Of a stretch of 64,000 bases of DNA, positions 1 to 64,000 are shown piece by piece (position 1 is the first letter of the stretch; every line of letters starts with the position of its first letter). A program made the translations under genes and the position numbers. Under the pieces are notes generated by a model that did no database searches, was not told where the DNA came from, and worked only from the letters and a program-made list of their open reading frames with translations. The stretch lies in contig DXFO01000032.1 in NCBI GenBank assembly GCA_019114415.1, positions 1 to 64,000 of the forward strand. Direction: 5' to 3'. Origin of the DNA: Candidatus Gemmiger faecavium (GTDB lineage: Bacteria; Bacillota; Clostridia; Oscillospirales; Ruminococcaceae).

Positions 1-316
1 TAGAATTTGACGAAAATATCCTGCCAAACAGTCAGCTCTCCGCCGCTTTTTGCCAGATTGGACAGCGTCTCAAATTGTGCCGCCAAGTCCATGCCCACAT
101 CCACCTTTCTTTTGGGTCGGTGCCGCACCGGGAAATCCGGTGCTTTGGTTGATTGCCGCCACTGACGGCGCGGTCAATGCCGCTTGGGGCGGCAACAAAA
201 GAGAGAGCGCCCCCCGGTCCTGCCGGGATGCGGACACTAACGCCCGCATGGTCGCCCTCCCCTTTCAGGCGGAATATCCGCCCGTTGTCTTTTTTAGCCG
301 TTCACGGACAGCGTGA
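1..316. other. left-edge stretch with no recognisable gene
   Basis: No open frame here has protein-like content with a ribosome site. A short inverted repeat GCACCGG/CCGGTGC lies near 127-142 and another, GGCGGA/TCCGCC, near 269-284, the latter followed on the plus strand by a T-rich stretch (TCTTTTTTA). It could be a weak plus-strand terminator for a gene beyond the edge. Neither is convincing for the minus-strand gene that ends at 317. Confidence 0.4.
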
Positions 317-1174
317 TCACTCAGCGGTGATGTACTTGTCGATGATGGACTGGATGGTGCCGTCGGCCTCCAGCTCAGCCAGCGCGCCGTTGATGGCATC
401 CAGCAGCTGAGTGTTGCCCTTCTTGACGCCGATGGCGTACTCCTCGTTGACGTACTCGGTGTCGAGGATCTTCAGGCCGGGGTTGGCGGCAACGAACTCC
501 TGAGCAGGAGCATTGTCGATGACGACGCAGTCGACCTGGCCGTTCATCAGAGCCTGGACAGCGGTCAGACCGTTGTCGTAGGGAGTGACGTTCTCAGCGC
601 CGAAGCCGCCGTTCTCCACGGTATCGGAGCAGTACAGGTCACCGGTAGTGCCGCGCTGCACGCCGATCATCTTGCCGGTCAAATCGTCCACGGAAGCGAT
701 GTCGGAATCCTCGGGCACGATGACGACCTGGATGCCGGTGGCATAGCTCTCGCTGAAGTCCAGGTTGACCAGGCGCTCCTCGGTAACGGAAACGCCGGCC
801 ATGACCATGTCGCTCTTGCCGGTCTGAGCAGCCAGCAGGGCGGAGTCAAAGTCCATGTCGTCGATGCGCAGCTCCAGGCCCAGCTTGTCGGCAATGGCCT
901 GAGCAATCTCAACGTCGATGCCCTCGAACTCGCCGGCGTCATTGGTCATTTCGTACGGCGGGAAAGCGGCGTTGGTGGACATGATGAGCATGCCTTCCTC
1001 AACGGTGGTCAGCTCGCCGGCAGTGGCGGCGGACTCGGAGGTGGACTCCTCGGTGGTAGCAGCGCTGGAGCTGGTGTCGGCAGCGTCGGAGCTGCTGTCG
1101 GAAGAAGTGTTGCTGCAAGCCGCCAGGCTCAGGGCCATGACGGAAGCCAGCAGGATCGAAGTCAGTTTTTTCAT
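317..1174 (-). CDS. amino acid ABC transporter substrate-binding lipoprotein
   Basis: A 285-aa extracytoplasmic binding protein of the SBP_bac_3 family (polar amino acid/glutamine type). It begins with a lipoprotein signal: charged MKKLT, a hydrophobic stretch, and lipobox LAAC with Cys20 as the lipidation site. A Ser/Thr/Ala/Glu-rich linker runs to about residue 60. The bilobed domain follows, including the family-typical segment VSVTEERLVNLDFSESYATG. It should capture an amino acid outside the membrane and pass it to an ABC permease. No permease or ATPase gene is adjacent, so it is an orphan here or its partners lie left of the window. Substrate cannot be told from sequence. A TTGACA-17-CATACT promoter lies upstream. 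Confidence 0.9.
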   Translation of the reverse strand: MKKLTSILLASVMALSLAACSNTSSDSSSDAADTSSSAATTEESTSESAATAGELTTVEEGMLIMSTNAAFPPYEMTNDAGEFEGIDVEIAQAIADKLGLELRIDDMDFDSALLAAQTGKSDMVMAGVSVTEERLVNLDFSESYATGIQVVIVPEDSDIASVDDLTGKMIGVQRGTTGDLYCSDTVENGGFGAENVTPYDNGLTAVQALMNGQVDCVVIDNAPAQEFVAANPGLKILDTEYVNEEYAIGVKKGNTQLLDAINGALAELEADGTIQSIIDKYITAE

Positions 1175-1270
1175 GTTCGTTCCCCTCGTGTTCTCTCTTT
1201 ATTTTTTGTGGTTAGGGTATCGTTTTCGCGCCGGCACGGTATATGCCGTGTCCTCCCCGGCGACTTTATC

Positions 1271-1299
1271 AGTATGATGCATAAAAACTACATTGTCAA
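1271..1299 (-). promoter_or_regulatory. sigma-A promoter of the binding-protein gene
   Basis: On the minus strand TTGACA (1294-1299) is followed after 17 bases by CATACT (1271-1276). This predicts an approximately 90-nt 5' leader for the lipoprotein gene. The -10 matches the consensus at four of six positions. Confidence 0.6.
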
Positions 1300-1309
1300 T
1301 GTATATTTT

Positions 1310-1327
1310 ACAAATTCGTCAATTTGT
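1310..1327. promoter_or_regulatory. perfect inverted repeat, possible operator
   Basis: ACAAATT-CGTC-AATTTGT is a perfect 7-bp inverted repeat with a 4-base centre. It lies about 10 bases upstream of the -35 box of the binding-protein promoter, a usual place for an activator. The binding protein is unknown. Confidence 0.35.
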
Positions 1328-1619
1328 GTAGCGGGATTGCCGATGCGCCGCGTTTTTTGTGCAGTTTTTTCGCCTTTTGTTTCCCCCTTTTCCAACCGCC
1401 GGCAAATCGCCCCGCAGGGCAATCTGCGATGCAGCGTTTACCTGCCTCCACCGCTCTGTTTCCGCTTTTTGCCCGCCATACCCAAAAATGACCTGGGCAG
1501 AGCCCAAAAAGGCAGCATGTCGGGGAGAACAAATTGCATATAAAACGTATATTTATTCATATTTGTGAAAAATCTTACACTGTATTCTCATACAGGGACT
1601 TTCGGCCCGTTCTGTACTA

Positions 1620-1648
1620 TTGACACCCACCGCCCCCGATGCTAGACT
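1620..1648 (+). promoter_or_regulatory. sigma-A promoter of feoAB
   Basis: TTGACA (1620-1625), a 17-base spacer and TAGACT (1643-1648). The predicted start near 1655 gives a leader of about 100 nt before the feoAB ATG. Confidence 0.7.
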
Positions 1649-1674
1649 GAACTTGCTATAAATAGGTATAGAGT

Positions 1675-1741
1675 GCGGCATAAGCCGCGTTGGGGTGCTT
1701 TGCTGTATGCACCCGGGGAGATCGCGTCCATTATGGGACGC
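1675..1741 (+). promoter_or_regulatory. structured 5' leader of feoAB (three consecutive hairpins)
   Basis: Three short hairpins follow one another: GCGGC/GCCGC (1675-1688), GGGTGC/GCACCC (1693-1714) and GCGTCC/GGACGC (1724-1741). The third ends directly against the GGGGGG ribosome site at about 1743. The arrangement suggests an RNA element that could control translation of the iron transporter. I cannot match it to a named riboswitch by eye; a metal-sensing class such as NiCo/czcD is only a suggestion from the regulated gene. Confidence 0.4.
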
Positions 1742-1755
1742 AGGGGGGAATCATC

Positions 1756-4134
1756 ATGACATTAGCCGAACTTTCCGTCGGCCAGGACGCCCGGATCCGC
1801 ACGGTAGGCGGCGAGGGCGCACTTCGCCGTCACCTTTTGGATATGGGCCTGACGCCGGGCATTGAAGTCACACTGCGCAAGGTCGCACCCATGGGCGACC
1901 CCATCGAGCTGGAACTGCGCGGCTATGAGCTGACGGTCCGCCTGGACGACGCCCGCAAGATCGAGATCGAAGGCGTACATACTTCCGACCGGGCGGCCCG
2001 TTCGGAGGACCGCCACGATCAGGTGCCGCATCCCGGCCGGGGCGAGATTGGGCGCGCGCCCAGCTACCGCACCCGCAAAAGCGGCGACGTAATCCCGAAA
2101 AATCAGCCGCTGACCTTTGCTCTGGCAGGCAACCAGAACTGCGGCAAAACCACACTGTTCAACCAGCTGACCGGTTCCAACCAGCACGTGGGCAACTTTC
2201 CCGGCGTGACGGTGGACCGCAAGGACGGTCAGATCCGCGGCCATGCCGAGGCTACCGTCACCGACCTGCCGGGCATCTATTCCCTGTCGCCCTATTCCAG
2301 CGAGGAGATCGTCACCCGGGATTTCCTGCTCCAGAATAAACCCACCGGCATCATCAACATTGTTGACGCCACCAACATCGAGCGCAACCTGTATCTGACC
2401 ATCCAGCTGATGGAGCTGGGCATCCCCATGGTACTGGCCCTGAATATGATGGACGAAGTCCGCGCCAACGGCGGCACCATCATGGTCAACCAGCTGGAAG
2501 AACTGCTGGGTATTCCGGTGGTGCCCATCTCCGCCGCCCGCAACGAGGGCATCGACGAGCTGATCGACCACGCCCTCCACGTTGCCCGCCATCGGGAAGC
2601 CCCCGGCCGTATCGACTTCTGTGAGGCCGGCGACCCGGACGACCCCCGCGGTGCGGTCCATCGCTGCATCCATGCCATCGTCCACCTGATCGAGGACCAT
2701 GCCCGCCGGGCAGGGCTCCCGCCGCGCTTTGCCGCCACCAAGCTGGTGGAGGGCGACGCGCCCATCCTGGAGCAGCTCCAGCTGGATCAGAACGAGAAAG
2801 AAATGCTGGAGCACACCATCGTGGAGATGGAACACGAGACCGGCACCGACCGGGAAGCGGCGCTGGCCGATATGCGGTTCCACTTTCTGGAACAGCTCTG
2901 TGCCCAGACTGTCGTCCGCCCCGGCGAGAGCCGAGAGCATCGCCGCAGCGTCGAGATCGACAAAATCCTGACCGGGCGCTTTACCGCCATCCCCTGCTTC
3001 ATTGTCATTCTGGCGCTGGTGTTCTGGCTGACTTTCGGTGTTATCGGCGCGGCGCTGTCCGACCTGATGACCCTGGGCATCGACCGTTTCACCGCTCTGG
3101 TGGACACCGGACTGACGGTATATGGAATCAACCCGGTGGTTCATTCCCTGGTCATTGACGGCATTTTCGCAGGCGTGGGCAGCGTGCTCAGCTTCCTGCC
3201 CACCATCGTGACGCTGTTCTTCTTCCTGTCCATTCTGGAGGACACCGGTTACATGGCCCGTGTGGCCTTTGTCATGGACAAGCCCCTGCGCCGCATCGGC
3301 CTGTCGGGCCGCAGCTTTGTGCCCATGCTGGTGGGCTTTGGCTGCTCGGTCCCCGCCATCATGGCCACCCGCACCCTTTCCTCTGACCGTGACCGCCGCA
3401 TGACCGTGCTGCTGACTCCCTTTATGAGCTGCTCGGCCAAGCTGCCCATCTACGCCCTGTTCACGGCGGCATTTTTCCCGCGGGGGCTGCGCCCCGTGGT
3501 GATGGTCGGCCTTTACCTGACCGGCATCCTGTGCGGCGTGCTGTATGCTCTGGTTTTGCGGCACACCCGGTTCCGCGGTGAGCCGGTCCCCTTTGTCATG
3601 GAGCTGCCCAACTACCGGCTGCCCAGCCCCAAGAGCGTCGGCCGCCTGATCTGGGAAAAGGCCCGGGATTTCATCCAGCGCGCCTTCACCATCATCTTTG
3701 TGGCCACCGTCATCATCTGGTTCCTGCAGAGCTTTGACACCCGGCTCAACGTCGTCACCTCGCCGGAAAACAGCCTGCTTGCCCTGATCGGCGGCTGGAT
3801 CGCCCCGCTGTTTGCCCCGCTGGGCTTCGGCGACTGGCGGGTCTCCACCGCGCTCATCACCGGCTTCACCGCCAAGGAGAGCGTTGTCTCCACCCTGACC
3901 GTCCTGCTGGGCGGCGATACGGGATTGCTCGGCACCATGTTCACCCCCTTCACCGCCGTGGTCTTTCTGGTCTTTACGCTGCTGTACACCCCCTGCGTGG
4001 CTGCCATTGCAGCGGCCCGCCGGGAACTGGGTTCCTCCCGCGCGGCGGCAGGCGTTGCCGCCATGCAGTGCCTGATCGCCTGGCTGGTGGCCTTCCTGGT
4101 CCACTGTGTCGGCACCATGATCGGGCTGGTCTGA
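1756..4134 (+). CDS. feoB: fused FeoA-FeoB ferrous iron transporter
   Basis: A 792-aa fusion. Residues 1-75 are a FeoA (SH3-like) domain starting MTLAELSVGQ. A polar linker leads to the FeoB GTPase domain with G1 GNQNCGKTT, G3 DLPG and G4 NMMD. The C-terminal half has the Gate-type membrane segments, including the conserved stretches around GYMARVAFVMD and GFGCSVPAIMATR. It imports Fe2+ across the cytoplasmic membrane. FeoA and FeoB are usually separate; fusions are known in Clostridia and Bacteroidetes. The ATG at 1756 is preferred over upstream in-frame starts because FeoA homology begins there and GGGGGG precedes it. The Cys-rich gene at 4166 follows. Confidence 0.96.
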   Translation: MTLAELSVGQDARIRTVGGEGALRRHLLDMGLTPGIEVTLRKVAPMGDPIELELRGYELTVRLDDARKIEIEGVHTSDRAARSEDRHDQVPHPGRGEIGRAPSYRTRKSGDVIPKNQPLTFALAGNQNCGKTTLFNQLTGSNQHVGNFPGVTVDRKDGQIRGHAEATVTDLPGIYSLSPYSSEEIVTRDFLLQNKPTGIINIVDATNIERNLYLTIQLMELGIPMVLALNMMDEVRANGGTIMVNQLEELLGIPVVPISAARNEGIDELIDHALHVARHREAPGRIDFCEAGDPDDPRGAVHRCIHAIVHLIEDHARRAGLPPRFAATKLVEGDAPILEQLQLDQNEKEMLEHTIVEMEHETGTDREAALADMRFHFLEQLCAQTVVRPGESREHRRSVEIDKILTGRFTAIPCFIVILALVFWLTFGVIGAALSDLMTLGIDRFTALVDTGLTVYGINPVVHSLVIDGIFAGVGSVLSFLPTIVTLFFFLSILEDTGYMARVAFVMDKPLRRIGLSGRSFVPMLVGFGCSVPAIMATRTLSSDRDRRMTVLLTPFMSCSAKLPIYALFTAAFFPRGLRPVVMVGLYLTGILCGVLYALVLRHTRFRGEPVPFVMELPNYRLPSPKSVGRLIWEKARDFIQRAFTIIFVATVIIWFLQSFDTRLNVVTSPENSLLALIGGWIAPLFAPLGFGDWRVSTALITGFTAKESVVSTLTVLLGGDTGLLGTMFTPFTAVVFLVFTLLYTPCVAAIAAARRELGSSRAAAGVAAMQCLIAWLVAFLVHCVGTMIGLV

Positions 4135-4165
4135 TCGTACATTTCCTACAAACAGGAGTTTTACC

Positions 4166-4345
4166 ATGAATCTGCAAAGTTTTCTCGTCCTCGTCGTGAT
4201 TTTCGTTCTGCTGGGTCTGGCCGTTGCCTTCATTGCCAAAAACGGAGGCTGGCAGGGCGGCTGCAGCGGTCACTGCGCCAGCTGCCAGCAGCGCTGCGCA
4301 CAGCAGAACAAAAAAGACGAGGAGGAAACCAAAAGTGAGGATTGA
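4166..4345 (+). CDS. FeoB-associated Cys-rich membrane protein
   Basis: A 59-aa protein read directly from the sequence. It has one N-terminal membrane segment (residues about 5-24) and a short cytoplasmic tail with Cys33, Cys37, Cys40 and Cys44, ending in a highly charged Lys/Glu/Asp stretch. Small Cys-rich partners of this shape commonly follow feoB and may handle Fe2+ at the pore exit. ATG at 4166 has AGGAG (4154-4158) in front and is 31 bases after the feoAB stop, so the two are one operon. The metal role is inference. Confidence 0.85.
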   Translation: MNLQSFLVLVVIFVLLGLAVAFIAKNGGWQGGCSGHCASCQQRCAQQNKKDEEETKSED

Positions 4346-4394
4346 TTGGCTTTCCCGCCTTTTGATTCATCGGTTTTGAGTTTTATCCACGATC

Positions 4395-4446
4395 AAAAAT
4401 CCCGGTGCCGGCTTTCCTGTGGGAAGACCCGGTGCCGGGATTTTTA
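4395..4446 (+). terminator. terminator of the feo operon
   Basis: AAAAATCCCGG...CCGG pairs with CCGG...CCGGGATTTTT around a 16-base loop, with one two-base internal mismatch (TG against TG). The T-run lies in the right arm and continues TTTTTATTTG. Confidence 0.75.
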
Positions 4447-4706
4447 TTTGGTCCGTGATTTTCAACCGCCGCAAATCCTGTAACCCGAAAAAGCAGCCCT
4501 GCGGTGATACAGCATTCATGGAAACCGACTTATTGTCCGGCATTGTCATCCGTTGCGGTCGGAGTGGTTCTCTCCTGATTGTTTTGTGGTTTCGTTATTC
4601 CGGCAGCGGGATATGCCAGCGGCTGCCAGGCGAGTTTTCCCGCATCCTTCCCACCGCCATATTTCGGAATGGCTTGGAGGTCTGCTTGCCAACCTACAAA
4701 ACTCAA
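4447..4706. other. gap without a supported gene
   Basis: Together with the two flanking terminators this makes a 440-base stretch between the feo operon and the surface-protein remnant. Frames are open but have no ribosome site and no recognisable protein content. Confidence 0.4.
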
Positions 4707-4752
4707 CAAAAAAGGCGCTCTGCCTTCCCATGGGGAAAACAGAGCGTCTTTT
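4707..4752. terminator. bidirectional terminator between convergent units
   Basis: CGCTCTG (4716-4722) pairs with CAGAGCG (4740-4746). An A-run lies on the left and a T-run (CTTTTTATTG) on the right, so it works in both directions. On the minus strand it ends the gene at 4786-5235. Confidence 0.7.
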
Positions 4753-4785
4753 TATTGTTTTGTTCGCCTGTTTACTGCGAGCAGA

Positions 4786-5235
4786 TTACTTCGCCTTGTT
4801 CTTACGGGTGTAGAGAACAGTGCCGGTCAGGCCAGCAGCGGAGACAACCAGCAGCATCATCAGCAGGCCGAGGTTCATCTCGTCAGCAGTCTGAGGAATG
4901 CTGTTGTTGGTGGTGGTGACGGTCGCAGTGGAGCCGGCAGCGCTGGTAGCGGGCTTCGGAGTGGCAGTGGCTTCATCCTTGCCCCAGGTGCCGTTGGCAA
5001 TCGCCTCACCGATTTCGGGATGCTCGTCGACCTTGGCAACGACGGTACCCTTGCTCAGCAGCTTGCCGCAGATGGAGCAGTAGGTATCGCCGGTGTAGCC
5101 CTCAGCGTCGGGAGTGGCATCCTTGTTGTTGCGGATCTCAGTCTTGCTGTGGTCGCAGACAACATAGTTGCCGTTTTCATCGACAACCAGGTCGGCATTG
5201 CCGGGGTTGACAACGGTGTTGATGTCAAGGAACAT
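4786..5235 (-). CDS. sortase-anchored surface protein remnant (no signal peptide)
   Basis: A 149-aa frame. Its C-terminus is a complete cell-wall sorting signal: IPQTA (residues 113-117), a hydrophobic segment (about 122-142) and the basic tail RKNKAK, after a Thr/Pro/Ala-rich linker. The middle has a Cys-bearing module (Cys27, Cys53, Cys56; GYTGDTYCSICGKLLSKG) of a kind repeated in clostridial surface proteins. There is no signal peptide, so the product as drawn could not be exported. I read it as the 3' end of a larger gene that lost its front. ATG 5235 has AGGAAG about 10 bases upstream; GTG 5241 is the alternative. Expression is doubtful. Confidence 0.6.
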   Translation of the reverse strand: MFLDINTVVNPGNADLVVDENGNYVVCDHSKTEIRNNKDATPDAEGYTGDTYCSICGKLLSKGTVVAKVDEHPEIGEAIANGTWGKDEATATPKPATSAAGSTATVTTTNNSIPQTADEMNLGLLMMLLVVSAAGLTGTVLYTRKNKAK

Positions 5236-5530
5236 TCTCACAAACTTCCTGCATTTTCCTCAATTTCCTATATTTTTGTGATATGTACAAACAATTCAAG
5301 TATCCTTTTTGTTCCTTTTGCATAATTAAAAAACCAATATTTTCCTTTACAGTTTTCCTATCTGTTTTGTAAGTTTTTTTGTTTTTTACATGAATTTTAC
5401 ATAGATAATATTTATTATGTTATTTTGCCTTTGGTTTTGCCGGCACTTTTCACACCCTCATGCCACCGCAACCGGCATACATATAAAAATCGGCAGCGCA
5501 AAAGTCTCAAAATTATCCCTCCTTGTGCGG
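5236..5530. other. AT-rich gap upstream of ppk2
   Basis: A stretch strongly richer in A/T than its surroundings (about 5260-5440), with many T-runs. It has no gene. It may be decayed sequence from the lost front of the adjacent surface-protein gene or a promoter region. Confidence 0.35.
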
Positions 5531-5559
5531 TTGCGAAACAGTCTTTGAGCGGGTATACT
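5531..5559 (+). promoter_or_regulatory. promoter of ppk2
   Basis: TTGCGA (5531-5536), 17 bases, TATACT (5554-5559). The start site would fall at the foot of the hairpin at 5563-5584. Confidence 0.6.
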
Positions 5560-5562
5560 GAT

Positions 5563-5584
5563 TGTGGGGTTTTGTAACCCCACA
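5563..5584 (+). repeat. 9-bp hairpin at the 5' end of the ppk2 mRNA
   Basis: TGTGGGGTT pairs perfectly with AACCCCACA around a TTGT loop. The AGGAGG ribosome site starts right after it. A hairpin at the extreme 5' end would be expected to protect the transcript or affect initiation; this is inference. Confidence 0.5.
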
Positions 5585-5596
5585 GGAGGCAACGCC

Positions 5597-6472
5597 ATGA
5601 ATGCTGAAACTTTTTGCTTTGACGGGTCCCGGACCTGTGATCTGGACCGCCTGCCCACCGGGGCAGGCAAATACCGCGACCGCAAGGACGAATTTGCGCC
5701 CCGGACCGCCAACAATCTGAAACAGATGGAAGCCTTGCAGGAAGCCCTGTACGCCGACGGGCGGGAGGGGCTTATCATCCTGCTGCAGGCCCTGGACGCC
5801 GCGGGCAAGGACGGCACCGTCAAGCATGTCATGGGCGGGCTGAATCCCCAGGGCGTTGAAGTGCACAGCTTCAAAGTCCCCACTGAGGAGGACCTGCGTC
5901 ACGATTATCTGTGGCGGGTCAACCGCTGCCTGCCCCCGCGGGGCGGCATTGCCATTTTCAACCGCAGCTACTACGAGGACGTTCTGGTCGTGCGGATGCA
6001 CGAGCTTTTCCGCGGCTACCGGATGGCTGACCGGGTGCTGAACGAGTCTGACGAGGAGTTTTTCAAAAAGCGTTACCGCCAGATCCGGGATTACGAGGAA
6101 TATCTGTATGAAAACAGTTTCCGCGTGGTCAAGATCTTCCTGCACCTGTCCAAAAAAGAGCAGAAAAAGCGCTTTCTGGAGCGCATCGACACGCCCGAAA
6201 AGAACTGGAAGTTTTCCGCCGCCGACATCCGGGAGCGGGGCCGTTTTGAGGAATACAACAAACTGTACGAGCAGGTCATCAACGCGACGGCCAGCCGGCA
6301 CAGTCCCTGGTATGTCCTGCCCGCTGACCAGAAATGGTATACCCGGTATCTGGTCTCCGAGATCGTGGTGGATGCACTGAAACAGTGCGCCCCGAAATAT
6401 CCCGTCCTGTCCGGGGAGGAAAAAGCCCAGCTCCTCAAAGCCAGGGAGCAGCTGATGAACGAGCCCGACTGA
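5597..6472 (+). CDS. polyphosphate kinase 2 family protein
   Basis: A 291-aa soluble kinase that transfers phosphate between polyphosphate and nucleotides. PPK2 features are plain: Walker A LDAAGKDGT (residues 66-74), the downstream FKVPTEEDLRHDYLWR segment and Walker B IAIFNRSYYEDVLVVR (118-133), then a helical lid and the WKFSAADIRER stretch. This length and domain content fit the single-domain PPK2 group (AMP or NDP phosphorylating); the exact subclass is not determinable here. ATG 5597 has AGGAGG 7 bases upstream. The glycosyltransferase run starts 27 bases downstream, so co-transcription is possible. Confidence 0.93.
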   Translation: MNAETFCFDGSRTCDLDRLPTGAGKYRDRKDEFAPRTANNLKQMEALQEALYADGREGLIILLQALDAAGKDGTVKHVMGGLNPQGVEVHSFKVPTEEDLRHDYLWRVNRCLPPRGGIAIFNRSYYEDVLVVRMHELFRGYRMADRVLNESDEEFFKKRYRQIRDYEEYLYENSFRVVKIFLHLSKKEQKKRFLERIDTPEKNWKFSAADIRERGRFEEYNKLYEQVINATASRHSPWYVLPADQKWYTRYLVSEIVVDALKQCAPKYPVLSGEEKAQLLKAREQLMNEPD

Positions 6473-6499
6473 CCCCATACGAAAGAGAGGAAATGTCCC

Positions 6500-7609
6500 A
6501 TGGCCCCCATCCGGGTCCTGCAGATCATGCCGGCAATGGACGCCGGCGGCATGGAGACGTTCGTGATGAACGTCTACCGCGCCATAGACCGCACCAAGGT
6601 GCAGTTTGACTTTGTCTATCACTATGACAAGCCCTGTTTTTACGATGACGAGATCACTGCGCTGGGCGGGCATATCACCAAGCTGACCGTCCGTCAGGAC
6701 AACAATCTGCCCCGCTATTTCCGGGCACTGGACGAGCTGTTCGCAACAAATCCGCAGTACCGCATCGTTCACGGGCATTACAGCGGCTTCGGCATGTTTT
6801 ACAACCGCGCCGCCAGGCGCCGGGGTGTTCCAGTGCGGGTGGGCCACAGCCACAACACCGCCTATGAGCCCAATCTGGTGGGCACTCTGGACCGCATGAT
6901 GAGCAGCCGCTTTGACCATTTGCTCACCGACCGGTTTGCCTGCAGCGAAAAGGCGGGAGAAATGCTTTTCGGCAAGCATCCGTTTACCGTTTTGCCCAAC
7001 GGCATCCCGGTGGAGCGCTTTGCCCATCCCGACCCGGAAGCCCGCGCCGCCCTGCGCGCCGGCTGGGGCGTGCCGGAAGGCTCTCCCCTGCTGGGTCATG
7101 TAGGGCGCTTTTCCGCCCAGAAAAACCACAGCGGACTGCTGGATATTTTCGCGGAAGTCCACCGCCGCCGCCCCGACGCCCGTCTGCTCCTGCTGGGCAG
7201 CGGCACACTGGAGGCTGACGCCCGCGCCAAAGCCCAGGCACTGGGCCTGAGCGAAGCCGTCATCTTTGCGGGGGTGCGCAGCGACACCGCCGCCTGCTAC
7301 GCCGCCATGGACGCCTTTTTGCTGCCCAGCCTGTTTGAGGGCCTTCCCGTTGTTCTGGTGGAGGCTCAGACCGCAGGGCTGCCCTGCTTTGTGTCCGACA
7401 CGGTGGACCGGGGCGCGGCCTTTGCCGACGGTGTACAGTTTCTGCCCCTGGACTCCCCCGCTGCCTGGGCGGATGCCCTGTGCGGGGAGCCTCTGGTCCG
7501 CAACGCCAACGCTCTGGCCCAGGCCCGCAGCGCCGGGTACGACGTACAGACGTCGGCACAGCGGCTGCAGGAATTTTATCTCCGGCGCTACGCCGAGGTG
7601 ACAGGATGA
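6500..7609 (+). CDS. GT4-type glycosyltransferase
   Basis: A 369-aa GT-B fold enzyme resembling capsule/exopolysaccharide EpsF-like transferases. N-terminal signature is PAMDAGGMETFVMNVYR (glycine-rich acceptor-side loop). The C-terminal half has GHVGRFSAQKNH and the nucleotide-sugar E-x7-E element EGLPVVLVE near residue 280. It should add a hexose from a nucleotide sugar to a lipid-linked glycan at the inner membrane face. Donor and acceptor are unknown. ATG 6500 follows GAGAGG; the stop overlaps the next gene's start by four bases (ATGA), indicating translational coupling. Confidence 0.9.
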   Translation: MAPIRVLQIMPAMDAGGMETFVMNVYRAIDRTKVQFDFVYHYDKPCFYDDEITALGGHITKLTVRQDNNLPRYFRALDELFATNPQYRIVHGHYSGFGMFYNRAARRRGVPVRVGHSHNTAYEPNLVGTLDRMMSSRFDHLLTDRFACSEKAGEMLFGKHPFTVLPNGIPVERFAHPDPEARAALRAGWGVPEGSPLLGHVGRFSAQKNHSGLLDIFAEVHRRRPDARLLLLGSGTLEADARAKAQALGLSEAVIFAGVRSDTAACYAAMDAFLLPSLFEGLPVVLVEAQTAGLPCFVSDTVDRGAAFADGVQFLPLDSPAAWADALCGEPLVRNANALAQARSAGYDVQTSAQRLQEFYLRRYAEVTG

Positions 7610-8586
7610 GGGCCGCGCGCATTGCCGTGGTGGTCCCGGTGTACAACGCGGCAGAGTACCTGCCCCTGTGCCTGGACTCCATTGCGGCCCAGAGCTTTTC
7701 CCAGTTCTGCTGCGTGCTGGCCGACGACGGTTCCACCGACGGTTCGGGAACCATCTGCGATACATACGCCCGGCGCGATCCCCGCTTTTCGGTGCTGCAC
7801 CTGAAAAACGGCGGTGCGGCAGCGGCCCGGGCCGCCGGAGTGCAGGCGGTATCCTGCGAGTACATTGCTTTTTGCGACGCCGACGATTTACTGCATCCGC
7901 AGTTTTTGCAGACGCTGCTTCATGCCGCCGAGGAAAGCGGCCTGCCCGTGGCCTGCTGCCGGTATGACACCTTTACCGATGCGCCCTCCCTCAACGCCCC
8001 CGCGCCGGAGACCTTCACCGAGCTGGAGGACCCCCGGCATCTGGAGGCGCTTCTCCACGATCATCGGGTGGATTACAGCCTGTGCAACAAGCTGTACGAT
8101 GCCAACCTGATGAAGCCGGAATTTCTGAACAACGGCCTTGCCCACAACGAGGACCTGCTTGCCAACTGGCGGGCTTTGCTCCTTGCGCCGGGCATGGCGT
8201 TCTGCGACTTTGCGGGCTACCACTACCGCCAGCACGCCGCCTCGTCCAGCCACCGCACGCTGACCGTCCGGGAGCTCGACGACCACCGCGCCGCTGCGGC
8301 GGAAATCCTGGCCCAGGCCCCCGAATCTCTGCGGAGCAGTGCCGGGGCATTTTACTACGAAAAACTCACCTATCTGGTCACGCGCATCCTACGGCTGCCC
8401 GCGGATGCCGCCCTTACCCCCGTTTTGCAGCAGCTGACCGACGAGCTGCGCCGCGGGGAGCACGACCCGCTTCTGGGCGGAAATCCCGCCCTGCCCCGCG
8501 CCATCCGCATGGCGGCGGGGGCGGCTATCCATGCTCCCTGGCTGCTGCGCCCCGTCTGCCGCTTATTGCTGCGGGACCGGGCTTGA
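7606..8586 (+). CDS. GT2 family glycosyltransferase
   Basis: A 326-aa GT-A enzyme. Motifs: VVVPVYNAAEYL (8-19), DDGSTDG (40-46), and the metal-binding element as DADD (92-95) rather than the DSDD of its neighbours. The second half is less conserved, as usual for acceptor-binding parts. The start is set at ATG 7606, which overlaps the previous stop; the frame is open further upstream inside that gene but family homology begins here. It is one of five related GT2 genes in this locus. Specificity unknown. Confidence 0.9.
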   Translation: MRAARIAVVVPVYNAAEYLPLCLDSIAAQSFSQFCCVLADDGSTDGSGTICDTYARRDPRFSVLHLKNGGAAAARAAGVQAVSCEYIAFCDADDLLHPQFLQTLLHAAEESGLPVACCRYDTFTDAPSLNAPAPETFTELEDPRHLEALLHDHRVDYSLCNKLYDANLMKPEFLNNGLAHNEDLLANWRALLLAPGMAFCDFAGYHYRQHAASSSHRTLTVRELDDHRAAAAEILAQAPESLRSSAGAFYYEKLTYLVTRILRLPADAALTPVLQQLTDELRRGEHDPLLGGNPALPRAIRMAAGAAIHAPWLLRPVCRLLLRDRA

Positions 8587-8633
8587 CCATTTTGTTTTTG
8601 TGCTTGCCGTATTGCTGAAAAAGGAGCTTTTTG

Positions 8634-9884
8634 ATGCGCTTTTTATTGATCGTAGACAGTGTGGAAGCACCCCAGGCCATCAACCCCGAACTGGGCCGCC
8701 GCCTGGCCGCCGAACTGGCCGGGCTGGGGCATCAGGTCCACCTGCTGGAGCTGTGGGACGGCGAGACGCCGCCTCCCGCCCCCGCCGGGGCAGGCACCGC
8801 CAGCGGCGTGGTCCTGCACGACCTTGCCTTTGCCGATGAGCGGATGATGAACCGAGCACTGGAAAACGGCTCCCGCCAGGGCAGCCCCATGCCGGTGCGG
8901 CTGGCCCGTCTGGCCCGGCATCCCTCCGCCATGGAGGCCGCTTTCCGCCAGCTGGTGCTGCGCCGTCCCCGCCGCCAGGAGGACACCCGCCGGGAGATCG
9001 AGCGTCTGGATGCCATCTATCACTTTGACTATGTCACCGCCGTGGCCGCCCCCTACCGTGCCGCCTTTGCCCTGGAACAGGCAAAGATCGTGGGCAAAAA
9101 GGTGTTGTGGCTCATGGACCCCTACGCCGCCAACCGGACCTATCAGGCCCCCGGCGGCTGGGCGCGGGAATTGCAGCTGCTGCGCTCGGCGGACACGGTG
9201 TTCGTCACCCGTCAGGCTATGTCCGACTACGAAAACGGCCCCCTGGCCCCCTGCCGGGACAAGGCCTTTGAACTGGCGTTTCCCGCTCTGGTGCCGCCTC
9301 AGGCCGAAATTTACGATCCCAACCGGGGCGTGGGTCCGCTGGACTGCGTCTTTTGCGGGACCCTGTATCCGGGCATCCGCACGCCGGACTTTGCCCTGGA
9401 ACTGTTCACCAAACTCAACAGCCCCGACGTCCGCCTGACCATGGTAGGCCGGGGTTGGGAAGCCTTCTCCGCCCAGGCAGACGCCGCCCGCAAGGCACTG
9501 GGCAGCCGTGTACAGCTTTCGGGGCCGGTATCCGCCACCCGGGCGCGCACACTGACCGCCGGGGCGGACATCCTGCTCAATCTGGGCAACGCCGTGAGCA
9601 ACCAGATCCCCAGCAAACTGTTTGAATATTTCGGCACGGGCAAGCCCATCCTGCATCTCTCCCCCCGGGAAGATGACGCCGTGCTGCCCTATCTCAAGCG
9701 GTATCCTTTGGCCCTTGTCCTGTCGGAGCAGGAGGGTGTGACCCCCGACGTCCTTGCCCGGCTGAACATCTGGCTGCGGGAAATGCGGGGGCAGTCCCTC
9801 ACCTACGACAAGGCGGCGGAACTGTTCCCCGAGTTCACCCCCGCTGCGGTGGCGCAGCGCTTTATTGAGATCATCGCCCGGTGA
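8634..9884 (+). CDS. GT-B fold glycosyltransferase
   Basis: A 416-aa protein with the two-lobed GT1/GT4 layout: MRFLLIVDSVEAPQ start, a middle hinge near VFCGTLYPGIRTPDF, and a C-terminal donor site near FEYFGTGKPILHLSPRED (about residues 330-347). A clear E-x7-E motif is not seen, so it is more divergent than its neighbours. ATG 8634 has AAGGAG at 8621-8626; the TTG three bases upstream is a poorer start. The stop overlaps a possible GTG of the next frame, but that gene more likely starts at 9911. Confidence 0.8.
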   Translation: MRFLLIVDSVEAPQAINPELGRRLAAELAGLGHQVHLLELWDGETPPPAPAGAGTASGVVLHDLAFADERMMNRALENGSRQGSPMPVRLARLARHPSAMEAAFRQLVLRRPRRQEDTRREIERLDAIYHFDYVTAVAAPYRAAFALEQAKIVGKKVLWLMDPYAANRTYQAPGGWARELQLLRSADTVFVTRQAMSDYENGPLAPCRDKAFELAFPALVPPQAEIYDPNRGVGPLDCVFCGTLYPGIRTPDFALELFTKLNSPDVRLTMVGRGWEAFSAQADAARKALGSRVQLSGPVSATRARTLTAGADILLNLGNAVSNQIPSKLFEYFGTGKPILHLSPREDDAVLPYLKRYPLALVLSEQEGVTPDVLARLNIWLREMRGQSLTYDKAAELFPEFTPAAVAQRFIEIIAR

Positions 9885-9910
9885 CCCCTGCCGGAGAAAG
9901 GACCCCTCCC

Positions 9911-11200
9911 ATGCCCAAGATCCTATGGCTTGTCAGCATCACCCTGCCCGAGGCCGCCGCGGCCTGCGGGCTTTCCGCCGCCGAAGTGGGCGGCGGCTGG
10001 CTGACCGGTATGCTGGATGCGCTGGCTCCCGCCGTGGACCTGACCGTCTGCAGTCTGGATGCCCGGACCTCCCAGCCGCTGCGGGGAAGCCGGGACGGCG
10101 CCGCCTTTGTGGTGCTGCCCGCCGGTTCCGGGTTTGACGGACTGCTGGAGGAAGGCGGCTTCGACCTGGTACATATCTGGGGGACCGAGTACCCTGCCGC
10201 TGCGGCCATGCAGGACGCAGCCCGGCGCCATGGCCTGCCGGTGCTGGTGGGCATTCAGGGCGTCATGAAGGACTGCGCCGCCCATCTGTGCGACGGTGTC
10301 CCGGAGCGGTATCTCCATTCCTGCGCCGTGCAGCGGTTCATCGACCGGGTAGTGCCGGGGGCTCTTCTGGACGCCATGCAGGCGCGGTTTGACGCCCTTG
10401 CCCAAAGCGAGGCTTCCCTGCTGGCCGGGGCGCGCCATGTGACCGGCCGCACCACCTTTGACCGCCGGGCGGTGAGCGAACTGGCCCCCCAGGCGGCCTA
10501 TTACCCTTGCAACGAGACCCTGCGCCCCGTCTTTGTGAACAGCCGGGAGCTGTGGCATCCCCGGGAATTCGGCCGCGGGCCGGTTTTGCTCATGAGCCAG
10601 GGCAATTACCCGCTGAAAAACCTGCACACCCTGCTGCGCGCCATGCCCCCCGTGCTGCGGCGCTGGCCGGACGCGGTATTGCGGGTGGCGGGCTGGCCGC
10701 CTTTGGACAAGGGGCCTCTGCTGCGGCCGGTCATTGACTGGATGTTCCCCTATCAAAGTTACTGCAAAACGCTCATCCGCCAGAACGGCCTGACCGGCCA
10801 CGTGGTCTACACCGGCCCTCTGCCCGCCGAAGCCATGCGCCGGGCTTTTCTGGATGCCGACCTGTTTGTGCTGCCCTCTTACAGCGAGAACAGCCCCAAC
10901 AGCCTGGGCGAAGCCATGCTGCTGGGCCTGCCCTGTGTGGCGGCAGCGGCAGGGGGCATCCCCGACATGACCCGGGGCGGGGCCGAGGCGGTTTTGTACG
11001 GCCCGCCGGGAGACCCCGACGCCCTGGCCGAAGCCATCTGCGCGGTGCTGTCCCGACCCGACCACGGGGCTGCCATGGGACAGGCTGCCCGGCGGCGCGC
11101 TCTCACCACCCATGACCCTGCCGCCAACGCCGCCCGGATGGCGGAGATCTACGACGCCGTTCTGAATGCGGAAAAGGAGCCCGGAAATGTCAACGCCTGA
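9911..11200 (+). CDS. GT4-type glycosyltransferase
   Basis: A 429-aa GT-B enzyme. N-terminal part PKILWLVSITLPEAAAACGL opens a Rossmann lobe; the donor lobe has LLMSQGNYPLKNLHTLL and the donor-site element ENSPNSLGEAMLLGLP (about 325-340), a common GT4 form. ATG 9911 has GGAGAAAGG about 10 bases upstream. A GTG at 9881 overlaps the previous stop (GTGA) and is a possible longer start, but the added ten residues look unrelated. The 3' end overlaps the next gene by 14 bases. Likely one step in building the surface glycan. Confidence 0.87.
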   Translation: MPKILWLVSITLPEAAAACGLSAAEVGGGWLTGMLDALAPAVDLTVCSLDARTSQPLRGSRDGAAFVVLPAGSGFDGLLEEGGFDLVHIWGTEYPAAAAMQDAARRHGLPVLVGIQGVMKDCAAHLCDGVPERYLHSCAVQRFIDRVVPGALLDAMQARFDALAQSEASLLAGARHVTGRTTFDRRAVSELAPQAAYYPCNETLRPVFVNSRELWHPREFGRGPVLLMSQGNYPLKNLHTLLRAMPPVLRRWPDAVLRVAGWPPLDKGPLLRPVIDWMFPYQSYCKTLIRQNGLTGHVVYTGPLPAEAMRRAFLDADLFVLPSYSENSPNSLGEAMLLGLPCVAAAAGGIPDMTRGGAEAVLYGPPGDPDALAEAICAVLSRPDHGAAMGQAARRRALTTHDPAANAARMAEIYDAVLNAEKEPGNVNA

Positions 11201-12197
11201 ACTTGCCCCCGTCAGCGTCATCGTGCCCTGCTATAATGCGGCGGATACCCTGCGCCGGGCGGCAGAGAGCATTCTGGACGGCGCTCCGGATGATCTGGAA
11301 CTTTTGCTGGTGGACGACGGTTCCACCGACGGCACCCCCGCCCTGTGCGACGAGCTGGCCGCCGGGGACCGGCGCGTCCGGGCGCTGCACCGCAAAAACG
11401 GCGGAGCATCGGCGGCGCGGAACACCGGCCTGGATGCCGCCGCCGGCGACTGGATCGTATTCGTGGATTCCGACGACGTCCTGCTTCCCGGCCTGTGGCA
11501 GGCGCTGGGGGAAGCTTTTGCAGCGGACCCGGGGCTTGTTCTGTTCGGCATCGACCGGGCCAGCGGTCCCAATCCCTGCCCTCTGGCATCGGGGTATTAC
11601 CCCGACCCGGCCGCTCTGGGCGAAGCACTGCGCCCCCTGCTGTTTGAGAGCGGGTATCTGGCCGCCCCCTACGGCAAGGCCTTTTCCGCAAAAGCCCTGC
11701 GCGATGCCGGGCTGCGCTTTGACGAAGCCCTGAAAGTCAACGAAGATGTGCTGTTCAACACAGTTTTTTTACAAAATACCATTTCCATTTTCTGCCTGCC
11801 GGGTGTATACTATTACCAATATGACCAAAAGGCCGGGTCTTTGTCCCGGCGGCTGCGGGGCGATCTGCTGGATGCTGAGCGCCGTTGCGCTCCCGAACTG
11901 GAGACCATGCTGCGGCGCTGGGGGTATCCTGCCGGGCCGTATCTGAAAGAAAGCCGTCTGCGGGCCTGTCTGAACCAGTACGGGCTTTTGACCGGCTGTA
12001 AGGGGGATATGCCTTATGCCCGGCGGCGGGCTCTGTTTGCCGAGATCTTGTCCCAGCCGGATGCCCGTGCCGCTCTGCGGGAGCAGCTGCGGCGTGACGC
12101 CCATCCCCTGCTGGCCCTGCCCTACCGGCTGGGCGTGGGGTTGGATCTGCCGGGATTTCTGGCGGCATACACCCTTTTGAAAAACCGTTTTCTGTAA
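11187..12197 (+). CDS. GT2 family glycosyltransferase
   Basis: A 336-aa GT-A enzyme with VSVIVPCYNAADTL, DDGSTDG (near 45-51), the KNGGASAARNTGLDAA segment and FVDSDDVLLPG holding the DxD metal site. It overlaps the previous gene by 14 bases, with AAAAGGAG at 11173-11180 as the ribosome site inside that gene. The region 11755-11830 is locally A/T-rich inside the otherwise GC-rich gene. Sugar specificity unknown. Confidence 0.9.
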   Translation: MSTPELAPVSVIVPCYNAADTLRRAAESILDGAPDDLELLLVDDGSTDGTPALCDELAAGDRRVRALHRKNGGASAARNTGLDAAAGDWIVFVDSDDVLLPGLWQALGEAFAADPGLVLFGIDRASGPNPCPLASGYYPDPAALGEALRPLLFESGYLAAPYGKAFSAKALRDAGLRFDEALKVNEDVLFNTVFLQNTISIFCLPGVYYYQYDQKAGSLSRRLRGDLLDAERRCAPELETMLRRWGYPAGPYLKESRLRACLNQYGLLTGCKGDMPYARRRALFAEILSQPDARAALREQLRRDAHPLLALPYRLGVGLDLPGFLAAYTLLKNRFL

Positions 12198-12253
12198 TTT
12201 GACTTTTGACGCCCGCGGGCGTTTTGACCGATAACCTACCCAAGGAGCGACCG

Positions 12254-13273
12254 ATGTCCAATACCCCTAGACTCAGCATCATCACAACGGTATACGATGC
12301 CAAAGACTATCTGCCCGCCACGGTGCAGAGCATTCTGGCCCAGACCTTTGCCGATTTTGAGCTTTTGCTGGTGGAGGACGGCAGCCCCAACGGCTGCGGC
12401 GAGCTGTGCGACGAGCTGGCAAAGCAGGACGCCCGTATCCGGGTGTTCCACAAGCCCAACGGCGGCCCCGCATCGGCGGCAAACGTAGGGCTGGAAAACG
12501 CCCGGGGGGATTACATTGGGTTTGTGGATTCCGACGACCTGATCGAGCCGGACATGTACGCCCGGCTGTTCGCCGCCCTGGAGGCACACCCCGGTGCTCG
12601 GCTGGCCGCCTGTGCCGGCGACGCCATTGACGACAAGGGCCGGACCATTCCCGGTCAGAAGGTGGCCTGCTCCATTACCGGCGAGTGCAACGCCATGGAC
12701 CTGCTGCTGGAAACCTTCAAGACCGGCAGTTTCTACGGGCCGCTGAGCTGGAACAAACTGTTTGACGCCCGGCTTTTCCGGGACAAAAATATCCGCTATG
12801 ACGAGAGCATGTTTTTCGGCGACGACGCCAGCGTGCTGCATCTTGTTTTTGAGGGGGAACGGGCCGTCTGCCTGGCAGACGCTCTGTACCACTACCGCAC
12901 CCGCGCCGGACAGATGACCGGGGCCGTTTTTCCGCCCCGCAAGCTGGACGACCTGCGGATGTACTGGGACTGGCTGAGTTATTTTGCGGCAAGGCCGGAT
13001 TCCGAGGAATACTACCAGTGGGCGGTTGCCTGGTACTGGAAAGTTTTCTATCATTTCTGGGTCATGTCCGGCGAGGCAGGAAACCTTGCCCAGCTCAAGC
13101 CCGGATTTCTGAAACACAAAAAGCATCTGGACAGCCTGCTGCCCGACATTCTGCGGTGTCCGCACATCGCAGCGGGCGAAAAGGCACGCGCGGTCCTGTT
13201 CATTGCCAGCCCTGTGCTGACCTGGAAAATGGCCCGCGCGTGGGGACGGCTTTGCAGATTTGGAAGGGGTTAA
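12254..13273 (+). CDS. GT2 family glycosyltransferase
   Basis: A 339-aa GT-A enzyme: LSIITTVYDAKDYLPATVQS, VEDGSPNG in place of DDGSTDG, NGGPASAANVGLENA, and the metal site FVDSDDLIEPDMY. The C-terminal half includes SWNKLFDARLF, an element shared with the GT2 genes at 13278 and 15499. ATG 12254 has AAGGAG upstream (12242-12247). It is separated from the preceding gene by 56 bases, a larger gap than elsewhere in the run. Confidence 0.9.
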   Translation: MSNTPRLSIITTVYDAKDYLPATVQSILAQTFADFELLLVEDGSPNGCGELCDELAKQDARIRVFHKPNGGPASAANVGLENARGDYIGFVDSDDLIEPDMYARLFAALEAHPGARLAACAGDAIDDKGRTIPGQKVACSITGECNAMDLLLETFKTGSFYGPLSWNKLFDARLFRDKNIRYDESMFFGDDASVLHLVFEGERAVCLADALYHYRTRAGQMTGAVFPPRKLDDLRMYWDWLSYFAARPDSEEYYQWAVAWYWKVFYHFWVMSGEAGNLAQLKPGFLKHKKHLDSLLPDILRCPHIAAGEKARAVLFIASPVLTWKMARAWGRLCRFGRG

Positions 13274-13277
13274 AACT

Positions 13278-14258
13278 ATGGAACGTATCTGTGTGAGCGT
13301 GATCATTCCGATCTACAACACCAAAACCTGGCTGGAGGAGTGCATCCGCAGCGTCCTGGACCAGAAATTCGACCAGACCTTTGAGGTCATCCTTGTGGAC
13401 GACGGCTCCACCGACGGCTGCGGGGATCTGTGCGATCAGTTTGCCGCCCAGGACGACCGCGTCCGGGTCATCCATCAGGAGAACCAGGGCCTGTCCGCCG
13501 CGCGCAACACCGGCATTGACGCCGCCCAGGGCCGTTACTACGCCTTTGTGGACTCGGACGACATTCTGCGTCCCGCCTACCTGCAGACGCTCTTCGACGC
13601 CTGCGAAAAGCACGACGCCTACATGGCCATCTGCGCCGTGGAGGACGTGCGGGAGGATGGTTCCAGCGAGGAACCGCCCGCCTACACCATGCCCAGCGAG
13701 GTCGGCGTCTTTACCGGCAAGGACCTGCTCAACCGTTTTTACGCCGCCAACGGCACCTACTATACCGTTGCCTGGAACAAGCTCTACCGCGCCGAAGTGT
13801 GGAAGCTTCTCCACTATCCCGAAGGCCGCCTGCACGAGGATGACTTTGTGGCCCACCGCCTGTTCTGGCGCTGTGACAAAGTAGTCTGCCTGGATGATCA
13901 GCTCTACTGCTACCGTCTGCGCAGCGGCAGCATCTGCCGCACCAACATCAAGCCCGAGGCCTTTGACGCCGTGGACGGCCTGGCCGACCGCTACCGCTTC
14001 TTTGTGGAAAACGGTGCCGACCGCACCGTCATCGACTGTGCCTATGCGGCCTGCTGGCGGCGGTATCTGTTCCTGTGCGCCAAGGTGCGCCAGTCCCCGG
14101 AGCCTGCCCTGGTCAAGGCGATCTCCAAGGAGCAGTTTTTGATGCAGGGGCTCATCAGCTACCTGCCCAACTGCAAACAGCTGAAAATGACCGAAAAACT
14201 GTCGGCTGCCCGCTGGTCCATGATGCCCGCGGAAAGCCTTTGCCCTGCGAAAAAGTAA
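13278..14258 (+). CDS. GT2 family glycosyltransferase
   Basis: A 326-aa GT-A enzyme: VSVIIPIYNTKTWLEECI, DDGSTDGCGDLCD, NQGLSAARNTGIDAAQG and FVDSDDILRPAY. AWNKLYRAEV and HEDDFVAHRLF later in the protein match the acceptor-side signature often found in capsule and LPS GT2 enzymes. It begins four bases after the previous stop with GGAAGGGG as ribosome site inside that gene. Specificity is not deducible. Confidence 0.91.
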   Translation: MERICVSVIIPIYNTKTWLEECIRSVLDQKFDQTFEVILVDDGSTDGCGDLCDQFAAQDDRVRVIHQENQGLSAARNTGIDAAQGRYYAFVDSDDILRPAYLQTLFDACEKHDAYMAICAVEDVREDGSSEEPPAYTMPSEVGVFTGKDLLNRFYAANGTYYTVAWNKLYRAEVWKLLHYPEGRLHEDDFVAHRLFWRCDKVVCLDDQLYCYRLRSGSICRTNIKPEAFDAVDGLADRYRFFVENGADRTVIDCAYAACWRRYLFLCAKVRQSPEPALVKAISKEQFLMQGLISYLPNCKQLKMTEKLSAARWSMMPAESLCPAKK

Positions 14259-14281
14259 TCTTTGTGTGAGGAGGCCCGGCC

Positions 14282-15502
14282 GTGCCGCTTGTCAAGCCGG
14301 ACAAAAAAACCGAAAAGCGTCCCCGCGTGCTGCTGATCCCCCCTGCCGATCTGCCGGTCCCTGCCGTGCACGGCGGCGCGGTGGAGACGCTCATCACCCA
14401 TCTGATACGGGAAAATGAGCGCCAGGGAAAGCTGGATCTTTTGTGCGCCAGCGTCCTGGACCCTGACGCCAAGGCCGCCGCGGCGGACCTGCATCATACC
14501 AAAATGATGTACATTGCCCGCCCCCGGGGACACCGGCGCTACTGGCCCATGGTGTTCATTGAGCGGTGCTTCGGCATTGCGGCCCCCTATGAGCCGTGGT
14601 ATCAGAAGGTCCAGCTGTCTCTGGCGCTGGAGCTTCCCCCGCCCGACTGGATCATTGCCGAGGGCGGCAACCTGACTCAGTGCAGCGCCATCAGCCGCAT
14701 GTTCGGCCGCAAGCGCTGTCTGGCCCATCTTCACGGGCTGACCCAGTGCAGCCGCCAGATGGACGACATCTACGGCGGTGTGCTGGCCTTAAGCGAGTTT
14801 ATCCGGGACGAGTATCTGAAAACCAGTACCCTGGACCGCAAAAACGCCTTTATCCTGCACAACTGCATTGATACCGACCGTTTCACCCCCGGTGAACCCG
14901 ACACCAAGCTGCGTGCTTCCCTCGGTTTCGCGCCGGAGGATTTTGTTGTGCTGTTCTGCGGGCGGCTGGAACCGGACAAGGGCATTCACAAGCTGCTGGA
15001 GGCCATCACTTCCCTGACCGACCCCCGCATCAAGCTGCTGATCGTGGGCAGCCCGTTTTTCGGGCGGACCCAGTCCAGTCCTTTCCTGAAAAAGCTGGAG
15101 ACCCAGGCCCGGGCGCTGGGCAACCGTGTGCAGTTCACAGGGTTTATCCAGAACGACGCTCTGCCTGACTATTACCGTCTGGCCGACCTTGTCTGCGTCC
15201 CCACCATGGTGCAGGAGGCGGCGGGCCTGGTCGCCATCGAGGCCATGGCCTGCGGCCGGCCGGTGCTGGCCACCCGCTCCGGCGGCATGCCGGAATACCT
15301 GGCCGGGAGCCAGGCGGTGCTGGTGGACCTGAACCGCGATGTGGCCGGGCAGCTTGCCTGGGCCATTGAGATGCTGCGCGACCATCCCGAGCTGCGCGCC
15401 GAGATGGGCCGTGCCGGAGCCGAGGCTGCCAAGCGGTTCTCGGTGGCAGCATTCTATGATGATTTTATCCGCATCCTGACCGAAATGGGGGAACGCACAT
15501 GA
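14282..15502 (+). CDS. GT4-type glycosyltransferase
   Basis: A 406-aa GT-B enzyme. After a charged N-terminal extension it has VHGGAVETLITHLIREN; the donor lobe shows FCGRLEPDKGIHKLLEAI and QEAAGLVAIEAMACGRPV, where E-AAGLVAI-E is the E-x7-E element. Start is GTG 14282 with GAGGAGG seven bases upstream, a rare case in this window where the ribosome site decides for a non-ATG codon. It overlaps the next gene by four bases (ATGA). Confidence 0.9.
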   Translation: MPLVKPDKKTEKRPRVLLIPPADLPVPAVHGGAVETLITHLIRENERQGKLDLLCASVLDPDAKAAAADLHHTKMMYIARPRGHRRYWPMVFIERCFGIAAPYEPWYQKVQLSLALELPPPDWIIAEGGNLTQCSAISRMFGRKRCLAHLHGLTQCSRQMDDIYGGVLALSEFIRDEYLKTSTLDRKNAFILHNCIDTDRFTPGEPDTKLRASLGFAPEDFVVLFCGRLEPDKGIHKLLEAITSLTDPRIKLLIVGSPFFGRTQSSPFLKKLETQARALGNRVQFTGFIQNDALPDYYRLADLVCVPTMVQEAAGLVAIEAMACGRPVLATRSGGMPEYLAGSQAVLVDLNRDVAGQLAWAIEMLRDHPELRAEMGRAGAEAAKRFSVAAFYDDFIRILTEMGERT

Positions 15503-16557
15503 AGCCCGCCGTCTGCGTCATCGTGCCGGTATACAAGGCCGTGCACACCCTGGACCGCTGCGTCGAGAGCATCCTGACCCAGGAAGTTCCCGGCGGCATC
15601 TCCTGCATTCTGGTGGATGACGGCAGCCCCGATGAATCGGGGGCCATGTGCGACGCCTGGGCCGCCAAGGACTCTCGCGTCCGGGTCATCCACCAGGAGG
15701 ACGGCGGCGTATCCAGCGCCCGCAACGCCGGTTTGGAACTTGCCGACGCCGAATACATCGTCTTTCTCGACTCCGACGACGCTTTGCGGGAAGGCGCGCT
15801 GGAAGCCGCCCTTACCGCCCAGCAGGAGCACCCCGGCAGCTTTGTGATCTGGCACTACACCACCGATCTTTTGGACGACGCCCCCACCCAGGGTGAGGTT
15901 GCCCTCCGCCCCGCCTCGGCTCTGGCAAGGCTGTATCTGGACTGTCTGATCGCCATGCCGTGGAACAAGCTCTACCGCGGCGACCTGTTGCGGCAGCTTC
16001 GTTTTGACAAATCGTATACTTTGGGCGAAGATTTACAGTTTGTACTGGATTATATTGCCTGTCTCAATAAAGAACGTACCAACTGGAATTTTACGGTGCT
16101 GGGTGCCCCGCTGACCTGGTACAACTGCGATACCACCGGCACCAGCCTGTCCACCCGCTACCATGACGATTACTGCGACATCTGGCCCCGGCACTTTGCC
16201 AAGCTGAACGCCGCCTGCGACGCCGTGAACGCACCGGAGGAGGATCTTCTGCCCCTGCACCGGGCGGAGCTCACCGTCCTGGCCGAGGGCGCGGCGGACA
16301 TTCTGCGGCGGGACCCGTCCCCCGCCGGGCTGCGCCGGGACAAGGCCGTCAAAGCTCTGTCCGGGACCTGGCTGCGGGAACTGCTGAAAACCATGCGCCG
16401 GGAGAAAAACTATTCCGCCTACTATCTGCCGGTGTGGTGGCGCAACCTGCATCTGCTGTACTCCATGGCGGAAGCCAAGCGCCTGAACAAGCCGCTGTAC
16501 GGCAAGGTGGACTGGCTGGGCTATTACCTGTTCCTGGGCCGCCGCCGCAGGGAGTGA
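15499..16557 (+). CDS. GT2 family glycosyltransferase, last gene of the first glycan run
   Basis: A 352-aa GT-A enzyme: CVIVPVYKAVHTLDRCV, DDGSPDESG, DGGVSSARNAGLELA and FLDSDDALREGAL. PWNKLYRGDLL and TLGEDLQFVLDYI follow, like its neighbours. It starts inside the previous stop codon and is the final gene before a terminator at 16732-16766, so the run 6500-16557 is probably one transcript. Confidence 0.9.
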   Translation: MKPAVCVIVPVYKAVHTLDRCVESILTQEVPGGISCILVDDGSPDESGAMCDAWAAKDSRVRVIHQEDGGVSSARNAGLELADAEYIVFLDSDDALREGALEAALTAQQEHPGSFVIWHYTTDLLDDAPTQGEVALRPASALARLYLDCLIAMPWNKLYRGDLLRQLRFDKSYTLGEDLQFVLDYIACLNKERTNWNFTVLGAPLTWYNCDTTGTSLSTRYHDDYCDIWPRHFAKLNAACDAVNAPEEDLLPLHRAELTVLAEGAADILRRDPSPAGLRRDKAVKALSGTWLRELLKTMRREKNYSAYYLPVWWRNLHLLYSMAEAKRLNKPLYGKVDWLGYYLFLGRRRRE

Positions 16558-16731
16558 CCTTTCCCCTCCCGCCCGCCGTATGCGGTCTTTTGGGACGCAG
16601 CCTGACAGGCACTTGCCGGGAAAGCATTTCCGTGCTATCCCCGCTGCTGTCCGTTTTTGCGGCAGGCACCCCTGCACGGGGTGTTTTGACACTTTCCACA
16701 TTGCTCATAAAAAACTCGATACAGTATCACC

Positions 16732-16766
16732 GCCGTCCGGTCCTTACGGGTCCGGGCGGCTTTTTT
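16732..16766 (+). terminator. terminator of the first glycosyltransferase run
   Basis: GCCGTCCGG (16732-16740) pairs with CCGGGCGGC (16752-16760), with one G-T wobble, followed by six T. Confidence 0.75.
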
Positions 16767-16787
16767 GTGTAAATTTTTGCATAGGGC

Positions 16788-16816
16788 TTGATTTATGACG
16801 GCATACTGAGTATGAT
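16788..16816 (+). promoter_or_regulatory. promoter of eno
   Basis: TTGATT (16788-16793), 17 bases, TATGAT (16811-16816), giving a leader of about 80 nt. Confidence 0.65.
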
Positions 16817-16834
16817 AGGCATAGAGGTTGTTAG

Positions 16835-18199
<1,365 letters not shown>

Positions 18200-18237
18200 C
18201 CGGTTTCCACAGCATTTTCCGCCATAACACAGTCATT

Positions 18238-18275
18238 ACCGGGAGTTCCCTGCATCGGGGCTCCCGGTTTGTTTT
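18238..18275 (+). terminator. terminator of eno
   Basis: ACCGGGAG (18238-18245) pairs with CTCCCGGT (18261-18268), followed by TTGTTTT. Confidence 0.8.
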
Positions 18276-18514
18276 ATCCTTTCCCGGGTGCCGCAGAGAG
18301 AGTGCCGGGCACGCCGAGCACCTTTGCCAGACTGCCCGGCAGCCGTCAAAATCGTCGAAGATGTTCCGCCGCCGGAAGTTCCGGAAACGCCGCTCCACAA
18401 AGGGGCACGCAGCGGATTGTTTCTGCGTTTCATCCCCTTCAAAACCGTACTTTTTCCGCGCCGAACCGCCCGAAAAACAGCCCGGATTTTCCGCCGCCCG
18501 GGGAGGGGGCAGAT

Positions 18515-18543
18515 TTGTAATTTCATGCCATTCATGGTACAAT
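18515..18543 (+). promoter_or_regulatory. promoter of the polysaccharide export/ulosonate run
   Basis: TTGTAA (18515-18520), 17 bases, TACAAT (18538-18543). It would drive the run beginning with the ABC permease. It also argues against a GTG start at 18548, which would fall at or before the transcript start. Confidence 0.65.
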
Positions 18544-18586
18544 AGGCGTGTATATGAATTTTTGTGAAAGTACAGGTAATGAAACT

Positions 18587-19462
18587 ATGGCGGAACATCT
18601 GCAGACCAACGCCTCCAACGGCGAATGGACCACCATCATCCGTCCCCGCACCGGCTGGTTTGACATCGACCTGCAGGAGCTTTGGCACTATCGTGATCTT
18701 GTGGTTCTGTTTGTCAAACGCAACTTTGCCGTGCTGTACAAGCAGACCATTCTGGGTCCGGCATGGGTGCTTCTCAACCCGCTGCTGACCAGCGTTCTGT
18801 TCAACGTGGTGTTCGGCGGCATCGCGGGACTTTCCACCGACGGCACCCCCTCTTTCCTGTTTTACATGGCAGGCAATACCGTCTGGACTTTCTTTTCCAG
18901 CTGCATCAACAACACCGCCAACACCTTTGTGGCTAACAGTCAGGTGTTCGGCAAGGTGTATTTTCCCCGTCTGACCATGCCCATCAGCCAGGCACTGACC
19001 AGCCTGATCAACTTCCTGATCCAGGCGGCCATGTTCGTTCTGTTCTGGATCTATTTCTGGGCGACCGGTTCGGACATCCATCTGACCGCCTGGATGTGGG
19101 CGGTGCCGCTGGTGCTGATCCAGACCATGCTGCTGGGCCTGGGCGTGGGCATCATCGTGTCCAGCCTGACCACCAAGTACCGCGACCTGGCCATTGCCGT
19201 CAGCTTCGGCGTGCAGCTGTGGATGTATGTGTCCCCCGTGGTCTACCCCCTGTCCACCCTTGGGGAAAGCCCGCGCCTCGCCTTTTTGATGCGTCTCAAT
19301 CCCATGACCGCCCCCATCGAGATCTTCCGCACCGCCACCCTGGGTACCGGCTCGGCCGACATGGGGATGTTCGTGTACAGTCTGGTGTTCACCGCCGCCG
19401 CCCTGGTTCTGGGCGTGGTGCTGTTCAGCCGGATCGAAAAAACCTTTATGGACACGGTGTAA
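18587..19462 (+). CDS. ABC-2 type polysaccharide export permease (Wzm/TagG-like)
   Basis: A 291-aa inner-membrane protein with about six hydrophobic segments after a cytoplasmic N-terminus ending HYRDLVVLFVKRNFAVLYKQ. The ILGPAWVLLNPLLTSVLFNVVF region and the SPVVYPLS / LNPMTAPIEIFR region near the end are typical of O-antigen and teichoic-acid exporters (ABC2_membrane). With the ATPase at 19473 it should flip a lipid-linked glycan across the membrane. ATG 18587 is preferred to the ATG at 18554 and the GTG at 18548 because those lie too close to the predicted transcript start; its own ribosome site is weak. Confidence 0.9.
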   Translation: MAEHLQTNASNGEWTTIIRPRTGWFDIDLQELWHYRDLVVLFVKRNFAVLYKQTILGPAWVLLNPLLTSVLFNVVFGGIAGLSTDGTPSFLFYMAGNTVWTFFSSCINNTANTFVANSQVFGKVYFPRLTMPISQALTSLINFLIQAAMFVLFWIYFWATGSDIHLTAWMWAVPLVLIQTMLLGLGVGIIVSSLTTKYRDLAIAVSFGVQLWMYVSPVVYPLSTLGESPRLAFLMRLNPMTAPIEIFRTATLGTGSADMGMFVYSLVFTAAALVLGVVLFSRIEKTFMDTV

Positions 19463-19472
19463 GGGGGCAGCC

Positions 19473-20762
19473 ATGGAATCCAACAACAAAACGCCCGTCA
19501 TTCAGGTGACGGGGCTGAAAAAGCAGTATAAACTCGGCCAGATCGGCGGCGGCACCCTGACCCACGATCTCCAGAGCTGGTGGGCCCGTGTCCGCGGCAA
19601 GGAGGACCCCAACACCGTCATCGGCACTGACACCCGTCTGTTCGGTCAGACTTTCATGGCGCTGAACGGCGTGGACCTGACCGTCTACCAGGGGGAGGCC
19701 CTGGGCATCATCGGCCGCAACGGCGCGGGCAAATCCACCCTGCTCAAGATCCTCTCCCGCATCACCGCCCCCACCGAGGGCGAGATCCGTCTGAAGGGCC
19801 GGGTGGCCAGTATGCTGGAGGTGGGCACCGGTTTCAACAACGAGATGACCGGCCGGGAAAACATCTACATGAACGGCGCCATCCTGGGCATGACCAAGGC
19901 CGAGGTGGACGCCAAACTGGACCAGATCATTGAATTTTCCGAATGCGGGGACTTCATCGACACCCCCGTCAAGCGGTATTCCAGCGGCATGTTCGTCAAG
20001 CTGGCCTTTGCCGTGGCGGCCCATCTGGACAGCGAGATCATGGTCATGGACGAGGTCCTGGCCGTGGGCGACATGAAGTTCCAGCAGAAATGCCTGGGCA
20101 AAATGAGCGACGTGGCCGGCCAGGAAGGCCGCACCGTCCTGTATGTCAGCCACAACATGTCCACCATCCGCCAGCTGTGCACCCGCTGCGTGGTGCTGGA
20201 CAAGGGCCGCGTCATCTTTGACGGTGACGTGGAGCAGGCCATTGCCGTTTACATGGACACCACCGACGTCAACGTGGTCCACTACGACCTGGCCGACGTT
20301 TCCCGCATGAACCAGAGCGCGGGCAAACGTCTGCGGCTGGAGACCCTGGACTTTGTGGGCAAGGAATCCAGCGTGTTTGCCGACACCGAAAAAATGCGGG
20401 TGCGGATCACCTGGCGGGTATCCGAACCTTTTGCCGGGGTGCACATGAAGATGAACCTGCATTACCGGGATTCCTCCCCCGTGGGCATCACCCATCCCGT
20501 GGACCTGGGCGAGGCACAGCCCGGCAAACTGTACGTTTCCGAGTTTGAGTTTGACCCGTCGCTGCTGGGCGAGGGCCAGTATTTCTTCTATCTGGACATC
20601 TTTGACGGTGCTCTGGCTCAGGCAGTCTGCCTGGACAAGCCGGTCACCGAGTTTGCCTTTGAAGTCACCAGCGGCGACCTGTCCATGCCCGAGTGGGCCT
20701 CCGGCTGGGGCCGCATCCACTTCCCGCCGGTCAAGGTGCTGACTTCGGGCGCGGAGGGCTGA
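19473..20762 (+). CDS. polysaccharide export ABC ATPase with Wzt-like C-terminal domain
   Basis: A 429-aa protein. Residues about 1-250 form the ATPase: Walker A GRNGAGKST, signature YSSGMFVKLAFAVA, Walker B IMVMDEVLAVGD and switch His in LYVSHNMST. The leading segment KQYKLGQIGGGTLTHDL is typical of the TagH/Wzt group. Residues about 280-420 are a beta-rich domain like the glycan-binding C-terminal domain of Wzt, which recognises the finished polymer end. It pairs with the permease 10 bases upstream. A substrate-binding domain implies export of a polymer with a specific terminal mark. Confidence 0.93.
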   Translation: MESNNKTPVIQVTGLKKQYKLGQIGGGTLTHDLQSWWARVRGKEDPNTVIGTDTRLFGQTFMALNGVDLTVYQGEALGIIGRNGAGKSTLLKILSRITAPTEGEIRLKGRVASMLEVGTGFNNEMTGRENIYMNGAILGMTKAEVDAKLDQIIEFSECGDFIDTPVKRYSSGMFVKLAFAVAAHLDSEIMVMDEVLAVGDMKFQQKCLGKMSDVAGQEGRTVLYVSHNMSTIRQLCTRCVVLDKGRVIFDGDVEQAIAVYMDTTDVNVVHYDLADVSRMNQSAGKRLRLETLDFVGKESSVFADTEKMRVRITWRVSEPFAGVHMKMNLHYRDSSPVGITHPVDLGEAQPGKLYVSEFEFDPSLLGEGQYFFYLDIFDGALAQAVCLDKPVTEFAFEVTSGDLSMPEWASGWGRIHFPPVKVLTSGAEG

Positions 20763-20764
20763 CC

Positions 20765-21751
20765 ATGGCAAAGCCCGATCTCTACATCTGCCACACCGCC
20801 TATCACCTGCTTATCGCCGTTGTACGCGCTCTGCGGGCGGGGGGCGGGCAGGCCGTCTGGCTGAGCGAGGAGCTGCCCAACGCCCAGGCCCTGGCGGACT
20901 CTCACAAGCTGGACGGCATCTTTTCGGAGGTCTGCGTCCTGCACGAGTCCCGCTGGCAGGGCGTCGTCACCGGCCCCTTTGCCCATGCCCGCAACCGCCG
21001 GGCTTACGAGAAAGCCGGCGTGGGTATGGTCCTGGACAAGCACGCCTACCGCAACATTTATATCAGCAACGACTGGAGCGTGGCGGGCCGCTATTTGCAG
21101 GACTGCCGCGCCCCCTATATCCTTTGCGAGGACACGGTGGGCGGCACTCTCGACCCCGACCAGCATCTTTTGGACGAGCAGCGGGCCGCACTGGATTTCG
21201 CTGCCCGGCAAAAGGGTCAGGGGTATCTCTACTGGGGCGACAGTCCCGTCTGCCGCGCCGTGGAGAGCGAGGATGCTTCCCGGTGTGTCATCTTTCCGCC
21301 GGAAAAGCTGCTGACTTTCTCCAAAGCGGAACTGCTGGCCGGGCTGACCGACCAGGAAAAGGCCGCCGTGCGGGGCGTTTTTCTGACAAAGCCTCTGCCC
21401 GATGACCCGGAGGTATTCTCCCGGGCCACCCTTTTGCTGCCCCGCAGTTTTGTGGACGACGGCCACATGGACCAGGACACCCAGAACCGGATGTTTGCAG
21501 CTGTGGCAAGGCAGTACGCCGACGGGCCGCTGTTCATCAAGACCCATCCTCGAGACACCACCGACTACGGGGCACTGTTCCCCGACGCGGTGGTGCTGGA
21601 ACGCACCATGCCCAGCGAGGTGCTGAACTTCTGCCTGCCGGGCAAGTTCCGCCGGGCGGTCACGGTGCAGAGCTGGGTACTGCGGGGCTTTACCGCAGCG
21701 GAGGAGAACATTTTCCTCTCGCTGGAGGATGCCCTGGCATTGATCGATTGA
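20765..21751 (+). CDS. GT52 / polysialyltransferase-like glycosyltransferase
   Basis: A 328-aa protein opening PDLYICHTAYHLLIAVVRAL and carrying FIKTHPRDTTDYGALFP followed by MPSEVLNF near residues 258-290. The (K)xHPRD...F...PSE pattern is characteristic of CMP-sugar transferases of family GT52 and the capsular polysialyltransferases. It should transfer a sialic-acid- or Kdo-like sugar from its CMP form. Start ATG 20765 is two bases after the ATPase stop. The nearby genes at 22184-25110 appear to supply a CMP-ulosonate, which fits. Family placement is by eye. Confidence 0.7.
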   Translation: MAKPDLYICHTAYHLLIAVVRALRAGGGQAVWLSEELPNAQALADSHKLDGIFSEVCVLHESRWQGVVTGPFAHARNRRAYEKAGVGMVLDKHAYRNIYISNDWSVAGRYLQDCRAPYILCEDTVGGTLDPDQHLLDEQRAALDFAARQKGQGYLYWGDSPVCRAVESEDASRCVIFPPEKLLTFSKAELLAGLTDQEKAAVRGVFLTKPLPDDPEVFSRATLLLPRSFVDDGHMDQDTQNRMFAAVARQYADGPLFIKTHPRDTTDYGALFPDAVVLERTMPSEVLNFCLPGKFRRAVTVQSWVLRGFTAAEENIFLSLEDALALID

Positions 21752-21798
21752 CCTGTATCCCCCTTTCTCTCTGCGTTTTCGGAAAGGACGGCGAGTGT

Positions 21799-22071
21799 AT
21801 GTTCTGGCACAAGGCACAGCGCTTTTTTGCCATTGCCATGGGCGCATTTTTCGGGGTGTTCCTGGGCTATTGCCTGTGGACGGCCTGGGACCATGCCGCC
21901 CGCCCCGAACTGTACGCCATGAACTCCGCCCCCTGGTGGGTGGGTGTTCTGCTCTACGGCGTCTGCTGCGCCGTGTGCGAAGTGGTCCTGCTGGCCTGCT
22001 GGCTGTTTGCCCGTTCCCGGGTGCGCAGGACTTCTCCCTCCGGGCAAAATAGAGAGACTGGGGAAAAATAA
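21799..22071 (+). CDS. small two-segment membrane protein, unknown function
   Basis: A 90-aa protein with hydrophobic segments at about 9-28 and 45-68 and a basic C-terminal tail. No family is recognised. ATG 21799 has GGAAAGGACGG upstream, and the gene lies in line with the glycan genes. It could be an accessory to the export or transfer machinery, which is a guess from position only. Confidence 0.6.
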   Translation: MFWHKAQRFFAIAMGAFFGVFLGYCLWTAWDHAARPELYAMNSAPWWVGVLLYGVCCAVCEVVLLACWLFARSRVRRTSPSGQNRETGEK

Positions 22072-22183
22072 CAAGATCCCGGCAAGGCATCTGCCGTGCA
22101 GGCAGCATGCCGGGACGAGCCGGGCGGCACCTAACCAGGGCCGTCCCTCACACCGTCCGCCGGGCGGAAAGGATGTTTCTGCC

Positions 22184-22927
22184 ATGAAAACCATTGCTGT
22201 CATCCCCGCGCGTTATCAGAGTTCCCGCATGCCGGGCAAACCTCTGGCCGATATTCTGGGCCGTCCCATGATTTGGTGGGTCTGGCGCGAGGCCAAAAAG
22301 TGCGCCGCATTGGACGGCGTTGTCATTGCCACCGACGATGAGCGCATCGCCGAAGCCTGCCGCAAGTACGGCATGGAATACTGCATGACCAGCCCCGACC
22401 ACGATACCCCCACCGGGCGTATCTGGGAGGTGAGCACCAAGCTGGAGGCCGACCTGTATCTGCAGGTCATGGGGGACGAGCCCCTCATCAACGTAAAGGC
22501 CTTTGACCTGATCCTGCCCAAGGAACAGCCCGACGATCCCTACTATGTGGCGGTGCTGACCAACGTCATGGAGCACCCCGCCGATGTCATCGACTTTTCC
22601 AACCAGAAGGTCGTGACCAACGCGGCCCGGGAGATTCTGATGATCTCCCGCAGTCCTATCCCTTACCCCAAGGGAACCCTGGACTTTGAGTATGAGAAAG
22701 TCACCGGCATCCAGCTGTACAGCCGTCAGGCCCTGGCTTTCTACCACGATACCCCCAAATCCCTTTTGGAGCGTGCCGAGGAAAACGACATGATGCGCTT
22801 TATCGAGAACGGGCACAAGGTGCACGCCATCGTCAGCCCGTACAAGACCGTCAGCGTCGACACCCCCAAAGATCTTACCCTGGTGGCCCGCATCCTGACC
22901 GAGCGCGGCGCCGCTGTTGAGGAATAA
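22184..22927 (+). CDS. CMP-Kdo synthetase-like cytidylyltransferase
   Basis: A 247-aa enzyme of the KdsB type. It activates a 3-deoxy-2-ulosonic acid with CTP to the CMP-sugar in the cytoplasm. The KdsB pattern is clear: AVIPARYQSSRMPGKPLADI at the start, VVIATDDERI, YLQVMGDEPLI, SRSPIPYP, GIQLYSR and the closing VSVDTPKDL. Length matches KdsB. ATG 22184 follows GGAAAGGA. A Gram-positive host has no lipid A core to decorate, so the product is more likely a surface-glycan ulosonate (Kdo or a relative). Functional partners at 22972 and 24586. Confidence 0.88.
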   Translation: MKTIAVIPARYQSSRMPGKPLADILGRPMIWWVWREAKKCAALDGVVIATDDERIAEACRKYGMEYCMTSPDHDTPTGRIWEVSTKLEADLYLQVMGDEPLINVKAFDLILPKEQPDDPYYVAVLTNVMEHPADVIDFSNQKVVTNAAREILMISRSPIPYPKGTLDFEYEKVTGIQLYSRQALAFYHDTPKSLLERAEENDMMRFIENGHKVHAIVSPYKTVSVDTPKDLTLVARILTERGAAVEE

Positions 22928-22971
22928 ACACAACGAACCGCAGTTTTTCTGCCAAAAAGGAGGTATTGCCC

Positions 22972-24543
22972 ATGGGCGACATCAAACTGCTCGACTGCAC
23001 GCTGCGCGACGGCGGCTACGTCAATGACTGGAAGTGGGGATTTTCCCCCGCACGGGATATCATCCGCACCCTGACCCGGGCCGGGGTGGATATTGTGGAG
23101 GTCGGTTTTCTGCGCAATGTGGAAGGCTATGACCCCGACGTCTCGGTCTGCAACACCATCGAGGAACTGAACCGTCTGCTGCCCGACGATCCCCGGGGTA
23201 CCATCTACTCCGGCATGGCAATGCGCTCCAACTACGACATCCGCAAATTGTCGGAGTATCAGGGCAAGGGCATTGAGATGATCCGCATCACCGCCCACGA
23301 CTACGACATCCGCGACGGCATGGACTTTGCCCGGGAGGTCAAGGCCCGGGGCTACAAACTGTCCATCAACCCCATCAACATCATGGGTTACGCGGACAAG
23401 GACATCCTGTGGATCCTGGATCAGGTCAACGCCATCATGCCCTATCAGTTCTCCATTGTGGACACCTTCGGCAGTATGCGCCGCCGCGACCTGGAGCGCA
23501 TCGTCAGCCTGGTGGACCACAACCTTGACCCGTCCATCCGGGTGGGGCTGCATCTCCACGAAAACATGGCGCTGAGCTTCTGCCTGGCCCAGGAATTCAT
23601 CGACAAGCACCTGGCCCGGGACATCACCGTGGACGCCAGCCTCATGGGCATGGGCCGTATTCCCGGCAACCTGCCCATTGAGCTTACCGCCGACTACATG
23701 AACGAGACCTGCGGCAGCCACTACGACATCGACGAGCTGATGGACGCCATCCAGGACCACATCGCTCCCATCAAGGGCCAGCCTGAATGGGGCTACACCC
23801 CGGCCTATTTCCTGTCGGCCCGGTACAATCTGCACCGCAACTACGCCGAGCATTACCTGGCCAAGGGCGATCTGACCAACCGGGACATCAACCACATCCT
23901 GTCGGTACTGGACCGTTCCAAGGCCACCGCCTTTGACAAGGCATATGCCGATCAGCTCTACCGGGAATACCAGAGCCGCCAGATCGACGACACCGCCGCC
24001 ATGCAGCAGCTGACCCAGGCCTTTGCCGGCCGCCGGGTGCTGGTGCTGGCTCCCGGCGCCACCCTGGCCGATCCTGACACCCAGGCAAAGCTGAATGCCC
24101 TGCGCGGCAGCGAGGCAGACCTGGTGGTCTCGGCCAACTTCCTGCCGGAATTCATGACGCCGGACTTTGCTTTCTTCACCAACAGCAAGCGTCTGGACAA
24201 GATCACCGCGTTCCCCTGCCCCGCGGTGCTGACCTCCAACCTGCGCCCCGACGTTGCCCCGGCTGACTGCCACACCGTCAACTACAACCGGGTGGCGGGT
24301 GCGTTTGCCCAGGGCGGCAACAGCGTGGTCATGCTGCTGCGGCTGCTGTCCCTGTGCGGCGCCAGGGCTGTGCTGCTGGCCGGTGCCGACGGCTATCCCG
24401 CCGGCAAGCCTGCCTACGCGGACGCCAGCCTGCACGCCCACACCGGGCGGGACCACGCCTTCCACACGGCCATGGCGGAAGCCATCCGCACGGCGGGCAT
24501 CCCGGTGACTTTTGTCACCCCCAGCGCCTATGAAAACGCCTGA
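22972..24543 (+). CDS. DRE-TIM (HMGL-like) aldolase fused to a Rossmann-like domain
   Basis: A 523-aa protein. Residues 1-about 300 are a DRE-TIM metallolyase barrel: LLDCTLRDGGYVNDW carries the metal-binding Asp and catalytic Arg, and GLHLHEN gives the HxH metal ligands, as in 4-hydroxy-2-oxovalerate aldolase. Residues about 345-523 form a second domain starting RRVLVLAPGATLAD with later SVVMLLRLLSLCGARAVLLA and GADGYP, reminiscent of DUF115/MptE-like or GT42 folds. I infer aldol addition of pyruvate to an aldose, forming a 3-deoxy-2-ulosonate. AGGAGG precedes ATG 22972. It lies between the cytidylyltransferase and phosphatase genes. Reaction not proven. Confidence 0.8.
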   Translation: MGDIKLLDCTLRDGGYVNDWKWGFSPARDIIRTLTRAGVDIVEVGFLRNVEGYDPDVSVCNTIEELNRLLPDDPRGTIYSGMAMRSNYDIRKLSEYQGKGIEMIRITAHDYDIRDGMDFAREVKARGYKLSINPINIMGYADKDILWILDQVNAIMPYQFSIVDTFGSMRRRDLERIVSLVDHNLDPSIRVGLHLHENMALSFCLAQEFIDKHLARDITVDASLMGMGRIPGNLPIELTADYMNETCGSHYDIDELMDAIQDHIAPIKGQPEWGYTPAYFLSARYNLHRNYAEHYLAKGDLTNRDINHILSVLDRSKATAFDKAYADQLYREYQSRQIDDTAAMQQLTQAFAGRRVLVLAPGATLADPDTQAKLNALRGSEADLVVSANFLPEFMTPDFAFFTNSKRLDKITAFPCPAVLTSNLRPDVAPADCHTVNYNRVAGAFAQGGNSVVMLLRLLSLCGARAVLLAGADGYPAGKPAYADASLHAHTGRDHAFHTAMAEAIRTAGIPVTFVTPSAYENA

Positions 24544-24585
24544 GCCGGCGTGGAAACTGCAATACTGAACAAAGGACGTGATGGC

Positions 24586-25110
24586 ATGATCCGCCTGCTG
24601 GTACTGGACGTGGACGGCACCATGACAGACGGCGGCGTCTACTATGACGCTTCCGGCAACGAACTGAAGAAATTTGCGATCAAGGACGGGGCTGCCATCG
24701 TGCTGGCCCGGGCTGCGGGCATCCAGGTGATGATCTGCACCGGGCGGGAGTGCGAGGCCGTGCGCCGCCGGGCGACCGAGCTGCACGTGGATCACCTGTA
24801 CCAGAATGTCTCCGACAAGGCGGGCTTTCTGGGGCAGTTTCTGGCCGAGCACGGCTTTGCCCGGGAGGAAGTCGCCTACTGCGGTGACGACCTGAACGAC
24901 CTGGGCGCCATGGCCCTGTGCGGCTTTGTGGCCTGTCCCGCCGACGCCAGTCCCGAGGTTTTGGCCCGCGCCGACTGCCGCTGCCTCCAGAAAGGCGGCG
25001 AAGGTTGCGTACGCGGCGCCGTGGAAGCCATTCTGCGCCGGGACGGCCGGTGGGCCGGGGCGGTGCACAAGGCCTTCGGCGTTACGTTGGAAACCGGCTG
25101 CGGCCGTTGA
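24586..25110 (+). CDS. KdsC-like HAD phosphatase
   Basis: A 174-aa capless HAD hydrolase (C0 group). Motif I DVDGTMTDGG (residues 8-17) is nearly that of 3-deoxy-D-manno-octulosonate 8-phosphate phosphatase; ICTGRECEAV supplies motif II, the Lys in VSDKAGFL motif III and YCGDDLNDLGAM motif IV. Such enzymes remove the phosphate from Kdo-8-P or nonulosonate-9-P. Length and position after the aldolase gene fit a pathway of aldolase, phosphatase, then CMP activation. The ATG 24586 start is set by motif spacing. Confidence 0.87.
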   Translation: MIRLLVLDVDGTMTDGGVYYDASGNELKKFAIKDGAAIVLARAAGIQVMICTGRECEAVRRRATELHVDHLYQNVSDKAGFLGQFLAEHGFAREEVAYCGDDLNDLGAMALCGFVACPADASPEVLARADCRCLQKGGEGCVRGAVEAILRRDGRWAGAVHKAFGVTLETGCGR

Positions 25111-25121
25111 CAGGAGCAAGC

Positions 25122-27809
25122 ATGACATCACTGAAACCGTTTTTTCAAAAACACCGGCACACCTTCGTTGCCCTTAGGGCGGCGGCGGTGTGCTTTGCCG
25201 TTTTTCTTCTGTGCTGGTTCGTCTCCATCCGGGGACTGGGCACCAAGGCATTATCCAGCAAGGTAAGCGACGATTACTCTGCCTACCTTCCCATGGAGGA
25301 CAGTGTCAGCCAGAGCTTTGTCTTTGACGAGGATCTGCTGGCCATGGCCTTTGTGTTCGGCATCGAGGGGGAGCAGCCTTCCGGCACCATCGACCTGGTA
25401 TTGACCGACGCCGACACCGGTGAAGTCCTTGCCCAAAGCCAGGGCGTGATGGACAACATCCTGCCCGGGCAGTACACCGGCCTGGGCCTGGACACCGCCG
25501 TCGCAGGCACGGAAGGCCGGCACTATCTTGTGACGCTGACCCCCCACTACGAGGGCAGCGGACGGCTGAGCATCGGCTGCTCCGCCACGGCGACCCTCTG
25601 GCAGGAAACGCTGACGGTGGACGGTCAGGCCCAGGACGCCACTGCCGCCCTGCTGGTTACCTACCGGCAGATTGGCGGTTTTCTGACACGGTATTACTGG
25701 CTGATCTGCCTGGTGCTCCTGGCCATCGTCTTTTTCGGGGTACGGTCGGCCCTGCGCCGCCGGGTGGCTCTGCACCGGCTGGTGTTTGCGCTGATCCTGG
25801 CTCTGGGCGTGGCCTACACCATGGTATTGCCCCCCTACGGTGCCCCCGATGAAAAATACCACATCAACCAGTCTTTTACCCTGGCCTGCCGCTGGGCCAA
25901 TGTCTTTTCCTCAGAGGACTGGGACATGGGGCATGTGCCCATCAACATGAGCTACCGCCGGGAACACGATTTTGACGCCGCCCTGCAGGACCAGGAGGAC
26001 GGCACCACCGTCTGGGCCTGGCAGGCCTTTGCTGACGGCATGTTCACCCTGTCCCCCGACGACTTTGACAGCCACACGGCCTTGGAGGAAGCCCAGACCG
26101 ACTCCAACCCCATTCTATACCTGCCCAGTGCGGCAGCGGTGTTTGTGGGCTTTTTGCTCCATCTGGGCTTTGTACCGGTGCTGGTTTTGGGGCGGCTGGC
26201 AAACCTTGTCTGCTTTGCGGCGCTGGCGGCGGCGGCAGTGCGTTTTGCTCCCTTTGGCCGCCGGATCTTTGCCGCCGTGGCCCTTTTACCCATGACGCTC
26301 CATCTGGCGGCGTCCTTCTCCCGGGATGCCCTGCTGCTGGGGTTGTGCTTTGTCTTTACCTCCCTCTGCCTGCGGGCCGCCTTTGGGGAGAAGGCCCCCG
26401 GACGTGCTCTGCTCCTTGCCATTGCCGCTGCCGGGCTGCTGTTCTGCCCCGGCAAGGCAGTGTACCTGCCGCTGGCCGCGCTGGTTCTGCTGATCCCCTC
26501 CAAACGGCTGGCCCTGCCCCGGCCTGTGCTCTGGAAAGCGGGTTATCTGGCCGCCTGCGTGGTTGTGACCCTCTGCATGAACAGTTCCATGCTCAGCTTT
26601 GCGGTGGGGGGAGAGACCCAGCAGGTGGCCGCGGCGAATTCCTCTGCGGAGGCAGCACCCGCTTCCGCAGAGATGGACAGCACTGCCGGAGAAGCCCTGT
26701 CCCTTGCCGTGCACAGTGCCCCCGCCGGGGAAGCCGCTGAGGCAGAGGACACTGCCGCGGCGGATACTGCTCCCGCAGAAGCCCCCTATCATTTCTCGGC
26801 AAATGACGCGGAGTTTCCTGCCGACATGACTCTGACCATCCGTGAGGACCTGGTGGACAACACCGCGGAGAACTATGTCCGGCGGCTGTTCTGGTACGTG
26901 GAAGGAGTGGAAAACCCGCCCCAGGCGGGGGTCACCTTCTGGGCCGATGCACTGAAAAACGGAGACGTCACCGCCGCCATGCTGGCACAGAGCTTTTTCT
27001 TCAGCCCTGCAGAGATGGAGGCCACCTCCCTCACCGACAGCGACTATCTCTATGCGCTGACGCTGTGTCTGTTCGACCGCGTGCCCAACAAATATGAGCT
27101 TGACGGCCAGCTGGACCGTCTGGCAAGCAACGGACGGGTTGCCATGTTCAAGGAGATTTACTCCAGCGATACGGCAGTCGCCCTGTTTGCCGACTGCGGC
27201 GTGACCATCGGCATTGAGGATGACACCCGCTATCCCCTTGACCGGAACGACCTGGCCAAGGATGCAGAGGCGGCCGCCGCTGTGCGGGAAAACCAGAGCA
27301 TCGCCACCGGTGACGACGCCATCTGCTATACCCCCGGCTATATCCTGTCTCATCCCGTGGATACCCTGCGCCTGCTGGTGCGCACCGTCATTGAAAACAC
27401 CGACCACTACATCCGTACCCTGGTCGGCGGAAGCCTGGGCTACTACACCCTGGATCTGGCCTGGGGATGGGTGATCGTGCTCTATCTGCTGCTGGCCTGG
27501 GCCATGCTGCCCGCCGCCGACCATCCCCTTGCCGGGCGGATGCGCGCCGGGGCCTTTGTCCTGGTATTGCTGTGCTGCGCCCTCTCGGTAGCGGGATGCC
27601 TGACCTGGACCCCCACCTATTCCGAGACACTGTATGGACTGCAGGGACGGTATTTCCTGCCGGTCCTGCCCCTGGGCTTGCTTTGCCTTGCCCCCCGCCG
27701 TATCCGTGTTTCCGACGCTGCCCGGGCCGAGTCCGGCCTTGTCTGTGCCCTGTGCCTGGCCAATGCCGGGGTGCTGCTCAACGCCATGCTGGCCGTCGTC
27801 GCCCAATAA
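25122..27809 (+). CDS. large DUF2142-like membrane protein with DUF4214-like insert
   Basis: An 895-aa protein. One membrane segment lies at about 17-37, then an extracytoplasmic beta-rich domain to about 185. Several membrane segments follow, with the DE motif PPYGAPDEKYHINQSF (about 235-251) typical of DUF2142, a family related to polyprenol-sugar-dependent transferases. A soluble loop from about 497 to 780 begins with an Ala/Glu/Ser-rich run, and contains SDYLYALTLCLFDRVPNKYE, which matches the DUF4214 pattern. The last segments (about 784-895) return to the membrane. Probably a surface glycan transferase or ligase. Start ATG 25122 follows CAGGAG. Confidence 0.75.
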   Translation: MTSLKPFFQKHRHTFVALRAAAVCFAVFLLCWFVSIRGLGTKALSSKVSDDYSAYLPMEDSVSQSFVFDEDLLAMAFVFGIEGEQPSGTIDLVLTDADTGEVLAQSQGVMDNILPGQYTGLGLDTAVAGTEGRHYLVTLTPHYEGSGRLSIGCSATATLWQETLTVDGQAQDATAALLVTYRQIGGFLTRYYWLICLVLLAIVFFGVRSALRRRVALHRLVFALILALGVAYTMVLPPYGAPDEKYHINQSFTLACRWANVFSSEDWDMGHVPINMSYRREHDFDAALQDQEDGTTVWAWQAFADGMFTLSPDDFDSHTALEEAQTDSNPILYLPSAAAVFVGFLLHLGFVPVLVLGRLANLVCFAALAAAAVRFAPFGRRIFAAVALLPMTLHLAASFSRDALLLGLCFVFTSLCLRAAFGEKAPGRALLLAIAAAGLLFCPGKAVYLPLAALVLLIPSKRLALPRPVLWKAGYLAACVVVTLCMNSSMLSFAVGGETQQVAAANSSAEAAPASAEMDSTAGEALSLAVHSAPAGEAAEAEDTAAADTAPAEAPYHFSANDAEFPADMTLTIREDLVDNTAENYVRRLFWYVEGVENPPQAGVTFWADALKNGDVTAAMLAQSFFFSPAEMEATSLTDSDYLYALTLCLFDRVPNKYELDGQLDRLASNGRVAMFKEIYSSDTAVALFADCGVTIGIEDDTRYPLDRNDLAKDAEAAAAVRENQSIATGDDAICYTPGYILSHPVDTLRLLVRTVIENTDHYIRTLVGGSLGYYTLDLAWGWVIVLYLLLAWAMLPAADHPLAGRMRAGAFVLVLLCCALSVAGCLTWTPTYSETLYGLQGRYFLPVLPLGLLCLAPRRIRVSDAARAESGLVCALCLANAGVLLNAMLAVVAQ

Positions 27810-27833
27810 CCGTCCACCCGGAGGGATCTTGTC

Positions 27834-28967
27834 TTGACCATCTGCTTTTTTTCCGCGCAATACCTGCCCACACCGGGCGGAGTGGAGCGCTATACCTGGA
27901 ACATGGCCCGGCGTGCTGTCCGGGCCGGGCATCGCGCCGTGGTCGTGACCAGCGCCCTGCCGGGTCTGCCGGAACGTGAAACCGACGCCGACGGCATTGA
28001 GATCATCCGCCTGCCGGTCTGGCCGGTGATGAACGGACGGTTCCCGGTGCTGAAGTTCGGACAGCGGCACCGTGCCGCTGTGCGGGCGCTGTTTGACCAT
28101 CCCATTGACCTGTGCGTCATCCAGACCCGCATGTATACCCAAAGCGTATGGGCAGCCTTTGCGGCGTCCAAACGGCACATCCCCACCGTAGTCATCGACC
28201 ACTCCACCGGCTATATGCCCATGGGCGGCGGTGTTCTGGGCCTGGCGGGGCGGATGTACGAACATCTTGCCTGCGCCCTTATCAAAAGCACAAAGCCCGC
28301 CTTTTACGGTGTTTCCCTGGCCAGCTGCCGCTGGCTGGCGACCTTTGGCATCCGCCCCAAGGACACCATGCCCAACGCCATCGACCCGGAGGCCCTTGCC
28401 GCCGAGCTGGCCCAGCCGTGCGGCGAAGGCCTTTCCCGTAAAGACCTCTGCCCCAACGGGGAAAATCTGGTGGTTTTTGTAGGGCGGATGATCCCCGAAA
28501 AAGGGATTCAGGAGCTGATCGATGCCGTGCGCGGCCTGTCCGGCGTGGTACTGGCCGCCGCCGGGGACGGTCCTCTGCTCCCCCAACTGCGCCAACAGTA
28601 TGGAGACACGCCGGGCATCCGTCTGACGGGGCCTCTTGATCACGGGGACATTGTGCGGCTGCTGGGGCAGGCGGACTGCTACTGCCTGCCCACCCGCTAT
28701 GCCGAGGGCCTGCCCACCACCCTGCTGGAAGCCGCGGGCTGCGGCTGTCCTATCCTGTGCACCCCCACAGCCGGGACCGAGGAACTGCTGCCCGGCGACA
28801 GCGCCGTCTTTTTACCGGATACCACACCGGAAGCCATCCGCACCGGGCTGCAAAAGATATTGGACCATCCCGATGCCGCCCATGACCGGGCCGTCCGGGC
28901 CAGAGAAAACACCCTTGCACACTTTACATGGGACGCGGTGTTTGATAAACTGATACAGAACAGGTAA
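27834..28967 (+). CDS. GT4-type glycosyltransferase
   Basis: A 377-aa GT-B enzyme: TPGGVERYTWNMARRAVRAG is the N-terminal glycine-rich element; VVFVGRMIPEKGIQELIDAV opens the donor lobe and EGLPTTLLE near residues 295-303 is the E-x7-E motif. The best start is TTG 27834, about eight bases after GGAGGGA; no ATG lies before the conserved N-terminus, so the rare codon is needed to include it. Likely cytoplasmic-face addition of a sugar to the lipid-linked glycan. Confidence 0.85.
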   Translation: MTICFFSAQYLPTPGGVERYTWNMARRAVRAGHRAVVVTSALPGLPERETDADGIEIIRLPVWPVMNGRFPVLKFGQRHRAAVRALFDHPIDLCVIQTRMYTQSVWAAFAASKRHIPTVVIDHSTGYMPMGGGVLGLAGRMYEHLACALIKSTKPAFYGVSLASCRWLATFGIRPKDTMPNAIDPEALAAELAQPCGEGLSRKDLCPNGENLVVFVGRMIPEKGIQELIDAVRGLSGVVLAAAGDGPLLPQLRQQYGDTPGIRLTGPLDHGDIVRLLGQADCYCLPTRYAEGLPTTLLEAAGCGCPILCTPTAGTEELLPGDSAVFLPDTTPEAIRTGLQKILDHPDAAHDRAVRARENTLAHFTWDAVFDKLIQNR

Positions 28968-29036
28968 ATCCTTCATTCCATCCCAATACGTCTCTTGCGC
29001 GGGCGGAGCTTGCCGCCGGGCGCAGAAGGAGCCAAG

Positions 29037-29756
29037 ATGTCTAAATTATTGATCGTCATCCCCGCCCACAACGAGGAGGAAAATATCGTCCGCGTGGTGC
29101 GCGAGCTGATCTCAAAATATCCGCAGTATGATTATGTGGTCGTCAACGACGGCAGCCGGGACAAGACTGCCGCCCTCTGCCGGGCCAACGGGTTCCGTCT
29201 CATCGACCTGCCCATCAACCTGGGATTGGCGGGTGCCTTCCAGACCGGTCTGCGCTACGCCGCCGAAAACGGCTACGACTGCGCCATGCAGCTGGATGCC
29301 GACGGCCAACACAAACCCGAATTTATCGAGCCTATGCTGGCCGAGCTGGAAGATGGTGCCGACATTGTCATCGGCAGCCGTTTTCTGACCGTGAAAAAGC
29401 CCAAGACCCTGCGGATGCTGGGCAGTTATATCATCAGCTGGTCCATCCGCCTGACCACGGGACGCGCCATCTGCGACCCCACCTCCGGCATGCGGATGTT
29501 CAACCGCGCCATGGTGGAGGAATTTGCCCAGAACCTCAACTACGGCCCCGAGCCGGATACCATCAGCTATCTGATCAAGAACGGCGCCACCGTCAAGGAA
29601 GTCCAGGTGGAAATGGGCGAGCGCGTAGCCGGGCAGAGCTATCTGAACCTGTGGAACAGCGTCCAGTATATGGTCAAAATGTCCATCTCCATTTTGCTGA
29701 TCCAGTGGTTCCGCAAGCGCGACACCAAGACCCCGTATTCCCAAAGGAGGACCTGA
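29037..29756 (+). CDS. polyprenol-phosphate sugar transferase (DPM1-like GT2)
   Basis: A 239-aa GT2 enzyme with LIVIPAHNEEENIVRVV, VVNDGSRDKT, NLGLAGAFQTGLRYA and the metal site QLDADGQHKPE. The SGMRMFNRAM and GSRFLTVKKPKT stretches are typical of dolichol/undecaprenol-phosphate mannosyl- or glucosyltransferases. It would make polyprenyl-P-hexose as donor for membrane transferases such as those at 25122 and 30616. AGAAGGAG precedes ATG 29037. The DUF2304 gene directly downstream (4-base spacing) is a common partner of this enzyme type. Confidence 0.88.
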   Translation: MSKLLIVIPAHNEEENIVRVVRELISKYPQYDYVVVNDGSRDKTAALCRANGFRLIDLPINLGLAGAFQTGLRYAAENGYDCAMQLDADGQHKPEFIEPMLAELEDGADIVIGSRFLTVKKPKTLRMLGSYIISWSIRLTTGRAICDPTSGMRMFNRAMVEEFAQNLNYGPEPDTISYLIKNGATVKEVQVEMGERVAGQSYLNLWNSVQYMVKMSISILLIQWFRKRDTKTPYSQRRT

Positions 29757-29759
29757 GTC

Positions 29760-30119
29760 ATGTTAGATCAGCCTATCATCCGGGCCTGCCTGATCATCGG
29801 CAGTCTTATTTCCGTGTTTATTGTGCTGCGGCGGGTACGTCAGGCCAAGGTCCAGATCGAAGATACGATTTTCTGGCTGGCAGCATCGGCAGTGCTGCTG
29901 ATCCTGGCCATCTTCCCCGGCATCGCCTTCTGGGCTTCCCGTCTGCTGGGATTTGTCAGCCCCATCAACTTTGTCTACATCGTCATCATTTTCCTGCTCA
30001 TCGTCAAGCAGTTCTTCATGTCCATCCGCTTGAGCCAGCTGGATTCCAAGGTGCGTATCCTGACCCAGCGCATCGCTTTGAACGAGGAAAAGGCCGAGCG
30101 CGACAAATTGGATTTGTAA
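29760..30119 (+). CDS. DUF2304 family membrane protein
   Basis: A 119-aa protein with three hydrophobic stretches (about 7-22, 37-60, 67-86) and a charged helical tail. The pattern VRQAKVQIEDTIFWLAAS followed by FLLIVKQFFMSIRLSQLDSK is typical of DUF2304. Members are usually encoded next to a polyprenol-phosphate GT2, as here, and may anchor or regulate it. The AAAGGAGG ribosome site sits at the end of the preceding gene. Its stop codon overlaps the -35 box of the next promoter. Confidence 0.85.
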   Translation: MLDQPIIRACLIIGSLISVFIVLRRVRQAKVQIEDTIFWLAASAVLLILAIFPGIAFWASRLLGFVSPINFVYIVIIFLLIVKQFFMSIRLSQLDSKVRILTQRIALNEEKAERDKLDL

Positions 30120-30142
30120 AGTTGTCTCAAACCTGATATAAT
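30114..30142 (+). promoter_or_regulatory. promoter of the 96-aa protein gene
   Basis: TTGTAA (30114-30119), 17 bases, TATAAT (30137-30142). The -35 box includes the last codons of the DUF2304 gene. Confidence 0.7.
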
Positions 30143-30221
30143 AACTATGATTCGTCTGATCTGCGCGCAGCCGCCCCTGGCGCCGCGCGCTGTCTATACA
30201 GGAAGGAAGGTTGTGACCCCT

Positions 30222-30512
30222 ATGGCATTCACTCCGAAATTGACCTACAAAGGCCGCCCGCTGGTCCGCTGCGGCAATGACATTTACTACGGCTCTCTCA
30301 AAGATCCCTACGTGATCTATCTCCAGGTCCTGACCACCAAGAAGGAAAAGGACGTTGAGGTCGCTGACAAGGTCCACATCGTTCTGCTGGATACCGATTC
30401 CTCCAAGGCGTTGCCCGAGCGTATTGTCCGCCAGGCGAACAAGGTTGGCCTGTTCAATGCTCTGTCCTTCGGCGACATCATGCTGCGCAGCCAGATGAAG
30501 GGCAAAGCCTGA
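30222..30512 (+). CDS. 96-aa conserved-looking protein of unknown function
   Basis: A small soluble, basic protein beginning MAFTPKLTYKGRPLVRCGND. It has no membrane segment, no Cys pair and no motif I can assign. The gene has its own consensus promoter, a GGAAGGAAGG ribosome site 11 bases before ATG 30222, and a strong terminator, so it is very likely expressed. An in-frame GTG at 30213 is a less likely start. Its independent control argues for a function separate from the glycan operon upstream. Confidence 0.75.
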   Translation: MAFTPKLTYKGRPLVRCGNDIYYGSLKDPYVIYLQVLTTKKEKDVEVADKVHIVLLDTDSSKALPERIVRQANKVGLFNALSFGDIMLRSQMKGKA

Positions 30513-30545
30513 GCGTTTTTCGCCCCACGGTTCACCCAAAAAGAC

Positions 30546-30597
30546 AGCAGGCGCTTCTCCCCCAATGATCGGGGTGCAGAAGCGCCTGCTTTTTTGT
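30546..30597. terminator. strong terminator between convergent genes
   Basis: AGCAGGCGCTTCT (30546-30558) pairs perfectly with AGAAGCGCCTGCT (30578-30590), then TTTTTGTTTG. AAAAAG on the left makes it usable for the minus-strand gene ending at 30616 as well. Confidence 0.9.
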
Positions 30598-30615
30598 TTG
30601 TATCAATTTCACTGA

Positions 30616-31845
30616 TCAGTAAATGGGGGCATGGCCGATGAAGGCCGCAAAATAGATAGCCCAGAAAACCGCCAGAGCGGCCAGCAGCACGATACGCACC
30701 CAACGCTTTTCCGACAGGGCGGCCACGGCACAGGGCAGCGCAGGCATTCCCAACGCATACCGCTGGGCGCTGATGAGCCAGGTCTGGCCGTTCATCATCA
30801 ATACCCCCGCCAGACCCAGCAGCAGCCAGTCCGGGCGCAGTTTCTTTGCAGCCAGAACATAAACCAAAATCTCCAGCAGGATGACCGCCACCGTCCACAA
30901 GCCGATATAGATGCCCAGAGACGACTCGAAGTCTGCATAGCGGCACATGTTGACGATGGCCTGCGGGAACAGGCAGAAGCTGTGATGCCAGTGCTCCTGC
31001 TGGTAGATGGTGAACTGGAATGCGTTGCCGTAGACCTTCCAGTTGAGAAGCAGATATACGAGAATCCCCACGGCGGGGCCGATCACCGGAAGGAGCCAGG
31101 CGGGGCGGAGTTTTTCTTTCCGGCGAAGGGCCAGCACCGCCCAGGCCACGGCGTACCCTGCCAGCAAGATCCCGTTTGCCCGGCAGAGGGCCGCCAGCAG
31201 GCCGAACACGCCTGCCAGCCCCAGCCTGCGGCGCTGCATAGCGTCCAGAAAGGCAAAGTTCAGAAAGTAAAACAGGGCTTCCGTCTGGGGCAGAACAAAG
31301 AAAAAGCTGCCCGGCATTGCCAGCTGTACCGCGCAGGCAAAGCCCGCCGTGCGCCGGTTCCCCGTCAGGCGGAAGGCACAGCGGTACAAAAGTACCGTCC
31401 CGGCTGCCGTCAGCAGCATGGCAAGCACGGTGCCCACCAGCCACAGGTCCGCCCCCAGCAATGCAAAGGGCCGCAGCAGCCAGCCCCACAGCGGGAAAAA
31501 GACGATCATCAGGTATTGCTCGGCAAAGCCTTCCTCCGCCGCGCCGTAGCCCCATTGGGCAAGGTCCAGATAATGCCGGGCATCCAATCCGCCGCAGAGT
31601 GCGCTGCGCACCGCCTCCAGCGGGGAGAGCTCCGGCTGCTGGAGCCATGCCGCCATGCAAAGGGCGGTCAGCATGACCGCACACCAAAGCAGCGCCACAC
31701 CAAAAACAAGGCGCCGGGCCGGGGCCTTTCCGCGGGCAGCAGGTTCCCGGGCAGGGGCTTTGCCGAACAGCCGCAGCACGCCCTGTCCCAGAGCATACAG
31801 AAAGCCCGCCGCCGCAGCGGCGGCCAGCAGCATGGATACGGGCAT
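30616..31845 (-). CDS. PIG-V-like membrane mannosyltransferase
   Basis: A 409-aa protein with about ten hydrophobic segments. GGLDARHYLDLAQWGYG (about 88-104), with acidic and His residues in the first extracytoplasmic loop, resembles the catalytic loop of PIG-V/GT-C mannosyltransferases that use polyprenyl-P-mannose. LCRANGILLAGYA and the RYALGMPALP stretch also fit. It would transfer a hexose on the outer membrane face, using the donor made by the enzyme at 29037. ATG 31845 has AGGGGGA upstream. Transcribed toward the glycan run, as a single gene. Confidence 0.75.
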   Translation of the reverse strand: MPVSMLLAAAAAAGFLYALGQGVLRLFGKAPAREPAARGKAPARRLVFGVALLWCAVMLTALCMAAWLQQPELSPLEAVRSALCGGLDARHYLDLAQWGYGAAEEGFAEQYLMIVFFPLWGWLLRPFALLGADLWLVGTVLAMLLTAAGTVLLYRCAFRLTGNRRTAGFACAVQLAMPGSFFFVLPQTEALFYFLNFAFLDAMQRRRLGLAGVFGLLAALCRANGILLAGYAVAWAVLALRRKEKLRPAWLLPVIGPAVGILVYLLLNWKVYGNAFQFTIYQQEHWHHSFCLFPQAIVNMCRYADFESSLGIYIGLWTVAVILLEILVYVLAAKKLRPDWLLLGLAGVLMMNGQTWLISAQRYALGMPALPCAVAALSEKRWVRIVLLAALAVFWAIYFAAFIGHAPIY

Positions 31846-31952
31846 CACGTTTCCCCCTTCCCTGTCAGTTTTATCTGATTATAGCACAGGCAGAGAATCA
31901 AGTCCACGCATCGTCTGCCGGCACGGATGTGGGGGCGTCCTGTCCCGCACGT

Positions 31953-31998
31953 AAAAACGCCCCCGCAGGACCGGATTTACCGGGCCTTGCGGGGGGCG
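31953..31998 (-). terminator. terminator downstream of the zinc-ribbon gene
   Basis: On the minus strand CGCCCCCCGCAAGGCCCGG pairs with CCGGTCCTGCGGGGGCG around TAAAT, followed by TTTTTACG. Confidence 0.8.
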
Positions 31999-32018
31999 AA
32001 GCTGTGTTTTGCTTGTCT

Positions 32019-32459
32019 TTATTCGATGGGGATCTCGCGATCCTTGGGCAGGGCGGCGGAGTCATCCTCCTCGTCCTCTGCCAGTTCAACACCGAAAGAA
32101 GCACCGCAGTTGGGGCAGACCAGCTCGTCGCCGAGCAGGGCATCCTCGTCCACGGTGGTGACCTCACCGCAGTTGGGGCAGGTCACTTCATACATGGCAT
32201 CCTCGTCGTCGGACTCCTCGTCCTCATCGTCAACGTCAAAGACAACGTTGATGAGGTCGGTCAAGTCCTCGTCGATGGTGTCCACATCCTCGTACAGCTG
32301 ATCGAGCGCATTGTCCTGCTCGGTCACGGTGGAGGCCATCTCCTCCAGCAGATCCATCATCGCAGCGATGATCTTGCCGTTTTTGGAGTTGGCGTCAAAT
32401 TCCATACCGGACATCAGCCCACGGATGTACGCAGCTTTTGCATTGAGATCCATTGCCAT
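32019..32459 (-). CDS. CD1247-type zinc-ribbon protein
   Basis: A 146-aa cytoplasmic protein. The N-terminus MDLNAKAAYIRGLMSGME is the clostridial CD1247 N-terminal domain, followed by a helical segment, an Asp/Glu-rich stretch (DVDDEDEESDDED) and a zinc ribbon with CPNCGEV...CPNCGAS. The tail is acidic again. Members resemble a small subunit or regulator in the RNA polymerase delta style, but no function is established. ATG 32459 is preceded by AAGGAGGG. It lies just downstream of efp in the same direction (70 bases), so the two may be co-transcribed. Confidence 0.85.
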   Translation of the reverse strand: MAMDLNAKAAYIRGLMSGMEFDANSKNGKIIAAMMDLLEEMASTVTEQDNALDQLYEDVDTIDEDLTDLINVVFDVDDEDEESDDEDAMYEVTCPNCGEVTTVDEDALLGDELVCPNCGASFGVELAEDEEDDSAALPKDREIPIE

Positions 32460-32529
32460 AATGGTTCCCTCCTTATGATGAGCGGCGGCGCCGCCCAGTG
32501 TCAGCCGTCACGATCTCAGCAGACAGAGA

Positions 32530-33087
32530 TCAGACGCGCTCCATATACTCGCCGGTGCGGGTGTCGATGCGGATCTTGTCGCCCTCGTTGATGAACAGGG
32601 GGACGCGGATCTCGGCGCCGGTCTCGACCTTGGCGGGCTTCAGGGTGTTGGTAGCGGTGTTGCCCTTGAAGCCGGGCTCGGTCTCGGTGATCTCGAGCTC
32701 GATGAAGTTGGGGATTTCGACGCTGAAAACCTTGCCCTTGTAGGACAGCAGCTTGCAGACCTCGTTCTCCTTGCAGAACTTGAAGTTATCGGGCACGTCG
32801 GCAGCGTTGACCGGGATGTCGTCGTAGGTCTCGTTGTCCATGAAGTGGTACAGGTCGCCGTCAGCGTAGCTGTAGGTCACTTCCTTGCGCTCGATGAACG
32901 CCTGGGGGAACTTGGCGGTGGGGTTGTAGCTGGTTTCGGTAACAGCGCCGGTGATGACGTTCTTGGTCTTGGTGCGCACGAAAGCAGCGCCCTTGCCGGG
33001 CTTGACGTGCTGGAACTCGACGACCTGAAGGACCTGGCCGTCCTGTTCAAAAGTAACACCGTTACGGAACTCGCCTGCAGAGATCAT
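32530..33087 (-). CDS. efp: translation elongation factor P
   Basis: A 185-aa factor that helps ribosomes pass polyproline stretches. All three beta-barrel domains are present. The loop [20 protein letters not shown] carries the conserved Lys at position 32, the site that is modified in many bacteria. The end [15 protein letters not shown] is the standard EF-P C-terminus. ATG 33087 has GGAGGAG upstream. No modification enzyme (EpmA/EpmB or YmfI) is in the window. Confidence 0.98.
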
Positions 33088-33238
33088 ATAGAAAACTCCT
33101 CCATTAATTAGAATTCAAGCATACCTGTAGTTATTTTACCCGAAACTGTGCGCCGTTGCAAGCCCTGCGCCCGGTTTTCGGGCCCAAAATGCGGAAAATT
33201 CCGTGATTTTGGGCAATTTTTGCGTTGTATTGCCGTCC

Positions 33239-34093
33239 TCAGGCCTGATGGTAGGCCTGCATCAGCGTCCGGGCGTCCTCCGCCTGGGTGCCTGCCGACT
33301 CACAGATGATGGTCGGCGCCAGCCCCCGCCGTTTGAGAAGCTGCATCAGCGGCTGGTGGGGCGGGCCGAACTCGGTATCCTCAAAGGTGAGGTGGCATTT
33401 TTCCCCGCCTGCGGTGTAGGCAATGCGGGAGAAATGAGAATGAAAATGCACCGCCCGGTCATCCCCCAGGGCCTCGGCCATGCGGTCGAGGATGGCTGCA
33501 TAGTCCGCCTCCCCGGTGATGCCGCCATGGGTACGGGCATACAGATGGCCAAAGTCGATGCAGGGGGTGATGCGGTCATCCACACCGCACAGGGCCAGAA
33601 CTTCGTCCAGGGTCCCCAGCTGATTCACCTTGCCCATGGTTTCCGGGCAAAGGATGCAGTCTCCGAACCCTGCGGCGTCCACCGCTTCCACGGCGCGGCG
33701 CATGGTGTCCAGGGCTTTTTCCAGGGCGGCTTCCCGGCTCTGCTTGCCGCAGCTGCCTGCATGGAAGATGACCCGGCGTCCCCCCAGCGCCTTGACCAGA
33801 GCGCAGCTTTGCAGCAGGTAATCCACGCTGTGCAGGCGCTTTTCCTCTTCCATGCTGCTCATGCTGATATAGTAGGGCGCATGGACCGACAAAGCGATGT
33901 CCTTCTCGGCGCACTGGGCACCCAGGACTGCCGCCTTGTCCAGCGGCATACGAACGCCCCGGCCGCACTGGACCTCAAAGGCGGTCAGGCCGAACCCGGC
34001 ATGGTAGGCGGCAATGTCCCGGGGGCTTTTGAACCCGGAGGCGGCAAAGCTGTCCGACAGGCCGGCGGTGCCGAAGCGGGGCTGGTCACTCAT
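33239..34093 (-). CDS. endonuclease IV / sugar isomerase-fold (AP endonuclease family 2) protein
   Basis: A 284-aa TIM-barrel protein. Metal-ligand positions of the Nfo fold can be followed: VHAPYY, IFHAGS, CPETMG, CIDFGHLYAR, HFHSHF and ICESAG at the end. It could be an apurinic endonuclease (endonuclease IV-like) or a relative acting on sugars. It is close to the length of Nfo. ATG 34093 with AAAGGGAGGG upstream is chosen over earlier starts that would run far into the yqeG gene. It overlaps yqeG by 8 bases, so the two are coupled. Confidence 0.82.
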   Translation of the reverse strand: MSDQPRFGTAGLSDSFAASGFKSPRDIAAYHAGFGLTAFEVQCGRGVRMPLDKAAVLGAQCAEKDIALSVHAPYYISMSSMEEEKRLHSVDYLLQSCALVKALGGRRVIFHAGSCGKQSREAALEKALDTMRRAVEAVDAAGFGDCILCPETMGKVNQLGTLDEVLALCGVDDRITPCIDFGHLYARTHGGITGEADYAAILDRMAEALGDDRAVHFHSHFSRIAYTAGGEKCHLTFEDTEFGPPHQPLMQLLKRRGLAPTIICESAGTQAEDARTLMQAYHQA

Positions 34094-34595
34094 ACAGGGT
34101 CCCTCCCTTTTGATAGTACTTGCGGATGAACGGCGGCTCAAACTTGCGCTTGAACCGGACACCCCTGGATTTGTCGTGGGGGGTGCGGGGCATGACGTAC
34201 AGGCAGCGGATGCCGAACAGCCCCGCGGCCAGACGGTCGGTGTAGATCTGGTCCCCCACCATGGCCATCTGGTCCTTGCCCACGCCCAGCCGGCGACGGG
34301 CCACCATCAGGCCCACAGGCAGCGGCTTGCAGGCCAGAGGTACCCAGGCCAGGCCGATGCGCTCCGCAAAGGGACGCACCCGCCTGGCGGTGTTATTGGA
34401 CACAATGGTCAGACTGACGCCCGCGGCACGCATGGTATCCAGCCAGGCGGCCACAGCATCGTCCAGCTGCTGGCTGCCGTCCCCGGTCAGGGTATTGTCC
34501 ACGTCCAGCACCAGGGCGCAGATGCCCCGTTCCCGCAGGAATTCCGGTGTGATGGCTTCCACATTTTTGAAGATGTATTCCGGTGTGAGCAGCAT
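34086..34595 (-). CDS. yqeG: YqeG family HAD IIIA phosphatase
   Basis: A 169-aa HAD phosphatase. LTPEYIFKNVEAITPEFLRE leads to motif I LVLDVDNTLTG; TIVSNNT is motif II and MVGDQIYTD motif IV. YqeG proteins are conserved in Firmicutes, and the plant relative acts on phosphatidylglycerol phosphate; the bacterial substrate is uncertain. Start ATG 34595 with AAAGGGGG upstream matches the family start. Upstream is the rpsU terminator, so it probably has its own weak promoter. Confidence 0.88.
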   Translation of the reverse strand: MLLTPEYIFKNVEAITPEFLRERGICALVLDVDNTLTGDGSQQLDDAVAAWLDTMRAAGVSLTIVSNNTARRVRPFAERIGLAWVPLACKPLPVGLMVARRRLGVGKDQMAMVGDQIYTDRLAAGLFGIRCLYVMPRTPHDKSRGVRFKRKFEPPFIRKYYQKGGTLYE

Positions 34596-34671
34596 GGCGA
34601 TATGTCCCCCTTTCGCGGGCGGCGATGGTATTTCTTGTGTGATCTTGGCAGGGGCGGGATGCACCCTGCAA

Positions 34672-34703
34672 TAAAAAAGCAGGCCCGACACGCGGGCCTG
34701 CTT
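34672..34703 (-). terminator. terminator of rpsU
   Basis: On the minus strand AAGCAGGCCC pairs with GGGCCTGCTT around a short loop and is followed by TTTTATT. Confidence 0.85.
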
Positions 34704-34743
34704 AGCCGTTGACGTTACACGTCAGCTCATGCAGGCAAATTGC

Positions 34744-34920
34744 TTACTTGAACTTACGCTTGCGGGCGGCTTCGGACTTCTTCTTGCGGCGCACGGACGG
34801 CTTCTCGTAAGCCTCGCGCTTGCGCACCTCGGCGAGCACACCGCTGCGAGCGGTGCTGCGCTTGAACCGGCGCAGGGCGCTCTCAAGGGATTCGCCCTCT
34901 TTGACACGGATCTCCGACAT
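34744..34920 (-). CDS. rpsU: 30S ribosomal protein S21
   Basis: A 58-aa basic protein translated directly from the minus strand: starts [19 protein letters not shown] and ends [11 protein letters not shown]. Length and sequence are standard for Firmicutes S21. ATG 34920 has GGGAGGG upstream. It has its own promoter (35068-35097) and terminator, so it is a single-gene unit. Confidence 0.97.
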
Positions 34921-35067
34921 CTTGCTTTCCCTCCCTTGGCCTATGACAGGAGTTTGCCGGTCGTTTTTTCAGCATCTGCGCGGCAGGAACTTGACCTGAC
35001 AGTCTCATACAAGACCATCCGGGAAGCGCCTTTTTCCACGCTTGCTACTAGTCAACCAGTATTGTCA

Positions 35068-35097
35068 ATTATACTATAATGTGTGTGAAAATGTCAA
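35068..35097 (-). promoter_or_regulatory. promoter of rpsU
   Basis: On the minus strand TTGACA (35092-35097), 18 bases, TATAAT (35068-35073). Both boxes are perfect. It gives a leader of about 140 nt. Confidence 0.8.
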
Positions 35098-35140
35098 CCG
35101 TCTTTTCCCTTGCGGGGCGATTGTTCACAATTTGTTCAGC

Positions 35141-37684
35141 TTATCCCTTGGCAGCCAGGTTGACCAGCTTGCCCTTGACGTAGATCTCCTTGACCAGGGT
35201 CTTGCCCGCCAGAGCTTCCTGAACTGCGGGTTCAGCCTTGGCGCGGGCGATGGCGTCGGCCTGCTCGATGTCGGCAGGGACCTTGATGCGGGCCTTGACC
35301 TTGCCGTTGACCTGCACCGCGATCTCGATGGTCTGCTCCACGCACTTGGCTTCGTCGTAGGACGGCCAGGGATAATAGGCTAGCTGTTCGGTGTGGCCCA
35401 GCTGCTGCCACATTTCCTCGGTCATGTGGGGCGCGAAGGGGTTGAGCAGCTGCAGCAGAACTTCCAGCTCGGCACGGGTGGCGCCGCCGTTGTCGTACAG
35501 AGCGTTGACGTAGATCATCAGCTGGGCAATGGCAGTGTTGGCCTTGAGGGCATCGATGTCCTCGCCCACCTTCTTGATGGTGCGGTGAACGGTGGCTTCC
35601 AGCTCGGGACGGTAGCCCTCGCCCTCCACGATCTTGTCGCCCAGGCCCCAGATGCGCTCCAAAAAGCGCTTGCAGCCCTTGATGGAGGAGGTGTTCCAGG
35701 GTGCGGCCTTCTCAAAGTCGCCGATGAACATCTCATACAGGCGCAGGGTGTCGGCGCCGTACTCGTTGACCACATCGTCGGGGTTGACCACGTTGCCCAG
35801 GCTCTTGGACATCTTGACGATGGGATGCTCGGCCATCTCGCCGAACTTCTCCACCAGATGGGCGCGGGCGGCCTTTTCGCTGCCGAACTCCGCCAGCAGC
35901 TGTTTGCGCTCGGCGTCAGGCAGGTTCTCAAAGGCATGGGGGTTGAGGCCCAGGATCATGCCGTGGCTGGTACGCTTGTTGTACGGCTCCTTGGTGGGGA
36001 CCACGCCGATGTCGTACAGGAACTTGTGCCAGAAACGGCTGTACAGCAGGTGCAGGGTGGTGTGTTCCATGCCGCCGTTGTACCAGTCCACGGGGCTCCA
36101 GTATTCCAGGGCTTCCTTGCTGGCCAGGGCCTCGTCATTGTGAGGATCGCAGTAGCGCAGGAAGTACCAGCTGGAACCGGCCCACTGGGGCATGGTGTCG
36201 GTCTCCCGCTTGGCGGGACCGCCGCAGCAGGGGCAGGTGGTGTTGACCCACTCGGTGTGGCGGGCCAGGGGGCTCTCGCCGTCGGGGCCGGGCTCAAAGT
36301 CCTTGATCTCGGGCAGGCGCAGGGGCAGCTCGCTCTCGGGCAGAGGCTGCCAGCCGCACTTCTCGCAGTAGACCATGGGGATGGGCTCGCCCCAGTAACG
36401 CTGACGGCTGAAGACCCAGTCACGCAGCTTGAAGTTGACCTTCTTGCCGCCCTTGTGGTTTTCTTCCAGCCAGGCGTACATCTTTTCCTTGGCATCCTCC
36501 ACGGACAGGCCGTCCAGGAAGCCGGAGTTGACCAGCGTGCCGGTGGCCACGTCGGTGAAAGCGGCCTCGCTCAGGTTGGAGGGCTCGTTGCCCTTGACGA
36601 CCTCGATGATGGGCAGGCCGAACTTGGTGGCGAACTCCCAGTCGCGGGTGTCATGGGCAGGAACCGCCATGATGGCGCCGGTGCCGTAGGTGGCCAGGAC
36701 ATAGTCGGAGATGAAGATGGGAACGATCTTGCCGTTGACGGGGTTGACCGCCTGAACGCCGTCGATGCAGACGCCGGTCTTTTCCTTGTTGAGCTCGGTA
36801 CGCTCAAAGTCGGACTTGCGGGCAGCCTCGGCCTGGTAGGCCTTGATCTCGTCCACGTTCTTGATGAGGCCGGCATCCATCCACTTCTGGATGTAGGCAT
36901 GCTCGGGGCTGACGACCATGTAGGTGCAGCCGAACAGCGTGTCGGCACGGGTGGTGTAAACGGTCAGGGTATCCCCTGCGGTGGTGTCGAAGTTGATCTC
37001 GGCGCCATGGCTGCGGCCGATCCAGTTCTTCTGCTGGGTGGAGACGCGCTCGATGTAATCCAGACCGTCCAGATCGTCGATCAGGCGGTCGGCGTAGGCA
37101 GTGATCTTGAGCATCCACTGGCTCTTGACCTTGTGGACGACGGGGCTGCCGCAGCGTTCGCACACACCGTTGACGACTTCCTCGTTGGCAAGAACGACCT
37201 TGCAGCCGGTGCAGTAGTTGACCGTGGTCTCCTTTTTATAGGCCAGGCCCTTTTTGTACAGCTGCAGGAAGATCCATTGGGTCCACTTGTAGTAGTTGGG
37301 ATCGGTGGTATTGATCTCGCGGTCCCAGTCAAAGGACAGGCCCAGGCTCTGGAGCTGGCTCTTGAACCGGGCGACGTTCTTGGCCGTCACGATCTCGGGG
37401 TTGATATGATTTTTCAGGGCATAGTTCTCGGTGGGCAGGCCGAAAGCGTCCCAGCCCATGGGATACAGAACATTATAGCCGCACTGACGCTTTTTGCGGG
37501 CCACGATATCCAGGGCGGTGTAGCTGCGGGGGTGTCCCACGTGCAGGCCTGCCGCGGAAGGATACGGGAACTCGACCAGAGCGTAAAACTTCGGCTTGGT
37601 CTTGTCGATCTCGGCATGGAAGGTATGTTCGTCCGCCCAGACCTTCTGCCATTTGGCTTCTACTGCTTTGTAATCATATTTCAC
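35141..37684 (-). CDS. leuS: leucyl-tRNA synthetase
   Basis: An 847-aa class I synthetase that charges tRNA-Leu. HIGH-type motif is [11 protein letters not shown]; the KMSKS loop is [10 protein letters not shown]. The long CP1 editing insert (about 220-410) is present with [15 protein letters not shown], and there are zinc-type Cys pairs (CTGCKV/CERCGS, CPCC). Start GTG 37684 gives [15 protein letters not shown], the family N-terminus, with GGGGAGAG upstream; earlier in-frame codons add unrelated residues. Confidence 0.98.
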
Positions 37685-37752
37685 GATTCGATCTCTCCCC
37701 AATGCGGGATTTGCCCGCAGTTTTGACTTTACTCTATCGCCTTTCGGCGCAG

Positions 37753-37794
37753 CAGGGCAGGCCCTGCGCGCTGCTGCACGCGGGGCCTGCCCTG
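37753..37794. repeat. 12-bp perfect inverted repeat between rsfS and leuS
   Basis: CAGGGCAGGCCC (37753-37764) pairs with GGGCCTGCCCTG (37783-37794). It lies just after the rsfS stop and before leuS, with no T-run after it on the minus strand. It may act as a processing or stability hairpin between the two co-directional genes. Confidence 0.6.
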
Positions 37795-37798
37795 TCGG

Positions 37799-38182
37799 TC
37801 ACTGTGCTTCGCCGTCTGCGCGGTCTTCCGGCAGGCGCCACTCGGATTCCGGCATCGGCTCACCGTCCGCCCACAGATGCTCCAGATCATAGAAATCATG
37901 GGCTTCCTGGGTAAAGACATGGACGATGACGCTGCCGTAGTCCAAAAGGATCCAGCGCTTGCCGTCGTGGCCCTCGGTACGCAGAACGTTGACCCCCTGA
38001 CGGCCGAGCTGGAAATCCGCCTCGTCAGCCAGAGCGCCCACGTGGGTGGTGGACGTACCGGTGGCAATGACAAAATAGTCGGTCACAGTGGTCAGGTCGT
38101 GTACACGGATGACGCGGATGTCCCGCGCTTTCTTGGCATCCAGCGCACGCGCAAGTGCAATGGCAAGTTCCTTGCTTTCCAT
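37799..38182 (-). CDS. rsfS: ribosome silencing factor RsfS
   Basis: A 127-aa member of the RsfS/YbeB (DUF143) family, which binds ribosomal protein L14 and blocks subunit joining when nutrients fall. Family landmarks: VTDYFVIATGTSTTHVGALAD, the EGHDGKRWILLDYGSVIVHVF stretch in part, and FYDLEHLWADGE. The C-terminus has a short acidic tail. Downstream of the LCP gene and upstream of leuS, part of the yhbY-nadD-yqeK-LCP-rsfS order typical of Clostridia. Confidence 0.96.
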   Translation of the reverse strand: MESKELAIALARALDAKKARDIRVIRVHDLTTVTDYFVIATGTSTTHVGALADEADFQLGRQGVNVLRTEGHDGKRWILLDYGSVIVHVFTQEAHDFYDLEHLWADGEPMPESEWRLPEDRADGEAQ

Positions 38183-38266
38183 GCGGTTCCTCCTGTTTGC
38201 TTTTTCCTTACTACAACCGGAAAAGCCCCTGCCGTATTTGCGGGGGCCCTGCCGGGGTTTGCTTTA

Positions 38267-40339
38267 TTATGCCGCGTCGTCGGTCTCCTCAGACGAGGAA
38301 TCCGAGCTGTCGGTGCTGTCCGAAGCATCGGTGCCCTCCCCTTCCGGTGCGGCGGTCTCGGTGGGAAGGTCATAGGTGGCATTGGGATCGGTCTCAATAC
38401 CGGATTCATTGGCGGAATCCACCACATCCTGGTTCAATGCTCCCATATACTGGACATTGGGATCGGTGGGTGCCCGGTTGCCCACGTCGACGACGTTGTC
38501 GCAGACATTCAGCTGATCCGCCGTCATCTGGGTTTCCGGTGTGCGGAAGTACTGATTGAGCAGATCCGCCGTTCCCTGACGGTAGACCACATCAATGTCG
38601 TTTTCCTTATAGAGGAGCTGGCCCATATAGACGGGGACCTGACACAGCATGATATGGTCGCTGCTGACCTTGAGCAGGCTGACCGCTGCGCTGACCAGTT
38701 CCTGAACATCCAGGGAAGTCTCCATATAATTCATGACCACGGGCAGGATCTTGGCCACATCCCACACCGTCATAGCGCGCAGGCGGGCAAACATGGCAGA
38801 GTAGAAATACCGCTGCACGTTCAGGCGCTGGATGTCGCTCTGGGCATAGGTCTTGCGGGCACGAAGGAAGAACTCGGCGGTGGCACCGTCCATCCACTGC
38901 AGACCCTGGTCCAGATGGCTGGTCACATTGCCATTATTATCCGTGTAGGTGATCTCCTGCGGCACATAGACCTGAATGGGGCCCAGGGTATCCACCAGTT
39001 CCACCAGTGCTTCCAGGCGGATGGCCACATAGCCGTCGATATACAGGCCCAGCTGCTCGTTGATGAGAGTACAGAGCGCATCGTAATTGTTGTTGCCGTC
39101 GCTGCCCTGGGTGATGGCAACATTGTTGATCTGGTAGTTATGGGAAACATTGTAGTCGGTGGTGACCAGAATATTCCGGGGGATCTGCAGCATGCGGACT
39201 TCATTGTTGACAAAGTCCAGCTGCACATACATGATCATGTCGGTGTTGCCGTCGTTGGCCTCACTGTCGTTGGTGGAGCCGGCGGCCATATCGCCGCCCT
39301 GAGCGCTTCGGTCGACACCCAGCACCAGAATGTTCAGCTGCTGGCCGTCCAGGCCTTTGGGCGTATTGATGAGTTGGTTGATGGAAATGGAGCCGCCCTT
39401 GGGACGGATGGCATTCATGATGACGCCGATGGTTCCCGCAAAGATCAGGGCAATGACCAGCACGGTGCCCAGCAGGATCTTCCACCAGGTCACCTTGCGC
39501 TTGCGTTTGCCGCCCTTGCCCTTTCCGCTGCCGCCGTCATCGCCGCCTTTTTTGCCCCGGCCGGGACCTTTGGGCGGCTTGCCGCCTGCAGAGCTTCCGT
39601 ATGCGGCGCCCGCTCTTGCTGACGAGGCACCTGCCCCGCCGGCGGTGCGGCCTGCACTGCCGCGGGAAGCCTGTGCTGCGGCAGCCGCTGCTGCCGCACT
39701 GGCGGCCTGTGCAGCCGGCTGGCCGGAAGCCTGCGCGGTGCCGCGTGCCTCCGCCTGACCCGATGCAGAGCGGTGGATGGTGCGGCCCGTCTGGGATGCA
39801 GCAGATGCGCTCCGGTTGATCTGGCGCTGAGGCTGCGCACTCTGGGCAGGCTGGGCGGAACGTGCCGGAGCCGCGGTGCGCTGCTGAGCCGCCTGTGCGG
39901 CCTGAGCCTGGGCCTGTGCCTGAGCGCGGCGGCGCTGGCGGGCTTCGAACTCTGCATCGTTGTTGATGTCATACATAGGCTTGCTGCCCTGGGTACGGCT
40001 GAGATCCAGATGCTGGACCCGTGCGCCCGAGGTAGGCGCCTGCTGGACCCGGGGGAACTGCTGGCTGCGGCGGAGACGCGCAGCCTCGGCATCGGCACGG
40101 GCGCGGGCACGGGCTTCCTCCAGGCGGGCATCCTCATACCCGCGCTGGGATGCGGCGCGCTGCTGCTCATAGCGGCGGCGGGCGGCTTCCCGGGCGGCAT
40201 CGTCCGAATGTGCGGCGGAGGCGCCGGTATTCACCGAACGGCCGGACGCCGCCTGGGCATCCACCGCGTGATATACATTCTGCGCATTGCTCGGGGCGCG
40301 GTGTCCCCCTCCGATATTGATTTTCCGAGGCTCGCTCAT
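38267..40339 (-). CDS. LCP (LytR-CpsA-Psr) family glycopolymer ligase with long disordered N-terminus
   Basis: A 690-aa protein. Residues 1-282 are cytoplasmic, low-complexity and rich in Ala, Gln, Arg and Ser, ending in a Gly/Lys-rich basic run. One membrane segment (about 285-311) follows. The extracytoplasmic LCP domain (about 330-530) has LNILVLGVDRS, TDMIMYVQLD, LQIPRNILV and the YFYSAMFARLRAM region. A Ser/Asp/Glu/Thr-rich tail ends it. LCP enzymes attach surface polymers to peptidoglycan, so it may link the glycan made by the 6.5-31 kb locus. ATG 40339 has AGGAGGAG upstream. The N-terminal extension is unusually long. Confidence 0.9.
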   Translation of the reverse strand: MSEPRKINIGGGHRAPSNAQNVYHAVDAQAASGRSVNTGASAAHSDDAAREAARRRYEQQRAASQRGYEDARLEEARARARADAEAARLRRSQQFPRVQQAPTSGARVQHLDLSRTQGSKPMYDINNDAEFEARQRRRAQAQAQAQAAQAAQQRTAAPARSAQPAQSAQPQRQINRSASAASQTGRTIHRSASGQAEARGTAQASGQPAAQAASAAAAAAAAQASRGSAGRTAGGAGASSARAGAAYGSSAGGKPPKGPGRGKKGGDDGGSGKGKGGKRKRKVTWWKILLGTVLVIALIFAGTIGVIMNAIRPKGGSISINQLINTPKGLDGQQLNILVLGVDRSAQGGDMAAGSTNDSEANDGNTDMIMYVQLDFVNNEVRMLQIPRNILVTTDYNVSHNYQINNVAITQGSDGNNNYDALCTLINEQLGLYIDGYVAIRLEALVELVDTLGPIQVYVPQEITYTDNNGNVTSHLDQGLQWMDGATAEFFLRARKTYAQSDIQRLNVQRYFYSAMFARLRAMTVWDVAKILPVVMNYMETSLDVQELVSAAVSLLKVSSDHIMLCQVPVYMGQLLYKENDIDVVYRQGTADLLNQYFRTPETQMTADQLNVCDNVVDVGNRAPTDPNVQYMGALNQDVVDSANESGIETDPNATYDLPTETAAPEGEGTDASDSTDSSDSSSEETDDAA

Positions 40340-40407
40340 TGGCTGCTCCTCCTGTAATTTTGACGTTGGGTTTTCGGGCGTCAGTCTCCCCATTTCATAC
40401 AGGGGTA

Positions 40408-40983
40408 TCAGGTGCGGTGCATGATCGTCTCCCGCACATCCTCCAGCGCGGCAATGCTTTCGGGGTCCACCGGCTTGCCGCCGTCATTCACAAATTGAAG
40501 GCTGTGTTCCAGCGCGGTGCACAAAGCCAGGTCAAGGTCCTCAAACTCCAGTTTGCGCAGTTCCTCAACGCCGGGAAAATCCCGCTCGTCGCTGGTCATG
40601 TCGGCCATATAAATAATCTTGTCCAGAAGGCTCATTCCCGCCTTGCCGGTGGTATGGCACCGGATGGCGGAGAGGATCTCCGGGTCGGTGACGCCCCACT
40701 GGGTCTGGCACAAAATTGCCGCGGCAAGCCCGTGCCATACAGGCGCAGGCCGCTGGGCAGCATTATTTGCTATTATAGCATTGTCCTGGAAAATCTGCAA
40801 CAACTCGGATTTTGGCAGTTCCTTGGCACTGTCATGCAAAAGCGCCGCCAGGGCGGCTTTTTCCGGGTCTGCGCCCCAGCGCTCCGCCAGAGCCACCGCC
40901 ATTTTTTTTACATTTAAGGTGTGGCGATACCGCTTTTCTCCCAGACGGGATTTGACCAGTTCCTTGGCTTCCTTACAGGTCAC
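40408..40983 (-). CDS. yqeK: YqeK family HD phosphohydrolase (Ap4A hydrolase)
   Basis: A 191-aa HD-domain enzyme. RYRHTLNVKKMAVALAERW gives the first His, LLHDSAKE the HD pair, HGLAAAIL another His and AIRCHTTG and YMADMTSDERDFPG the remaining family positions. YqeK proteins split diadenosine tetraphosphate symmetrically. It sits between nadD and the LCP gene in the same direction, the usual Firmicutes position. Confidence 0.95.
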   Translation of the reverse strand: MTCKEAKELVKSRLGEKRYRHTLNVKKMAVALAERWGADPEKAALAALLHDSAKELPKSELLQIFQDNAIIANNAAQRPAPVWHGLAAAILCQTQWGVTDPEILSAIRCHTTGKAGMSLLDKIIYMADMTSDERDFPGVEELRKLEFEDLDLALCTALEHSLQFVNDGGKPVDPESIAALEDVRETIMHRT

Positions 40984-41112
40984 GCAAGATTCTCCCTTTC
41001 GTATTTTATGTGTTTTAATTTACGAATTGTAATAAACGTCCTGTTTTCGTGCTTTTTTCATGGCGCAAAACGCCTTATCGCCGTTTTTTGTAGATACGTT
41101 TCGTATTTTGAA

Positions 41113-41712
41113 TCAGCTCTTGTACAATTCGTATTCGTCAATCAGTTCCGGCACCGGGGGCGGCAGCAGTTCCCGGGCGGTGGTATCCCCTGCTTTCAGC
41201 CGGGCGCGCAGCGTGCTGGAGGCGCACTCAAAAGCCGGGGCATGGGCAAACAGGACCCGCCCGCCGTCCGCCCGCAGGCTGTCGGCCATGCGGTGCAACG
41301 CGGGGGCGTCGCCGCCCTGGCGGCTTTCCACCACCAGGACTGCCAGTTCCAGAATCCGCTGCCAGCTGTGCCACTCCCGGAAGGTAAGCAGCATGTCGCT
41401 GCCGATGCTGAGATACAGCTCCGCGCCCAGATAGGCACGGTGGAGCATCTCCAGCGTTTCCACGGTATAGCTGCGCCCGGCACGGTCGATCTCCCACCGG
41501 CTGACCCCTACCCCGGGTCCCAGCGCCGTAAAACAGGCGCACATGGCCAGGCGCTGCTCCGCCGGGGTGGAGCTGGCCGCCTTGTGGGGCGGAATCCCCG
41601 CGGGCATAACGATAACGCGGTCAGGGGCGATCAGCTCCATGGCCGCGCGCAGGTTATTCATGTGACCGAGGTGGGGCGGGTCAAAGGTACCGCCGTACAG
41701 CAGCAGTTTCAT
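41113..41712 (-). CDS. nadD: nicotinate-nucleotide adenylyltransferase
   Basis: A 199-aa enzyme that adenylates nicotinate mononucleotide in NAD synthesis. GGTFDPPHLGHMNNL holds the HxGH nucleotidyl-transfer motif, PAGIPPHK follows, LSIGSDML is the NadD signature and the C-terminal STLRARLKAG stands for the SxTxxR motif (here SSTLRARL). It overlaps yhbY by 4 bases. Confidence 0.96.
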   Translation of the reverse strand: MKLLLYGGTFDPPHLGHMNNLRAAMELIAPDRVIVMPAGIPPHKAASSTPAEQRLAMCACFTALGPGVGVSRWEIDRAGRSYTVETLEMLHRAYLGAELYLSIGSDMLLTFREWHSWQRILELAVLVVESRQGGDAPALHRMADSLRADGGRVLFAHAPAFECASSTLRARLKAGDTTARELLPPPVPELIDEYELYKS

Positions 41713-42008
41713 TTTGCCAGGATCGCGTCAAAGGCCGAATCCTTCTTCTTTTTGAGGAAGAGAACGAACTTGCGGCCGATGACCTGCACACAGTCGGCGC
41801 CGGTGGCCTCGGTCAGGATGTCCGCAGCCTCCCGGGCGGAATACTCGCTGTTTTCCAGCACCTTGAGCTTGATGAGTTCCCGGGCTGCCAGGCAGTCCGC
41901 CACGGCGTCGATCAGGGTGTCGTCGATCTCGCCCTTGCCGATCTGAAAGACCGGTTCCAGAGTGTTGGCCGCTGCGCGCAGAGAAGCGCGCTGTTTGCTT
42001 GAAAGCAT
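41709..42008 (-). CDS. yhbY: YhbY/CRS1-YhbY domain RNA-binding protein
   Basis: A 99-aa basic protein made of one CRM domain: LSSKQRASLRAAANTLEPVF, the QIGKGEIDDTLI motif (GKGG-type loop), ELIKLKVLEN and CVQVIGRKFVLFLKKKKD. It is thought to act in ribosome assembly on the large subunit. It is the first gene of the yhbY-nadD-yqeK-LCP-rsfS run. ATG 42008 follows AAAGGAG. Confidence 0.95.
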   Translation of the reverse strand: MLSSKQRASLRAAANTLEPVFQIGKGEIDDTLIDAVADCLAARELIKLKVLENSEYSAREAADILTEATGADCVQVIGRKFVLFLKKKKDSAFDAILAK

Positions 42009-42110
42009 AGTGGTCTCCTTTATCTCACGCCCATAGGGCGTTGTTCTAGTAAATCACATAAAAGTTTCTAAATTATTACAAAGTTGCAAAAAATGCCGGG
42101 ATCGGCAGTT

Positions 42111-42749
42111 TCAGCCTTCCCCGCCCAGAATGTCGGGCAGGGCCTTTTCCATGGCCGCCATGGCACGGCCGCGGTGGCTGATAGCGTCCTTTTCGCCATC
42201 CGCCAGTTCCGCATAGGTACGGCCCTGGGTGTTGGGAACGGTGGAGCCGTCGGGCAGGCCCACACAGTCCGGCACGAACAGCGGGTCGTAGCCGAAGCCG
42301 TTGGTGCCCTTTTCCTCAAAGGCGATGCGGCCGGGGCATTCCCCCATAAAGGTATGGCATTCCCCGCCGGGCAGCAGCACGCACACCGCAGACACGAACT
42401 TTGCGGCGCGGGAGCCTTCGGGCACGGCGGCCAGGTTTTCCATCAGCTTGCGGTTGTTGGCGGGGTCGTCCCCGTGAACGCCGCAGTAGCGGGCGCTGTA
42501 AACGCCGGGTTCGCCGTTCAGGGCGTCCACGCAGAGGCCGGAGTCATCCGCCACCGTGGGCAGGCCGCTGGCCTGGCAGAAGGCTTCCGCCTTGATGCGG
42601 GCATTCTCGGCAAAGGTGGTGCCGTTTTCCTCGGGGTCCAGATCCAGGCCCAGGTCGCGGGGGCTTTTGACGGTGTGGCCCATCCGTTCCAGGATGCGGC
42701 GCAGCTCCTTGAGCTTGCCGGCGTTGTTGCTTGCGGCACAGATGATCAT
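42111..42749 (-). CDS. rdgB: XTP/dITP diphosphatase
   Basis: A 212-aa house-cleaning enzyme that hydrolyses deaminated purine triphosphates. IICAASNNAGKLKELRRIL is the SNNxGK start; FAENARIKAEAFC, ADDSGLCVDALNGEPGVYSA in part, and GTNGFGYDPLFVPD plus SHRGRAMAAM complete the Ham1 pattern. The start overlaps the ftsY stop by 4 bases, making it the last gene of the long minus-strand run. Confidence 0.96.
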   Translation of the reverse strand: MIICAASNNAGKLKELRRILERMGHTVKSPRDLGLDLDPEENGTTFAENARIKAEAFCQASGLPTVADDSGLCVDALNGEPGVYSARYCGVHGDDPANNRKLMENLAAVPEGSRAAKFVSAVCVLLPGGECHTFMGECPGRIAFEEKGTNGFGYDPLFVPDCVGLPDGSTVPNTQGRTYAELADGEKDAISHRGRAMAAMEKALPDILGGEG

Positions 42750-43702
42750 TGTTCGGTCGCCTCCGTCTCCTCATGTTTGGGCAGTTCGGGCAGCAGGGCT
42801 TCCGAGAAATCGGTAGCCGAGAAGAAGAGCAGATCGTCGATCTTCTCGCCCACGCCCACAAAGCGGATGGGCAGGCCCAGCTTCTGGCGGACGCCGATGA
42901 CGCAGCCGCCCTTGGGGGTGCCGTCCAGCTTGGTCAGCACCACACCGGTGGCGCCGGCGGCGCGGCAGAACTCCTGGGCCTGGCTGATGGCGTTCTGGCC
43001 GGTGATGGCATCCAGAACCAGCAGCACTTCCAGGCTGGCCTCGGGGCTGGCTTTCTTGACACTGCGGGTAATCTTGGACAGCTCATCCATCAGACCCTTT
43101 TTGTTGTGCAGGCGTCCGGCGGTGTCGGCAATGACCATGTCATAGCCTTTGGCCTCGGCACTCCTGACCGCGTCAAAAATGACCGCTGCCGGGTCGGCGC
43201 CCTCCCCTGCCTTGACCAGGGGCACTTCGGCGCGCTCGGCCCACAGCTCCAGCTGCTCGCTGGCCGCGGCGCGGAAGGTATCTCCCGCCGCCAGCATGAC
43301 CTTTTTGCCCAGGTCCTTGTAGAGATACGCCAGCTTGGCGATGGTGGTGGTCTTGCCCACGCCGTTGACGCCGATGACCAGGATGACCGCCGGCTTGCCG
43401 GTGAGGTCCAGGTCATCGGTGGGGCTCATTTCCAGGCGGATCAGTTCCCGCAGGGCTTTGAGGGCTTCCTCGCCGGTTTTGAGGTGTTCCTCCCGGACCT
43501 TGTCCCGCAGTTCGTCCACCAGGCGGATGGCGCAGTCGGGTCCGACGTCGGCCAGGATCAGCTGCTCCTCCAGGTCGTTGTAGAGATCGTCGTCGATCTG
43601 GGAATTGGTCAGGGTGTTGACGATGCCGGCAAAAAAGCCGGTGCGGGTCTTTTCCAGACCATCGTTGATTTTTTTCTTGCGGAATGCGTCAAACAGGCCC
43701 AT
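42746..43702 (-). CDS. ftsY: signal recognition particle receptor FtsY
   Basis: A 318-aa SRP receptor GTPase at the membrane. It starts MGLFDAFRKKKIN and lacks the long acidic A domain of E. coli. NG domain motifs: GVNGVGKTTTIAKLA, AAGDTFRAAASEQL, IADTAGRLHNKKGLMDEL, LTKLDGTPKGGC and the closing GVGEKIDDLLFF. It is 42 bases downstream of smc. Confidence 0.98.
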   Translation of the reverse strand: MGLFDAFRKKKINDGLEKTRTGFFAGIVNTLTNSQIDDDLYNDLEEQLILADVGPDCAIRLVDELRDKVREEHLKTGEEALKALRELIRLEMSPTDDLDLTGKPAVILVIGVNGVGKTTTIAKLAYLYKDLGKKVMLAAGDTFRAAASEQLELWAERAEVPLVKAGEGADPAAVIFDAVRSAEAKGYDMVIADTAGRLHNKKGLMDELSKITRSVKKASPEASLEVLLVLDAITGQNAISQAQEFCRAAGATGVVLTKLDGTPKGGCVIGVRQKLGLPIRFVGVGEKIDDLLFFSATDFSEALLPELPKHEETEATEQ

Positions 43703-43744
43703 GGGGCACCTCCTTGGAAAATACGGTCTGTGGATACGCGGCCA

Positions 43745-46700
43745 TCAGGAGATCAGGTCCGCGGATACGTTGTTCAGGTCCAGGCGCAGGATCTTGGAGA
43801 CGCCGTCCTCCTGCATGGTGACGCCGTACAGGACGTCGGCGGCCTCCATGGTGCCGCGGCGGTGGGTGATGACGATGAACTGGGTGTTCTCGGTCATGCG
43901 GCGGAGATACTGGGCGTAGCGCACCACGTTGACGTCGTCCAGGGCGGCCTCGATCTCGTCCAGGATGCAGAAGGGCGAGGGGTTGACCGCCAGAATGGCA
44001 AAGTAGATGGAGATGGCCACCAGCGCCTGCTCACCGCCGGAAAGGGCGGACAGGTTCTTGATGACCTTACCCGGGGGCGAGACCTCGATCTCGATGCCGC
44101 TTTCCAGCACGTCGGACTCGTCGGCCAGGTAGAGACGGGCGCTGCCGCCGCCGAACAGTTCCCGGAAGATCTGCCCGAAATGGGTGTTGATCTTTTTGAA
44201 GCTGACGGTGAACATCTCCCGCATCTGGTCGCACAGCTCGTTGATCATGCGGTGCAGCTCGGCGCGGGATTTCTCCACATCGGTGACCTGGGCTTTCATG
44301 AAGTCGTAGCGTCCCTTGACTTCCTTGTATTCCTCGATGGCCCCCACGTTGACGTTGCCCAAAGCGCGGATCTTGCCCCGGACTTCGGTCACCTGGCGGC
44401 GCAGTTCGGTCACGTTCTCAAACTCCACACACAGGGCCTGGGCTTCGCTCTCGGCCAGCTGGTATTCCTCCCACAGCTTGGATGCGGTGGTGTTCAGCTC
44501 GGTCTCGGCGGCAGAACGGCGCTCGGCCAGGCGGGCCATCTCGCCGCTCATCCGCTCGCGCTCATCGGTCAGGGCGCGGTTCTCCTGGGTCATGCGGGTG
44601 ATCTCCGCCTCTTTCTCCATGCGGGCGGTACCGGCATCCCGGATGATCTGCTCACACTGGGCAATGCGGCTGCGGTTTTCCTCCCGGGTGCGGCGGATCT
44701 CTTCAATGGAAAGCTCGTTGGCGCGGATGCGCTGCTCGCAGGCTTCCATGGTGGCATTCAGTTCCCGGGCGCGGGCTTCGGCCTCACCGGTGCGTCCGGC
44801 CAATGTTTCCAGGGCCGCTGCGTGAAGGCTCAGGTCCTTCTCGGCGGTCAGGCGGGCCACACGGTTTTCGCCGGCTTCCGCGGTCAGGCGCTCCCGCTCG
44901 GTGGTGAGAGTGTCGTCGCTCTCGCCCAGGCCGGCCAGTTCCTTTTCACAGGCGGCCAGCTCGGTCTCGGCGGCGGCTCGGTCCTTGCCTGCCTGCTCGG
45001 CGGCGGCGCGGCTCTCGGCCAGCTGGGCTTCGAACAGGGTGATCTCCTGTTCCAGCTTCTGCATGGTCTCCTCGCCCTCGTTCAGGGCCGCGGTCAGGCG
45101 GTCCAGTTCCAGGGATGCCCGCAGACGGTCGGCAGCGGCGGTCATGCCCTCGCTGTCGGCGCCGGTGAGCTGGGCCTGCAGGGCCTCGGCTTCCGCTTTG
45201 CGTTCCTGGGCGGTCTTTGCGGCGGCATCCCGCTTCTGCTCCAGGGCGGTCAGACGGGTGTGGAGTTCTTCCAGCTCCTGCTTGCGGCTGAACACGCCCA
45301 CGCTGCGGGCGGTGGAGCCGCCGGTAAAGCTGCCGCCCGCGTTGATGACCTGGCCGTCCAGCGTGACGACCCGGTTGCGGTAGCCGAGGTTGCGGGCCAC
45401 GGCAGAGGCCTCGGTCAGATCCTCCACCACGATGATGCGGCCCAGCAGGTTATTGACGATATTCTGATAGCGGGGGTCGGCGCTGACAAGATCGGCGGCG
45501 ACCTCGGCGGTGCCGGTCAGGCGGCCGTTGAAGCGGCTGCCCTGCACCGTGTCCAGGGGCAGGAAGGTGGCGCGGCCGCCCTTCTCCGCCTTGAGGAAGG
45601 CAATGGCAGCCCGGGCGGCGGACTCGTCCTCCACCACGATGTTCTGCAGGGCAAAGCCCAGCGCCGTCTCGATGGCGACCTCATAGCCCTTGCGGACGGT
45701 GAGGATGCCCGCCACCGGGCCGATGACCCCGCGCAGACGGCGGGAGGCGGCGGCCTTCATGACGGTTTTGACGCTCTGCTGGTAGCCGTCCATGTTCCGT
45801 TCCAGATCCTGCAGGATGTGGACCCGCTGAGTGGCGGCGCTCAGTTCCCGCTCGGCCTTTTGCAGGGCGTCGGCGGCTTCCGCCTGCTGTTTCTTGCGGC
45901 TGTCCAGTTTCAGGCGCAGACCCGCCTTGATGTTGTCCAGACGGGTGACCGCTTCCTCCGCCTCTTTCAGACGGGCAGCGGCCTGCTCCCTGGCTTCCCC
46001 CGCGGTGCGGGCGGTCTCGGCGGCAGTCTCCTTGCGGGTGCGTGCATCGGTCAGGCGGGCTTCGGCGGCGTTGGCCGCACTTTGGGCCGTGGCAGCCTGC
46101 ACCTGGGCGGCGGTGGCGGCCTGCTGGTGCCGCACCATGGCGGCGTTGATCAGGTCGCGGCGCTCGCCGCTCTGGCGGGCCTGCTGTTCCAGTTCGGAGA
46201 GCTGCTGTTGCAGTTCCTCCGCTTTATGATCGATGTCGTTGATCCTGGCGTTGAGCTGCTCCATGGCGGCGCGGTGGCCGTCGGCCTCCAGCTCGATGCC
46301 GCGGCGGCCCTCGCCGGAGCGTTCCAGTTCAGCTTTGGCGTCCTCGATCTGGCGGCGGCTGTGCTCGTTCTCGTTTTCCAGAACCGCGATGCGGCTCTCG
46401 CTGCCGGCGTTTTTCTCGGTGACTTCACGGATCTCGGCGTTGGCCTCGTCCGCCTTGACCATCAGCTGCTGGGACTCGGCGCGCAGCTGTTCGGCGCGCT
46501 CGTCATACTGTTCCAGGTTGCGGCTGATGCGGTCGTAATCCGCCTGGGCGGCCTCATATTTCCGCTGCTGGTCCCGCACCGTGTCCTTGGCACGGCGGAT
46601 GGCATCCACCCACAGGGTGACTTCCAGGCTTTTGCGGGTCTCGGACAGAGTAAGGAACTGCTGAGCCTTTTCGCTGTCCCGCTTGAGGGGGCCCACCCGG

Positions 46701-47302
46701 CGTTCCAGTTCGCCCAGGATATCCCGCAGGCGTTCCAGATTGCCTTCGGCGGCGGCCAGGCGTCGCTCGGCCTCGTTTTTGCGGTAGCGGTAGCGGGCAA
46801 TGCCCGAGGCTTCCTCAAAAATTTCCCGGCGTTCCCCGGATTTGACGGCCACGATCTCGGCAATGCGGCCCTGGCCTACGATGGCGTAGCCGTCGCGGCC
46901 GAGGCCGGTATCAAGAAGCAGCTCATACACGTCCTTGAGGCGGACGCTCTGGCCGTTGATGCTGTATTCACTTTCGCCGCTGCGGTAGTACCGGCGGCCG
47001 ATGACCACCTCGTCGGCATCCATATCCAGACGGTGGTCGGAGTTATCGATGGTCAGGCTGACCGAAGCATAGCCCATGGCGCCGCGGGTCTGGGTTCCGC
47101 CGAAGATGACGTCCTCCATTTTGCCCGCGCCGCGCAGCTGCTTGGAGCTGGTCTCGCCCATGACCCAGCGGATGGCGTCGGAGATATTGCTCTTGCCCGA
47201 GCCGTTGGGCCCGACAACGCCGGTAATGCCCTCGCCGATGGTCAGGCGGGTCTTGTCCGGAAAGCTTTTGAAGCCCTGGATCTCAAGTTCTTTCAGACGC
47301 AT
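43745..47302 (-). CDS. smc: chromosome segregation protein SMC
   Basis: An 1185-aa condensin ATPase. N-terminal head with Walker A VGPNGSGKSNISDAIRWVMG; two long coiled coils (about 170-500 and 660-1000) flank a hinge (about 500-660) with ALGFALQNIVVEDE; the C-terminal head has LSGGEQALVAISIYFA and Walker B PFCILDEIEAALDD. ATG 47302 is the family start. It is followed by ftsY and preceded by rnc, the usual Firmicutes order. The ScpA/ScpB partners are not in the window. Confidence 0.98.
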   Translation of the reverse strand: MRLKELEIQGFKSFPDKTRLTIGEGITGVVGPNGSGKSNISDAIRWVMGETSSKQLRGAGKMEDVIFGGTQTRGAMGYASVSLTIDNSDHRLDMDADEVVIGRRYYRSGESEYSINGQSVRLKDVYELLLDTGLGRDGYAIVGQGRIAEIVAVKSGERREIFEEASGIARYRYRKNEAERRLAAAEGNLERLRDILGELERRVGPLKRDSEKAQQFLTLSETRKSLEVTLWVDAIRRAKDTVRDQQRKYEAAQADYDRISRNLEQYDERAEQLRAESQQLMVKADEANAEIREVTEKNAGSESRIAVLENENEHSRRQIEDAKAELERSGEGRRGIELEADGHRAAMEQLNARINDIDHKAEELQQQLSELEQQARQSGERRDLINAAMVRHQQAATAAQVQAATAQSAANAAEARLTDARTRKETAAETARTAGEAREQAAARLKEAEEAVTRLDNIKAGLRLKLDSRKKQQAEAADALQKAERELSAATQRVHILQDLERNMDGYQQSVKTVMKAAASRRLRGVIGPVAGILTVRKGYEVAIETALGFALQNIVVEDESAARAAIAFLKAEKGGRATFLPLDTVQGSRFNGRLTGTAEVAADLVSADPRYQNIVNNLLGRIIVVEDLTEASAVARNLGYRNRVVTLDGQVINAGGSFTGGSTARSVGVFSRKQELEELHTRLTALEQKRDAAAKTAQERKAEAEALQAQLTGADSEGMTAAADRLRASLELDRLTAALNEGEETMQKLEQEITLFEAQLAESRAAAEQAGKDRAAAETELAACEKELAGLGESDDTLTTERERLTAEAGENRVARLTAEKDLSLHAAALETLAGRTGEAEARARELNATMEACEQRIRANELSIEEIRRTREENRSRIAQCEQIIRDAGTARMEKEAEITRMTQENRALTDERERMSGEMARLAERRSAAETELNTTASKLWEEYQLAESEAQALCVEFENVTELRRQVTEVRGKIRALGNVNVGAIEEYKEVKGRYDFMKAQVTDVEKSRAELHRMINELCDQMREMFTVSFKKINTHFGQIFRELFGGGSARLYLADESDVLESGIEIEVSPPGKVIKNLSALSGGEQALVAISIYFAILAVNPSPFCILDEIEAALDDVNVVRYAQYLRRMTENTQFIVITHRRGTMEAADVLYGVTMQEDGVSKILRLDLNNVSADLIS

Positions 47303-47343
47303 AGATAGGGATGTACTCCTTTGTATGTGGCGGGCGGGTGCGG

Positions 47344-48027
47344 TCAGGTCTTATCCACCAGGCCCATCAGGCGCAGCGCTTCCCGCGCGGCGTGCTGCTC
47401 GGCAGATTTTTTGCTGCGGCCCTCGCCCCGGGCGATGCAGTTGGAGTTGAGGTAGACCGCCACCCCGAACCGCTTGTCGTGGTCGGGGCCGGATTCGGTC
47501 TCCACCTCATAGTGGAGCTTTTCCTCGGGGTTCTGCTGGATGACTTCCTGGAGTTTGGTCTTGTAGTCCTCCTCGGCAGTCTTGCCCTCGGTCAAAAAGG
47601 GCTGGATAAAGCTGCGGGCCACTTCCAGCCCGCCGTCCAGGTACAGTGCTGCGATGACTGCCTCGAAGGCGTCGGACACCACGCTGGGACGCTCCCGGCC
47701 TCCGCCCAGTTCCTCGCCGCGGCCCAGCCGCAGATAGGTGCCCAGTTCGATCTCCTGGGCAAACTGGAACAGCGCGTCCTCACTGACAAGGGAGGCACGC
47801 ATACGGGTCAGTTCGCCCTCCGGGCGGGTGGAGTGGTGGAACAGATAGTCCGCCGCCACCACCGACAGCACACTGTCGCCCAGAAATTCCAGGCGTTCGT
47901 TGTGCTGGACCGGCGTGCGGGATTCGTTGGCGTAGCTGGTATGGGTCAGCGCCGTGGTCAGCAGCGTTTTGTCTTTGAAATGATAGCCCAGCTTTTCCTC
48001 AAGCTGTGCGGGGGAACGAGTTTTCAT
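47344..48027 (-). CDS. rnc: ribonuclease III
   Basis: A 227-aa double-strand-specific RNase. The catalytic segment is NERLEFLGDSVLSVVAADYL, with a second acidic cluster near VVSDAFEAVIAALYLDGG. The C-terminal dsRNA-binding domain ends GRSKKSAEQHAAREALRLM. The ATG start overlaps the plsX stop by 4 bases. Confidence 0.97.
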   Translation of the reverse strand: MKTRSPAQLEEKLGYHFKDKTLLTTALTHTSYANESRTPVQHNERLEFLGDSVLSVVAADYLFHHSTRPEGELTRMRASLVSEDALFQFAQEIELGTYLRLGRGEELGGGRERPSVVSDAFEAVIAALYLDGGLEVARSFIQPFLTEGKTAEEDYKTKLQEVIQQNPEEKLHYEVETESGPDHDKRFGVAVYLNSNCIARGEGRSKKSAEQHAAREALRLMGLVDKT

Positions 48028-49061
48028 GCTTCCACACCCTTTTTCATGGCAGTGTCGTTGGCAGCCAGTTCGGCAAGGGCTGCGGACATGGTGCCGCAGA
48101 GGTCTTGCTCAACGCAGATACGGGCCTGGCGGATGGCATTCTTGATGCCCTTGGCCTTGCTGGAACCGTGGGCCTTGATGACCGGCTTGGCGGTGCCCAG
48201 CAGGGGCGCGCCGCCCACTTCCTCGGAATCCATCTTGTGCTTGATGCCTTTCAGGCCGCCCTTGACCCCCAGGTAGCACAGCTTGGTGACGATGCTGTGC
48301 ATGAACACATCCTTGAGCATGCCCAACAGGCTCTTGGCAACGCCCTCGGTGAGTTTGAGGACGACATTGCCCACAAAGCCGTCACAGACCACAACGTCCA
48401 CGTCGCCGGCGGGAATGTCCCGGGGCTCAATATTGCCCACAAAGCGGATGACGGGGTTTTCCCGCATGAGGCCGTGGGCTTCCCGGTAGATGGGGGTGCC
48501 CTTGGTATCCTCGGCGCCGTTGTTCACCAGAGCCACGGCAGGATCGGGACGGCCCATGACCTTTTTGGCATAGACGCTGCCCATGACCGCAAAGGCGTTC
48601 AGGGTGGCGGCACGGCATTCTACGTTGGCGCCGCAGTCCAACAGCAGGTAGTTTTGGTTCAGGCCGGGCATGGGCGTGGCCAGGGCCGGGCGTTTGACGC
48701 CCTTGACGGTGCGGACGATCAGGCTGGCGCCCACGTGCAGTGCGCCTGTGGAGCCCGCAGAGACAAAAGCGTCGCCCTCCCCGTTTTTGAGCATGGTCAG
48801 GCCGCGCACCAGGCTGGAGTCGGTCTTGTGACGGGCCGCCTTGACGGGGTCGTCGTGCATGGTGACGACCTCACGGCAGTCGATGACTTCCATGCCGTCC
48901 AGGGAGATATTGTTCTCTTTCGCAGTTTTTTCAATGACGTCGGCCTGGCCCAGGAGCACCAGCTCCATACCGTCGCCGAACTCACGCACGGCGTCCGCCG
49001 CACCCTGAAGTACACACAGCGGCGCGTTGTCGCCGCCCATGGCATCCACCAGAATTTTCAT
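48024..49061 (-). CDS. plsX: phosphate acyltransferase PlsX
   Basis: A 345-aa enzyme making acyl-phosphate from acyl-ACP in phospholipid synthesis. MKILVDAMGGDNAPLCVLQGA is the family start in part; GSTGALHVGASLIV and DCGANVECRAATL and VVCDGFVGNVVLKLTEG are PlsX landmarks. The usual acpP gene between plsX and rnc is absent; plsX directly overlaps rnc. It starts 20 bases after the trmFO stop. Confidence 0.97.
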   Translation of the reverse strand: MKILVDAMGGDNAPLCVLQGAADAVREFGDGMELVLLGQADVIEKTAKENNISLDGMEVIDCREVVTMHDDPVKAARHKTDSSLVRGLTMLKNGEGDAFVSAGSTGALHVGASLIVRTVKGVKRPALATPMPGLNQNYLLLDCGANVECRAATLNAFAVMGSVYAKKVMGRPDPAVALVNNGAEDTKGTPIYREAHGLMRENPVIRFVGNIEPRDIPAGDVDVVVCDGFVGNVVLKLTEGVAKSLLGMLKDVFMHSIVTKLCYLGVKGGLKGIKHKMDSEEVGGAPLLGTAKPVIKAHGSSKAKGIKNAIRQARICVEQDLCGTMSAALAELAANDTAMKKGVEA

Positions 49062-49081
49062 ACGTTCCCCTCACTTTCAAA

Positions 49082-50401
49082 TCATTGGCCCACGGCAGGT
49101 CCTTCGCTTTCGCGGACCCACCCGGCCATGGCCGCCTGCGCGGTCTCGGACAGAGCGGCATAGCGCTCCCGCTTGTCCCGGATGTCGGGGCGCGGGGGCA
49201 GGATGCCCATGTTGGCGCCCATCGGCTGGAAATCTTTATTGGGTGTGGTGATGTAGCGAATCAGCGCGCCGCACATCGTCGTCTCGGGCGGAGGCGACCA
49301 GGGACGGCCGCACAGCCGGGCATACAGGCTGCGGGCGGCCAGAAGTCCCGATGCCGCGCTCTCCATATAGCCTTCAAAGCCGGTGATCTGCCCGGCGAAA
49401 AAGATGTTGGGATGCTGTTTCAGGTACAGTCCGTCGGAAAGCACCGCCGGGCTGTCCAGGAAGGTATTGCGGTGCATGACGCCGTAGCGCACGAACTCGG
49501 CGTTTTCCAGGCCGGGGATCATGGAAAAGACCCGCTTCTGTTCCCCCCACTTGAGGTTGGTTTGGAAGCCCACCAGATTGTACAGGGTACGGTCGGTGTT
49601 TTCCGCCCGCAGCTGGACGTTGGCCCAGGGACGGTGGCCGGTGCGGGGGTCCCGCAGACCCACCGGGCGCAGAGGGCCGTAGCGGATGGTATCCGCCCCG
49701 CGGCCCGCCATGATCTCGATGGGCATGCAGCCCTCGTAGACGGTCATGGGCGTGTCGAAGTCGTGGAGCGGGGCGCGCTCGGCGTTGACGAGGGCATTAT
49801 AAAAGGCCTCGTACTCCTCCTTATTGAAGGGGCAGTTGAGGTAGTCGGCCTCGCCCCGGCCATAGCGGGACGCGGCAAAGATGCGCTCCATGTCCAGGCT
49901 TTCCGCCGTGACGATGGGGGCCACGGCATCGTAAAAGCTCAGCCGGTGGCTGCCGGTCAGGGCCGCGATGGCCTCCCCCAGTTTACCGTCGGTCAAAGGG
50001 CCGGTGGCAACTAGGACCGGCCGGTCCTCGGGCAGGGAGGTGACTTCCTCCCGGTGCACCGTGATGCCGGGGTGGTTTTCCACCATTTGAGTGACGGCCT
50101 CCGAGAACTTGTCCCGGTCCACCGCCAGGGCGCCGCCCGCCGCCACACGGGCGGTCTCGGCAGCGTCCAGCAGATGGGAGCCCATGGCCCGCATCTCCAG
50201 TTTCAGCAGGCCGGAAGCCGAGTCGGGGCGCTCCGCCTTGAGGGAGTTGGAGCAGATCAGTTCGGCAAAGCCGGCGCTTTTATGGGCAGGGGAAAAGCGG
50301 GCGGGCTTCTGCTCGTACAGATCCACGGCCACGCCGCGGTCCGCCAGCCAGAGAGCTGCCTCGCTGCCGGCCAGGCCGGCGCCCAGAACATTGATTTGCA
50401 T
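49082..50401 (-). CDS. trmFO: tRNA (uracil-5-)-methyltransferase TrmFO
   Basis: A 439-aa folate- and FAD-dependent enzyme that forms m5U54 in tRNA. The FAD site is NVLGAGLAGSEAALWLADRG; FAELICSNSLKAE, the RDPRTGHRPWANVQLRAEN stretch and AGQITGFEGYMESAASGLLA are TrmFO signatures (GidA-like). ATG 50401 is preceded by GGAAAGG. It follows topA as in many Firmicutes. Confidence 0.97.
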   Translation of the reverse strand: MQINVLGAGLAGSEAALWLADRGVAVDLYEQKPARFSPAHKSAGFAELICSNSLKAERPDSASGLLKLEMRAMGSHLLDAAETARVAAGGALAVDRDKFSEAVTQMVENHPGITVHREEVTSLPEDRPVLVATGPLTDGKLGEAIAALTGSHRLSFYDAVAPIVTAESLDMERIFAASRYGRGEADYLNCPFNKEEYEAFYNALVNAERAPLHDFDTPMTVYEGCMPIEIMAGRGADTIRYGPLRPVGLRDPRTGHRPWANVQLRAENTDRTLYNLVGFQTNLKWGEQKRVFSMIPGLENAEFVRYGVMHRNTFLDSPAVLSDGLYLKQHPNIFFAGQITGFEGYMESAASGLLAARSLYARLCGRPWSPPPETTMCGALIRYITTPNKDFQPMGANMGILPPRPDIRDKRERYAALSETAQAAMAGWVRESEGPAVGQ

Positions 50402-50427
50402 AGAGGTTCCTTTCCGATGCCAGGACG

Positions 50428-52506
50428 TTATTTTTTCTCCACGGGCTTTTCAAAGCCGCAGCCTTCCTTGGCGCAGTAGAGCATGCCCTTTTTCTTGAAC
50501 AGCGTGGCGCCGCACTTGGGGCAGGTCTCGGGTACCGGTTCGTCCCAGGTCATGAACTTACAGTTGGGGTAATTGCCGCAGCCGTAATAGACGCGGCCCC
50601 GGGCGCTTTTGCGCACCAGCATATGACCGCCGCACAGCGGGCAGAGGCCGCCGGTATCCTTGACCAGCGGGCGGGTGTTCTTGCAGTCGGGGAAGCCGCT
50701 GCAGGCCAGGAACTTGCCGTACCGGCCCGACTTGATGACCATGGGCTTGCCGCACTTGTCGCAAATCTCGTCGGTGGGGATGTCCGCCACCTTGACCCGC
50801 TTGCCTTCCATGTTTTTCTCGGCGTTTTCCAGGCTCTTGGCAAAGCCCTTGTAGAATTCGTCCACGGTATCCACCCAGTTGGCCTGGCCGCTTTCCACCG
50901 TGTCCAGCTTTTTCTCCATGTCGGCGGAGAACTTGATGTCCACAATGTCGGGGAACTGGTCCAGCATGACGCTGTTGACCGCCTGGCCCAACGGCGTGGT
51001 GCGCAGTTTTTTGGCGTCCCGCTCCACATAGCCGCGGTCCACGATGGTGGTAATAATGGGGGCGTAGGTGGAGGGACGGCCGATACCGTTTTCTTCCAGA
51101 GCGTGGATCAGGGTCGCCTCGGTGTAGAGGGGCGGCGGCTGAGTGAACTTCTGGTCGGCATGCAGGCGCTCCAAAGGCAGGGTCTGGCCCTGTTCCAGCG
51201 GGGGCAGGGCGGTCTCCTTTTTCTCCTTGTCGTCGGTGGCTTCCTCGTAAAGGGCGGTGTAACCGTCAAAGGCCACCTGATAGCCGCTGGCACGGAACAG
51301 GTAGTCCCCCGCCGTGATGCCCACCGAGACGGTATCCTGCTCACAGTCCGCCATCTGGCTGGCCATAAAGCGGCTCCAGATCAGGCGGTAGAGCTTGGCG
51401 GTATCGCCGGTCAGGCTGCCATCCACCTCGTCGGGGGTCAGGCCCGGCACCGAGGGACGGATGGCTTCGTGGGCGTCCTGGGCGGCAGTGGCGGAACGGG
51501 ACTTGTATTTGCGCTTGGTCTTGCAGATATAGCGCTCGCCCCAGCGGCCGCCGATATACTCCTTGGCCGCGGCCACCGCCTCGTCCGAGACGCGCAGCGA
51601 GTCGGTACGCATATAGGTGATCAGACCGATGGCCCCGTGGCCGGCGATCTCCACGCCTTCGTACAGCGTCTGGGCGGCCCGCATGGTGCGGGTGGCCGAG
51701 AAGCCGTAGCGGCGGCTGGCCTCCTGCTGGAGGGTGGAGGTGATGAAGGGCGGCGGCGGCACACGGCGGCGGCGGCCCTTATCCACCTGGGTGACGGTGT
51801 AGGTCTTGCCCTCCAGGGCAGCCAGAATGCCGTCGGCCTGGTCCTTGTTGGTGACCGACAGCTTTTTGCCCTCGGCGTCGGCAGCCAGACGGGCAGTGAA
51901 GGCAGTGCGGCCCTTGCCGAATTCAGCGTCGATGTTCCAGTACTCGTCGGGGATGAACTTTTCGATCTCGATCTCCCGGTCGCGGATCAGGCGCACGGCC
52001 ACGCTCTGGACGCGTCCGGCGGAAAGGCCCCGGCGGACCTTGCGCCACAAAAAGGGCGACAGTTTGTAGCCCACCAGGCGGTCCAGCTCACGCCGGGCCT
52101 GCTGGGCATTGAAAAGGTCCATATCGATGGCGCGGGGATGGGCCATGCCCTCCTGCACGCCTTTTTTGGTGATCTCATCAAAGGTGATGCGGTTGGGCTG
52201 GGACGGGTCCAGGCCCAGAACGTTGGCCAGATGCCAGCTGATGGCCTCGCCTTCGCGGTCCGGGTCGGTGGCCAGCAGAACGCCGTCGGAATGCTTGGCC
52301 TCGTCCTTCAGTTCGCGGACCAGCTTTTCCTTGCCTTTGATGGTGATATAGCGCGGCGTGTAGCCGTTTTCCACGTCGATGCCCAGCTGGGAGGCGGGCA
52401 GGTCGCGGATATGGCCCATGCTGGCCGTGACCTTGTAGTCTTTGCCAAGGTATTTACCGATGGTCTTTGCCTTGGCCGGGGATTCCACGATCACTAACTT
52501 TGCCAT
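50428..52506 (-). CDS. topA: DNA topoisomerase I
   Basis: A 692-aa type IA topoisomerase relaxing negative supercoils. TOPRIM start LVIVESPAKAKTIGKYLGKD with acidic TDPDREGEAISWHL; the active-site Tyr lies in GLITYMRTDSLRVSD. The C-terminus has three zinc-ribbon modules (CDKCGKPM, CPLCGGHM, CPKCGATL). ATG 52506 matches the family start; the frame runs open further up into dprA but without TopA homology. A 7-bp hairpin GCCGCCG/CGGCGGC (about 52530-52549) lies in its leader. Confidence 0.98.
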   Translation of the reverse strand: MAKLVIVESPAKAKTIGKYLGKDYKVTASMGHIRDLPASQLGIDVENGYTPRYITIKGKEKLVRELKDEAKHSDGVLLATDPDREGEAISWHLANVLGLDPSQPNRITFDEITKKGVQEGMAHPRAIDMDLFNAQQARRELDRLVGYKLSPFLWRKVRRGLSAGRVQSVAVRLIRDREIEIEKFIPDEYWNIDAEFGKGRTAFTARLAADAEGKKLSVTNKDQADGILAALEGKTYTVTQVDKGRRRRVPPPPFITSTLQQEASRRYGFSATRTMRAAQTLYEGVEIAGHGAIGLITYMRTDSLRVSDEAVAAAKEYIGGRWGERYICKTKRKYKSRSATAAQDAHEAIRPSVPGLTPDEVDGSLTGDTAKLYRLIWSRFMASQMADCEQDTVSVGITAGDYLFRASGYQVAFDGYTALYEEATDDKEKKETALPPLEQGQTLPLERLHADQKFTQPPPLYTEATLIHALEENGIGRPSTYAPIITTIVDRGYVERDAKKLRTTPLGQAVNSVMLDQFPDIVDIKFSADMEKKLDTVESGQANWVDTVDEFYKGFAKSLENAEKNMEGKRVKVADIPTDEICDKCGKPMVIKSGRYGKFLACSGFPDCKNTRPLVKDTGGLCPLCGGHMLVRKSARGRVYYGCGNYPNCKFMTWDEPVPETCPKCGATLFKKKGMLYCAKEGCGFEKPVEKK

Positions 52507-52615
52507 GTGTGATGACACTCCTGTCTGCTGCCGCCGAAACAGCGGCGGCGCTGGTCTGCCGGAGCGGAAAGTTTCCGGCTTAAAACAAATGATGCCCGTT
52601 TTGGAGGCCAAACCC

Positions 52616-53719
52616 TCACCGGGCGGCCGCCAGGCTGCGGCCGGGACCCGGCACGGCGGCGCCGGCCAGTTCCAGCTCGGTATAGGCGGCCAGCACCTGC
52701 GCGGCGGGAAGCTGCGCGGCGCGGCAGATGTCCTCCAGATACATCGGGTCGGGGCCCAGCACCTCCAGCACCTTGCGCGCCGTCGGCGACAGGTCGGGAA
52801 GTTCGCTGTCCCCCGGGTCATTTTGCCACAGATCGGCCCCGGACGCAAGCCCCAAAAGCTGCTCCACGTCCCCGGCACTGCGCAAAATATGCGCTCTGCC
52901 GTCCGCCAGCAGGGCGTTGGTGCCTTCGCTGGCGCGACTGAAAATGCTGCCCGGCACCGCCATGACGAGGCGGCCGTAGTGCTCGGCGTGGCCCACCGTG
53001 TTGATGGTCCCGCTGCGCAGGCTGGCCTCGCAGACGCACAGGACTTCCCCCATGCCGGCGATCAGACGGTTGCGGGCCAGGAAGGTCCCCTGCATTTTGC
53101 CAGAAAATCCCGGCGGGTATTCGCTGACCACCGCGCCGCCCAGCCGTTCGATCTCCTCCCGCAGGGGAGCATTGGCCGCCGGGTAGGTCTTGTCGATGCC
53201 GGTGCCCAGAAAGGCGATGGTCTCGGCCCCGCAGTCCACGGCGGCCTTGTGGGCTTCCCCGTCCAGGCCGTCCGCCAGTCCGCTGATGAGGACCACGCCC
53301 TGCTCCGCCAGCGCCCGGGAGATCTCCCCGCAGGCACGGCGGCCGTAAGGCGTGGGACGGCGGGTCCCCACCATGGAGACATACCGCCTGCCGTTCAGGC
53401 AATCGGTACGCCCCGTTACATATAATACAAGAGGCAGGTCGGGCAACCCCCGCAGACGCCGGGGGTAGTCAGGGTCCTCCGGGGTGAGGATGGCCGCGCC
53501 GATGGCTTCGCAGTCGGCCAGCCGCCCCGACAGGTCGGCGGGTTCCAGTTCACGGGCGCGGGTCATGGCGGCCCGGCTCATGAAATCCGGCCGCAGCCCC
53601 GCGCGCATCTGGTTGTAAAAGTCCCGGGCGCCGCCGTACCGCGCCAGAGCGATCCCCGTGGAGGGAGAACCCTGGCCCAGGACGTCGGACATCCACAGCC
53701 AATAGAGTATATCTTCCAT
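52616..53719 (-). CDS. dprA: DNA processing protein DprA
   Basis: A 367-aa Rossmann-fold protein that loads RecA on incoming single-stranded DNA. VSMVGTRRPTPYGRRA, LISGLADGLDGEAHKAA, IAFLGTGIDKTYPAANAPL, the SEYPPGFSGKMQGTFLARNR stretch and AVPGSIFSRASEGTNALLADG are all DprA hallmarks. A winged-helix-like C-terminus (about 300-367) is present. ATG 53719 has GGGGGACAGGG upstream. It is the usual partner of topA in Firmicutes. Confidence 0.97.
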   Translation of the reverse strand: MEDILYWLWMSDVLGQGSPSTGIALARYGGARDFYNQMRAGLRPDFMSRAAMTRARELEPADLSGRLADCEAIGAAILTPEDPDYPRRLRGLPDLPLVLYVTGRTDCLNGRRYVSMVGTRRPTPYGRRACGEISRALAEQGVVLISGLADGLDGEAHKAAVDCGAETIAFLGTGIDKTYPAANAPLREEIERLGGAVVSEYPPGFSGKMQGTFLARNRLIAGMGEVLCVCEASLRSGTINTVGHAEHYGRLVMAVPGSIFSRASEGTNALLADGRAHILRSAGDVEQLLGLASGADLWQNDPGDSELPDLSPTARKVLEVLGPDPMYLEDICRAAQLPAAQVLAAYTELELAGAAVPGPGRSLAAAR

Positions 53720-53738
53720 CCCTGTCCCCCGTTTTCGC

Positions 53739-54515
53739 TCACAAGCCCCGGAAATGCCACAAAAGCACGCTGCCGGCAACGGCGGCGTTGAGGCTTTCGG
53801 CACGGTCGGTCATGGGGATCTTGACCGCCTGGCCGCAGGCGTCGATGGCGGCGTCGGTCAGACCCTGGCCTTCGCTGCCGATGACGACGCAGAGGCCGCC
53901 GTCAAATTCCCGGCCCACGGTATCCAGCGGCACCGCGCCCCGCAGGGCGGCGGCCAGGCAGGTCACGCCCCGCTGCCGCAGTTCGGCCAGACGGGCGGGC
54001 AGGTCCTGGGTGACCACCACCGGGATGCGCGCCGCCGCCCCCATGGAGGCCCGCAGCGTGCGGGGCGCAAAGGGTGCAGCGCACCCCTTGTCCAACAGCA
54101 CCGCGTCAAACCCGAAGGCCGCCGCGCTGCGGATGAGGGTTCCCACATTGCCGGGGTCCTGCACCCGTTCCAGGGCAAGGATGCGCCGGGCGCCGGTCAG
54201 GACCTCGGGGCCGGGGTGGGGCAGTTCAAACAGGCAAAAGACCTGCTGGCTGTTTTTGGTGGAGGACAGCTTGTCCGCCACGTGTTCCTCCACCGGCCAG
54301 GTCACCCCGCCGAACTTTGCCAGTTCGGGGGTGCGGTCCAAAGCGCGCCGGGTGGCAAAGCAGGCGGTGCAGCGGCAGGCCGCCGACAGTTCCAGGCAGA
54401 GCTTGGGACCCTCGGCAAAAAAGAGGCCTTCGGCGCTGCGGCGGGCTTCGTCGTCCCGCAGGCGGCAGGCGTGTTTGACTTTTTCATTGTCGCGGCTGGT
54501 GATGGTATCGTTCAC
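53739..54515 (-). CDS. SpoU (TrmH) family RNA 2'-O-methyltransferase
   Basis: A 258-aa SPOUT-class enzyme, probably for rRNA. The substrate-binding N-terminal part has AEGPKLCLELSAA; the catalytic knot domain has LERVQDPGNVGTLIRSAAAFG (motif 1, in part), VIGSEGQGLTDAAIDACGQ (motif 2) and IPMTDRAESLNAAVAGSVLL (motif 3). Start is GTG 54515, with GGGGGAAG upstream, where the family sequence begins (NDTITSRDNEKVKHACRL). It heads the run to dprA-topA-trmFO. Confidence 0.93.
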   Translation of the reverse strand: MNDTITSRDNEKVKHACRLRDDEARRSAEGLFFAEGPKLCLELSAACRCTACFATRRALDRTPELAKFGGVTWPVEEHVADKLSSTKNSQQVFCLFELPHPGPEVLTGARRILALERVQDPGNVGTLIRSAAAFGFDAVLLDKGCAAPFAPRTLRASMGAAARIPVVVTQDLPARLAELRQRGVTCLAAALRGAVPLDTVGREFDGGLCVVIGSEGQGLTDAAIDACGQAVKIPMTDRAESLNAAVAGSVLLWHFRGL

Positions 54516-54562
54516 TGGCTTCCCCCGTATCCTGCCGGTGGGTCCGGCTGATTTTCCCCTGA

Positions 54563-54600
54563 AACACAAAAGCGACGCACGCGTGCGCGTGCGTCTGCTT
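54563..54600 (-). terminator. terminator of the infC-rpmI-rplT operon
   Basis: On the minus strand GACGCACGCG pairs with CGCGTGCGTC in a near-perfect palindrome, followed by GCTTTTGTG. It separates rplT from the methyltransferase gene. Confidence 0.75.
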
Positions 54601-54614
54601 TGTCGTCTTACTTG

Positions 54615-54971
54615 TTACGCCTGAGCCTTCTTGGCGGTCTCGACGAGAGCCGCGAAGCTCTGAGGATCATGGATGGCCATCTCAGACAGCATCTTGCGGT
54701 TCAGCTCGATGCCGGACTTCTTGAGGGCGTTCATGAAGGTGGAGTAGTTCATGCCCTGGGGACGGACCGCGTTGTTGATGCGGGTGATCCACAGGCTGCG
54801 GAACTGGCGCTTCTTCAGCTTGCGGCCGACGAATGCGTAGTTGCCGCTCTTCATGACGGCCTGTTTGGCCATGCGGAAATGCTTGCTCTTGGAGCCGTAG
54901 TAGCCCTTGGCCAGCTTGAGGGTCTTGGTACGACGCTTATGCGTCATGGTAGCGCCTTTGATACGTGCCAT
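54615..54971 (-). CDS. rplT: 50S ribosomal protein L20
   Basis: A 118-aa ribosomal protein: [20 protein letters not shown] start, [36 protein letters not shown] and a helical C-terminus. L20 also represses its own operon by binding the mRNA leader in bacteria. AAGGAG precedes the ATG. Last gene of the operon. Confidence 0.98.
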
Positions 54972-55022
54972 TGTATTCTATCTCCTTTATACTCTCGATG
55001 TCAGTTCCTAACCCCGGATGGC

Positions 55023-55229
55023 TTAGCCGCCGTAGGGCATCATCTTGCGGACGGTAGCCTCGTTGGACTTGTCCACGTAGTGATTCATGCGCAGACCACG
55101 GGTGAGCTTGGTGGTCTTCTTGGTCAGGATATGACGGCGCTTGGACGCGTTGCGCTTGACCTTGCCGCTGGCAGTCATCTTAAAGCGCTTTTTGGCGCCG
55201 GAAAGGGTCTTGAGCTTCATTTTAGCCAT
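55023..55229 (-). CDS. rpmI: 50S ribosomal protein L35
   Basis: A 68-aa very basic protein: MAKMKLKTLSGAKKRFKMTA, NASKRRHILTKKTTKLTR and the tail VRKMMPYGG. Length is standard. AGGAGG lies eight bases before ATG 55229. Confidence 0.97.
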   Translation of the reverse strand: MAKMKLKTLSGAKKRFKMTASGKVKRNASKRRHILTKKTTKLTRGLRMNHYVDKSNEATVRKMMPYGG

Positions 55230-55254
55230 TTTCAGTTTCCTCCTAGAGCGTTGT

Positions 55255-55785
55255 TTACTTGTTCGGGCTGGGCGAAAGGAACATCATCATGCTGCGCCCT
55301 TCGAGCTTGGGCTGCTTGTCGATGACAGCCTTGCCTTCAAGCGCCTCGGCAAAGCGCTTTTCAACGTCGATGCCCAGGTTGGTGTGCGCCATCTCACGGC
55401 CGCGGAACCGGATGGAGACTTTCACCTTGTGGCCCTGCTGCAAAAACTTGAGCGCCTGGTTCACTTTGGTGTTGAAGTCGTTGGTATCGATGTTCAGAGA
55501 AAGGCGGATCTCCTTCAGCTCGACGACCTTCTGGTTCTTGCGGGCTTCCTTTTCCTTTTTCTGCATCTCGAAGCGGTATTTGCCGTAGTCCAGGATCTTG
55601 CATACCGGGGGTTTTGCCTGGGGGGCGACCTTGACCAGATCGAGATCACGCTCCTGCGCAAGACGCAGCGCGTCGCGCGGGCTCATGACGCCCATCTGCT
55701 GACCGTCGGCGCCGATCAGACGGACCTCCTTGTCGCGGATCCGCTCGTTGATTTCCAGTTCCTTGGAATTGCTGTTGCTGGCGAT
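55255..55785 (-). CDS. infC: translation initiation factor IF-3, AUC start codon
   Basis: A 176-aa factor. Both domains are complete: GVMSPRDALRLAQERDLDLV, VCKILDYGKYRFEMQKKEKE, IRFRGREMAHTNLG and the tail RSMMMFLSPSPNK. The first in-frame ATG (55695) would cut off the conserved front EINERIRDKEVRLIGADGQQ. Upstream in frame there is no ATG, GTG or TTG; instead ATC (55783-55785) lies seven bases after a perfect GGAGGTG. infC using AUU/AUC/AUA is a known autoregulation by IF-3 itself, so I set the start there. Confidence 0.93.
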   Translation of the reverse strand: MASNSNSKELEINERIRDKEVRLIGADGQQMGVMSPRDALRLAQERDLDLVKVAPQAKPPVCKILDYGKYRFEMQKKEKEARKNQKVVELKEIRLSLNIDTNDFNTKVNQALKFLQQGHKVKVSIRFRGREMAHTNLGIDVEKRFAEALEGKAVIDKQPKLEGRSMMMFLSPSPNK

Positions 55786-55977
55786 GGGAACACACCTCCG
55801 TCACAAATATCATTGGGAAATTGTACACAAAAAGCGGCTGCCAGTACCAAGCAGCCGCCAAACTCACACATACGCACATTGCCCCAAAGCGGGGAAATGC
55901 CAACCGTAATGACCCGGGGTATGGATACCCGCAAGGTGAGCCGACGGCGTCCAACGCCGGTCGCTGCTTTTTTTACA
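55786..55977 (-). promoter_or_regulatory. infC-rpmI-rplT leader with attenuator
   Basis: The roughly 190-nt leader between the predicted transcript start and the infC ribosome site contains several possible hairpins and ends in a terminator-like hairpin (55828-55858). Firmicutes and proteobacteria use leader control by L20 in this operon; the position and structure fit an L20-type leader, but I cannot confirm the consensus by eye. Confidence 0.55.
55828..55858 (-). terminator. intrinsic-terminator-like hairpin in the infC leader
   Basis: On the minus strand GCGGCTGC pairs with GCAGCCGC around TTGGTACTG, followed at once by TTTTT. It is 43 bases upstream of the infC start, so it would act as an attenuator. 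Confidence 0.75.
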
Positions 55978-55983
55978 GCGACT

Positions 55984-56012
55984 AGTTTACCATGCCCCGC
56001 AGCCGATGTCAA
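55984..56012 (-). promoter_or_regulatory. promoter of infC-rpmI-rplT
   Basis: On the minus strand TTGACA (56007-56012), 17 bases, TAAACT (55984-55989). Confidence 0.7.
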
Positions 56013-56057
56013 GAGGCATTTGTCATGCAAAGGGCAATTTTTTTTGCGGAAAATCTA

Positions 56058-56086
56058 TGGCAACACGCGCATAAGTATGGTATGAT
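56058..56086 (+). promoter_or_regulatory. probable promoter of ddl
   Basis: TGGCAA (56058-56063), 17 bases, TATGAT (56081-56086). The -35 box is weak. It is divergent from the infC promoter. Confidence 0.45.
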
Positions 56087-56142
56087 AAGCTGAACATGCC
56101 TGCGCGCGGGTAAAAAGCGCGGCATGCGTTAGGAAGGGAGAT

Positions 56143-57264
56143 ATGCGTTTTATGTCGAGTTCGACTAACGATAAGCTTCGGGTCGCGCTGTTTTTCGGCG
56201 GCGTTTCCAGCGAGCATGAGGTCAGCTGCGTATCGGCGGCCGCCTGGGTCCGCGCCCTGTCTGCCCAGCCCTGCTGCGACAAGTACGAGGTAGTGCGCAT
56301 CGGCATCACCAAAAGCGGCCGCTGGCTGCGCTTTGACGGCAGCGCCGACGCCATGGCCGACGGCAGCTGGGAGCAGGATGCCTCCTGCCGTCCCTGCGTG
56401 CTCAGCCCCGACCGCGGCGACCACGGCCTGCTGGAGTTCGGCTCCGACGGCACCGTGATCCGCATCCATATTGATGTGGCGGCCCCCGTGCTCCACGGCA
56501 AAAACGGCGAGGACGGCACCATCCAGGGCCTGTTTGACGTGGCGGGCATCCCCTATGTGGGCTGCGGCGTGCTGGCCAGTGCGGTCTGCATGGACAAAGC
56601 GGTGGCCAACACCCTGATGGACGCCGCCGGCGTTCCCCACTGCCATTGGTGCTGGGCCGCCGCCGAGGAGGCCGACGACCTGGAAGCCCTGTGCAATAAA
56701 GTGGAGGGCGTGCTGAGCTACCCTGTTTTCGTCAAGCCCGCCAACGCCGGTTCCAGCGTGGGCGTCAGCAAGGCTGCCAACCGGGAGGCCCTCAAGACCG
56801 CCATCCATGTGGCGCTGGCCGAGGACACCAAGGTGGTGTTTGAGGAATTCATCGACGGCCAGGAGGTGGAGTGTGCCGCCTTCGGCAACCCGGAGACCGG
56901 CGTCACCGTCACTCATCCCGGCGAGATCCTGGCCGGGGCCGAGTTCTACACCTACGACGACAAGTACAAAAACGGCGTGTCCCAGGTGATCATCCCCGCC
57001 CATCTCAGCGACGAAAAGCTGGATGAAGTGTCCGCTCTGGCCAAAAAGGCCTTTCTGGCCCTGGGCTGCACCGGGCTGTCCCGCTGCGATTTCTTTGTGG
57101 AGAAAGGCACCGGCCGCGTGCTGTGCAACGAGCTGAACACGCTGCCCGGCTTTACCGCCATCAGCATGTATCCCAAGCTGATGGAACACGACGGCGTAGG
57201 CTTCTCCGACCTGGTGGACCGTCTGATCGGTCTGGCACTTGCCAAAAGAAAGGGTGCTTATTGA
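56143..57264 (+). CDS. ddl: D-alanine--D-alanine ligase
   Basis: A 373-aa ATP-grasp enzyme making D-Ala-D-Ala for peptidoglycan. VALFFGGVSSEHEVSCVSAA is the Ddl start; VLHGKNGEDGTIQGLFDVAG, the VKPANAGSSVGVSKA lysine/Ser loop, CDFFVEKGTGRVLCNELNTL in part, and PGFTAISMYPKLME are all present. Start ATG 56143 with AGGAAGGGAG upstream; an internal ATG at 56152 also fits. It is followed by murI four bases later, so the two cell-wall genes are coupled. Confidence 0.97.
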   Translation: MRFMSSSTNDKLRVALFFGGVSSEHEVSCVSAAAWVRALSAQPCCDKYEVVRIGITKSGRWLRFDGSADAMADGSWEQDASCRPCVLSPDRGDHGLLEFGSDGTVIRIHIDVAAPVLHGKNGEDGTIQGLFDVAGIPYVGCGVLASAVCMDKAVANTLMDAAGVPHCHWCWAAAEEADDLEALCNKVEGVLSYPVFVKPANAGSSVGVSKAANREALKTAIHVALAEDTKVVFEEFIDGQEVECAAFGNPETGVTVTHPGEILAGAEFYTYDDKYKNGVSQVIIPAHLSDEKLDEVSALAKKAFLALGCTGLSRCDFFVEKGTGRVLCNELNTLPGFTAISMYPKLMEHDGVGFSDLVDRLIGLALAKRKGAY

Positions 57265-57267
57265 GCT

Positions 57268-58101
57268 ATGGATAACCGTCCCATCGGCGTATTTGACAGC
57301 GGCCTCGGCGGCCTGACCGCCGTGCGTCAGCTTCGGCGGGTGCTGCCCGGCGAGGATATCGTCTACTTCGGCGACACCGGCCGCGTGCCCTACGGCTCCC
57401 GCGGGCGGGACATCATCGTCCAGTACGCCCGCCAGGACATCGGCTTCCTGCTGTCCAAGGATGTGAAATTCATCGTCGCCGCCTGCGGAACGGTCAGCTC
57501 GACCTACCCGCCCGCCGAGGCTTCCCGCCTCCCGGTCCCCTTCACCGGCGTGGTGGGGGCCACCGCCCGCCGGGCCGCCGCCGTCACCAAAAACGGCCGC
57601 ATCGGCGTCATCGGCACCCAGGCCACCATCCGCAGCGGCAGCTACCAGAGCCTGCTGAAAGAGCTGGTTCCTGACGCGCAGCTGTTTGCCCGGGCCTGCC
57701 CCCTCTTCGTGCCGCTGGTGGAAAACGGCTACATCGACGAGGGCAATCCCGTGACTCGGCTGGTCATCGCCGACTATCTGACGGAACTCCGGGATACCGG
57801 CATTGACACCCTGATCCTGGGCTGCACCCATTACCCGCTGCTGGAGGGCCTGATCGGCGAGTTCATGGGGCCCGATGTGACCCTCATCGACCCGGGCAAG
57901 TCCACCGCCGACGCGCTGGTGGATGCCCTGGACGCCCTGGAACTGCTCAACGGCAGGACCGAGGGCGGGCAGGCGGAATTTTACGTCAGCGACACCACCG
58001 AGAGCTTTGCCGAGGCCGAGGCACTGTTCCTGGGCAAGTACGGCGGCGGCCCGGTGACCCAGATTGCGATCGAGCAGTATGCTTGGCCGCCCAAACCCTA
58101 A
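57268..58101 (+). CDS. murI: glutamate racemase
   Basis: A 277-aa enzyme supplying D-Glu for peptidoglycan. VFDSGLGGLTAVRQLRR, YFGDTGRVPYGSR and LGCTHYPLLEG (second catalytic Cys) are standard. The first catalytic loop reads AACGTVSSTYP where most MurI proteins have ACNTAxA: the Cys and Thr are kept but the Asn is Gly. The gene is otherwise full length and sits in a ddl-murI pair, so it is probably active. Compare the racemase at 62889, which keeps CNT. Confidence 0.94.
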   Translation: MDNRPIGVFDSGLGGLTAVRQLRRVLPGEDIVYFGDTGRVPYGSRGRDIIVQYARQDIGFLLSKDVKFIVAACGTVSSTYPPAEASRLPVPFTGVVGATARRAAAVTKNGRIGVIGTQATIRSGSYQSLLKELVPDAQLFARACPLFVPLVENGYIDEGNPVTRLVIADYLTELRDTGIDTLILGCTHYPLLEGLIGEFMGPDVTLIDPGKSTADALVDALDALELLNGRTEGGQAEFYVSDTTESFAEAEALFLGKYGGGPVTQIAIEQYAWPPKP

Positions 58102-58120
58102 CACAGGCAGGTAAACGCAA

Positions 58121-58570
58121 ATGGATGAAAATTATCTGATCACCATCAAAGGCACCATGGAGCAGGACGGCCACAGCGAGAGCGTGGAACTGATGACCCA
58201 CGGCAGCTTTTTGCAGAGAGACGGAAGTTTCTATATCATATATAAGGAGACCGAGGCCACCGGCTACGACGGCTGCACCACCACCGTCAAGATTTCGGAG
58301 GACGCCCGCCGCGTTGCCATGCTGCGCTACGGCAAGGCCCAGAGCCAGCTGGTCATCGAGAAAGGCACCCGCCATCTCTGCCACTACGAGACCGGCTACG
58401 GGGCTGTTTCCCTGGGCGTCGCCGCCGACGAGATCGAGCACGAGCTGAGCAGCAACGGCGGTCATGTCAAGTTCAGCTACACGCTGGACTCCGGCAGCGA
58501 AGATTTTATCAGCCGCAACCTGGTGGACATCAACGTGACGCCGCTGCCCCAGCCGGACAGCGCATCGTGA
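58121..58570 (+). CDS. DUF1934 (YwiB-like) protein
   Basis: A 149-aa soluble protein: ENYLITIKGTMEQDGHSESV, a middle beta-rich part with FYIIYKETEATGYDG, and RYGKAQSQLVIEKGTRHLCH. The layout is that of DUF1934, a small lipocalin-like beta-barrel found in Firmicutes, often next to argS as here. No reaction is known. It begins 19 bases after murI and ends 49 bases before argS. Confidence 0.88.
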   Translation: MDENYLITIKGTMEQDGHSESVELMTHGSFLQRDGSFYIIYKETEATGYDGCTTTVKISEDARRVAMLRYGKAQSQLVIEKGTRHLCHYETGYGAVSLGVAADEIEHELSSNGGHVKFSYTLDSGSEDFISRNLVDINVTPLPQPDSAS

Positions 58571-58619
58571 CGTTCAAACCATACAAGATTTGTAAATACT
58601 GCAAAGGAGTGCGTTTTTC

Positions 58620-60380
58620 ATGACCGATTACCGCAACTACAACCCCCGCAAGACCGCCCTGGACGCAGCCCGCGACCTGCTGACCAAGGCCGCCTGTGCC
58701 GCCATGGACAGCGGTGCTCTGCCCAAGACCGATCTGCCGGATTTCATCGTTGAGATCCCGGCCGACACCAAAAACGGCGACGTGGCCGCCAACCTTGCCA
58801 TGGTGGGTGCCCGCGCCTTCCACAAGGCGCCGCGCCAGATCGCCGAGGCTGTGGTTGCCCAGCTGGATCTGACCGGCAGCCTGTTTGCCCGTGTGGAGAT
58901 CGCCGGTCCCGGCTTCATCAACCTGTTCCTGGGTGACGGCTGGTTCACCTCCGTCCTGCGCGCCGCCTGCGCGGGCCAGGATTACGGCCGCACCGATGCC
59001 GGCCAGGGCAAGCGCTACAACGTGGAGTTTGTTTCCGCCAACCCCACCGGCCCCATGCACATGGGCAACGCCCGCGGCGGCGCTCTGGGCGACTGCCTGG
59101 CCGCCTGCCTGGACTGGGCCGGTTACGACGTGACCCGCGAGTTTTACATCAACGACGCGGGCAACCAGATCCAGAAGTTCGGCAAGAGCCTGGCCATCCG
59201 CTATCTGCAGCTGTACAAGGGTGAGGAGGCCTGCCCTCTGCCCGAGGAGTGCTACCAGGGCGCCGACATCATTGAGCGTGCCAAGGAGTTTGCTGCCGTC
59301 CACGGCGACAGCTACGTCAACGCCGATTTTGAGGAACTGAAATCCGCCATCACCGCCGATGCCCTGCCCAAGAACATCGCCGGGCTCAAGCGCGACCTGG
59401 GCAAGTACCGCATTGAGTACGACGTCTGGTTCCCCGAGAGCACCCTCCACGACAGCGGTGCGGTGAACGACATCGTGCAGATCCTGCTGGACAAGGGTGC
59501 CTGCTACAAGGCCGAGGACGGCGCCATCATGTACAAGAGCGCCCAGTACAGCTCCAAGTACGGCGTTGCCAACAAGAAAAAGACCGATGACGGCAGTGAG
59601 GAGGAAGCCAAGGACGAGGTCCTGGTCCGCGCCAACGGCATCCCCACCTACTTTGCGGCGGACATTGCCTACCATTATAACAAGCTGGCCGTCCGCGGCT
59701 TTGACCGTGCCATCGACGTCTGGGGCGCCGACCATCACGGCCACGTTGCCCGTATGAAGGGTGCCATGGACGCCATCGGTCTGGATGGCAGCCGTCTGGA
59801 CGTGGTACTGATGCAGATGGTCAACCTGATCCGCGACGGCAAGCCCGTCCGCATGAGCAAGCGTACCGGCAAGGCCATCACCCTGACCGATCTGCTGGAC
59901 GATGTGCCCATCGATTCCGCCCGCTTCTTCTTCAACCAGCGGGAAAGCTCCTCCACCCTGGACTTCGACCTGGACCTGGCCGTCAAGAACGACAGCGACA
60001 ACCCGGTCTACTACGTCCAGTACGCCCATGCGCGCATCTGCTCCATCCTGAAGAAGCTGGAGCAGGAAGGCATCACCTTCCGCGGCAGCGAGGCCGCCGA
60101 CGCTTCGGTTCTGACCGATCCTTCCGAGCAGGCTCTGCTGCGTCTGATCGCCGCCTTCCCTGCCGAGATCGCCGCGGCTGCGGAAAAGTACGATCCCGCC
60201 CGCATCACCCGCTACACCATCGACGTGGCCAGCGCCTTCCACCGCTTCTACGGCGCCTGCCGCATCCTGGGTGCGGAGGATGCCGTCCAGCAGGCCCGCA
60301 TTGCCCTGTGCCTGGGTGTCCGCGACGTGCTGCGCAACGCGCTGACCATGTTCAAGATCAACGTTCCCGAGAGCATGTAA
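58620..60380 (+). CDS. argS: arginyl-tRNA synthetase
   Basis: A 586-aa class I synthetase. An N-terminal Add1 domain (about 1-120, GDVAANLAMVGARAFHKAPR) is followed by the HIGH-type motif VSANPTGPMHMGNARGGALG, the AADIAYHYNKLAVRGFDRAI-type segment and the KMSKS-equivalent VRMSKRTGKAITL. The anticodon-binding DALR domain ends the protein. GCAAAGGAG precedes ATG 58620. A terminator follows. Confidence 0.98.
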   Translation: MTDYRNYNPRKTALDAARDLLTKAACAAMDSGALPKTDLPDFIVEIPADTKNGDVAANLAMVGARAFHKAPRQIAEAVVAQLDLTGSLFARVEIAGPGFINLFLGDGWFTSVLRAACAGQDYGRTDAGQGKRYNVEFVSANPTGPMHMGNARGGALGDCLAACLDWAGYDVTREFYINDAGNQIQKFGKSLAIRYLQLYKGEEACPLPEECYQGADIIERAKEFAAVHGDSYVNADFEELKSAITADALPKNIAGLKRDLGKYRIEYDVWFPESTLHDSGAVNDIVQILLDKGACYKAEDGAIMYKSAQYSSKYGVANKKKTDDGSEEEAKDEVLVRANGIPTYFAADIAYHYNKLAVRGFDRAIDVWGADHHGHVARMKGAMDAIGLDGSRLDVVLMQMVNLIRDGKPVRMSKRTGKAITLTDLLDDVPIDSARFFFNQRESSSTLDFDLDLAVKNDSDNPVYYVQYAHARICSILKKLEQEGITFRGSEAADASVLTDPSEQALLRLIAAFPAEIAAAAEKYDPARITRYTIDVASAFHRFYGACRILGAEDAVQQARIALCLGVRDVLRNALTMFKINVPESM

Positions 60381-60413
60381 GCAAAAAAGCATCGTTTTAT
60401 CGTGCAATAGAAG

Positions 60414-60446
60414 AAGCCCCGCAGGTTGCAGCCTGCGGGGCTTTCT
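60414..60446 (+). terminator. terminator of argS
   Basis: AAGCCCCGCAGG pairs with CCTGCGGGGCTT around TTGCAG, then TCTGTG. The GC-rich stem is perfect; the T-run is short. Confidence 0.8.
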
Positions 60447-60549
60447 GTGTTTAGGTACACCGAATAAACTTATTATATCACATCCGTCAATGTACTTTCA
60501 ACTCAATTTATGCACAAATAAATCCTTGTAAGGTTGTCGGGTTTGCGAA

Positions 60550-60578
60550 TGGACGTTCATTTGGGCCTGTGGTATATT
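60550..60578 (+). promoter_or_regulatory. promoter of the large non-coding RNA
   Basis: TGGACG (60550-60555), 17 bases, TATATT (60573-60578), giving a predicted start near 60586. The -35 matches the consensus at four of six positions and the -10 at five. No other promoter-like pair is as good before the A/G-rich region begins. Confidence 0.5.
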
Positions 60579-61036
60579 ATAGTCACAGAAAGAAAACAGC
60601 CGGAGATAAGGAGACAGAAACTCCAAGAGCCCACTTCTCAAAAGGTTCGGTCACAAAGTTCTGAAGTTCTTTTCTAAAGGCTTAAGGTCAAGTTCATTGA
60701 AGGTTTCTTTCTAAAAAGCATACCGAGGAAAACGGAGCGGCAAAGTAAATCAGAAAAAACGGATTCAGAAATTAGAAAGTTCAAAAGCAGGTTTCCGGTT
60801 CAGGTTTTCGAAAGAAAATCAGATCAGGAAAAGGCAGATGAAACAGAAAGAGATTTGAAGAAGTGAAATCTGAAAGGAAATGCAGAATCCAAAAAGAATC
60901 GGATATGTAGAAAGAGATGCGGTGGAATACCTTAAAAGGTCCAGAAAAGCAAAATTCAAAACAGACCGAGGGTTTTTGACAAGTTGTAAAAAAGAGGCAC
61001 GCCGGCAGGATTCGTAAGGAAGGAGGCTCAGGTCCC

Positions 61037-61087
61037 ATGGCAAACTTTAAAGATCCCATTCATCACCGGCAGGCCTGGGCTTGCTGA
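61037..61087 (+). other. possible 16-codon ORF inside the large RNA
   Basis: ATG 61037 has AGGAGG ten bases upstream and opens MANFKDPIHHRQAWAC followed by TGA. The ribosome site is good, but the peptide shows no signal or motif. It may be chance in a purine-rich RNA. Confidence 0.25.
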
Positions 61088-61224
61088 GACGACAGAAACC
61101 ACATCAAGAGCCGCAGGTCATAACCTGTACAGAAGCACTACAAATGATGGTTGGTTCTGAAAACGATCAAGATGCAATCCCAGGGCCTGTCAAATCAGAC
61201 AGCTTTATATAGATAGATGATAAG

Positions 61225-61698
61225 ACGAACGAAGGGTGAAAATCCAGATAGTCCGCCAAACCTGATAAAGCAAATCTTAACCTTTAAGATAGAGCGTAAG
61301 GTTTCATCTAGCTGAACAAGGAGTTACTCCAATGTACTAGAGTAAAGAGGATCTTCCTCTCAGCATCACATCCCCAAAGCCCATTGCAGGAAACAGATGA
61401 TCTTCCCGGTTCCACAGATGCAGGGTAAGTAACGAACGATTGAAAATACGTTGACAAAGTGTCCTGAAGTTTCAGGCCGGAGCCACTCCCAGGTAATCCG
61501 AGATAGTTTCAAAGACACCGCAGGGTACAGAGTTCCTGGTAAAGCAAACTGGTCAAATACAAACGATTTTCCCTCTTCTCTTCCCTAGGCAAATAACGAA
61601 CGACAGGGCGATCGGTAAAATCTTCCGAAGTATCGAGGCAGAGATCCTTGAATCTTAGCCTGATTCCAGCAAAGTTCCTGGTAACCATTACAAGCAAA
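61225..61698 (+). repeat. three repeated modules within the large RNA
   Basis: ACGAACGA occurs at 61225-61232, 61432-61439 and 61596-61603, each preceded by an A-rich lead (TAAG, TAAGTA, AAATA). Each is followed by a second motif: CCTGATAAAGCAAA (61261-61274), CCTGGTAAAGCAAA (61535-61548) and CCTGGTAA-CCATTACA-AGCAAA (61677-61698, with an insertion). The last two also share AGTTCCTGGTAA (61531-61542, 61673-61684). The spacings differ (about 45, 112 and 98 bases), so these are repeated structural modules and not recent tandem copies. Confidence 0.75.
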
Positions 61699-61842
61699 TC
61701 CTAAGGTTTTTACCACAAGGTTCCGGCAAGAATGGGTTCGATCCACACAATATCTGGAAGAGGTAACTCATGAAAATGAGTCAACGGTCCGAAAAATAGT
61801 GAATCACGGGTATGAGGCTATGACTCCGAAGAAGTAATACCG

Positions 61843-61877
61843 GCGGGACACACAGAAATGTGTGTCCCGCCTTTTTT
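61843..61877 (+). terminator. terminator of the large RNA
   Basis: GCGGGACACACA (61843-61854) pairs perfectly with TGTGTGTCCCGC (61859-61870) around a GAAA loop, then CTTTTTTGG. No protein gene lies upstream that would otherwise explain it. Confidence 0.92.
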
Positions 61878-61919
61878 GGCATTGGGTTATTGATGAGCAC
61901 AGCGACAAACCGGAAGGTA

Positions 61920-62438
61920 TCAATCAAATAATCCTTCGGACATCAACAGTTCAAGAACTTTTGCTTCTCTCTCAAACATAGCCTGATTGTAAGGGCTTTG
62001 TGCTACATTGCGATTCTTTCTTATCGCAGTTTTGGGATCGACAAATTCTAAAGTATATGTTTCTGCCAATTCATACTCGTCCAAGTTTTGCGCAACCACA
62101 CCTTCCTCTGCTTCACAAAGGTAATAATAATTGTCCTGAACAAAGCATTCCGTCTCATCCGCATCACTCTTCTGAATGCGGTGGACATATCCATATTCTT
62201 TTATCGTTTCGGGTTTAACTACCAGCCCCGATTCTTCACGGGTTTCCCGTATCATAGCATCTATGGGATTCTCACCGCTTTCAATCCCTCCGCCGGGAAA
62301 CTTATAGTAGTCATATTTCAAGCTGTGAACCATAGCGATCTTGTTGTTTACAATGATAATGCTTCTGGCAGAATTGCGAACAAATGTGTGTGTACATTTC
62401 CCGTAATCTTTCTTATCCATCTCAAATAGTAATCTCAT
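61920..62438 (-). CDS. NUDIX hydrolase
   Basis: A 172-aa NUDIX enzyme. The Nudix box GGGIESGENPIDAMIRETRE followed by ESGL gives the G-x5-E-x7-REUxEExGU pattern. Upstream IIIVNNKIAMVHSLKYDYYKF and the FVDPKTAIRKN tail complete the fold. It probably hydrolyses a nucleoside diphosphate derivative; substrate unknown. Codon use is clearly more A/T-rich than the surrounding genes, suggesting later arrival together with the neighbouring RNA region. ATG 62438 has GAGGAGG upstream. It converges on the RNA terminator. Confidence 0.92.
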   Translation of the reverse strand: MRLLFEMDKKDYGKCTHTFVRNSARSIIIVNNKIAMVHSLKYDYYKFPGGGIESGENPIDAMIRETREESGLVVKPETIKEYGYVHRIQKSDADETECFVQDNYYYLCEAEEGVVAQNLDEYELAETYTLEFVDPKTAIRKNRNVAQSPYNQAMFEREAKVLELLMSEGLFD

Positions 62439-62597
62439 GTTGCCTCCTCAAATCCCGATTTTCATTAACACACTTGCTGATGGCGAACAACATTTTATGC
62501 TGTTTGCGGACGAGAATTCATCATAACTTTTTTATAAGAAATATATCACTAAAATACGAGTAATTCCACCGTCTAATATTGAAGCTCCCCCAAACAG

Positions 62598-62626
62598 TTT
62601 CTATCTGCTCAGACAGTCTCTGTCAA
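62598..62626 (-). promoter_or_regulatory. possible promoter of the NUDIX gene
   Basis: On the minus strand TTGACA (62621-62626), 17 bases, TAGAAA (62598-62603). It is about 160 bases upstream of the ATG. Confidence 0.4.
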
Positions 62627-62827
62627 ATCCAAATCATTTCAGCCCTGATGATTTCCTATGCTCGGCCGCAAATTCTTGGATCGCACCAATTCAAAACGCA
62701 CTCTCCCCGGTCCAAACGCCGAATATGGCGCATATGGTCAGACGCTCCTGCCTGGCCGATGCCGTAAGTGTAATTTTGTATGCATTCCTTCCTTACAGGG
62801 CCCCATCTAACCGGCGGGGCGTTTTTC

Positions 62828-62856
62828 TTGCATATTTTGCCGGAGGGCCGTATAAT
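62828..62856 (+). promoter_or_regulatory. promoter of the amino-acid racemase
   Basis: TTGCAT (62828-62833), 17 bases, TATAAT (62851-62856), about 32 bases before the ATG. Confidence 0.75.
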
Positions 62857-62888
62857 AAGAGTATTAGTCAAAAATGGGAGGTGTGCGC

Positions 62889-63614
62889 ATGGCGATACCG
62901 CAGCCGGGCCAACATCCGGTGCTCGGCATTTTGGGCGGGCTTGGTCCCGCCGCAAGCTGTTATCTCTATCAGATGCTGATCGACCACACCCCTGCCGTAC
63001 GCGACCAGGACCACATCGATATTGTGATTTCTTCCCGCGCATCGACACCGGACCGAACGGCGTTTATCGTCGGGGAAAGCAAGGACGATCCCTTTCTTGT
63101 CATGGAGCAGGACGGCAAAAGCCTGGTCGCCTACGGTGCAACGGTGCTGGCCATCCCCTGCAACACCGCACATTATTTCTATGACCGCCTTGCGGCGGCA
63201 CTGCCGGTCCCGGTGCTCAACATGCCCCGGCTGACCGTGGCGGCCGCCAAAGCCGCCGGGTGCAAAAAGCTGGGCATCCTGGCAACGGACGGCACGTTGC
63301 TGGCCGGCACCTATCAGCTGATGTGCGGCGAGGCCGGCGTTGAGTACGCCGCCCCCTCCCCCGAGCACCAGCGCGGCGTGATGACGGTGATCTACGACCA
63401 GATCAAGCAGGGCCAGCGTGCCGACATGGCACTGTTCAATGCCGCGGCTGACGATTTGAAACGTCAGGGCTGCGACATGGCTGTGCTGGGCTGCACCGAG
63501 CTGAGCCTGGTCAAGCGGGATGAAAAGCTGGGCAGCTTTTTCATCGACAGCACCGAGGTCCTGTGCAAAAATGCCCTGCTTGCCTGTGGGGTACAGCCCA
63601 TCGGGTTTGACTGA
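62889..63614 (+). CDS. aspartate/glutamate racemase family protein
   Basis: A 241-aa enzyme of the Asp/Glu/hydantoin racemase family. LGILGGLGPAASCYLYQMLI is the start of the aspartate racemase group; LAIPCNTAHYFYDRL carries the first catalytic Cys and MAVLGCTELSLV the second. It interconverts L- and D-forms of an acidic or other amino acid; substrate not determined. GGGAGG lies seven bases before ATG 62889. It is followed 85 bases later by metG. Confidence 0.9.
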   Translation: MAIPQPGQHPVLGILGGLGPAASCYLYQMLIDHTPAVRDQDHIDIVISSRASTPDRTAFIVGESKDDPFLVMEQDGKSLVAYGATVLAIPCNTAHYFYDRLAAALPVPVLNMPRLTVAAAKAAGCKKLGILATDGTLLAGTYQLMCGEAGVEYAAPSPEHQRGVMTVIYDQIKQGQRADMALFNAAADDLKRQGCDMAVLGCTELSLVKRDEKLGSFFIDSTEVLCKNALLACGVQPIGFD

Positions 63615-63684
63615 CCGCTCTTTACTTTGCCGATTTTCGCGCCTTTGCGCGTGGTTTCCCGGCTGCCGGGCAAATGTTTTTTAG

Positions 63685-64000
<316 letters not shown>

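Follow-up and report, generated by a model that had tools for sequence, protein, structure and literature searches.

Several described systems resemble parts of the RNA gene analyzed in this study. Lambda bar is a two-codon minigene; the large RNAs OLE, GOLLD, ROOL and HEARO are built of a conserved core with variable arms; and in the TnaC, SecM and ErmC leaders a short reading frame lies over a hairpin, and the position of the ribosome can set the fold of the RNA. RNAIII and SgrS are other dual-function RNAs to which the present one can be likened. VcdRP encodes a single small protein, 29 amino acids long, according to the available part of its report (PMC8672173). For two-codon minigenes, the available part of PMC8708949 describes the release of peptidyl-tRNA, the shielding of mRNA by bound ribosomes, and one minigene that had no inhibitory effect on growth. 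The main text of PMC8040213, in its available part, made no mention of Faecalibacterium, Gemmiger or Subdoligranulum.

The RNA described here shares with VcdRP the form of a stand-alone, regulatory-type RNA with a short ORF (PMC8672173, available part), but it carries four to about ten frames of 2–16 codons in a fixed order, for which the signs of coding are comparative. With the two-codon minigenes of the axe-txe leader it shares the arrangement of a Shine-Dalgarno sequence (SD), an ATG, one sense codon and a stop; those minigenes, as presented in the available part of PMC8708949, are located in leaders or within other genes and act in cis, whereas in the present RNA, which is stand-alone and structured, they recur as repeated elements. 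Being a large structured bacterial RNA is what it has in common with OLE, GOLLD and ROOL (PMC12286853, available part). It differs from these three and from HEARO in that no Rfam match and no viral contig were found for it and in its row of micro-ORFs, and from the TnaC, SecM and ErmC leaders in that it ends in its own terminator without a regulated gene downstream, the next gene of the window being on the opposite strand. No class built as a stand-alone structured RNA with a row of minigenes was found in Rfam or in a search of the open-access literature and, to our knowledge, no described RNA family keeps repeated two-codon frames as conserved parts. Because no described class is known to have this build, the anatomy is taken, with moderate confidence, to be new.

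The RNA gene was analyzed in a stretch of 64,000 nucleotides from a Gemmiger contig (the window), in which a gap of about 1.5 kb without a long ORF extends from the end of argS (60380) to a NUDIX gene. The features of the region are as follows.

58620–60380: argS (Pfam), the upstream neighbor of the RNA gene in the window
60541–60578, plus strand: promoter-like region; the upstream element TTTGCGAATGGAC includes the -35 element TGGACG (60550–60555), followed by a 17-nt spacer and the -10 element TATATT (60573–60578)
60584–60627, plus strand: conserved 5' end CACAGAAAGAAAACAGCCGGAGATAAGGAGACAGAAACTCCAAG, with a small hairpin GGAG..CTCC read by eye
60628–61005, plus strand: long hairpin arm, rich in purines and evolving fast, with lengths from 25 to 681 nt across 35 Gemmiger copies
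61020–61026, plus strand: SD of ORF1, AAGGAGG, with this sequence in 34 of 35 Gemmiger copies
61037–61087, plus strand: ORF1, MANFKDPIHHRQAWAC, 16 codons and a stop, overlapping a predicted RNA hairpin
61098–61155, plus strand: conserved RNA segment with the hairpin CAGGTCATAACCTG at 61114–61127, which has compensatory changes in single copies
61332–61340, plus strand: ORF2, the two-codon frame ATG TAC TAG, with the SD AAGGAG at 61318–61323
61770–61799, plus strand: ORF3, MKMSQRSEK and a stop, with the SD GAGG at 61760–61763
61820–61837, plus strand: ORF4, MTPKK and a stop, with GAGG at 61814–61817
61842–61877, plus strand: intrinsic terminator with a 13-bp stem, a GAAA loop and a T run, directly after the last micro-ORF
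61920–62438, opposite strand to the RNA: NUDIX gene (Pfam)

The promoter-like element matches the consensus at 9 of 12 positions, and a promoter scan of 60000–62600 found five sites against 3.7 expected in shuffled sequences, so that the scan alone is at chance level. The promoter TGGACG-17-TATATT named in the earlier note is present at 60550–60578 and recurs with variants in the related copies that were read; a block TGCGAAT.GA...TATA.T is shared by the Gemmiger copies and by those of genera g81, g13 and g110 (genera are given by our own labels), with variants elsewhere. At the other end, the terminator has the GAAA loop that the same note described, on a stem that the scan found to be 13 bp long, not 12. 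The hairpin GGAG..CTCC of the 5' end is replaced by GGAAC..GTTCC in other copies, and the segments ACCACATC (61098–61105) and GATGGTTGGT (61146–61155) could pair around the hairpin CAGGTCATAACCTG; both were read by eye from the sequences. Regulation of the NUDIX gene in cis was rejected, as that gene is on the opposite strand with the terminator in between. Two racemase-like genes flank the region of argS and the RNA, a MurI-like frame read by eye (57268–58101) and an Asp/Glu racemase identified by Pfam (62874–63614).

The search of Rfam 15, a check that the earlier note had proposed for 60500–61900, gave nothing at gathering score over the whole window. With the threshold relaxed to E≤10, four matches were obtained over 60450–61920, all far below gathering scores; at E≤1, all matches in seven Gemmiger loci were below gathering scores, such as those to Leu_leader and STnc320 over the 3' ends; and in 12 loci of other genera the matches above gathering were limited to two neighboring tRNA stretches and one separate 6S RNA. 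The known classes OLE, GOLLD, ROOL, HEARO, 6S and tmRNA were thus rejected, with no gathering-score match in the window or in the copies of relatives. A derived tRNA or tmRNA was rejected as well: ARAGORN called no gene in the window, and TTCGATCC near 61738 is outside any called tRNA. A phage or plasmid element was also considered and rejected, in that the window copy matches none in phages or plasmids; four exact patterns, drawn from copies of Gemmiger, g81 and g26/g58, were absent from the viral contigs searched.

The homolog search that had been proposed for this locus was productive. By blastn, the RNA gene was found in 33 of 35 Gemmiger genomes, including all 19 good ones (completeness of 90% or more, contamination of 5% or less); the copy of G009 has 90% identity over the RNA. 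A model of the core (R1) gave matches only in Gemmiger among 396 genomes of the family and, in a sample of 394 genomes of the order, matched the window genome; the sole other match there, in G427 of a different family, was weak (24.1 bits, E 0.0064) and was treated as chance. The conclusion that the RNA is limited to Gemmiger was nevertheless overturned by the regions downstream of argS in sister genera and by two further models, which recover their own members by construction. R2, a sequence-only model of the 3' end, was built from 21 of 37 candidate 3' ends, leaving out near-duplicates and copies without the end of ORF3. Among the 396 family genomes it matched g81, g13 and g53 at E<1e-8 and g110 by repeated weaker matches; in additional genera it gave matches no better than E 1.4e-4, among them locus L162, and these were taken as noise. 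R3, a model of the ORF1 region built from 22 ORF1 regions out of 73 copies, matched, at E≤1e-3, 38 genomes among 328 of the family, which belong to 11 of its 119 sampled genera, and in an order-level sample 5 of 285 genomes at E≤1e-4, all within the same family. Outside the family, no convincing profile match was found in the two order-level samples (394 genomes with R1 and 285 with R3).

By R2, the RNA gene is present in 28 of 31 genomes of g81, which from its kinship is probably Faecalibacterium, and in all 22 good ones. Every good genome searched of g81 and of Gemmiger carries the RNA, which is thus a constant component of these bacteria; strains of Gemmiger formicilis are among those in culture. 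The row of micro-ORFs is visible in 10 of the 11 genera matched by R3 (g1, g9, g13, g19, g21, g26, g32, g58, g81 and g110); in g42 an ORF1-like frame was the only part found, and in g53 a 3' fragment. Of 20 further stretches that were fetched, 17 joined the set of 90 copies analyzed below, and three (L226, L230 and L235, belonging to g19, g32 and g26) were dropped since the row was unreadable in them. One apparent second genus was rejected: on contig DXIW01000061.1 of 'Candidatus Acutalibacter stercorigallinarum' (L071), the ORFs around the RNA are arranged just as on the Gemmiger contig L067, and L071 was therefore treated as probably mis-binned.

The gene argS is located upstream of the RNA in 26 of 35 Gemmiger, 10 of 28 g81, 4 of 4 g13 and 4 of 4 g9 copies. 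It is absent from the available stretch in 6 Gemmiger, 17 g81 and 3 g110 copies, so a link to argS is not needed; the other 17 copies in this neighbor count had too short a flanking stretch. Strains of G. formicilis have extra copies beside unrelated genes, which were by eye a two-component system with a MATE transporter, a glycerate-kinase-like gene, and an ABC transporter with a panE-like gene, and the RNA is therefore a stand-alone gene. Three copies are present in G. formicilis ATCC 27749, and the copy of a g81 type strain is compact. Two g13 loci (L098 and L155) have two tandem RNA genes after argS, each with its promoter, ORF1 and terminator, and in the g110 locus L159 the 6S RNA (5677–5865) is located about 2 kb downstream of the RNA copy.

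The Gemmiger RNAs are about 0.5–1.5 kb in length. Between their conserved blocks (the 5' end, the core, a small middle block and the 3' end) are arms whose length varies greatly. The first half of the RNA is purine-rich, as previously noted, with 64% A+G in 60628–61010, and the segment 60626–61005 was predicted to form one long interrupted hairpin (z -4.0; none of 100 shuffles as stable). This long purine arm was rejected as the functional core because it is shrunk to 25–45 nt in three copies. The second half had been described as hairpin-rich; this was not borne out, with 61000–61841 folding no better than shuffled sequences (z +1.4; 17 of 20 shuffles as stable). Among the arms of at least 120 nt, 23 of 32 had a z-score below -2 and nine did not. 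All 16 RNAs tested, which were chosen from the 90 copies and nine genera and folded with approximate ends, mostly including the terminator, and 20 shuffles each, folded better than shuffles, with z-scores from -2.4 to -7.4.

Covariation, which the earlier note had named as a check, was analyzed in g81 on 13 of the 17 short copies, out of 28 g81 copies in all; L165 was left out as divergent, and L179, L181 and L185 were taken as near-duplicates. The consensus fold has 97 pairs, and 96% of the cells pair. Four of five measures were above column shuffles, with both-side changes in eight pairs against 3.8 in shuffles and a covariation score of 0.082 against 0.054 (none of 500 shuffles as high; 0.017–0.032 in slid versions), and the fifth, further pair types, was not (184 of 500 as high). 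The covariation is support for the fold but no proof of it, since kinship alone can exceed such controls. Taken with the absence of any Rfam family, these analyses support the conclusion that the RNA is a stand-alone, large, structured gene.

The RNA also carries conserved reading frames. The first of them, ORF1, is intact in all 35 Gemmiger copies, with 16 codons (15 in three copies); in G006b its SD is AAGGGGG. Across genera it has 14–16 codons and is always the first frame of the row. Its peptide is MVDMDPVQFGQTVGSR and similar in g81, MKIEEPVQFWQVCAD in g110, MSNTEPVQQWQARGR in g9, MFSDTTPAQNGRLGSC in g13, MVIEEPVQFWQDGTCR in g26 and MVKEEPKQFGQGGSCR in g58, with a consensus by eye of about M..EEPVQFWQ..G..R, recognizable in about 11 genera. 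In an alignment of five genera, gaps within the frame were multiples of three (3 or 6) in 21 of 22 rows, the sole exception being L030, which has a single-column gap next to a shifted ORF1 start; gaps between the SD and the ATG of ORF1 were 1–3 long. The stop of ORF1 is lost in L165.

Parsimony on a tree of the Gemmiger copies placed 5, 15 and 24 changes of ORF1 at codon positions 1, 2 and 3. By our reading of these changes, 26 of the 44 inferred are synonymous (the 24 at third positions and two TGA/TAA changes), against 11–13 expected for random changes, and the fraction of simulated sets reaching 26 was 0, 0 and 5e-5 for three transition fractions. Part of this codon conservation may be due to RNA pairing, since ORF1 overlaps a predicted hairpin.

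The conservation of the ORF1 peptide and its excess of synonymous changes would be expected if the RNA were a polycistronic messenger for micropeptides, in which the products of ORF1 and of ORF3 and ORF4 would serve for signaling, as effectors or in ribosome arrest, and the fold would mainly set their expression. In the g81 copies L183–L185, ORF1 ends in PAQFGQAVGIR and a stop (PAQQGQAVGIR in L184), an end that resembles the SecM arrest motif P....QA.GIR; this likeness would also fit such a messenger. Against it, ORF1 is strongly different between genera, the frames cover a minor part of the length of the RNA, and the two-codon frames, with their varying sense codon, yield no specific peptide product. 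We therefore regard the micropeptide messenger as rather unlikely.

After ORF1, the order of the row is further frames, two-codon frames, ORF3, and ORF4 next to the terminator, ORF3 and ORF4 being found in Gemmiger and the nearest genera. The frames were counted with the pattern SD-N3..11-CCN-ATG, which was drawn from the same sequences in which it was later counted. The 90 copies from 12 genera contain 298 such sites, of which 140 are two-codon minigenes (SD, ATG, one sense codon and a stop; in the window at 61318–61340), 172 have four codons or fewer, and 294 reach a stop within 17 codons; because the copies are related, these counts are not independent events. A site of four codons or fewer is present in 88 of the 90 copies; 15 have no frame of exactly two codons, and the maximum is four per copy. 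The antisense strands of the same copies have a single site, and 50 dinucleotide-shuffled sets, which ignore the kinship among copies, had on average 13.2 sites, with no set above 22, and 0.44 two-codon frames, with no set above 3. Counted as pattern matches, the numbers were 556 and 259 on the real strand against 16.6 and 0.65 in the shuffles.

The third codon of the two-codon frames is TAG in 59 cases, TAA in 50 and TGA in 31, and TGG was found at none of the 298 sites, where by our arithmetic from these counts about 13 would be expected if both purines varied freely. The second codon is TAC in 103 cases, ATT in 19, TGC and TGG in five each, ATC and TTC in three each, and AGC and AAC in one each. 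At the first CCNATGTAC site of Gemmiger, which is the ORF2 site, all 35 copies have an in-frame stop within four codons (22 two-codon, 10 three-codon and 3 four-codon frames). Variants longer than two codons that likewise end in frame include MYS, MYN, MYR, MNG and MYD, each followed by its stop. On rough trees, the stop switches at the Gemmiger ORF2 site took eight steps (length changes included), at ORF4 five (the one loss included) and at ORF3 five, and those at the first g81 mini-ORF four. In 6 of 16 short g81 copies the second mini-ORF has lost its two-codon form, and in one of the six, L182, it extends over 15 codons. A g81 frame MK...FE has a TTTGAAT end that pairs with an upstream ATTCAAA. 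Two g81 copies (L166 and L167) have four two-codon sites, in which the second codon is TAC, ATT or AAC; internal duplication appears to have enlarged these rows, and a duplicated module was also observed in L156 and L158.

The frames near the 3' end are likewise kept. The end motif of ORF3 was found in 57 of the 71 copies that carry the ORF4 motif, and an in-frame ATG in all 57; four copies also have ATGs in other frames, the length is 7–10 codons (12 with an upstream ATG), and an SD-like stretch, by our list, is missing in three of the 57. Of the 14 copies in which the end motif is missing, ten are from Gemmiger, and three from g110 have ORF3 earlier in the RNA (MTFKVQSEK or MTKVQSEK and a stop). 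In g81, MKRPVQTEK and MKRILRK, each with its stop, differ by a 5-nt gap together with an A run that is one base shorter, so that the frame is kept. ORF4 keeps its length of five codons in 70 of 71 copies and reads on in G017. Its start codon is between GAGG and CTCC, which can pair, and the distance of 2 nt from GAGG to the ATG is too short for a normal SD. In g9, g26, g58, g19 and g21, the last frame is ATG TAC stop in place of ORF4. In Gemmiger, g81, g13, g110, g9, g26, g58 and g21, the terminator comes immediately after the last micro-ORF; in g19 a short distance separates the two.

These findings bear on the explanation that the RNA is an ornate but purely noncoding one, in which GAGG-N-CCNATGTACTRR would be a motif of tertiary structure or protein binding and the frames would be illusory. 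Such an RNA would have structure and covariation, as this one does; GG..CC around the SD can pair; and AATGTAC is strongly conserved within Gemmiger. A motif of this kind does not account for a second codon that varies (ATT, ATC, TTC, TGC, TGG, AAC) while the stop is retained, for stops that interchange among themselves and never with TGG, for three- and four-codon variants that also end in frame, or for the gaps of ORF1 being multiples of three in nearly all rows. ORF1 to ORF4 are conserved in frame, which an RNA without any conserved frame would not show, and the noncoding explanation was considered very unlikely. The earlier note had proposed a large structured RNA with no credible protein gene. 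The RNA part of that proposal stands and the second part does not, as four tiny conserved frames are present; the intact frames in the homologs, which it had named as evidence against an RNA, are micro-ORFs of 2–16 codons and not one protein gene, and the RNA reading survives. We consider it highly probable that the locus is a true RNA gene and that the micro-ORFs of its row are genuine. As read from the related copies, the row is kept as reading frames, in its order and in its place relative to the terminator, though sense codons, stops and lengths change.

Two further explanations were considered. One is that the two-codon frames act as a brake, in which peptidyl-tRNA drop-off would tie up particular tRNAs or initiation factors. 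Two-codon minigenes with a strong SD were reported to inhibit translation by peptidyl-tRNA release, although the minigene of that study itself gave no growth inhibition when expressed (PMC8708949, available part). The extra gene copies and sites suggest that dosage matters, as a brake would have it; however, the sense and stop codons vary, and therefore no single tRNA is targeted, and ORF1, ORF3 and the long arms are left unexplained. A brake of this type was judged quite unlikely. The other is that the micro-ORFs serve the RNA itself, with loaded ribosomes shielding a long untranslated transcript from Rho or RNases while its real role, as a scaffold or sponge, would be elsewhere. A ribosome on the SD of a mini-ORF was reported to shield mRNA from nuclease (PMC8708949, available part), which is the effect that this explanation calls for, but shielding predicts no conserved order, no site adjacent to the terminator and no fixed position relative to helices, and protection as the purpose of the row appears unlikely.

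The explanation that we favor, to which we give an even chance on the strength of the sequence comparisons, is that of a structured RNA that would engage ribosomes at several fixed start-stop sites. A stand-alone transcription unit would produce a large RNA carrying micro-ORFs, each with its own ribosome-binding site; ribosomes would initiate at several fixed points, form about 0–15 peptide bonds and stop in place. On a two-codon frame the initiating and the terminating ribosome would cover the same stretch, and such a site would therefore be a docking site. Several frames span a predicted hairpin, and a ribosome crossing such a frame would therefore open it. Since a two-codon frame gives no useful specific peptide and its form is kept despite changes of the sense codon, the act of initiation and termination may itself be the purpose; that these frames serve ribosome engagement rather than peptides is a tentative conclusion, to which we give slightly less than an even chance.

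The most likely mechanism would be that of a ribosome-engaging scaffold or decoy RNA, with its shape and output set by ribosome traffic. As nothing is transcribed downstream of the terminator, the RNA would act in trans, and the extra gene copies, together with up to four two-codon sites per copy, are consistent with a dosage-dependent, trans-acting role. It is possible, though we hold it somewhat more doubtful than not, that the RNA represents a new class, a scaffold with an ordered start-stop array that docks several ribosomes at fixed positions and whose occupancy and shape report, or regulate, the state of translation.

In conclusion, this RNA brings together two fields that are usually separate, those of large structured RNAs and of minigenes. 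Genes of this type can be overlooked both by ORF pipelines, since the frames are below the 20-codon limit of ORF listing, and by pipelines for noncoding RNA, since the RNA is not a pure noncoding RNA. The proposed explanation predicts initiating ribosomes at named nucleotides of one RNA. If the reading as a docking scaffold is true, a single RNA would, through its occupancy and shape, either reflect the translation state of the cell or control it.
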